Below are positions 1-64,000 of a stretch of 64,000 bases of DNA, one piece after another; within the stretch, counting starts at the first letter, position 1; each line of letters starts with the position of its first letter. The DNA is from Streptococcus oralis. GTDB lineage: Bacteria > Bacillota > Bacilli > Lactobacillales > Streptococcaceae. The position numbers and the translations under genes are program-made. The stretch is from contig NZ_CP019562.1 of NCBI RefSeq assembly GCF_001983955.1, positions 186,001 through 250,000 of the forward strand, given 5' to 3'. Below the pieces are notes generated by a model. That model was not told the origin of the DNA and searched no databases. It was given only the letters and a program-made list of their open reading frames with translations.

Positions 1-1
1 T

Positions 2-1120
2 ACTAACGGTAAAGGGTCAACGATTGCCTTCATGAGGGAGTTGTTTGTTGCTCATGGTAAAAAAGTTGGTACTTTCACCTCTCCTCATATCATCAGCATC
101 CATGATCGAATCTGTATCAATGGGGAACCAATCGCAGATGAAGACTTTGTACGTATAGCTAACCAAGTCAAGGAGATGGAGAAAACTCTTTTAGAGACAC
201 ACGATCAATTGTCTTTCTTTGAATTGTTGACCTTGATTGCCTTGCTTTACTTTAAAGAGCAGGGAGTGGATCTAGTCCTGCTAGAGGTGGGGATTGGTGG
301 TTTGCTTGACACGACTAATGTCGTAACAGGAGAGATTGCAGTTATTACTTCCATTGGGCTAGATCATCAGGAGACCTTGGGCGATAGTCTAGAGGAAATA
401 GCCGAGCAGAAAGCTGGTATTTTCAAGGCCGGCAAGCAGGCAGTCATTGCTAAGCTCGCTCCAGAAGCTAAACTTGTCTGTCAAAATACAGCAAGAGAGT
501 TAGGTGTGGATCTCTATCAAGCTGGGCTAGACTTCTCCTTGAATGCTGGGGATTTTTCAAGCAGCCTAGCGAATTTTTCACAACTTGAAATTAGTTTGGA
601 AGGTGTTTATCAGCAAGAAAATGCCGCCTTGGCTTTACAAACTTTTCTTCTGTTTATGGCATCAAGAGGTGAAAGGGTCGAAGAAGTGCTTGTCAGACGG
701 GCTTTGAAGGAGACACATTGGGCAGGGCGATTGGAACAGATTCGCCCGCAAATCTACCTAGATGGGGCTCACAATCTGCCAGCTTTAAGTCGTCTAGTAG
801 AGTTTATCCAGGGGAAAATCCAGCAAGGTTACCAGGTTCATATCCTTTTTGGAGCACTTAAACGCAAGGATTATCAGGGGATGTTAGGCTATCTATCTAA
901 GCAGTTGCCTGAGGTGGAACTTAAGGTAACAGGCTTTGACTATCAAGGCTCTCTGGATGAAAAGGATGTGGCGGGTTACGATTTGATTCCTTCCTATGGG
1001 GACTTTATCAGAGAATTTGAAGATAAGGCCAATGGCCAGGACTTGCTTTTCGTGACGGGATCCCTCTACTTTATCTCGGAAGTCCGAGCAAGTTTGGTAG
1101 GAAGCGACGAGATTAGTTGA
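2..1120 (+). CDS. folC: Folylpolyglutamate synthase, 5' end missing
   Basis: FolC/Mur-ligase family enzyme that adds glutamates to (dihydro)folate using ATP. The reading frame is open from base 2 and begins inside the P-loop (TNGKGST), so the start codon and roughly the first 45 residues lie left of the window; an in-frame ATG at 32 is internal. The central domain (LLEVGIGGLLDTTN, ITSIGLDHQ) and the C-terminal domain motif YLDGAHN are present, and the C terminus is complete. The stop codon lies inside the -35 region of the next promoter. Folate supply fits with the nucleotide metabolism genes downstream, but no operon link is visible. Confidence 0.93.
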   Translation, partial: TNGKGSTIAFMRELFVAHGKKVGTFTSPHIISIHDRICINGEPIADEDFVRIANQVKEMEKTLLETHDQLSFFELLTLIALLYFKEQGVDLVLLEVGIGGLLDTTNVVTGEIAVITSIGLDHQETLGDSLEEIAEQKAGIFKAGKQAVIAKLAPEAKLVCQNTARELGVDLYQAGLDFSLNAGDFSSSLANFSQLEISLEGVYQQENAALALQTFLLFMASRGERVEEVLVRRALKETHWAGRLEQIRPQIYLDGAHNLPALSRLVEFIQGKIQQGYQVHILFGALKRKDYQGMLGYLSKQLPEVELKVTGFDYQGSLDEKDVAGYDLIPSYGDFIREFEDKANGQDLLFVTGSLYFISEVRASLVGSDEIS

Positions 1121-1145
1121 CCTTATAGGTTTATGTTGCTATACT
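1117..1145 (+). promoter_or_regulatory. Sigma-A promoter of the lipoprotein gene
   Basis: TTGACC (1117-1122), 17-bp spacer, TATACT (1140-1145) with an extended -10 TGC just before it. The -35 overlaps the folC stop codon. Confidence 0.75.
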
Positions 1146-1163
1146 GTAGGTAGGAGGTATATC

Positions 1164-1177
1164 TGGAAACGATTCCA
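1164..1177. promoter_or_regulatory. CcpA catabolite-response element (cre)
   Basis: TGGAAACGATTCCA fits the cre consensus TGNAARCGNWWNCA at every position and is nearly palindromic. It begins about 18 bp downstream of the -10 box, where bound CcpA would block transcription of the lipoprotein gene. As RNA the same bases can form a short hairpin. Confidence 0.6.
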
Positions 1178-1210
1178 GCAAAACATTGGCACAAAAGAAA
1201 GGAAATCGCT

Positions 1211-1663
1211 ATGAAAACGAAAACATTCACACTTTCTATTGCTTCCCTAGCAATTCTTAGTCTTTTAGCAGCTTGTGGACCTAAGGCACAAGCCCCTACC
1301 CAGCAATCGGCTCAGCAATCATCTTCTCAACAAGAATCATCTTCTAGCGCTGCGACAAGTGCTAGCCAACCACAGGCATCCTCAAGTCAGGACGCTACTG
1401 TAGCTCAACCTACGAACATCGATGGTACCTATACTGGAAAAGATGAGAATGATCAAATCACTCTTGTTGTAACAGGTAAAACTGGTACATGGACTGAGGT
1501 CGAGCCAGATGGAGATAAGGAAATCAAGCAAGTCAGCTTTGAGCCAGAAAATCAACGTGTCATTATCGGTGATGATGTCAAAATTTATACGGTTAATGGT
1601 AATCAATTGATTGTCGATGATATGGACCGAGAGCCATCTGACCGAGTGGTCTTAACAAAATAG
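1211..1663 (+). CDS. Small lipoprotein of unknown function
   Basis: A 150-residue predicted lipoprotein. It has a type II signal peptide with lipobox LAAC (Cys at about residue 22), then a low-complexity Gln/Ser/Ala linker (about 25-65), then a compact C-terminal domain of about 80 residues containing DGTYTGKDENDQITLVV. The architecture is a membrane-tethered domain held off the surface by a flexible spacer. It is transcribed alone: its own promoter and cre precede it and a terminator follows. A similar lipoprotein lies between folC and cls in pneumococcus (from memory). The function is not known to me; the cre suggests carbon-source control. Confidence 0.85.
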   Translation: MKTKTFTLSIASLAILSLLAACGPKAQAPTQQSAQQSSSQQESSSSAATSASQPQASSSQDATVAQPTNIDGTYTGKDENDQITLVVTGKTGTWTEVEPDGDKEIKQVSFEPENQRVIIGDDVKIYTVNGNQLIVDDMDREPSDRVVLTK

Positions 1664-1775
1664 GATCTCAAATCTAAATAGAAGTTTGGAATTAAGGTTT
1701 CAGCTTTACCTTCTACAACTTCAAAAGTAACTGTCATAGGATTTGTGCGATATTGAAAAATATAAATAATATTGG

Positions 1776-1806
1776 AAAGAACTATCATTTTGGTAGTTCT
1801 TTTTAA
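1776..1806 (+). terminator. Rho-independent terminator after the lipoprotein gene
   Basis: A 12-bp stem AAAGAACTATCA / TGGTAGTTCTTT (one G-U pair) with a 3-nt loop runs into a T tract. The rest of the 1664-2007 gap holds AT-rich sequence and the cls promoter; no gene is supported there. Confidence 0.75.
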
Positions 1807-1919
1807 GCCTCTTAATACCCTAGTTAAAAATATAAAAAGGGATAGCACGTCATATAGTGAAGAAGTAGTTTAAGAATCTTGCAGATCTTGGAGTAGTTTG
1901 CATAGAAAAAGGTAAACGG

Positions 1920-1949
1920 TTGCCATCTACCCCTGAACTGAGGTATACT
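1920..1949 (+). promoter_or_regulatory. Promoter of cls
   Basis: TTGCCA (1920-1925), 18-bp spacer, TATACT (1944-1949). Confidence 0.6.
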
Positions 1950-2007
1950 AGTAGAAACAGTAGTTTATTAAGCAGTTAAGGAGAATGTTAGAAAAGGAAG
2001 GGGATTT

Positions 2008-3540
2008 ATGACAGCTAGAAAAATGCAGCTACTCATGTCCAAATATGGTTTCAGTATTACCATCATGTTGGCAGAGTTGTTTATCGTCTTTGGTTTATTT
2101 CTCTATCTAGGGCAAATGGCTCCAATTGTCTGGGTTATCCTAGTCATTTTAGTGAGCTTAGCGACTATTGTATCGATTGTCAATCGGTCTATGAATCCTG
2201 AGAGTAAGGTAACATGGCTGTTAGTAGCCTTTGTGCCAGTGTTTGGACCATTGCTCTATATCATGTTTGGAGAGCGTCGTTTATCTAAAAAGGAAATGAA
2301 GCAGCTAAAGCAGCTCCAATCAATGGTTGATAGAGAGGACAATAGCAGAGCTCTCCGTTTGGAGTTAAAAGAGCAGGACAAGTCAGCTTACGGAGTTATC
2401 AAATCACTCCTCAGCATGGACACGAATGCCGATGTCTATGATCGAACGGATACACATTTTTTTGCCTCTGGTGAAAGTATGTGGCATCAGATGCTAGAGG
2501 ATCTCAAGAAAGCTGAGAAGTTTATCTTTCTCGAATACTATATCATCGAAGAAGGTTTGATGTGGAATAGTATTTTGGAGATTTTGGAAGAAAAGGCAGC
2601 TCAAGGAGTAGAGGTGAAGCTTCTCTATGATGATATTGGTTGTATGGCAACCTTGCCTGGAGACTACACCATCCAGCTCCGTGGTCGAGGGATTGAAGCC
2701 CACAAATTTAACAAGGTGATTCCACGTTTGACCGTTGCTTATAACAACCGTGATCACCGTAAAATCATGATTATCGATGGTCAAATTGCCTATACAGGTG
2801 GTGTCAATCTGGCAGATGAGTATATCAACCATATCGAACGCTTTGGTTATTGGAAGGATAGCAGTATTCGTCTGGATGGACCAGCAGTTAAGGCTTTTAC
2901 CAGACTCTTTTTATCTGCATGGTATATCAACCGTGGAGAGATTAGTGACTTTGACCAATACCATCTCGAAAATCAGCCCAAAGAAGGGATGGGTCTCTGT
3001 ATTCCCTATAGTAGTGGGCCAAAACCCATCTACCGAGCTCAGGTAGGAAAAACGGTCTATCAAAATCTTATCAATCAAGCTACAGATTACGTCTACATCA
3101 CGACTCCCTATCTTATTGCTGACTACGATCTAACTGAAAGTATCAAAAATGCAGCTCTGAGAGGGGTAGATGTGCGAATTGTGACGCCGTGTATCCCAGA
3201 TAAGAAGGTTATTCAGTTAGTTACTCGAGGAGCTTATCCAGACTTGTTATCTGCAGGGGTTCGTATTTATGAGTACAGTCCGGGATTCCTTCATAGCAAG
3301 CAAATGCTTGTCGATGGAGAGGCAGCTACTGTGGGGACCATCAATTTTGACTATCGGAGCTTGCTTCATCACTATGAAAATGCCGTCTTACTTTATAGAA
3401 CGCAATCTATCATTGATATTGAAAGGGACTTCGAAGAGATTTTTAAAGTTTCTCAAGAAATCTATTCCCACACCATTAAAACCAGCTGGTATCAAAGCCT
3501 GATCAAGGAAATTGTCCAGTTGTTTGCCCCTATGCTCTAA
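2008..3540 (+). CDS. cls: Cardiolipin synthase
   Basis: A 510-residue phospholipase-D-superfamily enzyme that joins phosphatidylglycerol units into cardiolipin at the membrane. Two N-terminal transmembrane helices (about 15-35 and 38-58) and the short PLDc_N segment (WLLVAFVPVFGPLLYIMFG) precede two catalytic HKD motifs: H250-K252-D257 (HRKIMIIDG) and H429-K431-D436 (HSKQMLVDG). Length and layout are those of the bacterial Cls family. It has its own promoter. In S. pneumoniae cls occupies the same place between folC and nrdD (from memory). Confidence 0.95.
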   Translation: MTARKMQLLMSKYGFSITIMLAELFIVFGLFLYLGQMAPIVWVILVILVSLATIVSIVNRSMNPESKVTWLLVAFVPVFGPLLYIMFGERRLSKKEMKQLKQLQSMVDREDNSRALRLELKEQDKSAYGVIKSLLSMDTNADVYDRTDTHFFASGESMWHQMLEDLKKAEKFIFLEYYIIEEGLMWNSILEILEEKAAQGVEVKLLYDDIGCMATLPGDYTIQLRGRGIEAHKFNKVIPRLTVAYNNRDHRKIMIIDGQIAYTGGVNLADEYINHIERFGYWKDSSIRLDGPAVKAFTRLFLSAWYINRGEISDFDQYHLENQPKEGMGLCIPYSSGPKPIYRAQVGKTVYQNLINQATDYVYITTPYLIADYDLTESIKNAALRGVDVRIVTPCIPDKKVIQLVTRGAYPDLLSAGVRIYEYSPGFLHSKQMLVDGEAATVGTINFDYRSLLHHYENAVLLYRTQSIIDIERDFEEIFKVSQEIYSHTIKTSWYQSLIKEIVQLFAPML

Positions 3541-3584
3541 CTATCCATCAAGATCTAGCCAATGCTGGGTCTTTTTTGTCTTCT

Positions 3585-3592
3585 TACGAATA
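3585..3592 (+). promoter_or_regulatory. Combox (ComX/SigX competence promoter)
   Basis: TACGAATA is an exact match to the streptococcal combox (cin-box) consensus recognised by RNA polymerase with the competence sigma factor ComX. A T-rich stretch precedes it (TCTTTTTTGTCTTCT) and it lies 21 bp before the ATG of the 47-aa gene. Confidence 0.8.
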
Positions 3593-3612
3593 GATAAGTA
3601 AAGGAGAAAACC

Positions 3613-3756
3613 ATGCTTAATTTAGAAGATGATGATTTCATCAGAGAGTATAGAAATAGTCGGTTTCACCGTTTTCGTGAAATCGAACGCTTTGCGCTAT
3701 TGGATAAGAAATTCAGCAAATATCAATCCCAAGCTGACATTCTTGTAAGATTTTGA
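3613..3756 (+). CDS. Competence-induced small protein, 47 aa
   Basis: ATG at 3613 has a good ribosome binding site (AAGGAG, 6-nt spacing) and encodes 47 residues: an acidic N terminus (MLNLEDDDFIREYRNS), then a basic Arg/Phe-rich stretch (RFHRFREIERF), with no signal peptide or membrane helix. The exact combox just upstream makes it a late competence gene. A pneumococcal competence gene named ccs4 lies between cls and nrdD; I cannot tell whether that name belongs to this ORF or to the membrane protein after it, so I give no symbol. The last codons double as a sigma-A promoter for the next gene, so a 3' truncation is possible. Confidence 0.75.
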   Translation: MLNLEDDDFIREYRNSRFHRFREIERFALLDKKFSKYQSQADILVRF

Positions 3757-3762
3757 TATACT
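3734..3762 (+). promoter_or_regulatory. Sigma-A promoter inside the 3' end of the 47-aa gene
   Basis: CTGACA (3734-3739), exactly 17 bp, then TATACT (3757-3762) with the extended -10 TGA. That TGA is also the stop codon of the small gene. It would let the following membrane-protein gene be transcribed outside competence. Confidence 0.6.
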
Positions 3763-3791
3763 AAAACAGATAAACTTAGAGGAGAAATTGA

Positions 3792-5309
3792 ATGAACGTA
3801 TACGGGAAAATAGATGAGAAACAAGAAGAATCTCATTACCAAGACTGGTCAGTGCCAGAGAAACGAGAAGGAGCTCCCATTCCCTTTTTTAGTATTTTGC
3901 TTTGGAGTTTAGTAGCCACAGCCATTTCGGTTGCCCTGCCTTTTATTTTTGGTTTAGTCAGTCCGCAACAAACTCAGGATCTTTATACCGGTTGGGCCTT
4001 GCATCAAAATGGTCAAATGTATACAGATTATTTTGGGACGGAGGGATTGCTCTATTATGTGCTAAACTATCTTTTTCAAGGCAGTATTCTGATTGCTTTG
4101 GTTGAGTGGTTGGCCTTGTTTGGAGCAGGTGTTTTTCTTTTTAAGGCTGCGGATACTCTTGTCGGCCAAGAAAATGAAGCGAAGCGAGTTGTCTTTATTC
4201 TATACTTGCTTGTAGCGGGCCTCGCTTTTGGTGGCGGTTATGCTCTCTTGCTAGCCCTGCCTTTCCTATTTTATTCATTGAGTATCGTTACAAATTATCT
4301 CGCTTTTCCAAAGGATGACAAAGGATTTGTACGAGTGGGGATGTGCCTTGCTCTTGCTTTCTTCCTTGCGCCAATCCCAACCGCCTTGTTTGCGGCTGTA
4401 CTGGCTTTGGGGATTATCGGCTTTAATCTAGCTAAAGGTCACTTTGTTCATGGCCTATATCAGTTCTTTGCGTCAGCCCTAGGATTTTCACTCTTATTCT
4501 ATCCTTTAGGCTACTATACAGTGTGGACAGGTAATTTTGGAGATGCCATTAGCCAGACCTTGTATCCAGTAAGTACACTTAGCCTCTTTTCAAATTCGCA
4601 TTTGCTTGAAAATGCAGCCTTCTATGGCTTGCTTGCTATTGGGTTAGGTTCCCTTGGTTTGCTCTTTGCAGGCTTGTTCCAGTCAAAACCAGCCAAGCAA
4701 TATGCCCTCTCAATTGCTGCTAGCTTGGGATTGTTGGTTTCTTTGGGAATCTTGATTCTCTCCAAAGAACCTATCAACGGTACTCGTCTTGTGGTGCTAA
4801 TTCCTTTCTTGGTCTTGCTCCTTCTGACAGGAATCAAGGAAGATGTTTCAGATGGAGGGAGTCGTCGTAGAAGAAGACGTGAGAAACAAACTTCTTTCCT
4901 TAAAGGAAATTTCTATCTACCACTGATTGCCCTTGCCTATCTCATTGTTCTTCCTATTGTGAGTCGCTACCTTTCGCACCCAGCGACTTATCAGGAGAGA
5001 GACCGTCTTGCTAGCGTGGTCAAACAACAAACGAGTTCTGAGGATCGTGTCTATGCTTGGGATGATCGTCCTGATTTCTACCGTGCAAGTGAACGCTTGG
5101 CGCCGACTTCTCTATCAATTCCAACACTCTATACTGCAAGCGATGAAAATAAAACCAAACTGATGAATGATCTGAAAGAGAATCAACCGAAGATGATTGT
5201 GGTCAATCAAAAAGTTGCCTTGTGGTCAGATGTAGAGAGCTGGCTCAGTGAAAACTATGAGCTTGTTCAGACAGATACTAGCGAGTTCAAACTTTATAAA
5301 TCAAAATAA
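3792..5309 (+). CDS. Polytopic membrane protein, possibly GT-C-like
   Basis: A 505-residue integral membrane protein: a soluble N terminus of about 30 residues, about ten hydrophobic helices, a basic loop (GSRRRRRREKQ, about 354-364), one or two more helices, and a C-terminal extracytoplasmic domain of about 110 residues (SEDRVYAWDDRPDFYRASERLAP). The first loop (QDLYTGWALHQNGQMYTDYF) and the C-terminal domain resemble GT-C glycosyltransferases of the PMT/ArnT type, but I see no decisive catalytic motif, so this is only inference. RBS AGAGGAG precedes ATG 3792. It lies in the pneumococcal competence-associated interval between cls and nrdD and may be co-transcribed from the combox. Confidence 0.85.
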   Translation: MNVYGKIDEKQEESHYQDWSVPEKREGAPIPFFSILLWSLVATAISVALPFIFGLVSPQQTQDLYTGWALHQNGQMYTDYFGTEGLLYYVLNYLFQGSILIALVEWLALFGAGVFLFKAADTLVGQENEAKRVVFILYLLVAGLAFGGGYALLLALPFLFYSLSIVTNYLAFPKDDKGFVRVGMCLALAFFLAPIPTALFAAVLALGIIGFNLAKGHFVHGLYQFFASALGFSLLFYPLGYYTVWTGNFGDAISQTLYPVSTLSLFSNSHLLENAAFYGLLAIGLGSLGLLFAGLFQSKPAKQYALSIAASLGLLVSLGILILSKEPINGTRLVVLIPFLVLLLLTGIKEDVSDGGSRRRRRREKQTSFLKGNFYLPLIALAYLIVLPIVSRYLSHPATYQERDRLASVVKQQTSSEDRVYAWDDRPDFYRASERLAPTSLSIPTLYTASDENKTKLMNDLKENQPKMIVVNQKVALWSDVESWLSENYELVQTDTSEFKLYKSK

Positions 5310-5314
5310 CAAAA

Positions 5315-5330
5315 AATCAATATCTTGTGG
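5315..5330. promoter_or_regulatory. NrdR box, distal copy
   Basis: AATCAATATCTTGTGG; its reverse complement matches 12 of 16 positions of the NrdR box (ACACWATATATWGTGT). It is inverted relative to the proximal copy and starts 41 bp before it, close to four helical turns. Confidence 0.6.
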
Positions 5331-5355
5331 AATTTTAAAATTTTTGGGATTTTTA

Positions 5356-5371
5356 ACACAAGATATTGATT
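5356..5371. promoter_or_regulatory. NrdR box, proximal copy
   Basis: ACACAAGATATTGATT matches 13 of 16 positions of the NrdR consensus and overlaps the -35 hexamer of the nrdD promoter. NrdR with ATP/dATP bound would block RNA polymerase here. Confidence 0.65.
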
Positions 5372-5393
5372 TTTATTTTTAGAGTGGTATAAT
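5366..5393 (+). promoter_or_regulatory. Promoter of the nrdD operon
   Basis: TTGATT (5366-5371), 16 bp, TATAAT (5388-5393) with extended -10 TGG. The two NrdR boxes also form a long imperfect stem (5312-5329 with 5357-5374) followed by T-rich sequence, which could act as a terminator for the upstream gene. Confidence 0.65.
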
Positions 5394-5438
5394 ACTGAAT
5401 ATAAACAATTCAACAATATTTTAGAAAAGAGCATGGAT

Positions 5439-7646
5439 ATGATTGTATTAGAAGAAAAGCTTGCAACCGTTCCCACCTTGTTCGTTGAAAAACGAGATGG
5501 TAGACGAGTGGTGTTTGATGTAGACAAGATTGACAAGGCTCTCCACAAGGCGGCGGAAAAGGTTATGGACGTTACGCCTCTAGTAGAAAAACGCCTAAAT
5601 GGTCTAGTTGGAAGAATCGTGACGGAAATTCACAGCCGCTTCCCTCAAGGTGTCAAGATTTACGAAATTCAAAATGTCGTAGAACATGAACTCCTTGAAG
5701 CCAAAGAATATGCGCTGGCTGAGGAGTATATCACTTATCGGACACAAAGGGATTTTGAGCGCTCAAAAGCGACAGATATAAACTTTAGTATCCATAAACT
5801 TCTCAATAAAGATCAAGCAGTTGTCAATGAAAATGCCAATAAAGACAGCGATGTCTTCAACACCCAGCGTGATTTGACAGCAGGGATTGTTGGGAAGTCG
5901 ATCGGGCTGCAAATGCTTCCTAAGCACGTAGCTAATGCTCACCAAAAAGGGGATATCCACTATCATGACTTGGACTACAGCCCCTACACTCCGATGACCA
6001 ACTGCTGTTTGATTGATTTTAAAGGCATGCTGGAAAATGGTTTTAAGATTGGAAATGCAGAGGTAGAGAGTCCCAAGTCTATCCAGACTGCGACAGCTCA
6101 GATTTCACAAATCATTGCTAACGTTGCTTCTAGCCAGTACGGGGGCTGTTCAGCTGACCGTATCGATGAAGTCTTGGCGCCTTATGCGGAGAAGAATTAT
6201 CAAAAGCACCTCAAGGATGCGGAAGAATGGGTCCTGCCTGAAAAATGGGAAGATTACGCTTGGAAGAAAACCCAAAAGGACATCTACGATGCTATGCAAT
6301 CTCTTGAGTATGAAATCAACACCCTCTTCACTTCAAATGGCCAAACACCTTTTACTTCGCTCGGTTTTGGTTTAGGAACTAGTCGTTTTGAGCGGGAAAT
6401 TCAAAAAGCTATCTTGAACATCCGAATCAAGGGGCTTGGTTCAGAACATCGAACAGCCATCTTCCCTAAACTCATCTTTACGCTAAAAAGAGGACTCAAC
6501 TTAGAGGAAGGTTCGCCTAACTACGACATCAAACAGTTGGCCCTCGAGTGTGCAACTAAGCGGATGTACCCAGATGTCTTGTCCTATGATAAGATTATCG
6601 AACTGACAGGTTCTTTCAAGGTTCCTATGGGATGCCGTTCTTTCCTCCAAGGCTGGAAAGATGAAAATGGTGTTGAGGTCAATTCAGGTCGGATGAATCT
6701 AGGTGTTGTGACGGTCAATTTGCCTCGTATCGCCCTCGAGTCTGAAGGAGATCTGAATAAGTTTTGGGAAATCTTCAACGAGCGGATGAATATCGCAGAA
6801 GATGCTCTGGTTTATCGTGTCGAACGAACCAAGGAAGCAACACCAGCGAATGCCCCTATCCTCTATCAGTACGGAGCCTTCGGCCGCCGTCTCGGAAAAG
6901 AAGAAAGCGTTGACCAACTCTTTAAGAATCGCCGCGCGACAGTTTCGCTGGGCTACATCGGTTTGTACGAAGTGGCTACTGTCTTCTTTGGCAATAACTG
7001 GGAAAGCAATCCAGAAGCCAAGGAATTTACGCTTGACATCATTCGTGATATGAAACGACGTGTAGAAGAGTGGTCAGATCAATATGATTACCATTTCTCA
7101 ATCTACTCAACACCGTCTGAAAGCTTGACAGACCGCTTCTGTCGCTTGGATACAGAGAAGTTCGGCTCTATTCCTGATATTACAGACAAGGAATACTACA
7201 CCAACTCTTTCCACTATGATGTTCGTAAAAATCCAACACCGTTTGAAAAATTGGACTTTGAAAAAGTCTATCCAGAAGCAGGTGCGTCAGGTGGTTTCAT
7301 CCATTATTGTGAGTATCCAGTTCTTCAACAAAATCCTAAAGCCCTGGAAGCTGTCTGGGACTATGCCTATGACCGTGTCGGCTATCTAGGGACCAATACT
7401 CCGATTGATCGTTGCTACAAGTGTGATTTTGAAGGGGATTTTGAACCGACTGAGCGAGGATTTGCTTGTCCAAACTGTGGCAATAGTGACCCTAAAACAG
7501 TAGACGTGGTCAAACGTACGTGTGGTTATCTGGGCAATCCTCAAGCGCGTCCGATGGTTAATGGACGCCACAAGGAAATCGCTGCGCGTGTCAAACACAT
7601 GAATGGCTCTACTATCAAAACAGCTGGACATGAAGTAACAAATTAG
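5439..7646 (+). CDS. nrdD: Anaerobic ribonucleoside-triphosphate reductase (class III)
   Basis: Large glycyl-radical subunit that reduces NTPs to dNTPs without oxygen. An N-terminal ATP-cone (about residues 8-100, starting PTLFVEKRDGRRVVFDVDKI) senses ATP/dATP. The catalytic domain follows, then a C-terminal zinc ribbon (CYKCDFEGD ... CPNCGN) and the glycyl-radical site RTCGYLG, radical Gly at 696. I chose ATG 5439 (735 aa) because AAAGAG lies 7 nt upstream; ATG 5433 adds two residues and has poor spacing. Its activase NrdG is encoded three genes downstream. Paired NrdR boxes at the promoter predict control by dNTP supply. Confidence 0.96.
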   Translation: MIVLEEKLATVPTLFVEKRDGRRVVFDVDKIDKALHKAAEKVMDVTPLVEKRLNGLVGRIVTEIHSRFPQGVKIYEIQNVVEHELLEAKEYALAEEYITYRTQRDFERSKATDINFSIHKLLNKDQAVVNENANKDSDVFNTQRDLTAGIVGKSIGLQMLPKHVANAHQKGDIHYHDLDYSPYTPMTNCCLIDFKGMLENGFKIGNAEVESPKSIQTATAQISQIIANVASSQYGGCSADRIDEVLAPYAEKNYQKHLKDAEEWVLPEKWEDYAWKKTQKDIYDAMQSLEYEINTLFTSNGQTPFTSLGFGLGTSRFEREIQKAILNIRIKGLGSEHRTAIFPKLIFTLKRGLNLEEGSPNYDIKQLALECATKRMYPDVLSYDKIIELTGSFKVPMGCRSFLQGWKDENGVEVNSGRMNLGVVTVNLPRIALESEGDLNKFWEIFNERMNIAEDALVYRVERTKEATPANAPILYQYGAFGRRLGKEESVDQLFKNRRATVSLGYIGLYEVATVFFGNNWESNPEAKEFTLDIIRDMKRRVEEWSDQYDYHFSIYSTPSESLTDRFCRLDTEKFGSIPDITDKEYYTNSFHYDVRKNPTPFEKLDFEKVYPEAGASGGFIHYCEYPVLQQNPKALEAVWDYAYDRVGYLGTNTPIDRCYKCDFEGDFEPTERGFACPNCGNSDPKTVDVVKRTCGYLGNPQARPMVNGRHKEIAARVKHMNGSTIKTAGHEVTN

Positions 7647-7657
7647 AAGGAAATGGA

Positions 7658-7798
7658 ATGGGGAAATACCAATTAGACGATAAGGGACGCGCACAAGTGA
7701 CCCGTTATCACGAGAAACACTCGAAAGGTGGAACAGGTAAAAAAGAACGCTTGCTCAACCTCAGAGAACAGTTTTTAAACAAGAATAAGAAAAAATAA
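7658..7798 (+). CDS. Small basic protein in the nrd operon, 46 aa
   Basis: ATG 7658, 11 bp after the nrdD stop, encodes a 46-residue highly basic peptide (MGKYQLDDKGRAQVTRYHEK ... NKNKKK) with no membrane segment or cysteine. AGAAGG provides a plausible RBS. A small ORF occupies this position in pneumococcus as well (from memory), which favours a real gene. The function is unknown; charge suggests nucleic-acid or ribosome contact. It is followed at once by a hairpin terminator, so nrdD and this gene form the first transcription unit with read-through to nrdG. Confidence 0.75.
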   Translation: MGKYQLDDKGRAQVTRYHEKHSKGGTGKKERLLNLREQFLNKNKKK

Positions 7799-7822
7799 AA
7801 GTGAGAGTCTGCTCTCACTTTT
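7797..7822 (+). terminator. Terminator inside the nrd cluster
   Basis: AAAAGTGAGAG / CTCTCACTTTT stem with TCTG loop and T run. It would lower expression of the acetyltransferase and nrdG relative to nrdD. Confidence 0.8.
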
Positions 7823-7841
7823 CTCTTAATTGGAGGTAAAA

Positions 7842-8342
7842 ATGATACTACGCAGACCAACATTGGCAGATAAAGAAACAGTTTTAGAGATGATGGTAGA
7901 GTTTGAACAAGCACAGTCCCCTCATGATGGTGGGTTTTGGGAGACAGAGGCTTTTTCTTATGAAGAGTGGTTGGAAACAAATATGCAAAAAGAGATGGGA
8001 ATAAACTTGCCTGAAAATCGTGTTCCTTCTATTCAATTTGTATCATTTGATGATGTAGGTCGTGCTCTAGGATTTTTGAATCTGCGATTGAAACTAAATG
8101 AGGGCTTGCTGAATCATGCTGGCCATATTGGCTACTCCATCCGCCCCTCTGAAAGAGGCAAAGGTTATGCCAAAGAAGCCCTCAGACAAGGCCTGCAAGT
8201 TGCCAAGGAAAAGAACATCAAAAAAGCACTTGTGACCTGTAGTACGGAAAATCCTGCTAGTAGGGCGGTGATTGTGGCAAATGGTGGGGTGTTTGAGGAT
8301 GTTCGCAATGGTGTAGAACGTTACTGGATAGATTTGGAGTAA
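7842..8342 (+). CDS. GNAT-family N-acetyltransferase
   Basis: A 166-residue acetyl-CoA-dependent acetyltransferase. The fold is read from the GNAT motif-A region HIGYSIRPSERGKGYAKEAL (about 99-118), with the acetyl-CoA pyrophosphate loop RGKGYA, and a C-terminal motif ENPASRAVIVANGG. ATG 7842 is chosen for the GGAGG box 5 nt upstream; a TTG at 7830 lies before it but has no RBS of its own. It lies between nrdD and nrdG, as in pneumococcus. The substrate cannot be told from sequence. Confidence 0.9.
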   Translation: MILRRPTLADKETVLEMMVEFEQAQSPHDGGFWETEAFSYEEWLETNMQKEMGINLPENRVPSIQFVSFDDVGRALGFLNLRLKLNEGLLNHAGHIGYSIRPSERGKGYAKEALRQGLQVAKEKNIKKALVTCSTENPASRAVIVANGGVFEDVRNGVERYWIDLE

Positions 8343-8346
8343 AAGG

Positions 8347-8943
8347 ATGACATGGAATACACCAAAACCAGGTGAATGGAAAAGTGAGGAGCTTAGTAAA
8401 GGGCGAATCATTGATTACAAGGCTTTTAATTTTGTCGATGGAGAAGGTGTGCGAAACTCTCTCTATGTATCAGGTTGCATGTTTCACTGCGAGGGATGCT
8501 ATAATGTTGCGACTTGGTCTTTCAACGCAGGCATTCCCTATACGGCAGAATTAGAAGAACAAATCATGGAAGACCTTGCCCAACCCTATGTTCAAGGTTT
8601 GACCTTGCTAGGAGGAGAACCCTTTCTTAATACGGGCATTCTCTTGCCTCTCGTTAAGCGCATTCGAAAGGAATTACCAGAAAAAGACATCTGGTCCTGG
8701 ACGGGTTATACTTGGGAAGAAATGATGCTGGAGACTCCAGATAAACTGGAACTCTTATCATTGATTGACATCCTTGTTGATGGACGGTATGATAAAAGCA
8801 AGCGCAATCTTATGCTCCAGTTTCGAGGTTCGTCCAATCAACGGATTATCGATGTGCAAAAATCCCTCAAAAGTGGGCAAGTGGTGATTTGGGACAAGCT
8901 TAATGACGGAAAAGAAAGCTATGAACAGGTGAAGAGAGAATGA
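8347..8943 (+). CDS. nrdG: Anaerobic ribonucleotide reductase activating protein
   Basis: Radical-SAM activase that puts the glycyl radical on NrdD. The cluster motif C44-x3-C48-x2-C51 (CMFHCEGC) binds the 4Fe-4S centre; the SAM-binding GGEPF motif follows (LTLLGGEPFLN). Length (198 aa) is normal. It starts four bases after the acetyltransferase stop with GGAG at the end of that gene as RBS, so translation is probably coupled. Its stop overlaps the start of the next gene (ATGA). Confidence 0.96.
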   Translation: MTWNTPKPGEWKSEELSKGRIIDYKAFNFVDGEGVRNSLYVSGCMFHCEGCYNVATWSFNAGIPYTAELEEQIMEDLAQPYVQGLTLLGGEPFLNTGILLPLVKRIRKELPEKDIWSWTGYTWEEMMLETPDKLELLSLIDILVDGRYDKSKRNLMLQFRGSSNQRIIDVQKSLKSGQVVIWDKLNDGKESYEQVKRE

Positions 8944-9566
8944 AGAAAAAAGACCTGATAGAACAACTGGTTTCAGAGATCGAAACGGGAAGAATTAGGA
9001 CGCTAGGGATCTACGGTCATGGGGCTTCGGGCAAGTCAACCTTCGCTCAGGAATTACATCAAGCTCTAGATTCTACTACAGTAAATTTACTAGAAACAGA
9101 TCCTTATATCACCTCAGAACGTCACCTGGTAGTACCAAAGCAAGCGCCAGATCAAAAGGTGACGGCTTGTCTGCCAGTGGCGCATGAACTAGCAAGTTTA
9201 CAGAGAGATATTCTCGCCTTGCAGGCAGGCATGGACATCTTGACGATTGATGAACCTTGGAAGGCTAGCGAGGTCTTGTCTGGAGCAAAGCCAATTCTTA
9301 TTGTTGAAGGGATGTCTGTGGGTTTTCTACCCAAGGAACTCTTTGACAAAACCATCTGTTTCTACACGGATGAGGAGACCGAATTAAAGAGGCGCTTAGC
9401 TCGAGATACGACTATGAGAAATCGCGATGCATCTTTTGTATTAGCTAGCCATCAGATGAGACGGGAGCAGTATCTGCGATACTATAGAGAAAATGAGTCT
9501 AAAGCGGACATTCTAGTAGATCAATCAGAAGATAAATTCAAGGTCAAAATGACACACGTTATATAG
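8940..9566 (+). CDS. P-loop kinase, uridine-kinase-like
   Basis: A 208-residue P-loop NTPase. Walker A GHGASGKST is at 26-34, an acidic strand motif ETDPYI follows, and ILIVEGMSVGF resembles the Walker-B region of uridine/phosphoribulokinase-like kinases. An Arg-rich lid (ELKRRLARDTTMRNRD, about 143-158) is present. The four-base overlap with nrdG shows it belongs to the same operon, which suggests a nucleoside or small-metabolite kinase, but the substrate is not determined. No clear terminator follows except the dyad around 9658-9689. Confidence 0.85.
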   Translation: MKKKDLIEQLVSEIETGRIRTLGIYGHGASGKSTFAQELHQALDSTTVNLLETDPYITSERHLVVPKQAPDQKVTACLPVAHELASLQRDILALQAGMDILTIDEPWKASEVLSGAKPILIVEGMSVGFLPKELFDKTICFYTDEETELKRRLARDTTMRNRDASFVLASHQMRREQYLRYYRENESKADILVDQSEDKFKVKMTHVI

Positions 9567-9667
9567 AAGAAAAGACAGTTTTTTTAGATATAAATCCGTA
9601 ATCTTGGAAAGATGAAAAGAGAAAACAGTTTCGTCCTAAAAAAAAGAAAAAAAAGCTCACAAATCCC

Positions 9668-9696
9668 TTGCAATCGCAGGGACTTTGTGTTATTCT
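9668..9696 (+). promoter_or_regulatory. Promoter of the S10-spc operon
   Basis: TTGCAA (9668-9673), 17 bp, TATTCT (9691-9696) with extended -10 TGT. A dyad at 9658-9689 (CACAAA...TTTGTG around TCCCT...AGGGA) spans the -35 and spacer. Confidence 0.7.
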
Positions 9697-9699
9697 ATT

Positions 9700-9831
9700 A
9701 TGGTGCTGTAAATTACAGCCTTAGCTTTGATGCAAGAGGTTGCGACACGCTCGGTTGCATTGCCACGCAACGCGCGTCGGTTTTCTTGTGGAGCTAGCCT
9801 ATTATCTTAAATAGACGAAAAGGAGAAAAAG
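9700..9831 (+). promoter_or_regulatory. S10 operon mRNA leader
   Basis: About 130 nt of untranslated leader. It holds a hairpin (GCTGTAA / TTACAGC, about 9704-9718) and a GC-rich region (about 9740-9785) with possible pairing of CGACACGC to GCGCGTCG followed by GTTTTCTT, resembling an attenuator. The length and structure suggest feedback control by a ribosomal protein; the ligand is not known. An open frame at 9612-9797 is not a credible gene. Confidence 0.5.
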
Positions 9832-10140
9832 ATGGCAAACAAAAAAATCCGTATCCGTTTGAAAGCTTACGAACACCGTACGCTTGATACAGCGGCTGCA
9901 AAAATCGTAGAATCAGCTACTCGTACAGGTGCACAAGTTGCGGGTCCAATCCCACTTCCAACTGAGCGTAGCCTCTACACAATTATTCGTGCGACTCACA
10001 AATACAAAGACTCTCGCGAACAATTTGAAATGCGTACACACAAACGTTTGATCGATATCGTTAACCCAACTCAAAAAACAGTTGATGCCTTGATGAAATT
10101 GGATCTTCCAAGTGGTGTAAACGTAGAAATCAAACTTTAA
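9832..10140 (+). CDS. rpsJ: 30S ribosomal protein S10
   Basis: A 102-residue S10/NusE family protein, complete from [19 protein letters not shown] to the C terminus. It sits in the head of the 30S subunit and, as NusE, also joins antitermination complexes. AAGGAG lies 8 nt before the ATG. It is the first gene of the S10 operon, as in most Firmicutes, and has the biased codon use of highly expressed genes seen throughout this cluster. Confidence 0.98.
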
Positions 10141-10222
10141 TCTAAAGCTTGATACCTTGAGCATAAAAAACGCTCGTTAAAAACTTTTTGAATAAAAAAT
10201 ATAGAAAAGGAACTATTTTCTC

Positions 10223-10849
10223 ATGACAAAAGGAATCTTAGGGAAAAAAGTGGGAATGACTCAAATCTTCACTGAAGCTGGCGAATTGATCCCTGTAACA
10301 GTTATTGAAGCAACTCCAAACGTTGTTCTTCAAGTTAAAACTGTTGAAACAGACGGATACAACGCTATCCAAGTTGGTTTCGATGACAAACGCGAAGTAT
10401 TGAGCAACAAACCTGCTAAAGGACATGTAGCGAAAGCTAACACGGCTCCTAAGCGCTTCATTCGTGAATTCAAAAACGTTGAAGGCTTGGAAGTTGGTGC
10501 TGAAATCACAGTTGAAACATTCGCAGCTGGAGACGTTGTTGACGTAACTGGTACTTCTAAAGGTAAAGGTTTCCAAGGTGTTATCAAACGCCACGGACAA
10601 TCACGTGGACCAATGGCTCACGGTTCTCGTTACCACCGTCGTCCAGGTTCTATGGGACCTGTAGCACCTAACCGCGTATTCAAAGGTAAAAACCTTGCAG
10701 GACGTATGGGTGGCGACCGCGTAACGATTCAAAACCTTGAAGTGGTACAAGTTGTTCCAGAAAAGAACGTTATCCTTATCAAAGGTAACGTACCAGGTGC
10801 TAAGAAATCTCTTATCACTATCAAATCAGCAGTTAAAGCTGGTAAATAA
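10223..10849 (+). CDS. rplC: 50S ribosomal protein L3
   Basis: A 208-residue L3 family protein that nucleates 50S assembly near the peptidyl-transferase centre. Family signatures are the N terminus [14 protein letters not shown] and the central loop [22 protein letters not shown] that reaches the catalytic centre. AAAGGAAC precedes the ATG. It follows rpsJ after an 82-bp AT-rich spacer with no visible promoter, and leads directly into rplD. Confidence 0.98.
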
Positions 10850-10873
10850 TAAAGAAAGGGGAAATCAGTCACA

Positions 10874-11497
10874 ATGGCAAACGTAACATTATTTGACCAA
10901 ACTGGTAAAGAAGCTGGCCAAGTTGTTCTTAACGATGCAGTATTTGGTATTGAACCAAATGAATCAGTTGTGTTTGATGTGATCATCAGCCAACGCGCAA
11001 GCCTTCGTCAAGGAACACACGCTGTTAAAAACCGCTCTGCAGTATCAGGTGGTGGACGCAAACCATGGCGTCAAAAAGGAACTGGACGTGCTCGTCAAGG
11101 TTCTATCCGCTCACCACAATGGCGTGGTGGTGGTGTTGTCTTCGGACCAACTCCACGTTCATACGGCTACAAACTTCCACAAAAAGTTCGTCGCCTAGCT
11201 CTTAAATCAGTTTACTCTGAAAAAGTTGCTGAAAACAAATTCGTAGCTGTAGACGCTCTTTCATTTACAGCTCCAAAAACTGCTGAATTTGCAAAAGTTC
11301 TTGCAGCATTGAGCATCGATTCTAAAGTTCTTGTTATCCTTGAAGAAGGAAATGAATTCGCAGCTCTTTCAGCTCGTAACCTTCCAAACGTGAAAGTTGC
11401 AACTGCTACAACTGCAAGTGTTCTTGACATCGCAAATAGCGACAAACTTCTTGTCACACAAGCAGCTATCTCTAAAATCGAGGAGGTTCTTGCATAA
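10874..11497 (+). CDS. rplD: 50S ribosomal protein L4
   Basis: A 207-residue L4/L4e protein lining the nascent-peptide tunnel. The extended loop is clear ([19 protein letters not shown], then [12 protein letters not shown]), the region where macrolide-resistance changes occur in streptococci; the GTG core motif is intact. In proteobacteria L4 represses its own operon; whether it acts on the leader at 9700-9831 is unknown. The stop codon overlaps the rplW start by one base. Confidence 0.98.
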
Positions 11498-11793
11498 TGA
11501 ATTTGTATGATGTTATCAAAAAACCTGTTATCACTGAAAGCTCAATGGCTCAACTTGAAGCAGGAAAATATGTATTTGAAGTTGACACTCGTGCACACAA
11601 ACTTTTAATCAAGCAAGCTGTTGAAGCTGCTTTCGAAGGTGTTAAAGTTGCCAACGTTAACACAATCAACGTAAAACCTAAAGCGAAGCGTGTTGGACGT
11701 TACACTGGTTTTACTAACAAAACTAAAAAAGCTATCATCACACTTACAGCTGATTCAAAAGCAATCGAGTTGTTCGCTGCTGAAGCTGAATAA
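11497..11793 (+). CDS. rplW: 50S ribosomal protein L23
   Basis: A 98-residue L23 protein at the tunnel exit, the docking site for signal recognition particle and trigger factor. It starts [17 protein letters not shown] and carries the family core [18 protein letters not shown]. The ATG shares one base with the rplD stop (TAATG), and GAGG in the end of rplD supplies the RBS, so translation is coupled. Confidence 0.98.
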
Positions 11794-11810
11794 TCTAAGG
11801 AGGAAATATC

Positions 11811-12644
11811 GTGGGAATTCGTGTTTATAAACCAACAACAAACGGTCGCCGTAATATGACTTCTTTGGATTTCGCTGAAATCACAACAAGCACTCCTGAA
11901 AAATCATTGCTTGTTGCTTTGAAGAGCAAGGCTGGTCGTAACAACAACGGTCGTATCACTGTTCGTCACCAAGGTGGTGGACACAAACGTTTCTACCGTT
12001 TGGTTGACTTCAAACGTAACAAAGACAACGTTGAAGCAGTTGTTAAAACTATCGAGTACGATCCAAACCGTTCTGCAAACATCGCTCTTGTACACTACAC
12101 TGACGGTGTGAAAGCATACATCATCGCTCCAAAAGGTCTTGAAGTTGGTCAACGTATCGTTTCAGGTCCTGAAGCAGATATCAAAGTCGGAAACGCTCTT
12201 CCACTGGCTAACATCCCAGTTGGTACTTTGATCCACAACATCGAATTGAAACCAGGTCGTGGTGGAGAATTGGTACGTGCTGCTGGTGCTTCTGCCCAAG
12301 TATTGGGTCAAGAAGGTAAATACGTTCTTGTTCGTCTTCAATCTGGCGAAGTTCGTATGATTCTTGGAACTTGTCGTGCTACAGTTGGTGTTGTCGGAAA
12401 CGAACAACATGGACTTGTAAACCTTGGTAAAGCAGGACGTAGCCGTTGGAAAGGTATCCGCCCAACAGTTCGTGGTTCTGTAATGAACCCTAACGATCAC
12501 CCACACGGTGGTGGTGAAGGTAAAGCACCAGTTGGTCGTAAAGCGCCATCTACTCCATGGGGCAAACCTGCTCTTGGTCTTAAAACTCGTAACAAGAAAG
12601 CGAAATCTGACAAACTTATCGTTCGTCGTCGCAACGAGAAATAA
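11811..12644 (+). CDS. rplB: 50S ribosomal protein L2
   Basis: A 277-residue L2 protein of the peptidyl-transferase region and subunit interface. The start is GTG at 11811 with AAGGAGG upstream. The universally conserved C-terminal motif is intact ([16 protein letters not shown]), including the His needed for activity in L2 studies. It is followed by a 103-bp spacer with a strong hairpin before rpsS. Confidence 0.98.
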
Positions 12645-12690
12645 TCATAAACTAGTCGCCTAAGCAACTAGGAAATCCGCCAGCTCGGTA

Positions 12691-12707
12691 GCGCTCCATG
12701 TGAGCGC
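12691..12707 (+). other. Hairpin between rplB and rpsS
   Basis: A perfect 6-bp GC-rich stem GCGCTC / GAGCGC with loop CATGT, extendable by CC-AGC-type pairs on both flanks. No T tract follows, so it is more likely an mRNA processing or stability element than a terminator. Confidence 0.5.
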
Positions 12708-12747
12708 AAGCCGCTGTGGTACAACATTTAAAGGAGAAAAAATAAAA

Positions 12748-13029
12748 ATGGGACGCAGTCTTAAAAAAGGACCTTTCGTCGATGAGCATTTGATGAAAAA
12801 AGTTGAAGCTCAAGCTAACGACGAAAAGAAAAAAGTTATCAAAACTTGGTCACGTCGTTCAACGATCTTCCCAAGTTTCATTGGTTACACTATTGCAGTT
12901 TATGACGGACGTAAACACGTACCTGTTTACATCCAAGAAGACATGGTAGGTCACAAACTTGGTGAATTTGCACCAACTCGTACTTACAAAGGTCACGCTG
13001 CAGACGACAAGAAAACACGTAGAAAATAA
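12748..13029 (+). CDS. rpsS: 30S ribosomal protein S19
   Basis: A 93-residue S19 protein of the 30S head. ATG 12748 is chosen because AAAGGAG lies upstream and the product begins [15 protein letters not shown] as in the family; an open frame from 12700 is just the spacer. The signature [25 protein letters not shown] is present. It is followed 11 bp later by rplV. Confidence 0.98.
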
Positions 13030-13040
13030 GGAGAACATAA

Positions 13041-13385
13041 ATGGCAGAAATTACTTCAGCTAAAGCAATGGCTCGTACAGTACGTGTTTCACCTCGTAAA
13101 TCACGTCTTGTTCTTGACAACATCCGTGGTAAAAGCGTAGCCGATGCTATTGCAATCTTGACATTCACACCAAACAAAGCTGCTGAAATCATCTTGAAAG
13201 TTTTGAACTCAGCTGTAGCTAACGCTGAAAACAACTTTGGTTTGGACAAAGCTAACTTGGTAGTATCTGAAGCATTCGCAAACGAAGGACCAACTATGAA
13301 ACGTTTCCGTCCACGTGCGAAAGGTTCAGCTTCACCAATCAACAAACGTACAGCTCACATCACTGTGGCTGTTGCAGAAAAATAA
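13041..13385 (+). CDS. rplV: 50S ribosomal protein L22
   Basis: A 114-residue L22 protein. The tunnel-lining beta-hairpin ([25 protein letters not shown]), where macrolide/ketolide resistance changes map in streptococci, is intact in sequence. AAGGAGAAC is the RBS. It sits between rpsS and rpsC in the standard order and is separated from rpsC by 12 bp. Confidence 0.98.
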
Positions 13386-13397
13386 GGAGGTAACATC

Positions 13398-14051
13398 GTG
13401 GGTCAAAAAGTACATCCAATTGGTATGCGTGTCGGCATCATCCGTGATTGGGATGCCAAATGGTATGCTGAAAAAGAATACGCGGATTACCTTCATGAAG
13501 ATCTTGCAATCCGTAAATTCGTTCAAAAAGAACTTGCTGACGCAGCAGTTTCAACTATCGAAATTGAACGCGCAGTAAACAAAGTTAACGTTTCACTTCA
13601 CACTGCTAAACCAGGTATGGTTATCGGTAAAGGTGGTGCTAACGTTGATGCACTCCGTGCAAAACTTAACAAATTGACTGGAAAACAAGTACACATCAAC
13701 ATCATCGAAATCAAACAACCTGATTTGGATGCTCACCTTGTAGGTGAAGGAATTGCTCGTCAATTGGAGCAACGTGTCGCTTTCCGTCGTGCACAAAAAC
13801 AAGCAATCCAACGTGCAATGCGTGCTGGAGCTAAAGGAATCAAAACTCAAGTATCAGGTCGTTTGAACGGTGCAGATATCGCCCGTGCTGAAGGATACTC
13901 TGAAGGAACTGTTCCACTTCACACACTTCGTGCAGATATCGATTACGCTTGGGAAGAAGCAGATACTACATACGGTAAACTTGGTGTTAAAGTATGGATC
14001 TACCGTGGTGAAGTTCTTCCAGCTCGTAAAAACACTAAAGGAGGTAAATAA
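13398..14051 (+). CDS. rpsC: 30S ribosomal protein S3
   Basis: A 217-residue S3 protein of the mRNA entry site. It starts at GTG 13398 after AAGGAGG. The KH domain motif [13 protein letters not shown] is at about 75-87, and the C-terminal domain ([22 protein letters not shown]) is complete. The next gene starts three bases after the stop, with the last codons (AAAGGAGGTAAATAA) acting as RBS for rplP. Confidence 0.98.
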
Positions 14052-14054
14052 CCG

Positions 14055-14468
14055 ATGTTAGTACCTAAACGTGTTAAACACCGTCGTGAATTCCGTGGAA
14101 AAATGCGCGGTGAAGCAAAAGGTGGAAAAGAAGTAGCATTCGGTGAATACGGTCTTCAAGCTACAACTAGCCACTGGATCACTAACCGCCAAATCGAAGC
14201 TGCTCGTATCGCCATGACTCGTTACATGAAACGTGGTGGTAAAGTTTGGATTAAAATCTTCCCACACAAATCATACACTGCTAAAGCTATCGGTGTGCGT
14301 ATGGGATCTGGTAAAGGGGCGCCTGAAGGTTGGGTAGCACCAGTTAAACGTGGTAAAGTGATGTTTGAAGTTGCTGGTGTATCTGAAGAGATCGCTCGCG
14401 AAGCGCTTCGTCTTGCAAGCCACAAATTGCCAGTTAAATGTAAATTCGTAAAACGTGAAGCAGAATAA
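14055..14468 (+). CDS. rplP: 50S ribosomal protein L16
   Basis: A 137-residue L16 protein near the A-site tRNA elbow. It begins [19 protein letters not shown], and the family signatures [29 protein letters not shown] and the loop following it are present. The RBS lies inside the end of rpsC (GGAGG), which implies translational coupling. It is followed 9 bp later by rpmC. Confidence 0.98.
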
Positions 14469-14477
14469 GGAGAAGGC

Positions 14478-14684
14478 ATGAAACTTAATGAAGTAAAAGA
14501 ATTTGTTAAAGAACTTCGTGGTCTTTCTCAAGAAGAACTCGCGAAGCGCGAAAACGAATTGAAAAAAGAATTGTTTGAACTTCGTTTCCAAGCTGCTACT
14601 GGTCAATTGGAACAAACAGCTCGCTTGAAAGAAGTTAAAAAACAAATCGCTCGTATCAAAACAGTTCAATCTGAAGCGAAATAA
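14478..14684 (+). CDS. rpmC: 50S ribosomal protein L29
   Basis: A 68-residue two-helix L29 protein near the tunnel exit. It begins [20 protein letters not shown] and has the family motif [43 protein letters not shown] is the RBS. The reading frame and length are typical. Confidence 0.98.
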
Positions 14685-14708
14685 TAGACTAGGGAAGGAG
14701 AAATTTCA

Positions 14709-14969
14709 ATGGAACGCAATAATCGTAAAGTTCTTGTTGGACGTGTTGTATCTGACAAAATGGACAAGACAATCACAGTTGTAGTTGAAACAAAACGTAA
14801 CCACCCAGTCTATGGTAAACGTATTAACTACTCTAAAAAATACAAAGCACATGATGAAAACAATGTTGCCAAAGAAGGCGATATCGTACGTATCATGGAA
14901 ACTCGTCCGCTTTCAGCTACAAAACGTTTCCGTCTTGTAGAAGTTGTTGAAGAAGCGGTCATCATCTAA
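14709..14969 (+). CDS. rpsQ: 30S ribosomal protein S17
   Basis: An 86-residue S17 protein of the OB-fold type that binds 16S rRNA early in assembly. Signature regions are [23 protein letters not shown] and [29 protein letters not shown] precedes the ATG. It follows rpmC after 24 bp. Confidence 0.98.
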
Positions 14970-14994
14970 TCAAACCTGAAAGGAGAAAACTGAA

Positions 14995-15363
14995 ATGATT
15001 CAAACAGAAACTCGTTTGAAAGTCGCAGACAACAGCGGTGCTCGCGAAATCTTGACTATCAAAGTTCTTGGTGGTTCAGGACGTAAATTTGCAAACATCG
15101 GTGATGTTATTGTGGCATCTGTAAAACAAGCTACTCCTGGTGGTGCGGTTAAAAAAGGTGACGTTGTAAAAGCTGTTATCGTTCGTACTAAATCAGGTGC
15201 TCGTCGTGCTGATGGTTCATACATCAAATTTGACGAAAACGCAGCAGTTATCATCCGTGAAGACAAAACTCCTCGCGGAACACGTATCTTTGGCCCAGTT
15301 GCACGCGAATTGCGTGAAGGTGGCTTCATGAAGATCGTGTCACTTGCTCCAGAAGTACTTTAA
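14995..15363 (+). CDS. rplN: 50S ribosomal protein L14
   Basis: A 122-residue L14 protein at the subunit interface, the landing site of the silencing factor RsfS. It begins [19 protein letters not shown], with the conserved C-terminal [34 protein letters not shown] is the RBS. A 77-bp spacer with a strong hairpin separates it from rplX. Confidence 0.98.
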
Positions 15364-15383
15364 TTTTTAGAAACAAACTAGTC

Positions 15384-15402
15384 CCCTAGCTTCAAGCTAG
15401 GG
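15384..15402 (+). other. Hairpin between rplN and rplX
   Basis: CCCTAGC / GCTAGGG with loop TTCAA, not followed by a T run. It is one of several intercistronic stem-loops in this operon. Confidence 0.5.
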
Positions 15403-15440
15403 TGCCCTTATGGGTGTAAGAAAAATCAAGGAGAAACCTA

Positions 15441-15746
15441 ATGTTTGTAAAAAAAGGCGACAAAGTTCGCGTAATCGCTGGTAAAGATAAGGGAACAGAA
15501 GCTGTTGTCCTTACTGCCCTTCCAAAAGTAAACAAAGTTATCGTTGAAGGTGTCAACATCGTTAAGAAACACCAACGTCCAACTAACGAACTTCCTCAAG
15601 GTGGTATCATCGAGAAAGAAGCAGCTATCCACGTATCAAACGTTCAAGTATTGGACAAAAATGGTGTAGCTGGTCGTGTTGGTTACAAATTTGTAGACGG
15701 TAAAAAAGTTCGCTACAACAAAAAATCAGGCGAAGTGCTTGATTAA
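15441..15746 (+). CDS. rplX: 50S ribosomal protein L24
   Basis: A 101-residue L24 protein with the KOW motif near the N terminus ([21 protein letters not shown]), an assembly initiator of the 50S subunit. AAGGAG lies before ATG 15441. The C terminus ([22 protein letters not shown]) is complete. rplE follows after 23 bp. Confidence 0.98.
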
Positions 15747-15769
15747 TCACGAAGGAAAGGAGAAGTATA

Positions 15770-16312
15770 ATGGCAAATCGTTTAAAAGAAAAATATCTTA
15801 ATGAAGTAGTTCCTGCTTTGACAGAACAATTCAACTACTCATCAGTGATGGCTGTGCCTAAAGTAGATAAGATCGTTTTGAACATGGGTGTTGGTGAAGC
15901 TGTATCAAACGCTAAAAGTCTTGAAAAAGCTGCTGAAGAATTGGCACTTATCTCAGGTCAAAAACCACTTATCACTAAAGCTAAAAAATCAATCGCCGGC
16001 TTCCGTCTTCGTGAAGGTGTAGCGATCGGTGCAAAAGTTACCCTTCGTGGTGAACGTATGTACGAATTCTTGGACAAATTGGTTTCAGTTTCACTTCCAC
16101 GTGTGCGTGACTTCCACGGTGTTCCAACAAAATCATTTGATGGACGCGGAAACTACACTCTTGGTGTGAAAGAACAATTGATCTTCCCAGAAATCAACTT
16201 CGATGACGTTGACAAAACTCGTGGTCTTGACATCGTTATCGTAACAACTGCTAACACTGACGAAGAGTCACGTGCATTGCTTACAGGCCTTGGAATGCCT
16301 TTTGCAAAATAA
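15770..16312 (+). CDS. rplE: 50S ribosomal protein L5
   Basis: A 180-residue L5 protein that binds 5S rRNA and contacts P-site tRNA. It begins [17 protein letters not shown], with the family core [22 protein letters not shown] and [18 protein letters not shown] precedes it. It is followed 17 bp later by rpsN. Confidence 0.98.
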
Positions 16313-16329
16313 TATAGGAGGTAAATCTA

Positions 16330-16515
16330 ATGGCTAAAAAATCAATGATTGCTAAGAACAAACGTCCAGCGAAGTTCTCTACTCAAGCTTATACTCGTTG
16401 TGAAAAATGTGGTCGTCCACATTCAGTTTACCGCAAATTTAAACTTTGCCGTGTTTGCTTCCGTGAATTAGCTTACAAAGGACAAATTCCTGGTGTAACA
16501 AAAGCATCTTGGTAA
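16330..16515 (+). CDS. rpsN: 30S ribosomal protein S14, zinc (type Z) form
   Basis: A 61-residue S14 with a four-cysteine zinc ribbon: C24-x2-C27 and C40-x2-C43 (CEKCGRP ... CRVC). This is the zinc-dependent (C+) paralogue; the longer zinc-free form, if the genome has one, lies elsewhere and is normally Zur-controlled. TAGGAGG is the RBS. A long 284-bp spacer follows before rpsH, unusual for this operon. Confidence 0.98.
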
Positions 16516-16799
16516 TTTAAGATATCAAGGGCGTCAAAACTCTAAGTGAAAATAGGAAACATGACGAAGAAACTGAAGTTTCTAGGAAAGTTTATCTTTT
16601 TCACACAGGGTTTAGCCAGAGTTCAGTTGGGCTCGCCAATTTGAACACGAGCTACAGCTTTGGCGAAAAAGACCAATTTTCTTTGGAGCATCGCTCCTGC
16701 ATCAAATTGCCTATTTTTGCTCTTGCTGTTACGCTCTTTGTATCATGTATTAACTAGCAAGTGCAACTTGCAAACTACTAGTAAGAGGAGAAAAACAAA
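16516..16799 (+). other. 284-bp structured spacer between rpsN and rpsH
   Basis: No gene is seen. The first half can fold on itself: a segment near 16536-16551 (AAACTCTAAGTGAAAA) is an imperfect inverted repeat of the segment near 16590-16610 (TTTTTCACACAGGGTTT), around an inner perfect hairpin AGAAACT-GA-AGTTTCT. The second half contains GCCAA ... TTGGC and GGAGC-ATC-GCTCC pairings. It may be an old repeat insertion or a regulatory leader for rpsH. No extended promoter was recognised. Confidence 0.5.
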
Positions 16800-17198
16800 A
16801 TGGTTATGACTGACCCAATCGCAGACTTCCTAACTCGTATTCGTAACGCTAACCAAGCGAAACACGAAGTACTTGAAGTACCTGCATCAAATATCAAAAA
16901 AGGGATTGCTGAAATCCTTAAACGCGAAGGTTTTGTTAAGAACGTAGAAATCATCGAAGATGACAAACAAGGCATCATCCGTGTATTCCTTAAATACGGA
17001 CCAAACGGTGAAAAAGTTATCACTAACTTGAAACGTGTTTCTAAACCAGGGCTTCGTGTCTACAAAAAACGTGAAGATCTTCCAAAAGTTCTTAACGGAC
17101 TTGGAATTGCTATTCTTTCAACTTCTGAAGGTTTGCTTACTGATAAAGAAGCTCGCCAAAAGAACGTTGGTGGAGAAGTTATCGCTTACGTTTGGTAA
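16800..17198 (+). CDS. rpsH: 30S ribosomal protein S8
   Basis: A 132-residue S8 protein, a primary 16S rRNA binder and in E. coli the translational repressor of the spc operon. It begins [19 protein letters not shown] and ends with the family C terminus [33 protein letters not shown] is the RBS. The second ATG (16806) is possible, but the upstream one has the better spacing. Unusually long structured spacers lie on both sides. Confidence 0.98.
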
Positions 17199-17232
17199 TA
17201 TTTAGCTTCCAATTTCTTTGTGACTCTTCGTT

Positions 17233-17273
17233 ATCGTCTCTTACCTAACCCAAAGTTATGCCTGCGAGACGAT
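17233..17273 (+). other. Stem-loop between rpsH and rplF
   Basis: ATCGTCTC (17233-17240) pairs perfectly with GAGACGAT (17266-17273); flanking CAATTTC / GAAATTG lengthens the structure. A second small hairpin AAATCG / CGATTT lies near 17316-17333. No T run follows either one, so neither is a typical terminator. Confidence 0.5.
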
Positions 17274-17386
17274 GGCTAGATTCACTTTGAAATTGAAACC
17301 TGAATGTTCCTTTAAATCGAGAAATCGATTTAACCCCCGTGAAAACTGGCCGTTCTGGCCTGACAATTTAACAGGAGAAAATAAAT

Positions 17387-17923
17387 ATGTCACGTATTGG
17401 TAATAAAGTTATCGTGTTGCCTGCTGGTGTTGAAATCACTAACAATGACAACGTTGTAACTGTAAAAGGACCTAAAGGAGAACTTACTCGTGAGTTCTCA
17501 AAAGATATTGAAATTCGTGTGGAAGGTACTGAAGTAACTCTTCACCGTCCAAACGATTCAAAAGAAATGAAAACAATCCACGGAACTACTCGTGCCCTTT
17601 TGAACAACATGGTTGTTGGTGTATCAGAAGGATTCAAGAAAGAACTTGAAATGCGCGGGGTTGGTTACCGTGCACAACTTCAAGGATCTAAACTTGTTTT
17701 GGCTGTTGGTAAATCTCATCCAGACGAAGTTGAAGCTCCAGAAGGAATTACTTTTGAACTTCCAAACCCAACAACAATCGTTGTTAGCGGAATTTCAAAA
17801 GAAGTAGTTGGTCAAACAGCTGCTTACGTACGTAGCCTTCGTTCACCAGAACCATATAAAGGTAAAGGTATCCGTTACGTTGGTGAATTCGTTCGCCGTA
17901 AAGAAGGTAAAACAGGTAAATAA
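17387..17923 (+). CDS. rplF: 50S ribosomal protein L6
   Basis: A 178-residue L6 protein of the factor-binding region, with its two repeated domains. It begins [17 protein letters not shown] and ends with the signature [32 protein letters not shown] is the RBS. It lies after a 188-bp spacer and is followed after 83 bp by rplR. Confidence 0.98.
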
Positions 17924-18006
17924 TGTTGAGTGGTTGATTTTTAACCACCAACCTATTTTCCAACTTAGTGCATAGCACACGATTTAAAACTAAAGAGGTG
18001 AAAACT

Positions 18007-18363
18007 GTGATTTCTAAACCAGATAAAAACAAACTCCGCCAAAAACGCCACCGTCGCGTTCGCGGAAAACTCTCTGGAACTGCTGATCGCCCACGTTTGA
18101 ACGTATTCCGTTCTAATACAGGCATCTACGCTCAAGTGATTGATGACGTAGCGGGTGTAACGCTCGCAAGTGCTTCAACTCTTGACAAAGAAGTTTCAAA
18201 AGGAACTAAAACTGAACAAGCCGTTGCTGTCGGTAAACTCGTTGCAGAACGTGCAAACGCTAAAGGTATTTCAGAAGTGGTGTTCGACCGCGGTGGATAT
18301 CTATATCACGGACGTGTGAAAGCTTTGGCTGATGCAGCTCGTGAAAACGGATTGAAATTCTAA
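18007..18363 (+). CDS. rplR: 50S ribosomal protein L18
   Basis: A 118-residue L18 protein that binds 5S rRNA with L5. The start is GTG 18007 (product [20 protein letters not shown]), preceded by AGAGGTG; an upstream in-frame ATG at 17968 would add 13 residues foreign to the family. The C-terminal signature [26 protein letters not shown] is complete. Confidence 0.97.
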
Positions 18364-18380
18364 TAGGAGGACACTAGAAA

Positions 18381-18875
18381 ATGGCATTTAAAGACAATGC
18401 AGTTGAATTAGAAGAACGCGTAGTTGCTGTCAACCGTGTTACAAAAGTTGTTAAAGGTGGACGTCGTCTTCGTTTCGCAGCTCTTGTTGTTGTTGGTGAC
18501 CACAATGGTCGCGTAGGATTTGGTACTGGTAAAGCTCAAGAAGTTCCAGAAGCAATCCGCAAAGCAGTAGAAGATGCTAAGAAAAACTTGATTGAAGTTC
18601 CTATGGTTGGGACAACAATCCCACACGAAGTTCTTTCAGAATTCGGTGGAGCTAAAGTATTGTTGAAACCTGCTGTAGAAGGTTCTGGAGTTGCCGCTGG
18701 TGGTGCAGTTCGTGCCGTTGTGGAATTGGCAGGTGTGGCAGATATTACATCTAAATCACTTGGTTCTAACACTCCAATCAACATTGTTCGCGCAACTGTT
18801 GAAGGTTTGAAACAATTGAAACGCGCTGAAGAAGTTGCTGCCCTTCGTGGTATTTCAGTTTCTGATTTGGCATAA
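18381..18875 (+). CDS. rpsE: 30S ribosomal protein S5
   Basis: A 164-residue S5 protein involved in mRNA unwinding and translational fidelity. Double-stranded-RNA-binding fold signatures are [41 protein letters not shown] and the C-terminal half [23 protein letters not shown] precedes ATG 18381. It is followed 13 bp later by rpmD. Confidence 0.98.
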
Positions 18876-18888
18876 GAAAGGGGATAAA

Positions 18889-19071
18889 ATGGCTCAAATT
18901 AAAATTACTTTGACTAAGTCTCCAATCGGACGCATTCCATCACAACGTAAAACTGTTGTAGCACTTGGACTTGGCAAATTGAACAGCTCTGTTATCAAAG
19001 AAGACAACGCTGCTATCCGTGGTATGATCACTGCAGTATCTCACTTGGTAACAGTTGAAGAAGTAATCTAA
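18889..19071 (+). CDS. rpmD: 50S ribosomal protein L30
   Basis: A 60-residue L30 protein. ATG 18889 ([28 protein letters not shown]) follows AAAGGGG; an open frame from 18835 is an extension inside rpsE. The length is typical. A 144-bp spacer with two strong stem-loops lies between it and rplO. Confidence 0.98.
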
Positions 19072-19076
19072 TGAAT

Positions 19077-19110
19077 TTTTAGGGGATGTGGCAATACTCA
19101 TCCCCTAAAA
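19077..19110 (+). other. Stem-loop 1 between rpmD and rplO
   Basis: TTTTAGGGGATG (19077-19088) pairs perfectly with CATCCCCTAAAA (19099-19110) around a 10-nt loop. It lacks the U tract of a terminator, and transcription must continue to rplO and secY. It may be a stabiliser, processing site or regulatory element. Confidence 0.6.
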
Positions 19111-19150
19111 CTAGGTATAGTCATCTAAGATGACCATGTATAGGCGAGTT

Positions 19151-19180
19151 GATAAGGGAGACAACCTTTTCTCTCTTATC
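19151..19180 (+). other. Stem-loop 2 between rpmD and rplO
   Basis: GATAAGGGAGA (19151-19161) pairs with TCTCTCTTATC (19170-19180) with one G-U pair and an 8-nt loop, 36 bp before rplO. Confidence 0.55.
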
Positions 19181-19215
19181 GGCGCTAGCATTTTACAAAA
19201 GAGGAGAAAATAATA

Positions 19216-19656
19216 ATGAAACTTCATGAATTGAAACCTGCAGAAGGTTCTCGTAAAGTACGTAACCGTGTTGGTCGTGGTACTTCATCAGGTAACGGTA
19301 AAACATCTGGTCGCGGTCAAAAAGGTCAAAAAGCTCGTAGCGGTGGCGGAGTTCGCCTTGGTTTTGAAGGTGGACAAACTCCATTGTTCCGTCGTCTTCC
19401 AAAACGTGGATTCACTAACATCAACGCTAAAGAATACGCAATTGTAAACCTTGACCAATTGAACGTCTTTGAAGACGGTGCAGAAGTAACTCCAGTTGTA
19501 CTTATCGAAGCAGGAATTGTGAAAGCTGAAAAATCAGGAGTTAAAATTCTTGGTAACGGTGAGTTGACTAAGAAATTGACTGTGAAAGCAGCTAAATTCT
19601 CTAAATCAGCTGAGGAAGCTATCACTGCTAAAGGTGGTTCTGTAGAAGTCATCTAA
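19216..19656 (+). CDS. rplO: 50S ribosomal protein L15
   Basis: A 146-residue L15 protein. It begins [20 protein letters not shown] and has the Gly-rich rRNA-binding segment [54 protein letters not shown] is the RBS. secY follows 12 bp later with GAGAGGTG as its RBS, the classic arrangement. Confidence 0.98.
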
Positions 19657-19668
19657 GAGAGGTGACCC

Positions 19669-20979
19669 ATGTTTTTTAAATTACTAAAAGAAGCGCTCAA
19701 GGTTAAACAAGTTCGATCAAAAATTCTCTTTACGATTTTTATCATTCTTGTTTTCCGTATTGGGACAAGTATCACTGTTCCAGGTGTGAATGCAAAAAGT
19801 TTGGAAGCTCTCAGTGGTTTATCTTTCTTGAACATGCTTAGTCTTGTTTCAGGGAATGCCATGAAGAACTTCTCCGTTTTTGCACTCGGAGTAAGTCCGT
19901 ATATCACTGCTTCAATCGTTGTTCAATTGCTACAAATGGATATTTTACCGAAGTTTGTAGAATGGGGCAAACAAGGGGAAGTAGGACGGAGAAAACTAAA
20001 CCAGGCTACTCGTTACATTGCACTTGTACTTGCATTTGTTCAATCTATCGGGATTACAGCAGGATTTAATACTCTATCTGGAGCGAAATTATTAACGACA
20101 GCTTTAACTCCACAAGTTTTTGTTACTATTGGTATTATCCTCACAGCAGGTAGTATGATTGTAACTTGGCTTGGGGAACAAATTACAGATAAGGGATACG
20201 GAAATGGTGTTTCTATGATTATCTTTGCAGGTATTGTTGCTTCAATTCCTGAGATGATTAAGGGTATCTATGTTGACTACTTCGTCAATATTCCAAGTAG
20301 CCGTTTGACTTCATCTATTATCTTTGTCGTTATTTTGATTATCGCTGTCTTGTTGATTGTTTACTTTACAACCTTTGTTCAACAGGCAGAATATAAAATT
20401 CCAATCCAATATACAAAAGTTGCTCAAGGAGCCCCATCAAGCTCATACCTTCCATTGAAGGTGAACCCAGCGGGGGTTATCCCAGTTATCTTTGCAAGTT
20501 CCATCACAGCAGCACCTGCAGCCATTCTTCAATTTTTGAGTGCTACAGGTCATGATTGGGCTTGGGTACGTACAGCACAGGAAATGTTATCTACAACATC
20601 TCCGACAGGTGTTGCTATGTATGCCTTGTTGATCATTCTCTTTACATTCTTCTATACATTTGTACAGATCAATCCAGAGAAAGCAGCAGAAAACTTGCAA
20701 AAGAGTGGAGCCTACATTCATGGTGTCCGTCCTGGTAAGGGTACTGAAGAGTTCATGTCGAAACTTCTTCGTCGCCTTGCGACTGTCGGATCAATCTTCC
20801 TTGGTGTGATTTCAATCTTGCCGATTGTGGCAAAAGATGTCTTTGGTCTTTCAGAAGCTGTTGCTTTTGGGGGAACTAGTCTTTTGATCATTATCTCAAC
20901 TGGTATTGAAGGAATCAAACAGCTAGAAGGTTACCTATTGAAACGTAAGTATGTTGGTTTCATGGACAAAACAGAATAA
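19669..20979 (+). CDS. secY: Protein translocase subunit SecY
   Basis: A 436-residue channel subunit of the Sec translocon with ten predicted transmembrane helices. Family motifs include GVSPYITASIVVQLLQM (helix 2 region), the KIPIQYT cytosolic loop and the C-terminal RRLATVGSIFLG region. It pairs with SecE/SecG encoded elsewhere. It is the general secretion SecY, not the accessory SecY2: it lies in the spc operon after rplO. Confidence 0.98.
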   Translation: MFFKLLKEALKVKQVRSKILFTIFIILVFRIGTSITVPGVNAKSLEALSGLSFLNMLSLVSGNAMKNFSVFALGVSPYITASIVVQLLQMDILPKFVEWGKQGEVGRRKLNQATRYIALVLAFVQSIGITAGFNTLSGAKLLTTALTPQVFVTIGIILTAGSMIVTWLGEQITDKGYGNGVSMIIFAGIVASIPEMIKGIYVDYFVNIPSSRLTSSIIFVVILIIAVLLIVYFTTFVQQAEYKIPIQYTKVAQGAPSSSYLPLKVNPAGVIPVIFASSITAAPAAILQFLSATGHDWAWVRTAQEMLSTTSPTGVAMYALLIILFTFFYTFVQINPEKAAENLQKSGAYIHGVRPGKGTEEFMSKLLRRLATVGSIFLGVISILPIVAKDVFGLSEAVAFGGTSLLIIISTGIEGIKQLEGYLLKRKYVGFMDKTE

Positions 20980-21053
20980 AAGCAAGATTACTTTTGCTTA
21001 GAGAGTGGAGTATGAAGGTCTATCTATCAGAGAGATTTTCGTCTCCCCTCTTA

Positions 21054-21111
21054 TATTTTGTTTTTAAATAGGAGTTGAAACGAATTTCTGCTTCTATTTA
21101 AATACAAAATA
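21054..21111 (+). promoter_or_regulatory. Long stem before adk, touching its ribosome binding site
   Basis: An 18-nt arm (21054-21071) pairs with 21094-21111 with one mismatch around a 22-nt loop. The 3' arm ends at the first base of the AAGGAG that serves adk. It could modulate adk translation or mark RNA processing between secY and adk. Confidence 0.5.
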
Positions 21112-21124
21112 AGGAGATCCTATC

Positions 21125-21763
21125 ATGAATCTTTTGATTATGGGCTTACCTGGAGCAGGTAAGGGAACACAAGCAGCTAAAATTGTGGAGCAATTCCACG
21201 TGGCACACATTTCAACTGGCGATATGTTCCGTGCTGCTATGGCAAATCAAACTGAAATGGGTGTACTTGCCAAGTCATACATTGACAAAGGTGAGTTGGT
21301 TCCAGATGAAGTTACAAATGGAATTGTTAAAGAACGTCTTTCACAGGACGACATCAAGGAAACAGGTTTCTTGTTGGATGGTTACCCACGTACGATTGAA
21401 CAAGCCCATGCCTTGGACAAAACATTGGCAGAACTTGGTATCGAACTGGAAGGTGTGATCAACATCGAAGTGAACCCAGATTGCCTCTTGGAACGTTTGA
21501 GTGGCCGTATCATCCACCGCGAAACAGGTGAAACCTTCCACAAAGTTTTCAACCCACCAGTTGACTACAAAGAAGAAGATTATTACCAACGTGAAGATGA
21601 CAAACCTGAGACAGTGAAGCGTCGTTTGGATGTCAATATCGCCCAAGGTGAACCAATCATTGCTCACTACCGTGCCAAAGGGTTGGTCCACGATATCGAA
21701 GGAAATCAAGATATCAATGATGTGTTCAAAGACATCGAAAAAGTATTGACAAATTTGAAATAA
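21125..21763 (+). CDS. adk: Adenylate kinase
   Basis: A 212-residue long-form adenylate kinase (ATP + AMP = 2 ADP). The P-loop GLPGAGKGT is at residues 7-15, the AMP-binding/lid start DGYPRT at about 81-86, and the LID region [19 protein letters not shown] at about 127-145 carries no zinc cysteines. It sits between secY and infA, as in other Firmicutes; map is absent here, as usual for streptococci. Confidence 0.97.
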
Positions 21764-21777
21764 AGCGTTTTTCACAC

Positions 21778-21806
21778 TTGCAAAAAATCGCTACAAATGT
21801 TATACT
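21778..21806 (+). promoter_or_regulatory. Internal promoter for infA-rpmJ-rpsM-rpsK-rpoA-rplQ
   Basis: TTGCAA (21778-21783), 17 bp, TATACT (21801-21806) with extended -10 TGT. The -35, the spacing and the TGn are the same as in the S10 operon promoter. Confidence 0.75.
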
Positions 21807-21879
21807 GAGATAGTCTGACTTATAATTGTTGTCTCTGTTTTCAGAGGCATCGAATCGAAATTTATGGAGGTGCTTTTGC

Positions 21880-22098
21880 GTGGCAAAAGACGATGTGATT
21901 GAAGTTGAAGGCAAAGTAGTCGATACAATGCCTAACGCAATGTTTACGGTTGAACTTGAAAATGGACATCAGATTTTAGCAACAGTTTCTGGTAAAATTC
22001 GTAAAAACTATATTCGTATTTTAGCGGGAGATCGTGTTACTGTCGAGATGAGTCCATATGACTTGACACGTGGACGTATCACTTACCGCTTTAAATAA
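21880..22098 (+). CDS. infA: Translation initiation factor IF-1
   Basis: A 72-residue S1-like OB-fold protein that binds the 30S A site during initiation. GTG 21880 is the start (product [21 protein letters not shown]), preceded by ATGGAGGTG; upstream in-frame sequence is leader. The core [19 protein letters not shown] and the C terminus GRITYRFK are complete. Confidence 0.97.
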
Positions 22099-22122
22099 TC
22101 GAAAAACTTGGAGGGATAAGAA

Positions 22123-22239
22123 ATGAAAGTAAGACCATCGGTCAAACCAATTTGCGAATACTGTAAAGTAATTCGTCGTAATGGTCGTGTTATGGTAATT
22201 TGCCCAGCAAATCCAAAACACAAACAACGTCAAGGATAA
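22123..22239 (+). CDS. rpmJ: 50S ribosomal protein L36
   Basis: A 38-residue zinc-ribbon protein. ATG 22123, RBS TTGGAGGG, product [20 protein letters not shown] onward. The CCCH zinc ligands C11, C14, C27 and H33 are all present, so this is the zinc-binding (C+) form. It lies between infA and rpsM in the standard order. Confidence 0.97.
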
Positions 22240-22256
22240 GATAGAAAGGAGAAAAA

Positions 22257-22622
22257 ATGGCTCGTATTGCTGGAGTTGACATTCCAAATGACAAACGCGT
22301 AGTAATCTCATTGACTTACGTTTATGGTATCGGACTTGCAACATCTAAGAAAATTTTGGCTGCTGCTGGAATCTCAGAAGATGTTCGTGTACGTGACCTT
22401 ACATCAGATCAAGAGGATGCTATCCGTCGTGAAGTGGATGCAATCAAAGTTGAAGGTGACCTTCGTCGTGAAGTAAACTTGAACATCAAACGTTTGATGG
22501 AAATCGGTTCTTACCGTGGTATTCGTCACCGTCGTGGACTTCCTGTCCGTGGACAAAACACTAAAAACAACGCTCGCACTCGTAAAGGTAAAGCTGTTGC
22601 GATTGCTGGTAAGAAAAAATAA
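22257..22622 (+). CDS. rpsM: 30S ribosomal protein S13
   Basis: A 121-residue S13 protein of the 30S head that contacts P-site tRNA and L5. It begins [26 protein letters not shown] and ends with the conserved basic tail [36 protein letters not shown] is the RBS. Confidence 0.98.
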
Positions 22623-22639
22623 TATAGGAGGTAAAAGTC

Positions 22640-23023
22640 TTGGCTAAACCAACACGTAAACGTCGTGTGAAAAAGAATATCGAATCTGGTATTGCTCATA
22701 TTCACGCTACATTTAATAACACTATTGTTATGATTACTGATGTGCATGGTAATGCAATTGCTTGGTCATCAGCTGGTGCTCTTGGTTTCAAAGGTTCTCG
22801 TAAATCTACACCATTCGCTGCTCAAATGGCTTCTGAAGCTGCTGCTAAATCTGCACAAGAACACGGTCTTAAATCAGTTGAAGTTACTGTAAAAGGTCCA
22901 GGTTCTGGTCGTGAGTCAGCTATTCGTGCGCTTGCTGCCGCTGGTCTTGAAGTAACAGCAATTCGTGATGTGACTCCAGTGCCACACAATGGTGCTCGTC
23001 CTCCAAAACGTCGCCGTGTATAA
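22640..23023 (+). CDS. rpsK: 30S ribosomal protein S11
   Basis: A 127-residue S11 protein of the 30S platform. The start codon is TTG at 22640 after TAGGAGG (product [28 protein letters not shown]). The conserved segment [15 protein letters not shown] and the C terminus [18 protein letters not shown] are intact. Confidence 0.97.
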
Positions 23024-23065
23024 TCATCGCATTACACTGCTTTTCGTTTAAGAGGGAGTAACTAA

Positions 23066-24001
23066 ATGATTGAGTTTGAAAAACCAAATATAACAAAAAT
23101 TGATGAAAATAAAGATTATGGCAAGTTTGTAATCGAACCACTTGAACGTGGCTACGGTACAACTCTTGGTAACTCTCTTCGTCGTGTACTACTAGCTTCT
23201 CTACCAGGAGCAGCAGTGACATCTATCAACATTGAAGGTGTCTTGCATGAGTTCGACACAGTTCCAGGTGTTCGTGAAGACGTGATGCAAATCATTCTGA
23301 ACATTAAAGGGATTGCAGTGAAATCATACGTTGAAGACGAAAAAATCATTGAACTGGACGTTGAAGGTCCTGCTGAAATTACAGCTGGAGACATTTTGAC
23401 TGACAGTGATATTGAAATTGTAAATCCAGATCATTATCTCTTTACAATCGGTGAAGGTTCTTCTCTAAAAGCGACAATGACTGTTAACAGTGGTCGTGGA
23501 TATGTACCTGCTGATGAAAACAAAAAAGATAATGCACCAGTTGGAACACTTGCTGTAGATTCTATTTATACACCAGTTACAAAAGTCAACTATCAAGTAG
23601 AGCCTGCTCGTGTAGGTAGCAATGATGGATTTGACAAATTAACCCTTGAAATCTTGACTAATGGAACAATTATTCCAGAAGATGCTTTAGGGCTTTCAGC
23701 ACGTATCTTGACAGAACATCTTGATTTGTTTACAAATCTTACTGAGATTGCTAAGTCAACTGAAGTGATGAAAGAAGCTGATACTGAATCTGACGATCGT
23801 ATTTTGGATCGTACGATTGAGGAACTGGACTTGTCTGTGCGTTCATACAACTGTTTGAAACGTGCCGGTATCAACACTGTGCATGATTTGACAGAAAAAT
23901 CTGAAGCAGAGATGATGAAAGTACGAAATCTTGGACGCAAGAGTTTGGAAGAAGTGAAACTCAAACTCATTGATTTGGGTCTTGGATTAAAAGATAAATA
24001 A
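23066..24001 (+). CDS. rpoA: RNA polymerase alpha subunit
   Basis: A 311-residue alpha subunit. The N-terminal domain (about 1-225) for dimerisation and core assembly has the signature [29 protein letters not shown] short linker leads to the C-terminal domain (about 245-311; [38 protein letters not shown]), which contacts UP elements and activators. It lies between rpsK and rplQ. Confidence 0.98.
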
Positions 24002-24012
24002 AGGAGGAATAC

Positions 24013-24399
24013 ATGGCTTACCGTAAACTAGGACGCACTAGCTCACAACGTAAAGCAATGCTTCGCGATTTGACAACTGACCTTTTGATCAACGAATCAA
24101 TCGTGACAACTGAAGCTCGTGCTAAAGAAATCCGTAAAACTGTTGAAAAAATGATTACTCTAGGTAAACGTGGTGATTTGCATGCACGTCGTCAAGCAGC
24201 TGCTTTCGTACGTAATGAAATCGCATCTGAAAACTATGATGAAGCAACTGATAAGTACACTTCTACTACAGCACTTCAAAAATTGTTCTCAGAAATCGCA
24301 CCTCGTTATGCTGAACGTAACGGTGGATACACTCGTATCCTTAAAACTGAACCACGTCGTGGTGATGCTGCGCCAATGGCGATCATCGAATTAGTATAA
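24013..24399 (+). CDS. rplQ: 50S ribosomal protein L17
   Basis: A 128-residue L17 protein near the tunnel exit. It begins [25 protein letters not shown] and ends with [23 protein letters not shown] precedes the ATG. It is the last gene of the alpha operon; a structured 3' RNA and a terminator follow. Confidence 0.98.
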
Positions 24400-24404
24400 A
24401 ATCA

Positions 24405-24505
24405 TCAATTTTGTTGAGTGTTATGATGATGGAGTCTTGTGCTCTTAGTCTAGCTCTGGTCTACCGCTGGGACTTCGGTCCTAGCGGGAACACTCATCAT
24501 CATTT
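24405..24505 (+). ncRNA. L17 downstream element (structured 3' UTR of rplQ)
   Basis: Directly after rplQ lies a compact RNA. Outer pairing is ATGATGATG (24423-24431) with CATCATCAT (24495-24503). An inner 10-bp stem CCGCTGGGAC / GTCCTAGCGG closes with a TTCG tetraloop (24464-24487). Position and form match the L17DE motif described downstream of rplQ in lactic acid bacteria; boundaries are approximate. The function is unknown; control of alpha-operon termination or mRNA stability is inference. Confidence 0.65.
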
Positions 24506-24515
24506 GATAGGGTAG

Positions 24516-24573
24516 ACGCTTGTTTACGAAATTGTTTTTTGTTTAAGAACAACTTCGTAAGCAGGCGTTTTTT
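24516..24573 (+). terminator. Terminator of the alpha operon
   Basis: ACGCTTGTTTACGAA (24516-24530) pairs with TTCGTAAGCAGGCGT (24554-24568) with two G-U pairs, followed by six T. Confidence 0.8.
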
Positions 24574-24595
24574 AGTATTTTTTTCGGAAATGTGC

Positions 24596-24601
24596 TATAC
24601 T
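24596..24601 (+). promoter_or_regulatory. Extended -10 promoter for the ACT/UPF0210 operon
   Basis: TATACT with TGC before it; no good -35 is seen at 16-18 bp. Confidence 0.45.
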
Positions 24602-24662
24602 AAGGAAAAAGAAAATCAAAAACGTTCAGGTTTTCTAAAAATCGTAGAATGGGAGTCTAAAA

Positions 24663-24929
24663 ATGAAGGCTATTATTACAGTGGTTGGCAAGGACAAGGC
24701 TGGTATTGTTGCAGGCGTGTCTACTAAAATTGCAGAATTGGGTTTGAATATTGACGATATTTCTCAGACAGTGTTGGATGAATACTTTACTATGATGGCG
24801 GTCGTTTCTAGTGACGAAAAACAGGATTTCACTTATCTGCGAAATGAATTTGAAACTTTTGGTCAGAGCTTGAATGTTAAAATCAATATTCAAAGTGCAG
24901 CGATTTTTGACGCCATGTATAATATCTAG
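24663..24929 (+). CDS. ACT-domain protein (UPF0237 family)
   Basis: An 88-residue stand-alone ACT domain (AIITVVGKDKAGIVAGVSTKIAELGLNIDDISQTVLDEYFTM). ACT domains bind small metabolites, often amino acids, usually as dimers; the family resembles glycine-cleavage repressor GcvR halves. It starts at ATG 24663 and is followed 9 bp later by the UPF0210 gene. The two are neighbours in many Firmicutes, so they probably work together; ligand and role are unknown. Confidence 0.9.
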   Translation: MKAIITVVGKDKAGIVAGVSTKIAELGLNIDDISQTVLDEYFTMMAVVSSDEKQDFTYLRNEFETFGQSLNVKINIQSAAIFDAMYNI

Positions 24930-24938
24930 GAGGTCATC

Positions 24939-26276
24939 ATGGATATTAGACAAGTTACTGAAACCATTGCTATGATCGAGGAGCAGAACTTCGATATCAG
25001 AACCATCACCATGGGCATCTCCCTTTTGGACTGTATTGATCCAGACATCGAATGTGCTGCTGAAAAGATTTACCAAAAAATCACTACTAAAGCTGCAAAT
25101 CTAGTGGCTGTAGGAGATGAAATTGCTGCAGAACTTGGGATTCCTATTGTTAATAAACGGGTATCGGTGACTCCGATTTCTTTAATTGGTGCTGCGACTG
25201 ATGCGACAGACTATGTTGTTTTGGCAAAGGCACTTGACAAGGCTGCCAAGGAGATTGGTGTTGACTTTATCGGTGGATTCTCTGCCTTGGTACAAAAAGG
25301 CTACCAAAAAGGAGATGAAATTCTCATCAATTCTATCCCCCGTGCTCTAGCTGAGACAGACAAGGTTTGTTCGTCTGTTAACATTGGCTCAACTAAGTCA
25401 GGTATCAACATGACTGCGGTCGCTGATATGGGACGTATCATCAAGGAAACAGCGAACTTATCAGATATGGGTGCTGCCAAATTGGTCGTATTTGCTAATG
25501 CTGTTGAGGACAATCCTTTTATGGCAGGGGCTTTCCATGGTGTTGGGGAAGCAGATGTTATCATTAATGTCGGGGTTTCGGGTCCTGGTGTGGTCAAGCG
25601 TGCCTTGGAAAAAGTTCGTGGACAGAGCTTTGATGTAGTAGCTGAGACGGTCAAGAAAACAGCCTTTAAGATTACTCGTATTGGTCAGTTAGTTGGGCAA
25701 ATGGCGAGTGAACGCCTTGGTGTTGACTTTGGAATTGTTGACCTAAGCTTGGCGCCAACTCCTGCAGTTGGTGATTCTGTGGCACGTGTCCTTGAGGAAA
25801 TGGGTCTAGAAACAGTTGGTACGCATGGGACGACGGCTGCCCTCGCTCTTTTGAATGACCAAGTTAAGAAGGGCGGAGTGATGGCTTGTAACCAAGTCGG
25901 TGGCTTGTCAGGTGCCTTTATCCCCGTTTCTGAAGATGAGGGGATGATTGCTGCGGTGCAAAATGGCTCCCTAAATTTAGAGAAGCTAGAAGCTATGACG
26001 GCTATCTGTTCTGTTGGGCTGGATATGATTGCCATTCCGGAAGATACGCCTGCTGAAACCATTGCGGCTATGATTGCGGATGAGGCGGCAATCGGTGTTA
26101 TTAACATGAAAACAACGGCTGTCCGTATTATTCCAAAGGGCAAAGAAGGCGATATGATTGAGTTTGGAGGCTTGCTAGGGACAGCTCCAGTGATGAAGGT
26201 CAACAGGGCTTCGTCTGTTGATTTCATCTCTCGCGGTGGGCAAATCCCAGCTCCAATCCATAGTTTTAAAAATTAA
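24939..26276 (+). CDS. UPF0210 (PFL/DUF711) family protein
   Basis: A 445-residue protein of the UPF0210 family, distantly related to glycyl-radical (PFL-like) barrels but not known to carry the radical. Conserved runs include [40 protein letters not shown] and [19 protein letters not shown]. It has no signal peptide. AGGAGG precedes the ATG, and it is paired with the ACT-domain gene, which may sense its substrate or product. The biochemical function has not been established to my knowledge. Confidence 0.9.
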
Positions 26277-26292
26277 TAAAAAAGCGAGAGGA

Positions 26293-26309
26293 TTTAAGTT
26301 GAGTTTAAG
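26293..26309 (+). promoter_or_regulatory. CiaR binding site of csRNA 1
   Basis: TTTAAG-TTGAG-TTTAAG is a perfect direct repeat with a 5-bp spacer. TATACT (26320-26325) follows exactly 10 bp later, the geometry of CiaR-activated promoters in pneumococcus. Confidence 0.85.
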
Positions 26310-26331
26310 GATGACTGTGTATACTATAATC

Positions 26332-26423
26332 ATTAAATAAAGACCTCCTAACTTTATTTAATAGAAATCCTAAACTTTTTCATAATAATCTCCTAGGGAA
26401 GCTACCGTGAGGGTAGCTTTTCT
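26332..26423 (+). ncRNA. CiaR-dependent small RNA 1 (csRNA/ccn family)
   Basis: About 92 nt. A perfect 11-bp stem (26332-26342 with 26352-26362) displays the loop ACCTCCTAA, complementary to a Shine-Dalgarno sequence. Next comes the family block AAACTTTTTCATAATAATCTCC, with a second anti-SD-like segment, then a terminator (GAAGCTACC-GTGA-GGGTAGCTTTTC). csRNAs of this family base-pair with ribosome binding sites of competence and metabolic mRNAs. The start site is inferred from the -10. Confidence 0.85.
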
Positions 26424-26484
26424 TGTGGCAAAATTAGGAAAAGGAGCTTTGTTTTTGAAAGTCAAATATTTCTTTGATCCATGA

Positions 26485-26490
26485 TATAAT
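26485..26490 (+). promoter_or_regulatory. Extended -10 promoter of the phosphoglycerate mutase gene
   Basis: TGA-TATAAT, 23 bp before the ATG, with GGAGG between; the -35 is weak. Confidence 0.45.
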
Positions 26491-26512
26491 AGAAGAAAAT
26501 GGAGGATAGAAA

Positions 26513-27208
26513 ATGTCTAAAGTAAGATTGTATTTGGTCCGTCATGGGAAAACGATGTTTAACACCATTGGACGTGCTCAAGGATGGAGTGATACACCTC
26601 TGACTGCAGAAGGTGAGTTGGGAATCCATGAACTGGGAATTGGCTTGAGAGAGTCTGGCTTGCAGTTTGACCGCGCTTATTCCAGTGATTCAGGTCGCAC
26701 TATTCAAACCATGGGAATTATCCTAGAAGAACTTGGCCTGCAGGGGAAAATCCCTTACCGCATGGACAAGCGAATCCGTGAGTGGTGCTTTGGTAGTTTT
26801 GATGGGGCCTATGATGGGGACCTCTTTATGGGGTTGATTCCTCGTATTTTTAATGTGGACCATGTTCATCAGTTGTCCTATGCAGAACTAGCAGAAGGTT
26901 TGGTAGAGGTTGATACTGCTGGTTGGGCAGAAGGCTGGGAAAAACTCAGTGGTCGAATCAAAGAAGGTTTTGAAACGATTGCCAAAGAAATGGAAGAACA
27001 AGGTGGGGGCAATGCTCTCGTCGTCAGCCATGGAATGACCATTGGGACTATTGTGTATCTGATCAATGGTATGCATCCACATGGTCTAGATAATGGTAGC
27101 GTGACGATTCTTGAATATGAGGACGGCCAGTTTAGCGTAGAAGTTGTTGGTGACCGTAGTTACCGAGAACTGGGACGTGAGAAGATGGAAGAGACAAATA
27201 ATCAATAG
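26513..27208 (+). CDS. Histidine phosphatase / phosphoglycerate mutase family protein
   Basis: A 231-residue member of the histidine phosphatase superfamily. The catalytic His is in LVRHGKTMFN (about residue 10), the Arg in YSSDSGRTIQT (about 60) and the second His in VVSHGMTIG (about 174). Whether it is a phosphatase or a cofactor-dependent mutase cannot be told; broad phosphatases of this type are common in streptococci. It is a single-gene unit between csRNA 1 and leuS, with its own promoter and terminator. Confidence 0.9.
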   Translation: MSKVRLYLVRHGKTMFNTIGRAQGWSDTPLTAEGELGIHELGIGLRESGLQFDRAYSSDSGRTIQTMGIILEELGLQGKIPYRMDKRIREWCFGSFDGAYDGDLFMGLIPRIFNVDHVHQLSYAELAEGLVEVDTAGWAEGWEKLSGRIKEGFETIAKEMEEQGGGNALVVSHGMTIGTIVYLINGMHPHGLDNGSVTILEYEDGQFSVEVVGDRSYRELGREKMEETNNQ

Positions 27209-27241
27209 AAGTTAGCTCCGATTAGGAGCTAACTTTTTTTC
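27208..27241 (+). terminator. Terminator after the phosphoglycerate mutase family gene
   Basis: AAGTTAGCTCC-GATTA-GGAGCTAACTT with an 11-bp stem and T tract. Confidence 0.85.
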
Positions 27242-27331
27242 CTGTTAAATTAGTTGGATTTGCGACTCAGTATTTCTTGTTATCCAAGTCTAAAAGAACA
27301 TTTCTCGACTTTCAAATTCCCCCAAAAATGG

Positions 27332-27337
27332 TATAAT
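27332..27337 (+). promoter_or_regulatory. Extended -10 promoter of leuS
   Basis: TGG-TATAAT; TTTCAA-type -35 at 27310 with a 16-bp spacer. No T-box leader is visible in the short 5' UTR. Confidence 0.5.
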
Positions 27338-27365
27338 AGTAACATCATAAAATTGGAGAAATAGC

Positions 27366-29867
27366 ATGAGTTTTTACAATCATAAGGAAATTGAACCTAA
27401 GTGGCAGGGCTACTGGGCAGAACATCATACATTTAAGACAGGAACAGATGCATCAAAACCGAAGTTTTATGCTCTCGATATGTTCCCATATCCTTCAGGA
27501 GCTGGATTGCATGTAGGACACCCAGAAGGTTATACAGCAACCGATATCCTCAGCCGTTACAAACGTGCGCAAGGCTACAATGTCCTTCACCCAATGGGAT
27601 GGGATGCTTTTGGTTTGCCTGCAGAGCAATACGCTATGGATACGGGGAATGACCCAGCAGAATTCACAGCGGAAAACATTGCCAACTTCAAACGTCAAAT
27701 CAATGCGCTTGGCTTCTCTTACGACTGGGATCGTGAAGTCAACACAACAGATCCAAACTACTACAAGTGGACGCAGTGGATCTTCACCAAGCTTTACGAA
27801 AAAGGCTTAGCTTATGAAGCGGAAGTGCCAGTAAACTGGGTTGAAGAGTTGGGAACAGCCATCGCTAATGAAGAAGTACTTCCTGACGGAACTTCTGAAC
27901 GTGGGGGCTATCCCGTTGTCCGCAAACCGATGCGTCAATGGATGCTTAAAATCACGGCCTATGCAGAGCGATTGCTTAATGACTTGGATGAGTTGGATTG
28001 GCCAGAATCTATCAAGGATATGCAACGCAACTGGATTGGGAAATCAACTGGTGCCAATGTAACTTTCAAAGTGAAAGGGACTGACAAGGAATTCACCGTC
28101 TTTACCACTCGTCCTGATACTCTTTTCGGTGCGACCTTCACAGTCTTGGCTCCTGAGCATGACTTGGTTGACGCTATCACAAGTCCAGAGCAAGCTGATG
28201 CAGTTGCAGACTACAAACACCAAGCTAGTCTCAAGTCTGACTTGGCTCGTACCGATCTAGCCAAGGAAAAAACAGGGGTTTGGACGGGCGCTTATGCCAT
28301 CAACCCTGTCAATGGCAAGGAAATTCCAATCTGGATTGCCGACTATGTTCTTGCTAGCTATGGAACAGGTGCCGTTATGGCTGTGCCAGCCCACGACCAA
28401 CGTGACTGGGAATTTGCCAAACAATTTGACCTTCCAATCGTAGAAGTACTTGAAGGTGGTAATGTAGCAGAAGCTGCCTACACAGAAGACGGTCTTCATG
28501 TCAATTCAGACTTCCTAGATGGCCTTAACAAAGAAGATGCTATTGCTAAGATTGTGGCTTGGCTGGAAGAAAAAGGTTGTGGACAAGAGAAGGTCACCTA
28601 TCGTCTCCGCGACTGGCTCTTTAGTCGTCAACGTTACTGGGGTGAGCCAATTCCAATCATTCATTGGGAAGATGGGACTTCAACAGCTGTTCCAGAAAGT
28701 GAATTACCACTTGTCTTGCCAGTAACCAAGGATATTCGCCCTTCAGGTACTGGTGAAAGCCCGTTGGCTAACTTGACTGACTGGTTGGAAGTGACGCGTG
28801 AAGATGGCGTCAAAGGTCGTCGTGAAACAAACACTATGCCACAATGGGCAGGTTCAAGCTGGTACTACCTCCGCTATATCGACCCACACAACACAGAAAA
28901 ATTGGCCGACGAGGATCTCCTCAAACAATGGTTGCCAGTGGATATCTACGTGGGTGGTGCAGAGCATGCTGTACTTCATTTGCTCTACGCTCGTTTCTGG
29001 CACAAATTCCTCTATGACCTCGGTGTTGTTCCGACTAAGGAACCATTCCAAAAACTCTTTAACCAAGGGATGATTTTGGGAACAAGCTACCGTGACCACC
29101 GTGGAGCTCTTGTAGCGACTGACAAGGTTGAAAAACGTGACGGTTCTTTCTTCCATGTGGAAACAGGAGAAGAACTGGAGCAAGCACCAGCCAAGATGTC
29201 TAAATCGCTCAAGAACGTTGTCAATCCAGACGATGTGGTGGAACAATACGGTGCCGATACCCTTCGCGTCTATGAAATGTTCATGGGGCCACTCGATGCT
29301 TCCATCGCTTGGTCAGAAGAAGGTCTGGAAGGAAGCCGTAAGTTCCTAGACCGTGTATACCGTTTGATTACAAGTAAAGAAATCGTTGCGGAAAATAATG
29401 GTGCTCTTGACAAGGTTTACAATGAAACAGTCAAAGCTGTCACTGAGCAAATCGAGTCCATGAAATTCAACACAGCCATTGCCCAACTTATGGTCTTTGT
29501 CAACGCTGCCAACAAGGAAGACGAACTCTATGTGGACTATGCCAAAGGCTTTATCCAATTGATTGCCCCATTTGCACCTCACTTGGCAGAAGAACTCTGG
29601 CAAACAGTTACAGCAACAGGTGAGTCCATCTCTTACGTGGCTTGGCCAACTTGGGACGAAAGCAAATTGGTTGAAGACGAAATCGAAATCGTGGTTCAAA
29701 TCAAAGGAAAAGTCCGTGCCAAACTCATGGTCGCTAAAGACCTATCACGTGAAGAATTGCAAGAAATTGCTCTCGCTGACGAAAAAGTTAAAGCAGAAAT
29801 TGACAGCAAGGAAATCGTGAAGGTGATTGCGGTACCTAATAAACTCGTTAATATTGTTGTGAAATAA
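27366..29867 (+). CDS. leuS: Leucyl-tRNA synthetase
   Basis: An 833-residue class I synthetase charging tRNA-Leu. The HIGH-type signature is in [21 protein letters not shown] (about 39-59). A CP1 editing domain lies in the middle ([12 protein letters not shown], then [11 protein letters not shown]), and the KMSKS motif (AKMSKSLKN) is at about 610. The anticodon-binding domain and the C-terminal extension are complete. TTGGAG is the RBS; it is a monocistronic unit ending in a terminator. In pneumococcus several metabolic genes lie just upstream (from memory); they are absent here. Confidence 0.97.
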
Positions 29868-29873
29868 GATAGG

Positions 29874-29905
29874 AATCCTTCAGAGTAGAATCTGGAGGAT
29901 TTTTT
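29874..29905 (+). terminator. Terminator after leuS
   Basis: AATCCTTCAGA (29874-29884) / TCTGGAGGATT (29891-29901), loop GTAGAA, then a T run. Confidence 0.85.
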
Positions 29906-29976
29906 GAATTTTTTCATGAAAGTATGATATACTATGTGCAATTATAAAGTTTGAAAAGTGAATCAAGGAGAAAACA

Positions 29977-30672
29977 ATGCCAGTAAACGAATATGGTCAG
30001 ATGATTGGCGAGTCAATGGAAGGTTATACATCTGGTGAATTGCCTTCTATTGATTTCTTAGAAGGGCGTTATGCTCGGATAGAGGCTCTTTCAGTGGAAA
30101 AGCATGCGGAGGATTTGCTAGCTGTTTATGGTCCGGATACTCCTCGGGAGATGTGGACCTATCTCTTTCAGGAACCAGTGGCAGATATGGAGGAGTTGGT
30201 TAGCCTTTTAAATCAGATGTTGGCTCGTAAGGATCGCTTTTACTATGCGATTGTAGACAAGGCAACTGGTAAGGCCTTGGGAACTTTTTCTCTCATGCGC
30301 ATTGATCAGAATAACCGAGTGATAGAAGTGGGAGCTGTCACTTTTTCTCCAGAACTCAGGGGAACACGTATAGGGACAGAGGGTCAATATCTCCTAGCTC
30401 GCTATGTTTTTGAGGAGCTTAACTATCGTCGCTATGAGTGGAAATGTGATTCTCTAAATATCCCATCAAGACGAGCCGCGGAGCGTTTGGGCTTTGTCTA
30501 TGAAGGAACCTTCCGTCAGGCAGTCGTTTATAAGGGGCGTACGAGAGATACGGATTGGTTGTCTATGATTGATAAGGACTGGCCTCAAGTCAAAGCTCGT
30601 TTAGAAACATGGTTGGCTCCTGAAAATTTTGATAAAAATGGACGGCAGTACAAGAGCTTAAGAGAATTCTGA
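29977..30672 (+). CDS. GNAT acetyltransferase, RimJ/RimL-like
   Basis: A 231-residue GNAT protein of the RimL type. The acceptor-binding N-terminal half is followed by motif A (EVGAVTFSPELRGTRIGTEGQYLLARYVFEEL, about 125-156) and motif B (KCDSLNIPSRRAAERLGFVYEG). RimL-like enzymes acetylate protein N termini or small amines; the target here is not known. AAGGAG is the RBS. A second acetyltransferase starts 11 bp after its stop. Confidence 0.9.
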   Translation: MPVNEYGQMIGESMEGYTSGELPSIDFLEGRYARIEALSVEKHAEDLLAVYGPDTPREMWTYLFQEPVADMEELVSLLNQMLARKDRFYYAIVDKATGKALGTFSLMRIDQNNRVIEVGAVTFSPELRGTRIGTEGQYLLARYVFEELNYRRYEWKCDSLNIPSRRAAERLGFVYEGTFRQAVVYKGRTRDTDWLSMIDKDWPQVKARLETWLAPENFDKNGRQYKSLREF

Positions 30673-30683
30673 GAGGTATTGAG

Positions 30684-31100
30684 ATGATGACTATTAGAAG
30701 GCAAGAAATTGTCAAGCTAGAGGATGTTTTGCATCTCTATCAGGCAGTTGGATGGACAAAATATACACATCAACCTCAGATGTTGAAGAAAGCCTTGTCT
30801 CACTCATTAGCGATTTATCTAGCACTTGATGGCGATGCCGTAGTGGGCTTGGTCCGTTTGGTCGGAGATGGTTTTTCATCGATTTTTGTCCAGGATTTGA
30901 TCGTTTTGCCGAGCTATCAGCGCCAAGGGATTGGCAGTGCCTTAATGAAAGAGGCTTTAGGTGATTACAAAGATGCCTATCAAGTCCAACTAGTGACCGA
31001 TCAGACAGAAAAAAACTTGGGATTCTATCGTTCTCTGGGATTTGAAACCTTATCTACTTATGATTGTACAGGAATGATTTTGGTGGATAGAAAAAGATAA
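30684..31100 (+). CDS. GNAT acetyltransferase
   Basis: A 138-residue small GNAT enzyme. The acetyl-CoA site is in VQDLIVLPSYQRQGIGSALMKEAL (about 68-91; RQGIGS loop). The C-terminal segment NLGFYRSLGFETLSTYDCTGM is typical of the family. It begins ATGATG, so M1 or M2 may be used. It is co-transcribed with the preceding acetyltransferase. The substrate is unknown. Confidence 0.9.
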   Translation: MMTIRRQEIVKLEDVLHLYQAVGWTKYTHQPQMLKKALSHSLAIYLALDGDAVVGLVRLVGDGFSSIFVQDLIVLPSYQRQGIGSALMKEALGDYKDAYQVQLVTDQTEKNLGFYRSLGFETLSTYDCTGMILVDRKR

Positions 31101-31113
31101 AAAAATATTTTTT

Positions 31114-31130
31114 CTTAAGTAAAGTTTAAG
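31114..31130 (+). promoter_or_regulatory. CiaR binding site of csRNA 2
   Basis: CTTAAG-TAAAG-TTTAAG has one mismatch in the first repeat; TATTAT follows exactly 10 bp later at 31141. Confidence 0.75.
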
Positions 31131-31151
31131 TCTCCTCGTGTATTATATAGT

Positions 31152-31352
31152 TATTAGATAAAGACCTCCTAATACTCTTCGAAAATCTCATCAACCTTCG
31201 TTAGAGTCGACTTAGCTATCTATCGTTATGCTTGAGTCTATCTGCCTAGTCTGATTTCGATTTTCATTGAGTACCCTTTATTTAATGAAATCTCAAACTT
31301 TTCTTTTTCATCATAATCTCCTAAAGAAGCCGCCCGATCAGGTGGCTTTTTT
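31152..31352 (+). ncRNA. CiaR-dependent small RNA 2, interrupted by a BOX-like element
   Basis: The csRNA parts are all there: stem ATTAGATAAAG (31153-31163) with CTTTATTTAAT (31276-31286), anti-SD loop ACCTCCTAA (31164-31172), the CATAATCTCC block and the terminator AAGCCGCC-CGATCA-GGTGGCTTTTTT. A 101-bp BOX-like element is inserted directly after the loop, so the predicted transcript is about 200 nt rather than about 95. The stem arms survive on both sides of the insertion. Whether it is functional is unknown. Confidence 0.75.
31173..31273. repeat. BOX-like repeat element inside csRNA 2
   Basis: 101 bp beginning TACTCTTCGAAAATCTC and ending GATTTTCATTGAGTA; the ends are imperfect inverted repeats (TACTC...GAAAATC) flanked by TA. 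Both ends match those of the element at 48656-48771, while the interior is shorter and diverged. The end sequences agree with the boxA and boxC ends of streptococcal BOX elements as I recall them. Confidence 0.7.
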
Positions 31353-31414
31353 GTTGCTTGAAAAAGAAAATTTCATTTGGAAAAAAATTTAAAAAAATAA
31401 TAAATCAGAGAAAA

Positions 31415-31431
31415 GTTAAGTTAGCTTTAAG
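31415..31431 (+). promoter_or_regulatory. CiaR binding site of csRNA 3
   Basis: GTTAAG-TTAGC-TTTAAG, then 10 bp to TATTAT (31442-31447). Confidence 0.75.
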
Positions 31432-31453
31432 ATTCATCTTGTATTATATAATC

Positions 31454-31551
31454 GTTAAATAAAGACCTCCTAACTTTATTTAATGAAATCCTAAACTTTT
31501 CTTTTTCATAATAATCTCCCTAAAGAAGCCACCCAATCAGGTGGCTTTTTT
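31454..31551 (+). ncRNA. CiaR-dependent small RNA 3
   Basis: About 98 nt. Stem TTAAATAAAG (31455-31464) / CTTTATTTAA (31474-31483) displays ACCTCCTAA. The block CATAATAATCTCCC and the terminator AAGCCACC-CAATCA-GGTGGCTTTTTT follow. It is the intact sister of csRNA 2 just upstream; the two are an obvious tandem duplication. The terminator ends 22 bp before the ruvB -10 box. Confidence 0.85.
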
Positions 31552-31572
31552 GTTTGTAGGCTGGATTTTTGC

Positions 31573-31578
31573 TATAAT
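31573..31578 (+). promoter_or_regulatory. -10 box of ruvB, predicting a leaderless mRNA
   Basis: TGC-TATAAT ends only 6 nt before the ruvB ATG (31585), so the expected transcription start is at the start codon itself. No ribosome binding site is present. Confidence 0.6.
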
Positions 31579-31584
31579 AGGAAC

Positions 31585-32583
31585 ATGAGTAGAATTTTAG
31601 ATAATGAAATCATGGGTGATGAGGAGTTGGTAGAACGTACCCTCCGTCCCCAATATTTACGTGAATATATAGGTCAGGACAAGGTCAAGGATCAGCTACA
31701 AATATTTATCGAAGCCGCAAAAATGCGGGATGAGGCGCTGGATCATGTTCTTTTGTTTGGCCCTCCAGGACTTGGGAAAACAACCATGGCTTTTGTCATT
31801 GCCAATGAACTGGGAGTCAACCTCAAGCAAACGTCTGGTCCTGTCATTGAAAAGGCGGGTGACTTGGTAGCGATTTTAAATGATTTGGAGCCGGGAGATG
31901 TCCTCTTTATCGACGAGATTCATCGCTTGCCCATGTCGGTGGAAGAGGTGCTTTACAGTGCAATGGAGGACTTCTACATTGATATCATGATTGGGGCTGG
32001 TGAAGGCAGTCGCAGTGTCCATCTAGATTTGCCACCTTTTACCTTGATTGGGGCGACGACACGAGCAGGGATGCTTTCAAATCCTCTGCGGGCACGTTTT
32101 GGGATTACAGGTCATATGGAATACTATGCCCACGCTGACTTGACGGAAATTGTTGAACGAACGGCAGATATTTTTGAGATGGAAATCACTCATGAGGCAG
32201 CTGCTGAGCTGGCCTTGCGCAGTCGAGGAACTCCTCGTATCGCCAATCGTCTCCTCAAGCGCGTGCGCGACTTTGCCCAGATTATGGGGGATGGATTAAT
32301 CGATGATGTCATTACGGATAAGGCCTTGACTATGCTGGATGTAGACCGTGAAGGGTTGGACTATGTGGACCAAAAAATCCTTCGTACCATGATTGAGATG
32401 TACGGTGGGGGTCCTGTCGGTCTAGGAACTCTTTCTGTTAATATTGCCGAGGAGCGTGAGACGGTGGAGGACATGTATGAGCCCTACCTCATCCAAAAAG
32501 GTTTTATCATGCGGACACGGTCTGGACGGGTGGCGACAGCCAAGGCTTATGAACATTTGGGCTATGAATACAGTGAAAAATGA
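31585..32583 (+). CDS. ruvB: Holliday junction branch migration ATPase RuvB
   Basis: A 332-residue AAA+ motor that drives branch migration with RuvA. Walker [10 protein letters not shown] is at about 55-63, Walker B LFIDEIHR at about 106-113, sensor/arginine-finger region GATTRAGML at about 154-162, and the C-terminal winged-helix DNA-binding domain ([17 protein letters not shown]) is complete. ATG 31585 follows the -10 box by 6 nt without an SD. The nucleotidyltransferase gene overlaps its 3' end. Confidence 0.97.
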
Positions 32584-33148
32584 GCAAGAAGTCCTAGATA
32601 GTGTTAGAGAAAATCCTGATATGATGGCTATTCTGACCATCATCCGTAACCTTGGTCTGAAAGATTCTTGGTTGACTGCAGGTTCTGTCAGGAATTTTAT
32701 CTGGAATCTCTTGTCAGACAAATCGCCTTTTGACCGTGAAACGGATGTGGACGTCATTTTCTTTGATCCAGATGTTTCTTATGAGGAAACAGTATCCCTA
32801 GAGAACAAGCTGAGAGAGGACTTCCCCCAGTATCAGTGGGAGTTGAAAAATCAGGTCTACATGCATCTGCACAGTTCTCACACTGCACCCTATACCAGTT
32901 CCCGTGATGCTATGAGTAAGTATCCCGAGCGCTGCACGGCGGTAGGTCTTTGCTTGAATGAAGATTCCACTTTAGAACTCTTTGCCCCCTATGGTTTAGA
33001 GGATATTTTAAAGTTTCAAGTTTCCCCGACTCCTCATTTTTTAGATAATGAAGACCGAATGAAACTCTATCAAGAGCGATTGTCCAAGAAAAATTGGCAA
33101 GAAAAATGGAAAAATCTCACTTTCTCAAAAAACTTAAGAAAAATTTAA
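32564..33148 (+). CDS. Nucleotidyltransferase family protein
   Basis: A 194-residue protein of the DUF925-type nucleotidyltransferase group. GSVRN (about 34-38) and the metal-binding motif [10 protein letters not shown] (about 51-60) fit the superfamily's GS...DxD pattern. ATG 32564 ([17 protein letters not shown]) overlaps ruvB by 20 bp; the longer upstream frame is ruvB read out of phase. Translation is probably coupled to ruvB. The TAA stop lies within the CiaR box of csRNA 4. The substrate is unknown. Confidence 0.85.
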
Positions 33149-33149
33149 G
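33133..33149 (+). promoter_or_regulatory. CiaR binding site of csRNA 4
   Basis: CTTAAG-AAAAA-TTTAAG, 10 bp before TATACT (33160-33165). The second half-site contains the stop codon of the preceding gene. Confidence 0.75.
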
Positions 33150-33171
33150 TTAGGGGCGGTATACTAGGTTC

Positions 33172-33264
33172 ATAAGTTAAGAGGAACTTAACTTAAACTC
33201 CTAAAACTTTTTCATAATAATCTCCCTATAAAATAAAGTCGCCCAATCAGGCGGCTTATTTTTT
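33172..33264 (+). ncRNA. CiaR-dependent small RNA 4, divergent 5' hairpin
   Basis: About 93 nt. The 5' stem is AAGTTAAG (33174-33181) / CTTAACTT (33187-33194) with loop AGGAA, unlike the ACCTCCTAA loop of the other three. The anti-SD-like bases (ACTCCTAAAAC and AATCTCCC) lie in the following single-stranded part. The CATAATAATCTCCC block and the terminator (AAGTCGCC-CAATCA-GGCGGCTTATTTTTT) match the family. Confidence 0.8.
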
Positions 33265-33320
33265 GTTTGCCTGCAAGCAGGGGCAGTAACTTAGCAATAG
33301 AAGAAAATAGGGAAATATGG

Positions 33321-33326
33321 TATAAT
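33321..33326 (+). promoter_or_regulatory. Extended -10 promoter of uppS
   Basis: TGG-TATAAT 33 bp before the ATG; no strong -35. Confidence 0.5.
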
Positions 33327-33358
33327 GAAACGATAGATTTTTGAATAGGAATAAGAAC

Positions 33359-34117
33359 ATGTTTGGATTTTTTAAGAAAGATAAAGCTGTAGAAGTCGAG
33401 GTTCCAACACAGGTTCCTGCTCATATTGGCATCATCATGGATGGGAATGGCCGCTGGGCTAAAAAACGGATGCAACCACGGGTTTTTGGTCATAAGGCGG
33501 GGATGGAAGCCCTCCAAAAAGTGACCAAGGCAGCTAACAAGATGGGAGTTAAGGTCATCACGGTTTATGCCTTTTCAACGGAAAATTGGACACGCCCAGA
33601 TCAAGAAGTCAAGTTTATCATGAACTTGCCAGTCGAATTTTATGATAACTACGTCCCTGAATTGCATGCAAATAACGTTAAGATTCAGATGATTGGGGAG
33701 ACAGACCGTTTGCCTAAGCCGACTTTTGAAGCTTTGAAAAAAGCAGAGGAATTGACCAAGAACAATACGGGCTTGATTCTCAATTTTGCGCTTAACTATG
33801 GTGGCCGTGCTGAAATTACGCAGGCTCTTAAGGGCTTGGCTCAAGATGTTCTAGATGCTAAAATCAACCCTGGTGACATCACAGAAGATATGATTGGAGA
33901 CTATCTTTTCACGCAACACCTGCCAAAGGATTTGCGAGATCCGGACTTGATTATCCGCACGAGTGGTGAGTTGCGTTTGAGTAATTTCTTGCCATGGCAA
34001 GCAGCATATAGCGAGCTTTATTTTACGGATACCTTGTGGCCTGATTTTGATGAAGCCGCCTTGCAGGAAGCTATTGCTGCTTTTAACCATCGCAATCGCC
34101 GTTTTGGAGGAGTTTAG
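33359..34117 (+). CDS. uppS: Undecaprenyl pyrophosphate synthase
   Basis: A 252-residue cis-prenyltransferase that makes the C55 lipid carrier for peptidoglycan, teichoic acid and capsule. The catalytic motif GIIMDGNGRWAKKR has its Asp at about residue 26, and the C-terminal substrate motif DLIIRTSGELRLSNFLPWQAAYSE is present. ATG 33359 (MFGFFKKDK) has AGGA upstream; an in-frame ATG at 33341 is less likely. It heads the uppS-cdsA-eep-proS cluster. Confidence 0.97.
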   Translation: MFGFFKKDKAVEVEVPTQVPAHIGIIMDGNGRWAKKRMQPRVFGHKAGMEALQKVTKAANKMGVKVITVYAFSTENWTRPDQEVKFIMNLPVEFYDNYVPELHANNVKIQMIGETDRLPKPTFEALKKAEELTKNNTGLILNFALNYGGRAEITQALKGLAQDVLDAKINPGDITEDMIGDYLFTQHLPKDLRDPDLIIRTSGELRLSNFLPWQAAYSELYFTDTLWPDFDEAALQEAIAAFNHRNRRFGGV

Positions 34118-34125
34118 GAGAAGAT

Positions 34126-34929
34126 ATGACCAAGGATTTACAAAAGAGAACATTGTTTGCGGTATTGGCCCTGGCGATTTTCCTTCCAGTCTTGTTTGCG
34201 GGAGGGCTCTTGTTGCAGATAGGGATTGGCTTGTTAGCGATGCTAGGCGTCCATGAACTCTTGCATATGAAGGGACTAAAGACTATGACCATTGAGGGTG
34301 CTTTGACTCTTTTTGCGACCTTCGCTCTCACAGTTCCTTTAGAAAATTACCTAACTTTTTTGCCTGTTGATGGAAATGTGGTTGCCTATAGTGTTCTGAT
34401 TACCATAATGCTAGGGACGACCGTTTTCAGTAAAAACTATACGATTGAAGATGCCGCTTTTCCAATTGCTGTGAGTTTTTATGTTGGTTTTGGCTTCAAT
34501 GCCTTACTAGATGCTCGGGTGGCAGGTTTTGACAAGGTACTTTTGGCCCTTTTTATCGTTTGGGCGACAGATAGCGCAGCCTACCTGACAGGGATGAATT
34601 TTGGTAAACATAAGTTGGCTCCGAGAGTTTCTCCTAATAAGAGTATTGAGGGCTTTGTCGGTGGTATTCTAGGTGCGGTACTGATAACAGTGATTTTCAT
34701 GTTAGTGGACAGCACAGTTGCTCTTCCTTATGGGATTTATAGAATGAGTCTCTTTGCTGCCTTCTTCAGTGTGGCCGGTCAGTTTGGTGACTTGATTGAA
34801 AGTGCCATGAAACGCCATTTCGGTGTCAAGGATTCTGGCAAATTTATCCCTGGACATGGCGGTGTGTTGGATCGCTTTGACAGCATGCTGATTGTGTTTC
34901 CAATGATGCACTTATTTGGCCTGTTTTAA
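34126..34929 (+). CDS. cdsA: Phosphatidate cytidylyltransferase
   Basis: A 267-residue integral membrane enzyme that makes CDP-diacylglycerol from phosphatidate and CTP. About eight hydrophobic helices; the family signature near the C terminus (KRHFGVKDSGKFIPGHGGVLDRFDS) is intact. It is 8 bp after uppS with AGGAG as RBS. Its product feeds phosphatidylglycerol and cardiolipin synthesis (see cls in this window). Confidence 0.97.
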   Translation: MTKDLQKRTLFAVLALAIFLPVLFAGGLLLQIGIGLLAMLGVHELLHMKGLKTMTIEGALTLFATFALTVPLENYLTFLPVDGNVVAYSVLITIMLGTTVFSKNYTIEDAAFPIAVSFYVGFGFNALLDARVAGFDKVLLALFIVWATDSAAYLTGMNFGKHKLAPRVSPNKSIEGFVGGILGAVLITVIFMLVDSTVALPYGIYRMSLFAAFFSVAGQFGDLIESAMKRHFGVKDSGKFIPGHGGVLDRFDSMLIVFPMMHLFGLF

Positions 34930-34944
34930 AGAAAGGAATATTGA

Positions 34945-36201
34945 ATGATTGGATTGCTAACCTTTATCCTCGTTTTTGGGATTATTGTGGTGGTGCATGA
35001 GTTTGGACATTTTTATTTTGCCAAGAAATCAGGCATTCTAGTTCGTGAATTTGCCATTGGTATGGGGCCCAAGATTTTTTCCCATATCGGTAAGGATGGC
35101 ACTGCTTATACCATTCGAATCCTTCCTCTAGGAGGCTATGTTCGTATGGCAGGCTGGGGTGATGATGCGACAGAAATCAAGACAGGAACTCCAGTCAGTT
35201 TAACACTTGCTGATGATGGTAAGGTCAAACGGATCAACCTCTCAGGGAAGAAACTGGATCAAACGGCTTTTCCTATGCAGGTAACCCAGTTTGACTTTGA
35301 AGACAAGCTCTTTATCAAGGGTTTGGTCTTGGAAGAAGAAAAGATTTTTGCAGTAGATCACGATGCAACGGTTGTTGAAGAAGACGGAACCGAAGTGCGC
35401 ATCGCTCCTTTGGATGTACAGTATCAAAATGCTTCTATCTGGGGCAAGCTCATCACCAACTTTGCAGGTCCTATGAATAACTTTATCTTAGGTGTTGTTG
35501 TTTTTTGGATCTTGATCTTTTTGCAGGGCGGTGTTAGAGATACTCAGACAAATCTCTTTCATGTCATGCCAGAGGGAGCTTTGGCTAAGGTAGGTGTAGC
35601 TGAGACAGCTCAAATCACCAAGGTCGGCTCGCATGAGGTTAAGAATTGGCAAGACTTGACCCAGGCTGTGGAAGCAGATACCAAGGACAAGACTGCCCCG
35701 ACCTTGGATGTGACCATTTCTGAAAATGGTAGCGAAAAGCAAGTTACTGTGACACCAGAAGAAAATCAAGGACGCTATATTCTTGGGGTTCAACCGGGAG
35801 TCAAGTCAGACTTTCTATCCATGTTTGTTGGTGGATTTACAACCGCTGCTGATTCAGGGCTCCGTATCCTTTCGGCTCTGAAAAACTTGATTTTCCATCC
35901 AGATTTGAACAAACTCGGTGGTCCCGTTGCTATTTTTAAGGCAAGTAGCGATGCTGCTAAAAATGGAATTGAGAATGTCCTCTATTTCCTAGCTATGATT
36001 TCCATCAATATCGGAATTTTTAATTTGATTCCGATCCCGGCTTTGGATGGTGGAAAGATTGTACTCAATATCCTAGAGGCTATCCGCCGGAAACCCCTTA
36101 AACAAGAAATTGAAACCTATGTCACCATGGCTGGTGTAGTTATCATGGTTGTCTTGATGCTAGCTGTGACCTGGAATGACATTATGCGACTCTTCTTTTA
36201 G
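34945..36201 (+). CDS. eep: Site-2 membrane metalloprotease Eep/RseP
   Basis: A 418-residue intramembrane zinc protease. The HExxH site is in [14 protein letters not shown] (about 17-30). A PDZ-like region spans about 200-280 ([23 protein letters not shown]), and the third metal ligand motif [12 protein letters not shown] is at about 355-366. In streptococci and enterococci Eep processes signal peptides, pheromone precursors and anti-sigma factors. It is co-transcribed with cdsA and proS. Confidence 0.96.
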
Positions 36202-36205
36202 ATAA

Positions 36206-38071
<1,866 letters not shown>

Positions 38072-38083
38072 AAACTATAATCA

Positions 38084-38130
38084 GAAGAAAAACAAGGCAA
38101 AAATGTAACTAGTTTTTACCTTGTTTTTTC
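38084..38130 (+). terminator. Terminator after proS
   Basis: AACAAGGCAAAAA / TTTTTACCTTGTT with one mismatch and a T tract that runs into the next promoter (TATAAT 38133-38138). Confidence 0.7.
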
Positions 38131-38169
38131 TATATAATGGGGAAAATGAGTAAACGAAGAGGTAAAGCT

Positions 38170-39549
38170 ATGCTAAAATTTCCAAAGGATTTTGTCTGGG
38201 GTTCCTCGACTTCTGGACCACAGACAGAAGGACGAGTGCCAGGTGATGGTAAAGGAGATAATCTCTGGGATTATTGGTATCAGGTGGAACCCAATCGCTA
38301 CTACAATGGGATTGGACCAGACAAAACATCGACTTTCTATGAAAACTGGGAAAAGGATATTGAGCTTTTGGTAGAGACTGGCCATACAGCCTTCCGAACT
38401 TCTATTCAGTGGTCTCGTATTTTCCCGCAAGGCCGTGGAGAGGTCAATCCGCAAGGGGTGGCTTTCTACCTTCAGGTTTTTGAAGCTATTAAGGCCAAAG
38501 GGATTCGTCTCTTAGTCAATCTCTATCACTTCGACCTGCCTTTTGCCCTCCAAGAAGACGGCGATGGTTGGGAAAATAAGGCAACTGTCAAGGCTTATGA
38601 AGACTATGCTCGTTTTTGTTTTGAGACTTACGGTGACTTGGTGGACCAATGGATTACCTTTAACGAGCCCATCGTACCTGTTGAGTTTGGCTATTTCTAT
38701 GATGCCCATTATCCTCACAAGGTAGATGCCAATGCGGCGGTTAAGGTTGCCTATCATACACAACTGGCTAGCAGTCTTGCGGTTAAGGCCTGTCATGAGA
38801 TTTTGCCTGATTCCAAGATTGGGATTGTCCTTAACTTGACACCAGCTTACCCACGTAGCCAGCATCCCGCGGATGTCAAGGCTGCTCGCATTGCCGACCT
38901 CTTCCAAGCCCAATCTTTCCTAGACCCGTCTGTCTTGGGAGCTTATCCAGAAGAGTTAGTAGAGATTTTAGCTGAGTATGATTTGTTACCGAATTCTACA
39001 GCTGAGGAGTTGGACCTTATTCGGGAGCATACTGTGGACTTCCTTGGGGTCAACTACTACCAACCTTTGCGTGTCATGGCGCCACGTTTTGCTAAACATC
39101 CTGATAGCCCGCTTTTGCCAGAGCATTTCTACGAACCTTACGTCATGCCGGGCCGTAAAATCAATCCTCACCGCGGTTGGGAAATCTACGAGCAGGGGAT
39201 TTATGATATCGCTCAAAATATCAAGGAAAATTATGGTAATATTGAGTGGTTGCTGACCGAAAACGGCATGGGTGTTGAAGGGGAAGACAAGTTCCGTGAG
39301 AATGGCATGATTCAGGACGACTATCGTATTGACTTTGTCAAAGGACATCTGCGTGAACTTCATCGTGCGATTGAAGATGGAGCAAACTGTCAAGGATACT
39401 TAATCTGGACCTTTATTGATTGCTGGTCATGGCTCAATAGCTATAAAAACCGCTACGGTCTAGTTGAGCTTGATTTGGAAACACAGGAACGTCGCCTGAA
39501 GAAATCAGGGCACTGGTTCAAGGAATTAAGTGACAATAATGGATTTTAA
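38170..39549 (+). CDS. Glycoside hydrolase family 1 (beta-glucosidase-like)
   Basis: A 459-residue GH1 retaining glycosidase. The acid/base Glu is in QWITFNEPIVP (about 157-167) and the nucleophile Glu in WLLTENGMG (about 362-370); FVWGSSTSGPQTEGR is the N-terminal signature. There is no signal peptide, so it is cytoplasmic and likely works on imported, perhaps phosphorylated, beta-glucosides. ATG 38170 is chosen for AGAGG 7 nt upstream. No PTS gene is adjacent. Confidence 0.93.
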   Translation: MLKFPKDFVWGSSTSGPQTEGRVPGDGKGDNLWDYWYQVEPNRYYNGIGPDKTSTFYENWEKDIELLVETGHTAFRTSIQWSRIFPQGRGEVNPQGVAFYLQVFEAIKAKGIRLLVNLYHFDLPFALQEDGDGWENKATVKAYEDYARFCFETYGDLVDQWITFNEPIVPVEFGYFYDAHYPHKVDANAAVKVAYHTQLASSLAVKACHEILPDSKIGIVLNLTPAYPRSQHPADVKAARIADLFQAQSFLDPSVLGAYPEELVEILAEYDLLPNSTAEELDLIREHTVDFLGVNYYQPLRVMAPRFAKHPDSPLLPEHFYEPYVMPGRKINPHRGWEIYEQGIYDIAQNIKENYGNIEWLLTENGMGVEGEDKFRENGMIQDDYRIDFVKGHLRELHRAIEDGANCQGYLIWTFIDCWSWLNSYKNRYGLVELDLETQERRLKKSGHWFKELSDNNGF

Positions 39550-39550
39550 G

Positions 39551-39587
39551 AATAAAAAGTGAGATGATCTTCATCTCACTTTTTATT
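39551..39587. terminator. Bidirectional terminator between the GH1 gene and the antisense ORF
   Basis: A perfect 17-bp stem AATAAAAAGTGAGATGA / TCATCTCACTTTTTATT with a 3-nt loop, A-rich on one side and T-rich on the other, so it can end transcription from either strand. Confidence 0.85.
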
Positions 39588-39828
39588 ATAAGATCTTCAC
39601 CAAGCTTCCAATCGTAATTAGGCTACAATCACCGACTATTTTAGTAGTTAGGATGTCTTGTAGAAAAAATCCTGAAACAAGGGTTATGACGAGACTAAAG
39701 TTATCGACAGCAGCTACCTCGGTCGCATTCCCATCCGCAAGGCCTTGTAGTAGCAGAGTTGGGAGGTGCCCATGAGGAAAATCAGACAAGATGGGAAGAG
39801 AAGATACAAGTGCCAAGAAAAACCACAT
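39586..39828 (-). CDS. Hydrophobic small protein, 80 aa, unknown
   Basis: A minus-strand ORF encoding a hydrophobic 80-residue product (MWFFLALVSSLPILSDFPHG ...) with one to two possible membrane segments. Support: GAGGAGG 8-9 nt before the ATG, a TATAAT about 13 bp further upstream, and the bidirectional terminator directly after the stop. It lies convergent to the GH1 gene and divergent from glmS. I recognise no family, and it may be a decayed fragment. Confidence 0.45.
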   Translation of the reverse strand: MWFFLALVSSLPILSDFPHGHLPTLLLQGLADGNATEVAAVDNFSLVITLVSGFFLQDILTTKIVGDCSLITIGSLVKIL

Positions 39829-39909
39829 GGCAAATACCTCCTCTATTCATTATAAGTAATTGATGCTGACTTGCCAGGTATCAAGTGAAATCTTGATAAA
39901 ATACCAGAT

Positions 39910-39927
39910 AGAAAAACTATACCAATT
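39910..39927. promoter_or_regulatory. NagR-like operator half-site, upstream copy
   Basis: Contains ACTATACCAATTT (39916-39928), repeated exactly at 39995-40007. Its left half is poor. It lies just upstream of the glmS -35. Confidence 0.45.
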
Positions 39928-39934
39928 TTTATTC

Positions 39935-39963
39935 TTGACAAGTGATAAAAACAAGTATATACT
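39935..39963 (+). promoter_or_regulatory. Consensus promoter of glmS
   Basis: TTGACA (39935-39940), 17 bp, TATACT (39958-39963). Confidence 0.85.
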
Positions 39964-39988
39964 GTTTTTGCTGATTCCGTAAAGCGAG

Positions 39989-40006
39989 AATTAGACTATA
40001 CCAATT
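39989..40006. promoter_or_regulatory. NagR-like operator in the glmS leader
   Basis: AATTAGACTATACCAATT is a dyad (AATTRG-N6-CYAATT) close to the dre-type operators of GntR/HutC amino-sugar regulators (NagR). It is downstream of the promoter, in position to repress. Confidence 0.55.
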
Positions 40007-40043
40007 TAAGGAGAAAGCACAGCTGGTCTGTGTCGTATATACT

Positions 40044-41852
40044 ATGTGTGGAATTGTTGGTGTTGTTGGAAACACAAATGCAACTGATATTTTGATTCAA
40101 GGGCTTGAAAAACTCGAATACCGTGGCTATGATTCTGCGGGGATTTTTGTCCTAGGTGGTGCTGAAAATCATCTAGTTAAGGCTGTCGGTCGTATCGCAG
40201 AATTGTCTTCTAAGACAGCTGGCGTTGAGGGAACAACTGGTATCGGACATACGCGTTGGGCGACTCATGGGAAACCAACGGAAGATAATGCTCACCCACA
40301 CCGCTCTGAGACAGGACGTTTTGTCTTGGTGCACAATGGAGTGATTGAAAACTACCTTGAAATCAAGGAAGAATACCTTGCAGGTCACCACTTCAAGGGG
40401 CAAACCGATACGGAAATCGCTGTTCACTTGATTGGGAAATTTGTTGAAGAAGCTGGTCTTTCAGTTCTTGAAGCCTTCAAAAAAGCCCTTCACATCATTC
40501 GTGGTTCTTATGCCTTTGCCTTGATTGACTCTGAAAATTCAGATGTCATCTATGTCGCTAAGAACAAATCTCCACTTTTGATTGGTCTTGGGGAAGGTTA
40601 TAACATGGTCTGCTCAGATGCTATGGCCATGATTCGTGAGACCAACCAATACATGGAAATCCATGACCAAGAGTTGGTAATCGTCAAGGCTGATAGCGTC
40701 GAAGTTCAAGACTATGATGGTAACAGTCGTGAGCGTGCTAGCTACACTGCCGAACTTGACCTGTCAGATATTGGTAAGGGGACTTATCCTTACTACATGC
40801 TCAAGGAAATCGACGAGCAACCAACGGTGATGCGTAAACTCATCCAAGCCTACACAGATGAGGCCGGTCAAGTAGTGGTTGACCCAGCAATCATCAAGGC
40901 TGTTCAAGATGCAGACCGCATCTACATTCTTGCAGCTGGGACATCTTACCACGCAGGATTTGCTTCTAAGAAGATGTTAGAAGAATTGACGGATACGCCA
41001 GTTGAACTTGGAATCTCTTCTGAGTGGGGCTATGGCATGCCACTTCTTAGCAAGAAACCACTTTTCATCTTTATCAGTCAGTCTGGTGAAACAGCGGATA
41101 GCCGTCAGGTTTTGGTCAAAGCCAACGAAATGGGTATCCCAAGCTTGACAGTGACAAATGTGCCAGGTTCAACTCTTTCTCGTGAAGCTAACCATACTAT
41201 GTTGCTTCATGCAGGTCCTGAAATTGCCGTAGCTTCAACCAAGGCCTACACAGCGCAAATCGCAGCACTTGCCTTCCTTGCAAAAGCTGTCGGAGAAGCA
41301 AATGGCAATGCCAAAGCACAAGCCTTTGACCTGGTTCATGAGTTGTCTATCGTAGCTCAGTCTATCGAATCAACTCTTTCTGAGAAAGAAACCATTGATG
41401 CCAAGGTTCGTGACCTTCTTGAAACAACTCGCAACGCCTTTTACATCGGACGTGGTCAAGACTACTATGTAGCCATGGAAGCCAGTCTCAAACTCAAAGA
41501 GATTTCTTACATCCAGTGTGAAGGCTTTGCGGCAGGAGAACTCAAGCACGGAACCATTGCCTTGATTGAAGAAGGAACGCCTGTCTTGGCCCTCTTGTCA
41601 GATCCAGTCCTTGCTAACCACACTCGTGGAAATATCCAAGAGGTCGCAGCCCGTGGTGCCAAGGTTCTTACTATCGCAGAAGAAAATGTTGCTAAAGACA
41701 CAGACGATATCGTCCTTACGACTGTACACCCATACCTTTCACCAATCTCAATGGTCGTACCAACGCAATTGGTCGCTTACTTTGCAACTCTACACCGTGG
41801 TCTCGATGTGGACAAACCACGTAACCTTGCTAAGTCAGTAACGGTAGAATAA
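40044..41852 (+). CDS. glmS: Glutamine-fructose-6-phosphate aminotransferase
   Basis: A 602-residue enzyme that makes glucosamine-6-phosphate from fructose-6-phosphate and glutamine, the first step to UDP-GlcNAc. Cys2 is the glutaminase nucleophile (MCGIVGVVG); the glutaminase domain spans about 2-230. Two SIS sugar-isomerase domains follow ([22 protein letters not shown]) and the C terminus is the conserved [13 protein letters not shown]. The AAGGAG is 30 nt from the ATG with a small hairpin between, unusual spacing. No glmS ribozyme is seen; NagR-like sites flank the promoter. Confidence 0.97.
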
Positions 41853-41855
41853 TCT

Positions 41856-41884
41856 AAAAAAGTCTAGTTATCTAGGCTTTTTTC
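41856..41884 (+). terminator. Terminator after glmS
   Basis: AAAAAAGTCTAG-TTAT-CTAGGCTTTTTT. Confidence 0.85.
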
Positions 41885-41899
41885 TAATGAGCAAATTTA

Positions 41900-41928
41900 T
41901 TGAAAGTAAAAATAATTAGTGATAGAAT
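41900..41928 (+). promoter_or_regulatory. Promoter of the monooxygenase-family gene
   Basis: TTGAAA (41900-41905), 17 bp, TAGAAT (41923-41928) with extended TGA. Confidence 0.6.
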
Positions 41929-41962
41929 ACCCTAAAACTAAAAGAGATAGCGAGGAGACACC

Positions 41963-43015
41963 ATGGTAGAATTGGGAATTTCAACTTTTGGGGAAACAAC
42001 GGAGCTTGAAGGAACTGGGCAAACTTATAGTCATGCCGAACGCATTCGTCAGTTGGTGGCGGAGATTGAGCTGGCTGATAAGGTTGGTTTGGACGTGTAT
42101 GGGATTGGTGAGCACCATCGAGAGGACTTTGCAGTATCAGCCCCAGAGATTATTCTGGCCGCCGGGGCAGTCAATACCAAGAACATCCGTTTGACCAGTG
42201 CAGTCAGCATACTCTCGAGCATGGGCCCGATTCGGTTGTTCCAACAGTATGCCACTATCGATGCTTTGTCAAATGGACGAGCGGAGATTATGGCTGGAAG
42301 GGGCTCTTTCACGGAATCCTTCCCTCTGTTTGGCTATGATTTGAAAGACTACGAAGCTCTTTTTGATGAGAAATTAGACTTGCTTCAGTTAGTCAATGAA
42401 AAGACCAAGCTAGACTGGAAAGGTCGATTGACCCAAACAATCTCTGGTAAAGAAGTTTATCCTCGTCCAGTTCAGGACAAATTGCCCTTGTGGATAGCGA
42501 CAGGTGGCCATGTCGAATCAACAGTGAAGATTGCTCGGGCAGGGCTGCCGATTGTCTATGCCATTATTGGTGGTAATCCGCGTTATTTTAAAAAGCTGAT
42601 TCAAGCTTATCGTGAGATTGGAAGGGATGCCGGTCATGCGAATAAAGACCTAAAAGTGGGAGCTCATTCTTGGGGCTGGATTACTGAGGATGGCGAACAG
42701 GCTGTAAAAGATTATTTCCATCCGACTAAGCAAGTGGTGGATGCGATTTCCAAGGACCGCCCACACTGGCAGGAGTTGACCTATGAGCAATATTTGGAGC
42801 AAGTTGGTCCAAATGGTGCCATGTTTGTGGGAAGTCCAGATCAGGTAGCAGAAAAATTGATTCGCATGATTGAGGATTTAGACTTGGACCGTTTCATGCT
42901 CCATCTACCGCTTGGTTCTATGCCACATGATCAGGTTCTGAGAGCTATTGAACTCTTCGGCACACAAGTGGCGCCCAAAATACGTGCTTACTTTGCCATG
43001 AAAGAGGGGATATAA
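41963..43015 (+). CDS. Luciferase-like flavin-dependent oxidoreductase
   Basis: A 350-residue LLM-superfamily protein with an (alpha/beta)8 barrel. Family motifs are GLDVYGIGEHHREDFAVSAPEIIL (about 46-69), SILSSMGPIRLFQQYATIDALSNGRAEIMAGRGSF and the C-terminal FVGSPDQVAEKLIRM. It would use reduced FMN and oxygen; the substrate is unknown. GAGGAG is the RBS. In pneumococcus the same gene follows glmS (from memory), so it is core, not part of the next operon, from which a terminator separates it. Confidence 0.9.
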   Translation: MVELGISTFGETTELEGTGQTYSHAERIRQLVAEIELADKVGLDVYGIGEHHREDFAVSAPEIILAAGAVNTKNIRLTSAVSILSSMGPIRLFQQYATIDALSNGRAEIMAGRGSFTESFPLFGYDLKDYEALFDEKLDLLQLVNEKTKLDWKGRLTQTISGKEVYPRPVQDKLPLWIATGGHVESTVKIARAGLPIVYAIIGGNPRYFKKLIQAYREIGRDAGHANKDLKVGAHSWGWITEDGEQAVKDYFHPTKQVVDAISKDRPHWQELTYEQYLEQVGPNGAMFVGSPDQVAEKLIRMIEDLDLDRFMLHLPLGSMPHDQVLRAIELFGTQVAPKIRAYFAMKEGI

Positions 43016-43084
43016 AAAAATTCAATCGGCTTGATAGAAAATCTATATCAACACTTTTTTGAAAAATAGATGAAAATAAAGTGA

Positions 43085-43129
43085 ATCTTTGAAAGGCTAG
43101 TAAAATCAAGCTTTTCAGGGATTTTTTTC
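43085..43129 (+). terminator. Terminator after the monooxygenase-family gene
   Basis: ATCTTTGAAAGGCT (43085-43098) pairs with AGCTTTTCAGGGAT (43109-43122), three wobble pairs, then a T tract. Confidence 0.65.
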
Positions 43130-43145
43130 TTTATCGATATAAAAA

Positions 43146-43183
43146 TTTCCAATCGAGTTAATAGTCAATATATATTGGGAAAA
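43146..43183. promoter_or_regulatory. Possible operator before the UroD-like operon
   Basis: CAATATATATTG (43166-43177) is a perfect 12-bp palindrome, flanked by an imperfect larger dyad TTTCCAAT ... ATTGGGAAA. It lies 57 bp before ATG 43234. No confident -35/-10 pair was found, so operator and promoter are inference. Confidence 0.35.
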
Positions 43184-43233
43184 GGGGAAAAGGAGTGGTA
43201 AGATGGTTTCAATCCAAATGGAAGGAGAAAGGT

Positions 43234-44238
43234 ATGGCAAGTAAAAGAGATTTAGTCTTTAGAGCGATTCGAGGCGATGAAGTGGAAAGAGTTCCTGTGG
43301 GATTTTGGTTTCATTTTGTAACACTCGAAGAAAAGGGGCAGGGATTAAACAATCCACGTATCTTTCAAAAAAGTGTTGACGGACATCGTAGTTATGTGGA
43401 AAGGATTCGCCCTGATTTTGTCAAAATTATGAGCGACGGTTTTTTCCTTTATCCAAGTAATGTCTATAGTCCTAAGATCGCAAGCATTCAGGAGCTGACT
43501 TTTATTGAGTCGATTGGTGAGGAACACCCATGGATTCAGCAACAGGTGCAAGTGGTACAAGCGATTCGAGAGACCTTTACCGAAGAGATTGCTTCTTTCT
43601 ACAATATCTTTTCACCAATCTCCTACCTCAAGCGCTGGTTCCGTACAGAAACTTCTCGAGGAGATAGGGAAGTGGCTGACCTATTGCTTGAAAATCCTGA
43701 GCAATTCAAAGCTATTCTAGATGTGATTGCAGGAGATATTGCTATCCTAACTCAGAAAATCATCCAGCAAGGAGGTGTTGACGGGATTTACCTCAGCACT
43801 CAGGAAATTCAAGATGAGCGCATCACACCAGCACTCTACCAAACCTATATCGAACCGAGCAATATAGCGATCTTGGAAGCAGCCAATCAGGTTGATGGGA
43901 TCAATATCCTCCATATCTGTGGTTTTGAAGGTGCGAGCAATGATGTGACGATATTTAAGGACTATCCAGCTCAAGTGGTCAACTGGGCGACTCATCATGA
44001 GGATGTTAGTTTGACACAGGGTCAAGAGTTATTCCGAGATAAGGCCGTTTTAGGTGGATTCGAAAATGGCAAGAAAAGCTTGCTTTATCAAGGTTCCAAA
44101 GCGGAATTGCAAAATGAAACAAGACGGTTGCTGGCTGAAGCGGGTAGTAAAGGCGTTCTTCTGGGAGCTGACTGTACTGTTCCAGATGACTTTGACTTAG
44201 AGAGGTTGGACTGGATTCGACAGGCTGCTGTTCTCTAA
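43234..44238 (+). CDS. UroD-superfamily protein 1, putative zinc methyl/thiol transferase
   Basis: A 334-residue member of the uroporphyrinogen decarboxylase/MtaA-like superfamily (RGDEVERVPVGFWFHF, RPDFVKIMSDGF). It has H227-x-C229 (ILHICGFEG) and C314 (LGADCTVP), the His-x-Cys...Cys zinc-ligand pattern of methylcobalamin:thiol methyltransferases, not seen in heme-pathway UroD. I chose ATG 43234 (AAGGAG, 6-nt spacing) over GTG 43195 because the paralogue downstream has the same length. First gene of an operon ending in an amino acid ABC transporter. A thiol alkyltransferase is inferred; the substrate is unknown. Confidence 0.85.
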   Translation: MASKRDLVFRAIRGDEVERVPVGFWFHFVTLEEKGQGLNNPRIFQKSVDGHRSYVERIRPDFVKIMSDGFFLYPSNVYSPKIASIQELTFIESIGEEHPWIQQQVQVVQAIRETFTEEIASFYNIFSPISYLKRWFRTETSRGDREVADLLLENPEQFKAILDVIAGDIAILTQKIIQQGGVDGIYLSTQEIQDERITPALYQTYIEPSNIAILEAANQVDGINILHICGFEGASNDVTIFKDYPAQVVNWATHHEDVSLTQGQELFRDKAVLGGFENGKKSLLYQGSKAELQNETRRLLAEAGSKGVLLGADCTVPDDFDLERLDWIRQAAVL

Positions 44239-44249
44239 AAGGAGGAGCT

Positions 44250-44453
44250 ATGAAAAGTAAAAGATGGGGTATCTTCATTGCAGTTATCGGTTTGCTGGCT
44301 TTGGTTGCCATAAGCGTCGTAAAAAATCAGCACTGCAAAAATGGAGAGAGATGTCATGGAGTTCAGGATTTTTCTAAGTCCAGTCTCCCCTTTCTACGCT
44401 CGAATGATATCGCAAGCAGTTTATTAGTTGAAAAAGTAAGAAATGGAGAATAA
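44250..44453 (+). CDS. Small membrane-anchored peptide, 67 aa
   Basis: ATG 44250 with a strong RBS (AAAGGAGGAGCT). It encodes an N-terminal membrane helix (about residues 7-24) and a short polar tail with two cysteines (C29, C35; QHCKNGERCHG). The N terminus resembles that of the substrate-binding protein downstream, so it might be the remnant of a duplicated binding-protein gene; a second short frame (44355-44426) overlaps. It lies between the two UroD-like genes with tight spacing. I do not recognise a family. Confidence 0.5.
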   Translation: MKSKRWGIFIAVIGLLALVAISVVKNQHCKNGERCHGVQDFSKSSLPFLRSNDIASSLLVEKVRNGE

Positions 44454-44455
44454 GA

Positions 44456-45454
44456 ATGTCAGAAAAAAAAGAATGGGTTTTAAAAGTATTTAGAGGTGAA
44501 AAGGTTGATCGTGTGCCAGTTGGTTTTTGGCACCATTTCACATCCGAAGACGAATGGCTGCACGGTTTCTCAAATCCAGTCATTATCGAGAAGAATATTG
44601 AGGGACATAAGCGCTTTATCCGAGAAGTTCAGCCAGACTTTATCAAACTCATGAGTGATGGCTACTTTGCTTATCCAAATCCAGCGATTGCCAAAGGCAA
44701 ATCACTTCAAGAATTGGCAACCATTCAACCACTCGGACCAGAGCACGCTTGGATAAAAGAGCAGGTGGACTTGGTTAAGAAAATCAAGCAAGAATTTACA
44801 GAAGATATCGTTGCGATTTACAATATTTTTGCTCCTGTGACCTATCTCAAGTGGCTACTGGGGGAAGTGTCTGGTGGCGATGACCTCATTGCGGACTTTC
44901 TGGTGGAAGATCCTGAAGCCCTTAAAAAGGTGTTGGATGTGATTGCAGAAGATATTGCGAGTCTCAGTCGAGCTGTCATCGAAGAGGCCGGTGCAGATGG
45001 AATCTACCTCAGCGTGCAGAGTATCCAAGATCAACGAGTGTCGGCAGCAGGTTATCAAGCCGTCATTGCCCCTAGCGAAATAACGGTTCTGGAAGCAGCT
45101 AGTGCTGTTGGTGGCGTCACAGTTCTTCATATCTGTGGATACGAGGGAGCGCGAAATGATATTCACCTTTTTGCAGACTATCCAGCCCAAGTCTTTAACT
45201 GGGCTGTAGGACCAGAGGGAGTCACTCTCAAGGAAGGTCGTGAGATTTTCAAGGGACGTACGGTTCTTGGAGGATTTGAAAATGGCAAAACAGGCTTGCT
45301 GTATACTGGTAGCAAGGACGCCATTCAGGCTGAGGCAAAGAAACTAGTTGCAGAAGCTGGGGAACAGGGCTTGGTACTTGGGGCAGATTGTACCATTCCA
45401 AGTGATATCGCAGTTGAACGTATCCAGTGGGTGAGAGAAGCGCTTGAAAACTAA
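44456..45454 (+). CDS. UroD-superfamily protein 2, putative zinc methyl/thiol transferase
   Basis: A 332-residue paralogue of UroD-like protein 1, colinear along the whole length (KVDRVPVGFWHHF, QPDFIKLMSDGYFAYP). It keeps the same metal signature: H225-x-C227 (VLHICGYEG) and C312 (LGADCTIP). Having two paralogues side by side suggests either a heterodimer or two related substrates. Start ATG 44456 is two bases after the small-peptide stop (RBS ATGGAG). It is followed 11 bp later by the binding-protein gene. Streptococci have no heme pathway, so true UroD activity is very unlikely. Confidence 0.85.
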   Translation: MSEKKEWVLKVFRGEKVDRVPVGFWHHFTSEDEWLHGFSNPVIIEKNIEGHKRFIREVQPDFIKLMSDGYFAYPNPAIAKGKSLQELATIQPLGPEHAWIKEQVDLVKKIKQEFTEDIVAIYNIFAPVTYLKWLLGEVSGGDDLIADFLVEDPEALKKVLDVIAEDIASLSRAVIEEAGADGIYLSVQSIQDQRVSAAGYQAVIAPSEITVLEAASAVGGVTVLHICGYEGARNDIHLFADYPAQVFNWAVGPEGVTLKEGREIFKGRTVLGGFENGKTGLLYTGSKDAIQAEAKKLVAEAGEQGLVLGADCTIPSDIAVERIQWVREALEN

Positions 45455-45465
45455 AGGAGAAAAAG

Positions 45466-46344
45466 ATGAGTAAAAAAGCATGGATTATCGGTGGTGTAGC
45501 AGTTGTTGCGGTAATTGGGGCAACAATTATCGGAAGAAGTTTAGCTGGTGCTCCAGCCAAGGATGGAGAAACGGCTTCTTCTGCTGAAGTTATAACCTTG
45601 AAGGTTGCCCATACACAAAACTATGTACCTTATGACTTTGTCAATGAAAAAGGGGAATCAGATGGTTATGAGGTAGCTGTTTTGAAGGCTGTTGATGAGA
45701 AGTTGGCAAACTATAAATTTGAATATACGGGCACCAGTGATGACGACCTCTTGATTGGTCTGGAATCAGGCAAGTATGACATCGGAACCAAGGGAGCTTG
45801 GTACACAGATGAACGAGCTAAAAAGTTTGTCATTCCATCTGAACCAGTCGGAGCGAGCATCATCGGATTTACTGTCAGAAAAGAAGATGAACAGAAATAC
45901 AAAACCATTGATGACTTTGCTAAGAATAAAGGGAAATTGGTTCCCATCTCTCCACAGAATGCTCAATGGAATGTCATCACCAGCTACAATGAAAAACATC
46001 AGGATGCACCGATTGAGCTAACAGCAGCTGAATCCTTTAAAGTGGCAGATGCCTATGCCTGGGTCTTAGAAGGACGTTATGACGCCTTCTTTGATATCAA
46101 ACTGTCCTTTGAAAAAGCAGTTACTGCAGAAGATGGACCTTACCACCAATATGCGGATAAACTCAGCTGGTTCCCATACAAGGGCATTCCAACTTATCCC
46201 TTGATTCACCGTGATGAAAAGGGTGAGAAATTCGCTAAAGAATACGAAAAAACAATCAAAGAGTTGAAAGAAGATGGCACGCTTGCTAAGCTATCTCAGC
46301 AATACTTCAAAGAAGATGTCTTTAGTTACGTAGACAAAGACTAG
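45466..46344 (+). CDS. Amino acid ABC transporter substrate-binding protein
   Basis: A 292-residue SBP_bac_3 family protein. Residues about 5-23 form a hydrophobic N-terminal anchor or signal peptide, then a linker and two lobes (LKVAHTQNYVPYDFVNEKGE, SGKYDIGTKGAWYTDERAKKF). The protein contains no cysteine at all, so it cannot be a lipoprotein, unlike most Gram-positive binding proteins; it is probably held by the uncleaved N-terminal helix. The family binds polar amino acids, but the ligand here is unknown. AAGGAG is the RBS. Confidence 0.9.
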   Translation: MSKKAWIIGGVAVVAVIGATIIGRSLAGAPAKDGETASSAEVITLKVAHTQNYVPYDFVNEKGESDGYEVAVLKAVDEKLANYKFEYTGTSDDDLLIGLESGKYDIGTKGAWYTDERAKKFVIPSEPVGASIIGFTVRKEDEQKYKTIDDFAKNKGKLVPISPQNAQWNVITSYNEKHQDAPIELTAAESFKVADAYAWVLEGRYDAFFDIKLSFEKAVTAEDGPYHQYADKLSWFPYKGIPTYPLIHRDEKGEKFAKEYEKTIKELKEDGTLAKLSQQYFKEDVFSYVDKD

Positions 46345-46376
46345 ACCAGAAATTCCAAGACTAGAAAGGGTTTTGC

Positions 46377-47069
46377 ATGGTTTCTTATGATTTTTCCAAG
46401 GTCTTTCAGTTTTTACCGACCTTATGGCAGGCACTTCCTATGACCTTGTCCATTCTCTTTTTTACCACTCTTCTTGGTTCCCTTTTTGGAGGTCTCTTGG
46501 CCTGGGCGCAAGTAGGAGAAGACAAGAGTTTTGCAGCGATTTCCAAAGGCTATATCTTTACCCTTCGTTGTACACCGCCGATTGTCTTACTTTTTCTAGT
46601 CTTTTATGGCTTGCCAGAATTTCTGAAATGGTGGCTTGGTTTAGATATCAACAACTGGTCTAAAACTATTTTTGTTCTCCTGACGATGATTCTCTTGTTT
46701 GCCGCTATTGTTGCCGAGGTTTTCAAGGCGGCCTATCAAGCTATTCCAAAGGGGCAGACAGAGGCCGGACTTAGTATTGGTTTGACTCCAAGTCAGACTT
46801 TTTGGAGAATCATTTTTCCCCAAGCTTTTCAAGTTGCTCTTCCCAATATAACAACCGCTATTCTCAATCTCATGCGAGATGCTGCCTTGGCTTATACGAT
46901 TGGTTTCGTTGATGTTATGGGAGCGGGGAATCTCTTGATCAGTCGCAATTTAGGGAACTACTCTCTGGAAACCTATACGGCAGTCGCACTTCTTTACTGG
47001 GGGATTGCCCTGGTTATTTCTGGCTTGAGTCGTTTGCTTGAGAAGTCTTTGGAAACAAAAGGGAGGTAA
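46377..47069 (+). CDS. Amino acid ABC transporter permease 1
   Basis: A 230-residue permease of the His/Glu/Gln/Cys type with about five transmembrane helices. The EAA loop that contacts the ATPase is clear (QAIPKGQTEAGLSIGLTPSQTFWRIIFPQAFQVALP). ATG 46377 has GAAAGGG upstream. The second permease follows after 3 bp, so the pair probably forms a heterodimer. Confidence 0.93.
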   Translation: MVSYDFSKVFQFLPTLWQALPMTLSILFFTTLLGSLFGGLLAWAQVGEDKSFAAISKGYIFTLRCTPPIVLLFLVFYGLPEFLKWWLGLDINNWSKTIFVLLTMILLFAAIVAEVFKAAYQAIPKGQTEAGLSIGLTPSQTFWRIIFPQAFQVALPNITTAILNLMRDAALAYTIGFVDVMGAGNLLISRNLGNYSLETYTAVALLYWGIALVISGLSRLLEKSLETKGR

Positions 47070-47072
47070 GAA

Positions 47073-47795
47073 ATGGATATAGACTATATTGTAAAGACCT
47101 TTCTGGAGACCTTGAAGGGTGTGCCAATCACCTTGATTATCATGATTGTGGCTATGGTCTTAAGTTTTTTACCGGCTCTATTTTTAGCCTTGGGGCAGAT
47201 TTACAAGGTTCGAGGGGTTAGGAGTTTTTCCTTGGTCTATCTGGCGTTTATCCGAGCGACTCCTCCGATTTTATTGATTCTCTTCTTTTATAGTTTGTTT
47301 CCAAGCCTGCTGAATCAATTTCTCAAAAGCATAGGAAGTGACTTTGATATTTTCAAACTTGATCCTCTCTATTATGCCTTTATCATTTATAGTTTGATGA
47401 CAGTCGGGAGTTTGTCGGAGATTTTGCGTTCAGCTATCTTGACGGTGGACAAGGGACAACTAGAGGCAGCGCATGCGATTGGCTTGACTACGCCCCAGGC
47501 CTATCTAAGGATTGTTTTTCCTCAAGCCTTGCGCTCAGCCTTGCCTAACTTAGCCAATCTGGTGATCAATATCGTCAAAGGGACCTCCCTGGTCTTTGTC
47601 ATGACCATCAAGGACATCACCGCTATTGCTCGTGTAGAAGCGTCCTACGGTTACCAGTATTTTGAGTCTTATTTTGTGATCTTTTTGCAGTATATTTTGA
47701 TCTGTGGTTTGATTCAGTGGGGCTTCTCCCTATTGGAAAAAGGCTATGTGAAAAAAGAAAAAAGTGCAAAAGCATCTAGCGCGCGTTTTGTATAG
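47073..47795 (+). CDS. Amino acid ABC transporter permease 2
   Basis: A 240-residue second permease, about five helices, with its own EAA loop (KGQLEAAHAIGLTTPQAYLRIVFPQALRSALPNL). It begins MDIDYIVKTFLETLKGVPITL. GGGAGG in the end of permease 1 serves as RBS. The C-terminal tail is basic and cytoplasmic (KKEKSAKASSARFV). Confidence 0.93.
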   Translation: MDIDYIVKTFLETLKGVPITLIIMIVAMVLSFLPALFLALGQIYKVRGVRSFSLVYLAFIRATPPILLILFFYSLFPSLLNQFLKSIGSDFDIFKLDPLYYAFIIYSLMTVGSLSEILRSAILTVDKGQLEAAHAIGLTTPQAYLRIVFPQALRSALPNLANLVINIVKGTSLVFVMTIKDITAIARVEASYGYQYFESYFVIFLQYILICGLIQWGFSLLEKGYVKKEKSAKASSARFV

Positions 47796-47804
47796 GAGGA
47801 CAGG

Positions 47805-48569
47805 ATGTTACAAGTAGAACATATCGCAAAAACATTTGGAGAGAGGCAGGTGCTGGAGGATGTCAATCTTCAGGTTAACCAAGGGGATGTCGTCGTTATC
47901 TTAGGACCATCAGGTTCGGGGAAAACGACCTTTCTCCGTTGTCTCAACCACTTAGAAAAAGCTGACAGTGGCCGTTTGACCTTGGCTGGAAAAACTTATG
48001 ACTTGGCCAAATTAAGCAAGAAAGACATTCTAGAAATTCGCCAAAAAACAGCCTTTGTTTTCCAACACTACAATCTTTTTGCAAATAAAACTGCTCTGGA
48101 AAATATTCTAGAAGGTCTAATCGTCGCTCGTAAAGTTCCCAAGGAAGAAGCGCTCAAACGTGCAGAATCTGCCTTGGAAAAAGTTGGTTTACTAGCCTAC
48201 AAAGACTACTACCCTTCACAACTATCTGGAGGACAACAACAACGAATAGGAATTGCGCGTGCCATTGCCGTCAAGCCCGAGGTCATTTTGCTAGATGAAC
48301 CAACATCGGCACTAGACCCTGAGTTAGTTGGAGATGTTTTGGATGTTCTGAAACAGTTGGCGGGAGAAGGTGTGACCATGGTGGTCGTCACGCATGAAAT
48401 GGGATTTGCTAGGGATGTCGCTAACCACGTTGTTTTCATGGATGGAGGCCGTATCGTAGAGGAGAACAATCCCCACGATTTCTTTAGTCGTCCACAAGAA
48501 GAACGAACCAAGCAGTTCCTGGCTCGTATCTTATCAGATGCCACCTATAGTGTAGAATATATGATTTGA
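47805..48569 (+). CDS. Amino acid ABC transporter ATP-binding protein
   Basis: A 254-residue ATPase of the GlnQ/HisP type. Walker [10 protein letters not shown] is at about 34-42, the signature LSGGQQQR at about 139-146, Walker [13 protein letters not shown] at about 160-171 and the switch His in VVVTHEMGF. It completes the importer (binding protein, two permeases, ATPase). A terminator follows. Confidence 0.95.
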
Positions 48570-48587
48570 TAGCTAAGTATATCATAA

Positions 48588-48637
48588 AAACAACACCCCA
48601 TGACTAGAAGATTCTTCTGACCATGGGGTGTTTTCTC
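48588..48637. terminator. Bidirectional terminator between the ABC operon and pulA
   Basis: AACACCCCATG (48592-48602) / CATGGGGTGTT (48622-48632), enclosing a nested AGAAG-ATT-CTTCT; T-rich on both strands, so it can serve the ABC operon and minus-strand pulA. Confidence 0.85.
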
Positions 48638-48655
48638 TATAGGAGGGCTAGGTTA

Positions 48656-48771
48656 TACTCTTCGAAAATCTCTTCAAACTAGGTCAGCTTCGCCTTATCT
48701 ACAACCTCAAAGCTGTACTTTGAGCAGCCTGTGGCTAGCTTTCTAGTTTACTCTTTGATTTTCATTGAGTA
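48656..48771. repeat. BOX element (boxA-boxC type)
   Basis: 116 bp from TACTCTTCGAAAATCTC to GATTTTCATTGAGTA, with terminal inverted repeats. An interior palindromic part (CAAAGCTGTACTTTG) and GCCTGTGGCTAGCTTTCTAG agree with the pneumococcal BOX consensus as I remember it. No boxB unit is obvious. It ends one base before the last base of the pulA stop codon. Confidence 0.75.
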
Positions 48772-51700
48772 TCAGTTCTCTTTCTTGTTTTTTATCAACC
48801 ATCCAAGTCCGAGAAGGGCAAGGATGCTGAATCCAGCAAGGGCAAGAAGGGATTTGTTCTCAGTACCTGTGTTTGGAAGGACCTTCTGAGAAAGAGTCTC
48901 TGTAGCAGTTTCTTGAGAGTCAGGATTTGCTACTAGGTTTTGGGCTTGGTCTTGTTCTGATTCAACTTCCAAGCTAGAAAGATCAAATTCTGGTTTTTCT
49001 TCCACAGCTGGAGCGACAATGGCACCACCTTGAGATAAGCGGAGAACGACAGCAGTGAGAGCGTTCAATTTTAAGCCTTTTTCAGTCCATTCGAGGCCTT
49101 GAGGTTTAGCGATTCCTACTGGTCCGGCTTGATTTTCATCTGCGAGGACTTCAGCCTTTCTCAAGTGAGCAAAAGCAGTTCCTAGAGTAAATTCACGAGC
49201 CTTATCATCTGCATTGACAAAGACTGCGTAGATATCTCCATTTGGAGCAGTGATTTGGTAGCCGATGACCACGTCTTCTTTTTCAACACCGTTTTGGCCT
49301 GGGACAGTAATGAGGTGGACGCGCTCTTTGATGTCTTGCAGACTCTTGAGTCGGAAGGCATCTGTCGATTGACGAAGGGCGATCAATCCTTTCATGTAGT
49401 TACGGCTCTTGACATTTTCAGGATAAGCTTTGCCATCTGTAGCTTTGGTCCAATCAAACTTGTTGACAGCATCACTAGAGTCGTAAGAGTCATGGATAAA
49501 GTAAGGATAGACAAATGGCTTGCCGTCCTTGTCGCGCAACAAGTGAGACTTGTTTGGAACCTTATCTTCAGGAACAGGAGTCTTATAGGCTGGATCAAGG
49601 AATTGTTTGGTACGTCCATATTCCTGACCAGAGTGGATAAAGGGAGTTCCTTGAGCGGTCAAGACCATGAGGTTTCCAAGTCGCAAACGACGATGGATTT
49701 CAGCATAGTTCTCAGCCTTGCTTGGATCTTTTTTGATAGACTGGGCAATGATGTCAAAGAGGGTCAAGTTATCATGGGCTGCGATATACTGGATAACATC
49801 TCCAGGATTGTCAGCCTCAAAGTTAGTTGGTTGGGCAATCAGATTTTTAAAGATGGTATTGATATCGCGTTTGCCACCTGTGATAAAGGCAGGTTGACCT
49901 TCGTTTGGATAGCCAGACTTGAGGTTGTTACGGATGTCGTCTGAAAAGACAGCGACAGTATCTGTTTTCTTCATCCAATCTTGGTCAGCAGGTTGTACAG
50001 GCGTATTTTCATCACCAGTATAGGTTCTCCAGCCTTCACCTAGCATGATAAGATTTGGATTGAGGGCGCGTGCAGCCTTGTAAGCTTCTTCGATTGAAGC
50101 CGCATCGTGGTCACCCATCATATCAAAGCGGAAACCATCTACTTTGTAGGTTTCAACCAGATACTTGATGGAGTCTACCAAGACACGTTTAGACATGTAG
50201 TGGGTAGTTCCCAAACGGCCGCCTCCGAAGCTAGTACGTGGAGTTCCGTCTGCATCCATAAAGTGATAGTAGTTTGGCTCAATATCTTCAAAAATATCAA
50301 CATTTGCAGTATGGTTGTAGACCACGTCCAGGATAGCCCCCATGCCACGTTTGTGGATTTCGTTGATGAGATTTTTGAATTCTGCGATACGTTTTTCTGG
50401 ATCCTTAGGATCGCTTGAGTACATACCAGTCAAGGAGAAGTAGTTTTGAGGGTCATATCCCCAGTTGTAGTTGCTGTTGCTTGAAGCGTAGGCAGACAAA
50501 CGTTCATGGTTTTTCAATTCATTGACAAAGTAGTAAGACAAGACTGGAAGAAGCTGGATGTGGGTCACACCCAAGTCTTTGAGATAGTCCAGTTTTTCGA
50601 TAAAGGCTTCAAAGGTACCAAATGGCTTGGTCAAGTCTTTTGCGATGGCAGGATCCGAAGTGAAGTCACGTACATGAGCTTCATAGATAACGGCATCTTC
50701 ACGTGATTTGAAGTTACGAATCTTTCCATAGGTCAAGTCTTGCGGACCTAACTTCGCTGGATCGACAAAGGCAGCTTTAGCGACCTTATGAGCGGCATCT
50801 GTTTTTGCTAGGTCACTGTTCCAAGCCGCTAATGATTTGGCATAAGGGTCAAGAACGAGGACAGTTTTACCTTGGCGCTCGATTTGGTAGTGGTAGTAGT
50901 AGCCAGTGTAGTTGCTGATACCGAGACCAGAGTTTGCATCCAGAGTTTGTTTCCAGGTTCCTTTTTCTCCTTTTTCAAGGGCGACAGTTCCAACTACTTT
51001 TTCAGGATCTTTCTTGTCATAGATAACAACGGAAACCTTATCAGCACTTGGAGACCAGAGGGTGAGGTCAACACGCTTGCCATCTTCTTTTAGAGTTGCG
51101 CCGAGTGGACCATCGTAACTGTAGGACTCATCCTTGAGGCGCCAGCTTGAACGTGTGGTAAAGCGGTCTGAATTGTAGCTGACAGTGTACGGGTGTTGGG
51201 TGTCAGAGAAGTTGCCGATGTAGGTCACTTTTTTACCTGCCTCATCCACTTCCACGTCTGTGATAGTTACTTTATTCCCTTGGTAATCAGTGATGCTGGA
51301 GTGTTTGAGGATATCGTCTTTCTTAGCTCCAACGAGGGTAGAAAAACTGCTTTCGATACGAGATTTAGCCACGTGTTGGGCACCAGTCATGCGGATATCG
51401 TGTACATAGTAGGGGTTGGTGTAGATGGTTTCGTCATCATCTTTGAGGAAAATCTGACTGTGATTTTTTAGATCAGTGAATTTATAATCTTCTTTTCTGA
51501 TTTTCACATCATCGCCTTTCTTGCTTTCGTCTAGTAATAAAAATCCAAATTCTCTTGCAGCTTCATTGAGTGGGATATCAATGTAGCGTCCATATTTTCC
51601 AGTTGCGGTAAAGTCAGTACCGTCAGGCCATTCTCCACTGCTTGGGTTTTTGACATCGCCCCAATACCAAAGAGATTTTTTGTCATAGTTGCCATCTGTG

Positions 51701-52488
51701 CGGTAATAGTTGACACGGACAGTTCCTGCTGGTTGAGGGCGGTAGTTGTGTACCTTGTAGTTTTCATCTAGCCAGGCCTCATTCATTTTTGGAGAGAGGC
51801 GCTCTACAGAACGGTCCCCTGTCAGGTTATCCCCCTTGGTATTGTTGATGAGGAAGCTGACTTTCTTGGCTTGCTCATTTTTGAGTTTGACATCTAGGTA
51901 ATAGCCGTAGTCATCTTGCTTGGCATCCTTGAAGGACTTGGCTCCATTGGGCCAGTTTTCAGACGGCTTTTCAACATCGTCCCAAGTCCAAAGACCTTGA
52001 GAATCTTTGTTTTCTTCAGGGAGTTTTTTTACATGGATGCGGAAGTGGTTGTCTGCGATGGGTTCTTCAGAGGATGTGTCAGCTTGTGGTTTTTGTTCTG
52101 AAGTTGGCGTTGCAGTGCTGTTATCTACTTTCTCTTCCTTGCTGTTAGCCTGGCTTGTAGTAGCATCTTCTGTTTTGGGTGTTTCTGGCGCTGTAGTAGT
52201 TTCCCTAGCTGGAGCTTCTTTTTTAGAATCAAGGGAAGCGTTTGCATTCTTTTGTTCAGAAATAGGCGTTTCCGTTTGAGTTTGACTCGTTTCAGTATCA
52301 GTAGGGGCCTTGGTCACAGCGCTGGTATTTTCCTGAGTTTGAGGCAGGTTTTCGTTAGCCGAAATAGTTGGCATTGCAGCAGAAAGCAGGATAATGCTGG
52401 CACCAATAAGGACAGAACCAGTTCCGTTCTTCAAGGAACGGATACCGTAAATCATTTTTTTCTCAGTTTGAGATGGGATCTTTTTCAT
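48772..52488 (-). CDS. pulA: Cell-wall-anchored pullulanase (type I)
   Basis: A 1238-residue secreted alpha-glucan debranching enzyme. The signal peptide has a YSIRK/GS-like motif (YGIRSLKNGTGSVLIG); a Thr/Gln-rich linker follows. Two CBM41 glycogen/starch-binding modules (WTWDDVEKPSENWPNG and WYWGDVKNPSSGEWPDG) and a CBM48-like segment (GPLGATLKEDGKRVDLTLW) come next. The GH13 barrel has YNWGYDP, nucleophile Asp in DGFRFDMM, acid Glu in MLGEGWR and AAHDN. LPNTG plus a membrane helix near residue 1203 is the sortase anchor. ATG 52488 is preferred (AAGGAG 7 nt away) to GTG 52491. Equivalent to pneumococcal SpuA. Confidence 0.95.
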   Translation of the reverse strand: MKKIPSQTEKKMIYGIRSLKNGTGSVLIGASIILLSAAMPTISANENLPQTQENTSAVTKAPTDTETSQTQTETPISEQKNANASLDSKKEAPARETTTAPETPKTEDATTSQANSKEEKVDNSTATPTSEQKPQADTSSEEPIADNHFRIHVKKLPEENKDSQGLWTWDDVEKPSENWPNGAKSFKDAKQDDYGYYLDVKLKNEQAKKVSFLINNTKGDNLTGDRSVERLSPKMNEAWLDENYKVHNYRPQPAGTVRVNYYRTDGNYDKKSLWYWGDVKNPSSGEWPDGTDFTATGKYGRYIDIPLNEAAREFGFLLLDESKKGDDVKIRKEDYKFTDLKNHSQIFLKDDDETIYTNPYYVHDIRMTGAQHVAKSRIESSFSTLVGAKKDDILKHSSITDYQGNKVTITDVEVDEAGKKVTYIGNFSDTQHPYTVSYNSDRFTTRSSWRLKDESYSYDGPLGATLKEDGKRVDLTLWSPSADKVSVVIYDKKDPEKVVGTVALEKGEKGTWKQTLDANSGLGISNYTGYYYHYQIERQGKTVLVLDPYAKSLAAWNSDLAKTDAAHKVAKAAFVDPAKLGPQDLTYGKIRNFKSREDAVIYEAHVRDFTSDPAIAKDLTKPFGTFEAFIEKLDYLKDLGVTHIQLLPVLSYYFVNELKNHERLSAYASSNSNYNWGYDPQNYFSLTGMYSSDPKDPEKRIAEFKNLINEIHKRGMGAILDVVYNHTANVDIFEDIEPNYYHFMDADGTPRTSFGGGRLGTTHYMSKRVLVDSIKYLVETYKVDGFRFDMMGDHDAASIEEAYKAARALNPNLIMLGEGWRTYTGDENTPVQPADQDWMKKTDTVAVFSDDIRNNLKSGYPNEGQPAFITGGKRDINTIFKNLIAQPTNFEADNPGDVIQYIAAHDNLTLFDIIAQSIKKDPSKAENYAEIHRRLRLGNLMVLTAQGTPFIHSGQEYGRTKQFLDPAYKTPVPEDKVPNKSHLLRDKDGKPFVYPYFIHDSYDSSDAVNKFDWTKATDGKAYPENVKSRNYMKGLIALRQSTDAFRLKSLQDIKERVHLITVPGQNGVEKEDVVIGYQITAPNGDIYAVFVNADDKAREFTLGTAFAHLRKAEVLADENQAGPVGIAKPQGLEWTEKGLKLNALTAVVLRLSQGGAIVAPAVEEKPEFDLSSLEVESEQDQAQNLVANPDSQETATETLSQKVLPNTGTENKSLLALAGFSILALLGLGWLIKNKKEN

Positions 52489-52519
52489 CACAATTCTCCT
52501 TGTGTAGTTGTTCCCTATC

Positions 52520-52548
52520 AGTATAGCACGAGGTAAACATTAGTGCAA
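52520..52548 (-). promoter_or_regulatory. Promoter of pulA
   Basis: On the minus strand TTGCAC (52548-52543), 17 bp, TATACT (52525-52520) with extended TGC. Confidence 0.7.
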
Positions 52549-52557
52549 GCGTTTTCC
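52544..52557. promoter_or_regulatory. cre site over the pulA -35
   Basis: TGCAAGCGTTTTCC fits TGNAARCGNWWNCA with one mismatch at the last base and overlaps the -35, so CcpA would repress pulA when preferred sugars are present. Confidence 0.65.
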
Positions 52558-52647
52558 TAACTTTTAAGAGAAAATATAATGCTTCATTCTCTTGAAATTT
52601 TAAAATAATATATAGGAAAAGATTGTTTGAAAAATGGTAAAAAAACC

Positions 52648-52676
52648 TTGAAAAATCTTGGCCAATAAGGTATAAT
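52648..52676 (+). promoter_or_regulatory. Promoter of rpoBC
   Basis: TTGAAA (52648-52653), 17 bp, TATAAT (52671-52676). Confidence 0.75.
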
Positions 52677-52683
52677 ATGAGTA

Positions 52684-52929
52684 ATCATTTGTCGTAGGTT
52701 TTGTCTGAAATATTGTCCAGACAGGGCTCACAGCAGTTAAATCTTCTGAAAAAGTCAGATTTAGCTGCTCTTTTTGTGCTTTTTTTCAGGTTTTTGAGTT
52801 CTTGTAACAAAGATTTAAAGATTCTGAAAATTCATCAAAGGGACACGGTGATAGGGGTTTTACAACCATATGACGATTAGAAAAGCCTGATTGACAAGGC
52901 TTGGAATTTATTTACAAAGGAGAATCATC
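52684..52929 (+). promoter_or_regulatory. Structured rpoB leader (Lacto-rpoB region)
   Basis: About 245 nt of leader without a gene. A hairpin GTCTG ... CAGAC (about 52703-52722) is followed by an intrinsic attenuator: GCAGTTAAATCT (52733-52744) / AGATTTAGCTGC (52757-52768) with a T run. The position matches the Lacto-rpoB motif reported upstream of rpoB in Lactobacillales; the exact motif limits are not determined here. Confidence 0.55.
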
Positions 52930-56541
<3,612 letters not shown>

Positions 56542-56573
56542 GCAGTTCACTTAGAATAGAAAGGGAAGAAATA

Positions 56574-59500
56574 GTGGTTGATGTAAATCGTTTTAAAAGT
56601 ATGCAAATCACCCTAGCTTCTCCAAGCAAAGTCCGTTCATGGTCTTATGGAGAAGTCAAAAAACCTGAAACAATCAATTACCGTACGTTGAAACCAGAAC
56701 GTGAAGGACTCTTTGATGAAGTCATCTTTGGTCCTACAAAAGACTGGGAATGTGCTTGTGGTAAGTACAAACGCATTCGTTACAGAGGGATTGTTTGTGA
56801 CCGCTGTGGGGTTGAAGTAACGCGTACGAAAGTTCGTCGTGAGCGTATGGGACACATCGAGTTGAAAGCTCCTGTATCTCACATCTGGTACTTCAAGGGG
56901 ATTCCAAGCCGTATGGGCTTGACCCTTGATATGAGCCCTCGTGCCCTCGAGGAAGTTATCTACTTTGCGGCTTACGTGGTCATTGATCCTAAGGATACAC
57001 CGCTTGAGCACAAGTCAATCATGACAGAGCGTGAATACCGTGAACGCTTGCGTGAGTATGGTTATGGATCATTCGTTGCCAAGATGGGTGCCGAAGCCAT
57101 CCAAGACCTCTTGAAACAAGTAGATCTTGAAAAAGAAATTGCTGAACTCAAAGAAGAGTTGAAAACAGCTACTGGACAAAAACGTGTCAAAGCTATCCGT
57201 CGTTTGGATGTTTTGGATGCCTTTTACAAGTCTGGGAACAAACCTGAATGGATGATTCTCAACATCCTTCCGGTTATTCCACCAGATCTTCGTCCAATGT
57301 TGCAGTTGGATGGTGGCCGTTTTGCCTCATCTGACTTGAACGACCTTTACCGCCGTGTTATCAACCGTAACAACCGTTTGGCTCGTTTGCTTGAGTTGAA
57401 TGCACCAGGTATCATCGTTCAAAATGAGAAGCGTATGCTTCAAGAAGCGGTTGACGCTTTGATTGACAACGGTCGTCGTGGTCGTCCAATCACAGGACCA
57501 GGTAGCCGTCCACTGAAATCATTGAGCCACATGCTTAAAGGGAAACAAGGACGCTTCCGTCAAAACTTGCTCGGTAAACGTGTTGACTTCTCAGGACGTT
57601 CCGTTATCGCCGTTGGTCCAACTCTTAAGATGTACCAATGTGGTGTGCCACGTGAAATGGCCATCGAGCTCTTTAAACCATTTGTGATGCGTGAAATCGT
57701 TGCTCGTGACATCGTGCAGAACGTCAAAGCGGCTAAACGCTTGGTGGAACGTGGAGATGAACGTATCTGGGATATTCTTGAAGAAGTAATCAAAGAACAC
57801 CCAGTTCTTTTGAACCGCGCACCGACCCTTCACCGTTTGGGTATCCAAGCTTTCGAGCCAGTCTTGATTGATGGTAAGGCCCTTCGCTTGCACCCGCTTG
57901 TCTGTGAAGCCTACAATGCCGACTTTGACGGGGACCAAATGGCCATCCACGTACCGCTTTCAGAAGAAGCTCAAGCAGAAGCTCGTATCTTGATGTTGGC
58001 TGCTGAGCATATCTTGAATCCGAAAGATGGTAAACCAGTTGTTACTCCTTCTCAGGACATGGTTTTGGGTAACTACTACTTGACCATGGAAGAAGCTGGT
58101 CGTGAAGGTGAAGGAATGGTCTTCAAAGACCGTGACGAAGCGGTTATGGCTTACCGCAATGGTTATGTTCACCTCCATTCACGTGTTGGTATCGCGACAG
58201 ATAGCCTCAACAAACCATGGACAGAAGAGCAAAAACACAAGGTCTTGCTGACAACAGTTGGTAAAATCCTCTTCAACGACATCATGCCAGAGGGTCTGCC
58301 TTACTTGCAAGAACCAACAAATGCTAACTTAACAGAAGGTGTTCCAGCTAAATACTTCTTGCCACTAGGTGGAGATATCAAGGAAGCTATCAGCAATCTT
58401 GAACTCAACCCTCCATTCAAGAAGAAAAATCTTGGGAATATCATCGCTGAAATCTTCAAACGTTTCCGTACGACAGAAACTTCTGCCCTACTTGACCGCA
58501 TGAAGAACCTCGGTTACCACCACTCAACTCTTGCAGGTTTGACAGTGGGTATTGCCGATATCCCAGTCGTTGAAGACAAGGCTGAAATCATCGAAGAATC
58601 ACACAAACGTGTAGAACAAATCACCAAACAATTCCGTCGTGGTATGATCACAGACGACGAGCGCTACAACGCTGTTACAGCTGAATGGCGTGCAGCCCGT
58701 GAAAAATTGGAAAAACGTTTGGTTGCCAACCAAGATCCTAAGAACCCAATCGTTATGATGATGGACTCTGGAGCCCGTGGTAACATCTCAAACTTCTCAC
58801 AGCTTGCCGGTATGCGTGGTCTGATGGCCGCTCCGAACGGACGTATCATGGAATTGCCAATCCTTTCAAACTTCCGCGAAGGTTTGTCAGTACTCGAAAT
58901 GTTCTTCTCAACTCACGGTGCCCGTAAGGGTATGACCGATACGGCCCTTAAGACAGCCGACTCAGGTTACTTGACTCGTCGTTTGGTTGACGTTGCCCAA
59001 GACGTTATCATCCGTGAGGACGACTGTGGAACAGACCGTGGTCTCTTGATTCGTTCTATCGCAGAAGGAAAAGAGATGATCGAGTCACTCGAAGAACGTC
59101 TCAATGGTCGTTATACTAAGAAAACTGTTAAACACCCAGAAACTGGCGCAGTGATCATTGGTCCAAATGAGTTGATTACAGAAGACAAGGCGCGTGAAAT
59201 TGTCAATGCTGGTGTGGAAGAAGTGACTATCCGTTCCGTATTTACATGTAACACTCGTCATGGTGTCTGCCGTCACTGTTACGGTATCAACTTGGCGACT
59301 GGTGATGCGGTTGAAGTTGGTGAAGCAGTTGGTACAATCGCTGCCCAATCTATCGGGGAACCTGGTACACAGCTTACAATGCGTACCTTCCACACGGGTG
59401 GGGTTGCCTCAAATACCGATATCACTCAGGGTCTTCCTCGTGTCCAAGAAATCTTTGAAGCCCGCAATCCGAAAGGGGAAGCGGTCATCACAGAGGTCAA

Positions 59501-60239
59501 AGGACAAGTTACAGCTATCGAAGAAGACGCGTCAACTCGTACCAAGAAAGTCTTTGTTAAGGGTGAAACTGGCGAAGGTGAGTACGTGGTTCCATTTACA
59601 GCCCGTATGCGTGTCGAAGTTGGAGACCAAGTCTCTCGCGGTGCAGCATTGACAGAAGGTTCTATCCAACCAAAACGTCTCCTTGCTGTTCGTGATGTCT
59701 TGTCAGTTGAAACTTACCTTCTTGGTGAAGTACAAAAAGTTTACCGTAGCCAAGGGGTAGAAATCGGTGACAAACACATCGAGGTAATGGTTCGTCAAAT
59801 GATCCGTAAAGTTCGTGTCATGGATCCAGGTGACACAGATCTTCTTATGGGTACTCTCATGGACATCAACGACTTTACAGATGCCAACAAGGATGTTCTT
59901 ATCGCAGGTGGAGTTCCAGCGACTGGTCGCCCAGTTCTTATGGGAATCACCAAAGCCTCACTTGAAACCAATAGTTTCTTGTCAGCGGCTTCCTTCCAGG
60001 AAACAACTCGTGTCCTTACAGATGCAGCCATCCGTGGTAAGAAAGATCATCTCCTTGGACTCAAGGAAAATGTTATCATCGGTAAGATCATCCCAGCTGG
60101 TACTGGTATGGCTCGCTACCGGAACCTTGAACCACAAGCTATCAATGAAGCAGAATATCTGGCTCCAGAACAAGAAGAGGCAGAACTTGCTCCTGTAGAG
60201 GAAGTTGTGGAAATCCAAGTTGAAGAAACAGTAGAATAA
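56574..60239 (+). CDS. rpoC: RNA polymerase beta' subunit
   Basis: A 1221-residue beta' subunit. GTG 56574 is the start (RBS AAAGGGAAG). The N-terminal zinc site is [21 protein letters not shown], the active-site Mg motif NADFDGDQM, a second zinc site [13 protein letters not shown] and the bridge/trigger region [15 protein letters not shown]. The C-terminal tail is Glu-rich ([17 protein letters not shown]) and differs from the pneumococcal tail I remember. Confidence 0.98.
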
Positions 60240-60277
60240 AAGCAAACAAGAGAACCTTTGGGTTCTCTTTGCTTTAT
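60240..60277 (+). terminator. Terminator of rpoBC
   Basis: AGAGAACC-TTTG-GGTTCTCT within AGCAAA ... TTTGCT. Confidence 0.8.
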
Positions 60278-60349
60278 TTCAGAAAATTTTCCCACTTTTT
60301 CATAAAGTATGGTAGAATAGAAGAACTAAAATGCCAAGGAGGTGTCCGT

Positions 60350-60769
60350 ATGGAACAAACATTCTTTATCATTAAGCCAGATGGTGTGAAAAGAGGGCTG
60401 GTTGGCGAAATTCTGCAAAGAATGGAGCAACGAGGTTTCAAAATCGAAAAATTAGAGTTGCTTTCAAAAGTTTCAAAAGATTTGATTGACCAACACTATC
60501 AAGACTTGGTTGGAAAAAGTTTTTACCCTCCTATCCGTCAGTTTATGACTTCAGGACCAGTAGTGGTGGGCATTCTATCAGGTCCGAAAGTGATTGAAAC
60601 CTGGCGTAGTATGATGGGTGCTACTCGACCAGAAGAAGCTCTGCCAGGAACTATCCGAGGAGATTTTGCCAAGGCTGCAGGAGACAATCAAGCCATTCAA
60701 AATGTAGTTCATGGATCCGATTCGGAAGCTTCTGCAAAACGTGAAATTGCTCTCTGGTTTAAGGATTAG
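60350..60769 (+). CDS. ndk: Nucleoside diphosphate kinase
   Basis: A 139-residue kinase that balances NTP pools by phosphate transfer through a histidine. The active-site motif NVVHGSDSE (His at about 123) is present, with the substrate regions [14 protein letters not shown] and [26 protein letters not shown] 60350 follows AAGGAGG; the upstream frame is leader. A -10 (TAGAAT with TGG) at 60312-60317 lies before it. Some streptococci lack or have decayed ndk; this copy looks intact. Confidence 0.95.
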
Positions 60770-60778
60770 ACTGGTAAA

Positions 60779-60812
60779 AGAACAGTTCTGTGCACAACAG
60801 AGCTGTTTTTTG
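60779..60812 (+). terminator. Terminator after ndk
   Basis: AACAGTTCTGT-GCACA-ACAGAGCTGTT then T6; one G-U pair. Confidence 0.85.
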
Positions 60813-60903
60813 GTCAGTTGAGCACAAAAAAAGGACACTTGAGGCGGTAACGATCATTTCAAACTCCTCACAAGGTATAATCCCATATAGGGAGGGAAAA
60901 GAA

Positions 60904-61527
60904 ATGGTAAAATCAATTCGCCTATTGTTGTTGATTGCAGTCGTCCAGATTAGTTTTTCTAGTTGTCTATTATGGAAAGAAACCTTTTTATCTTTAAAAC
61001 AGACCAATGCTTATTTTTTGATTTTGATAGTAGGATTTTCTGTTCTTTGTGCTGGGATAAATTATTTCCATACAGCAGACCAGTCTAGGCACAGTATTTT
61101 ACATGTTCAAAAGAAAGTGAGTCTGGTTTATTGCCTCCTTTTAGTAGTCAATCTTTTGGCAACCTGTCTGGTTCTCTCAGAAAGCATCCAAACTACTAGC
61201 AAATTGCAACAAGAATTGGTTGACCTCTTTTTACCCTCCTTCTTTTTCTTGCTAGGAGTAGATCTATTGATTTTCTTACCTTTTGATAAAATTTTTCGCG
61301 ATATAGAAAATCACCTAAATAAAAAGAAAACAGTCGTCATTTCCGTTCTAGCTACGATGGTTTTCTTGAGGAATCCCTTAGTGATTTCCTCGATTCTCCT
61401 TTATGTCAGTGTTGGTTTTCTATGCGCACGTTTCCTTTTTCCAAAATGTATTCAAAGGGAAATCTCCTTTTATGGGCACCTGATTCGGGATATCCTGTTT
61501 GTTTTTTCAATAGTTGTATTCTTTTAA
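60904..61527 (+). CDS. Polytopic membrane protein of unknown function
   Basis: A 207-residue hydrophobic protein with six or so predicted helices and short polar loops (YFHTADQSRHS, DKIFRDIENHLNKKK). No enzyme motif is visible. ATG 60904 has GGGAGG upstream; the frame open from 60790 is leader, with a TATAAT at 60876-60881. No family is recognised. It is monocistronic, between ndk and tsaE. In pneumococcus rpoC and tsaE are further apart (from memory). Confidence 0.8.
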   Translation: MVKSIRLLLLIAVVQISFSSCLLWKETFLSLKQTNAYFLILIVGFSVLCAGINYFHTADQSRHSILHVQKKVSLVYCLLLVVNLLATCLVLSESIQTTSKLQQELVDLFLPSFFFLLGVDLLIFLPFDKIFRDIENHLNKKKTVVISVLATMVFLRNPLVISSILLYVSVGFLCARFLFPKCIQREISFYGHLIRDILFVFSIVVFF

Positions 61528-61574
61528 GTAGAGAAGAATTTTTCAAAATTGTTATAGTAAGTCCATAAAGAAAA

Positions 61575-61604
61575 TTCACACAAAAGAAAACTTTTTGGTA
61601 TAAT
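61575..61604 (+). promoter_or_regulatory. Promoter of tsaE, predicting a leaderless mRNA
   Basis: TTCACA (61575-61580), 18 bp, TGG-TATAAT (61599-61604); the -10 ends 6 nt before ATG 61611, so the start site should fall on the A of ATG. No SD is present. Confidence 0.6.
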
Positions 61605-61610
61605 AGTAGC

Positions 61611-62054
61611 ATGCACACAAAAAATGAAGAAGAGCTTCTAGCTCTCGGAGAAAGATTAGGCCATTTACTCCAAAAAGACGATGTTCTAATCTTGACTGGA
61701 GAGTTGGGTGCGGGTAAAACAACCTTTACAAAGGGCCTTGCCAAGGGCTTGGATATCCGTCAGATGATTAAAAGTCCGACCTATACCATTGTCAGAGAGT
61801 ACGAAGGGCGTTTGCCACTTTACCACTTGGATGTCTACCGTATCGAAGGTGATGCTGATTCTATTGACTTGGATGAGTTTCTCTTTGGTGGTGGTGTGAC
61901 TGTTATCGAGTGGGGGCATCTTTTGGGTGAGGATTTACCAGATTCCTACTTGGAGTTGGAAATTTTGAAAGAAGCCGATGGCCGTTGCCTTCAATTTATA
62001 GCTCATGGTTCTCGGGCTGAACAACTCATCAAGGAGCTTCAAGATGGAGTATGA
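61611..62054 (+). CDS. tsaE: tRNA threonylcarbamoyladenosine biosynthesis ATPase TsaE
   Basis: A 147-residue P-loop ATPase needed, with TsaB, TsaC and TsaD, for t6A at position 37 of ANN-decoding tRNAs. Walker A is GELGAGKTTFTKG (about 28-40), then SPTYTIVREYEG and YHLDVYRI, and the C-terminal VIEWGHLL. ATG 61611 matches the family start (MHTKNEEELLALG), although it has no ribosome binding site. Its end overlaps the acetyltransferase start by 11 bp. Confidence 0.95.
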   Translation: MHTKNEEELLALGERLGHLLQKDDVLILTGELGAGKTTFTKGLAKGLDIRQMIKSPTYTIVREYEGRLPLYHLDVYRIEGDADSIDLDEFLFGGGVTVIEWGHLLGEDLPDSYLELEILKEADGRCLQFIAHGSRAEQLIKELQDGV

Positions 62055-62565
62055 GTTGTGTATTCGTGAGGCTGAGATCCAAGATGCTTCAGCTTTGGTT
62101 GCATTTTTAAATCAAGTCGGTCGAGAGACAGACTACACTAGCTTGGATGAACATGGCATAGGGATGACTGCGTCTGAAATGGCTCTTTTTATCGAAAAAC
62201 AAGCTTCTTCAGAAAATCAAATTACTCTTCTCGCCTTACTGAATAATGAGATTGCAGGTGTTTTGAATATCACTGCTGATCAGCGTGTAAGGGTTCGGCA
62301 TATTGGAGATGTTTTTTTGGCGATTCAAAAGAAATTTTGGAACCAAGGTTTGGCTACCATACTTCTAGAAGAAGGTATTGAGTGGGCTAAAGCCAGTGCT
62401 GTTTTGCGTCGCTTACAACTTAGTGTGCAAAAACGAAATGAGGCCGCTATCCACCTCTATTCAAAAATGGGATTTATCACAGAAGGCTTGCAAGAAAGAG
62501 GAGCCTATTTAGCAGAAGGGACATTTTTAGATGTTTGCCTTATGGGCAGACTGATAGATGAATAA
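62044..62565 (+). CDS. GNAT acetyltransferase
   Basis: A 173-residue GNAT enzyme. The acetyl-CoA motif is DVFLAIQKKFWNQGLATILLEEGIEWA (NQGLAT loop at about 101-106), and the C-terminal KRNEAAIHLYSKMGFITEG follows. ATG 62044 lies inside the end of tsaE (AAGGAG ahead), so translation is coupled. Its position between tsaE and the LCP gene is as in pneumococcus. The target is unknown. Confidence 0.9.
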   Translation: MEYELCIREAEIQDASALVAFLNQVGRETDYTSLDEHGIGMTASEMALFIEKQASSENQITLLALLNNEIAGVLNITADQRVRVRHIGDVFLAIQKKFWNQGLATILLEEGIEWAKASAVLRRLQLSVQKRNEAAIHLYSKMGFITEGLQERGAYLAEGTFLDVCLMGRLIDE

Positions 62566-63610
62566 CGAGATGATCAAAAAATTAATTGGAATGGTGCTAG
62601 CCTTTCTAGCAGTAACAGTTGTAGGTGTAGCGGTTTATGGTTACACCATTTTCCAACAAGGAACAGCAACCTTGAGTGAAAAGACTTATAAAAAGATTGG
62701 TGAAGAAACCAATGTTATCGAGGCGACTGAGCCTCTGACCATCCTCTTGATGGGGGTAGATACGGGAAATGTGGAACGTACAGATCCATGGGTGGGGAAT
62801 AGTGATTCCATGATTCTCCTGACCGTTAATCCGAAGACCAAGAAAACCACTATGATGAGTTTGGAACGGGATATTTTAACCAAGATTGACCTTGGAGACG
62901 GCCAAGTTCAGGAAGCCAAACTCAATGCTGCCTATGCCAATGGCGGTGCGGAACTGGCGATTTCTACTATTCAAAAGATGATGAATATCCATATAGACCG
63001 CTATGTCATGGTCAATATGCAAGGTCTTCAACAATTAGTGGATGCAGTTGGGGGAATCACCGTCAACAATACACTTGGTTTCCCGATTTCGATTGCTGAC
63101 CAAGAAGAGTTTAATAAGATTTCCATTGGTGTTGGAGAACAAACCTTGAATGGTGAGGAAGCCCTGGTGTATTCACGGATGCGTTACCAAGACCCAGAAG
63201 GAGACTATGGTCGTCAAAAACGTCAACGGGAAGTTATTCAAAAGATCGTTGAGAAGGTTTTGAGCCTAAACAGTGTGAGCCACTATCAAGGCATTCTCAA
63301 AGCTTTGAGCAACAATATGCAGACCAACGTCGATCTTTCAGCCAAGAGCATTCCACAATTGCTCGGCTATCAAGATTCCTTCAAGAATATTGAAACGCAT
63401 CAATTGCGTGGGGAAGATGCTGAGTTGCAGGGGATTTCTTATCAAATCGTTACCTCAGAACATATGCTCGAAATGCAAAATCTTTTACGTCGTTCACTAG
63501 GTAAAGAGGAAGTGACTGAGTTGGAAACCAATGTTGTTCTTTACGAGACGGCATTTGGTCGACCTGCACCTTCATCAAGTACTAGTGCTTCAAGCGAAGA
63601 AACAGAATAA
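62558..63610 (+). CDS. lytR: LytR-CpsA-Psr (LCP) family wall polymer ligase
   Basis: A 350-residue LCP protein: one N-terminal membrane helix (about 9-30), a linker and an extracellular LCP domain (ILLMGVDTGNVERTDPWVGNSDSMILLTVNPKTKKTTMMSLERDI; MRYQDPEGDYGRQKRQREVIQ) with the Arg/Asp residues that bind the lipid pyrophosphate. It attaches teichoic acid or capsule polymers to peptidoglycan. The C terminus is Ser/Thr-rich. It starts 8 bp inside the end of the acetyltransferase gene. Confidence 0.95.
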   Translation: MNNEMIKKLIGMVLAFLAVTVVGVAVYGYTIFQQGTATLSEKTYKKIGEETNVIEATEPLTILLMGVDTGNVERTDPWVGNSDSMILLTVNPKTKKTTMMSLERDILTKIDLGDGQVQEAKLNAAYANGGAELAISTIQKMMNIHIDRYVMVNMQGLQQLVDAVGGITVNNTLGFPISIADQEEFNKISIGVGEQTLNGEEALVYSRMRYQDPEGDYGRQKRQREVIQKIVEKVLSLNSVSHYQGILKALSNNMQTNVDLSAKSIPQLLGYQDSFKNIETHQLRGEDAELQGISYQIVTSEHMLEMQNLLRRSLGKEEVTELETNVVLYETAFGRPAPSSSTSASSEETE

Positions 63611-63619
63611 AAAAGATTA

Positions 63620-63647
63620 AATCGTAGGAAACTTCCTGCGATTTTTT
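63620..63647 (+). terminator. Terminator after lytR
   Basis: AATCGTAGGAA / TTCCTGCGATT then TTTT. Confidence 0.8.
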
Positions 63648-63656
63648 CAAAAAGAA

Positions 63657-63664
63657 TCCGAATA
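63657..63664 (+). promoter_or_regulatory. Combox-like site before cinA
   Basis: TCCGAATA differs from TACGAATA by one base and shares the following AGATA with the combox at 3585. It sits after a T-rich stretch, 18 bp before the cinA ATG. cinA-recA is a known late competence operon in streptococci. Confidence 0.7.
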
Positions 63665-63681
63665 GATAGGTAGGAGGAAAA

Positions 63682-64000
63682 ATGAAAGCAGAAATTATTG
63701 CTGTAGGAACGGAAATTTTGACAGGGCAGATTGTCAATACCAATGCTCAGTTTTTATCAGAGAAACTAGCCGAAATCGGGGTAGACGTCTACTTCCAAAC
63801 AGCTGTTGGGGATAATGAAGCTCGTCTTTTGTCCTTGCTTGAGATTGCGAGTTTGCGTAGCAGTTTAGTCATTTTGACAGGAGGCTTGGGACCAACTGAG
63901 GATGATTTGACCAAACAAACGTTGGCAAAATTTTTGGGAAAAAATCTAGTGTTTGATCCTCAAGCACAAGAGAAATTGGATATTTTCTTTGCTCATAGAC
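63682..64000 (+). CDS. cinA: Competence/damage-inducible protein CinA, 3' end missing
   Basis: The first 106 codons of CinA ([20 protein letters not shown], then [16 protein letters not shown] with the MoeA/MogA-like binding motif). ATG 63682 follows TAGGAGG. The frame stays open to the end of the window. In pneumococcus cinA precedes recA, and the protein brings RecA to the membrane in competent cells. The upstream combox fits this. Confidence 0.93.

Follow-up and report, generated by a model that had tools for sequence, protein, structure and literature searches.

A UroD-fold operon with its own amino acid importer in Streptococcus oralis: a candidate B12-independent salvage route for sulfur amino acids

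Within the 64,000-nucleotide stretch of Streptococcus oralis DNA that we analysed (the window), two genes for proteins of the uroporphyrinogen decarboxylase (UroD) superfamily share an operon with an amino acid importer, which raises the question of what such enzymes do in a genus that is not known to make heme. A role as heme enzymes was set aside on that ground and because the two URO-D matches found in the whole genome both lie inside the operon. We hold with moderate confidence that this is a salvage operon, which would import an S-substituted sulfur compound and move its substituent, probably a methyl group, between sulfurs without B12. The features of the locus are as follows.

43031-43049, no strand assigned: TGATA-N9-TATCA dyad, CmbR-like
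43083-43124, + strand: hairpin with a T run after it, separating the operon from the monooxygenase gene (-18.5 kcal/mol and z -4.7 by RNA folding)
43131-43178, + strand: promoter-proximal element ATAAA..AATC..ATAG..AATATATT
43234-44238, + strand: UroD-like 1 (U1), 334 aa from ATG, with a same-frame alternative GTG at 43195; H-x-C...C motif
44250-44453, + strand: membrane peptide, 67 aa
44456-45454, + strand: UroD-like 2 (U2), 332 aa; Pfam URO-D
45466-46344, + strand: substrate-binding protein, family 3; Pfam SBP_bac_3
46377-47069, + strand: ABC permease 1, polar amino acid type; Pfam BPD_transp_1
47073-47795, + strand: ABC permease 2, polar amino acid type; Pfam BPD_transp_1
47805-48569, + strand: ABC ATPase; Pfam ABC_tran
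48592-48632, no strand assigned: hairpin between the ATPase gene and the convergent pulA (RNA fold -24.5 kcal/mol, z -5.2)

All seven genes listed in the original prediction are present (43234-48569), on the + strand, with open frames and intergenic gaps of 2-32 bp. Terminators had been proposed on both sides, and two strong hairpins do flank the operon, although a simple terminator scan listed neither (5 terminator-like sites, against 6.0 in shuffles). The downstream hairpin, at the ATPase/pulA junction, is likely to be a terminator, and the upstream one is either the terminator of the preceding gene or a leader hairpin. That the operon is accessory, as had been suggested, was confirmed in the one case checked, a Streptococcus genome (G029) without a UroD match, in which glmS, the monooxygenase gene and pulA are directly adjacent and the operon is absent. 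The 67-aa membrane peptide gave no Pfam match, and 33 distinct counterparts of it were recovered from 40 streptococcal U1/U2 pairs.

Both enzymes were assigned to Pfam URO-D (PF01208; 8.6e-16 for U1 and 8e-22 for U2) and to no PF01717, the cobalamin-independent methionine synthase domain. By fold comparison, a UROD fold was found for an orthologue of the window enzymes, and the protein was related to MetE, core MetE and the coenzyme M methyltransferases, in lists where rows within 1 Z count as tied and the absence of a family does not exclude it. Both window proteins carry an H-x-C...C motif, the residues of which we take to be metal ligands in the MtaA/CmuA family; among 182 aligned relatives, which include duplicates from overlapping loci, H227 and C314 were conserved in all 182 and C229 in 169. 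The UroD fold, this motif and, probably, metal-activated thiol chemistry are common to the operon enzymes and to the soluble coenzyme M methyltransferases MtaA/MtbA and CmuA (TIGR01463). However, U1 and U2 scored only 39.8 and 37.2 bits with TIGR01463, far below its curated cut-off of 235.4, and the streptococci tested have no corrinoid partner domain over cut-off. Public records name the relatives 'uroporphyrinogen decarboxylase family protein' or 'methylcobalamin:coenzyme M methyltransferase'; neither name fits a genome that lacks both B12-binding proteins and heme synthesis.

The family-3 binding protein, the two permeases and the ATPase make up a polar amino acid ABC importer. The binding protein is near YtmK (its top solved relative), GshT and cystine receptors, and the best NCBIfam model for the ATPase is L-cystine TcyN, but both missed the cystine importer cut-offs (61.3 of 312 bits with PRK11260 for the binding protein and 313.5 of 406 bits with TcyN for the ATPase). 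Lys109 and Trp112 are invariant across 16 aligned binding proteins, whereas Asn and Ser stand at these positions in the alignment with GshT.

To what extent do these genes belong together? In Streptococcus, a close UroD relative is present at 48 loci, spread over several chromosomal sites, and in every one of them the UroD gene has three or more importer subunits next to it (a second site in Streptococcus G043, L123, with a distant UroD protein at 25%, was placed among 12 other loci and outside the 48). The same holds for 32 of the 62 named non-Streptococcus loci. The ORF caller missed the UroD gene in nine of these 62 (seven of the nine hold importer subunits) and in L070 and L073; as the locus sets overlap (L064/L137, L122/L188 and L091/L187), counts from named loci and from other genomes are not additive. 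In several Lachnospiraceae the UroD gene even sits within the importer gene order, between the binding protein and the permeases. Chance falls far short of explaining why the same gene set recurs in different genera. Rather than being scattered without co-occurrence, the outcome that would have spoken against the original prediction, UroD gene and importer occur together steadily, as its pairing of UroD-fold enzymes with a dedicated importer supposed. Near 17 of the 62 named non-Streptococcus loci there is no importer subunit of this kind, which counts against the salvage reading, and some non-Streptococcus loci have a different importer with DhaK/DhaL instead. Two UroD-like enzymes had been expected to act; both are present here, but two may not be needed, since many loci have one UroD gene only and the UroD-like 1 clade holds streptococcal sequences only. 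In single-UroD streptococci, the gene is labelled as UroD-like 2 type by best match.

We also examined the upstream regions for control elements, using for CmbR the operator consensus given in PMC5131005. Close relatives in which the 43031-43049 dyad has the same sequence as here show 5 mismatches to this operator, an observation that counts against the salvage reading, and other relatives have a 3-mismatch CmbR-like form at the same place. The element at 43131-43178 recurs in similar form in all rows of a 30-row alignment except L102, and some relatives have a CmbR-like site with 2-3 mismatches as the first half of it. The exact TGATA-N9-TATCA dyad occurs at 10 places in the genome, against 2 for the reversed control; as the genes beside the other nine are, on our reading, not clearly sulfur genes, we adopted the published 21-mer with a control. 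CmbR-like sites defined in this way were found at 26 of the 48 Streptococcus loci (which are related rather than independent, and of which L080 has a short upstream stretch) compared with 19 of 287 control regions, and MtaR-like sites with up to 3 mismatches at 3/48 compared with 7/287.

Outside Streptococcus, T-box leaders lie directly upstream of five of the 28 loci scanned and read Met in three and Cys in two, these codons being taken from the Rfam alignment and likely rather than certain. The low count, the lack of a T-box in the window and the ambiguity of the UGC reading, to which AUG is an alternative by a one-base shift, all count against the salvage reading. A codon rule (codon, purine, 4 bases, GGAG), tried on 30 of the 46 T-box matches in G366 and G446, was satisfied in 11 of the 30, including two from the operon itself. 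Among the nine others, those at trpS, ileS (partial), valS and MetN (below cut-off and one of two readings) agree with the gene; the hisS T-box shows an Asp codon, which fits only if it heads a hisS-aspS operon; and L232 and L242 cannot be judged. The remaining two, the controls L221 (ilvC) and L230 (thrS), both genes being named by our own reading, disagree, which also weighs against salvage. The cysS T-box (L246) gave no valid reading by the rule: its loop does contain TGC, but the next base is C. At the level of sequence, the predicted elements suggest that cysteine or methionine may control the operon.

Neighbour clustering over 62 loci, which are a mix of fetched and named loci differing from the 62 named ones above and which omit those whose UroD gene the ORF caller missed, placed PatB-type C-S lyase genes near 13 (excluding L192, only 23% alike), cystathionine lyase-like genes near 12 and CysK-like genes near 5. 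That PatB and cystathionine-lyase genes accompany a minority of loci is a further point against salvage, and neither was seen in the streptococcal operons. ATC hydrolase family genes adjoin the UroD gene upstream in Treponema L145 and flank the set at either end in L157, SDH_alpha proteins, presumably linked to cysteine desulfidase, are encoded near it in L151 and L172, and DhaK/DhaL-like genes near it in four loci. Because of the T-box leaders, the CmbR-like sites and the nearby C-S lyase, cystathionine lyase-like and CysK-like genes, the operon is very probably a system supplying cysteine or methionine, and the link to sulfur amino acids made in the original prediction gains from both control elements and neighbours. 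That prediction is therefore supported in part, with a methylated import and its use as a methyl donor as the conjectural side of it.

From these data we infer the metal, the reaction and the substrate of the UroD-fold enzymes. The binding protein, permeases and ATPase would bring in a carboxylate-bearing sulfur compound, of which a cysteine or homocysteine substituted on its sulfur (a thioether or sulfonium) is the likeliest kind. Each enzyme would hold a metal, probably zinc, through H-x-C...C and would move the S-substituent, most likely methyl, between the imported compound and a thiol inside the cell, so that the sulfur would end as cysteine, homocysteine or methionine and pass to lyases and synthases. 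No corrinoid would be used in streptococci, and the operon would be switched on when cysteine or methionine is short. It counts against this scheme that the well-known methyl transferases of the UroD fold depend on a corrinoid, in whose absence the methyl group of an unactivated thioether is poorly donated; the substrate may therefore have to be a sulfonium, or the group that is moved may not be methyl. More tentatively, the proteins may form a new, B12-free branch of UroD-fold metalloenzymes which, together with an importer of their own, take up S-substituted sulfur amino acids and trans-alkylate or de-alkylate them. This would be an undescribed salvage route in oral streptococci, Lachnospiraceae of the gut, spirochaetes and further Bacillota. 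If the salvage reading holds, a role would be found for an operon that many oral streptococci and gut bacteria carry: it would provide cysteine or methionine from a sulfur source so far overlooked. The superfamily, familiar for methyl transfer with corrinoids, would then acquire a B12-free branch.

Alternatively, the UroD protein could be a B12-independent homocysteine methylase, with methyltetrahydrofolate or another donor, for which the importer brings a precursor (cystine, cystathionine or homocystine). The fold relationship to MetE and core MetE, the Met T-boxes and the operons with a Cys/Met PLP enzyme and a PatB lyase, which could make homocysteine, would suit this role, as would the lack of a PF01717 match in G446, G669 and G574 and the weak ones in G130, G026 and G712. 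We nevertheless consider it unlikely, since 34 of the 40 genomes tested that carry UroD genes, S. oralis included, have a strong match to PF01717 (E under 1e-100), so that most would not need a UroD methylase, and since the tie to the importer and the Cys T-boxes are left unexplained. MetE and core MetE synthases are PF01717 proteins, unlike the PF01208 enzymes of the operon, and the genome encodes a separate PF01717 protein; replacement of MetE was rejected on the same matches. A partnership with MmuM was also rejected, PF02574 being present in 30 of the 40 genomes with no clear anticorrelation; S. oralis itself gave no match.

It is similarly doubtful that the enzymes release cysteine from an uncommon adduct (of the 2-aminothiazoline- or thiazolidine-4-carboxylate type, or one with a larger S-alkyl substituent) in a metal-assisted reaction, either cleavage of the C-S bond or transfer of a group other than methyl. 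The ATC hydrolase family and SDH_alpha neighbours, the DhaK/DhaL-like genes, which suggest a C3 or sugar-like product in those four loci, and the invariant Lys109 and Trp112 would favour such a reaction, but few loci have such neighbours, most of these loci lack this kind of importer, and the streptococcal operons showed no example. That the importer is an ordinary one for cystine or glutathione, with UroD genes that travel along and have no functional link to it, is very improbable: despite the nearness of its binding protein and ATPase to such systems, Lys109 and Trp112 and the Lachnospiraceae gene order argue against it.

Several UroD-superfamily proteins occur in each type 1 mlp cluster, mostly in Firmicutes, with a proposed role in methyl-sulfur or methyl-selenium metabolism (Kountz and Balskus, PMC10418091). 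As described there, these clusters also encode a corrinoid protein and an activase, in anaerobes, whereas the constant partner here is a polar amino acid importer, and the window genes do not combine UroD proteins with a corrinoid protein and a Ram/RACE activase. A corrinoid system of this type, with its corrinoid protein encoded elsewhere, can be dismissed almost entirely for streptococci despite the shared superfamily and the B12-binding domains in 6 of 8 non-Streptococcus genomes tested, as the domain is absent from the S. oralis genome, G231 and G340 and exceeded the cut-off in none of 32 Streptococcus genomes. Three streptococci gave a weak, below-cut-off match to it, a minor point against the salvage reading.

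A literature search, mostly at the level of titles and abstract openings, found no description of the operon; the main text of Wels 2008 (PMC2494555) mentions neither uroporphyrinogen nor UroD, and the sole mention in PMC3766115 concerns B12 synthesis. In the ytm and yxe operons of Bacillus subtilis, an amino acid importer of the same class, the source of YtmK, is likewise tied to enzymes for unusual sulfur amino acids. These operons serve S-substituted cysteines with enzymes of other families and are not known to include a UroD protein. The mmuMP system for S-methylmethionine utilization employs transporter and enzyme families different from those of the operon. It too combines uptake with methyl transfer and is proposed to share the same regulators, its control by MtaR/CmbR having been predicted in Streptococcaceae (PMC3616900).

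The seven-gene operon lies on the plus strand between a luciferase-like monooxygenase gene of the SP_0267 family and pulA, with intergenic gaps of 2–32 bp.

43234..48569, plus strand: whole operon, encoding UroD-like 1, a membrane peptide, UroD-like 2 and an importer of the polar amino acid ABC type
44250-44453, plus strand: the 67-residue membrane peptide

Pfam assigned genes 1 and 3 (UroD-like 1 and UroD-like 2) to URO-D and the last four to SBP_bac_3, BPD_transp_1 (twice) and ABC_tran, and gave no match for the peptide. These two are the only URO-D matches in this 1.97 Mb Streptococcus genome, which probably belongs to the mitis group. RNA folding places a strong hairpin on each side of the operon; neither was in the output of a simple terminator scan. 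In one genome compared (G029), glmS, the monooxygenase gene and pulA are present and the operon is missing; on this one case the locus is accessory, as the original prediction held.

Matches to UroD-like 2 were found in 58 of 147 Streptococcus genomes and, in sets that include Streptococcus, in 20 of 246 genomes across the order (at 1e-20) and 8 of 398 across the phylum (at 1e-25). Of the 57 other Streptococcus genomes with such a match, 48 were examined over longer stretches; at all 48 loci, some at the glmS site and some elsewhere, genes for three or more importer subunits lie beside the UroD gene. Twelve more loci, 11 of them non-streptococcal and one holding a second, distant Streptococcus UroD, gave the same result in six cases. 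Among the best 80 of 444 relatives in the named collection, the importer is present at all 18 Streptococcus loci and at 32 of 62 non-Streptococcus loci, including Lachnospiraceae, Phascolarctobacterium, a spirochaete and Trichococcus; of the remaining non-Streptococcus loci in this named set, four have a partial importer and 17 none, and at nine the ORF caller overlooked the UroD gene. Various Lachnospiraceae have the order binding protein, UroD gene, permeases. At a second site in one Streptococcus genome (L123 of G043), a distant UroD protein (25%) adjoins a different family-3 binding protein and two permeases.

T-box leaders, CmbR-like sites and neighbouring genes agree in tying the operon to sulfur, and a role in cysteine or methionine supply is well supported and very probable. 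Rfam detected T-boxes immediately 5′ of the UroD gene at five of 28 non-Streptococcus loci scanned, spanning three genera, and none in the window; a simple pattern also gave T-box-like motifs upstream of the Trichococcus-like loci L134-L142. From the model alignment, the predicted specifier codon is AUG in L064, L066 and L067 and UGC in L068 and L069, where AUG lies one base off. These readings are likely, not certain, because 30 control T-boxes gave a mixed outcome: the codon rule was correct for trpS, ileS, valS and MetN, wrong for ilvC and thrS, and gave no verdict for the others.

For the S. pneumoniae CmbR operator, PMC5131005 gives a consensus and promoter tests. Judged by that consensus (at most four mismatches, at most 250 bases 5′ of the first UroD gene), CmbR-like sites occur at 26 of 48 Streptococcus loci versus 19 of 287 control regions. 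In several relatives the site belongs to a promoter-proximal element that every sequence but L102 shares in a 30-row alignment. The window's upstream site has the same sequence as in relatives scoring five mismatches.

Within a few kb on both strands of 62 fetched and named non-Streptococcus loci, we counted a PatB-type C-S lyase near 13, a Cys/Met PLP enzyme near 12, a CysK/CBS-like enzyme near five and NifS near one. Representatives from L169 exceed the NCBIfam cut-offs for PatB C-S lyase, CysK and NifS; the PLP enzyme is closest to cystathionine gamma-lyase models, scoring below cut-off. Genes of the 2-aminothiazoline-4-carboxylate (ATC) hydrolase family adjoin the UroD set in L145 (Treponema) and L157. 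None of these neighbours occurs in the streptococcal operons examined. The L145 vicinity also holds two amidohydrolases and M20/M28 peptidases. In L143, L148, L151 and L162, DhaK/DhaL-like kinases and a different ABC importer, which reads as branched-chain type, are encoded close to the UroD genes, and L151 has an SDH_alpha protein nearby, which we take to be cysteine desulfidase-like.

In the pathway we propose, the importer would bring in an S-substituted sulfur compound, a metal-assisted, corrinoid-free step would shift the substituent from sulfur to sulfur, and the products would feed cysteine, homocysteine or methionine. Superfamily and motif favour, with moderate confidence, thiol alkyl or methyl transfer as the UroD-like chemistry. 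Importers paired with enzymes for unusual sulfur amino acids are already known; the use of this UroD-like branch in that role is, to our knowledge, new. Our literature search found no description of the UroD and importer gene set. The closest system that it turned up is the mlp clusters of a preprint (PMC10418091), which encode a corrinoid protein; the words 'ABC transporter' are absent from the main text of version 4.

A 75-sequence tree groups UroD-like 1 in a well-supported clade whose members are all streptococcal and which meets the streptococcal UroD-like 2 lineages at an unresolved fork. Because that clade is exclusively streptococcal and lies beside those lineages, a duplication within the genus is suggested, not proved. 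Another supported clade (n=15) unites the loci with the other importer, further loci and Trichococcus sequences. UroD-like 1 is interrupted by an in-frame stop in L108 (G031), and L102 (G138) retains just a piece of it; UroD-like 2 is intact in both, as if UroD-like 1 were dispensable there.

The peptide is conserved, with 33 distinct forms from 40 streptococcal UroD-like 1/UroD-like 2 pairs. Its N-terminal end is hydrophobic and its C-terminal part carries a DLA.LL- or DIA.LL-like motif; some forms resemble a signal peptide followed by roughly 35 residues. In the Trichococcus-like loci (L064, L066, L134, L135, L137-L142), two more genes separate the UroD gene from those of the importer: one for a GFO/IDH-type dehydrogenase and one for a distant second UroD protein (about 25% identity) with H-x-H replacing H-x-C; in L064 and L066 this arrangement stands 3′ of a T-box that is likely to read methionine.
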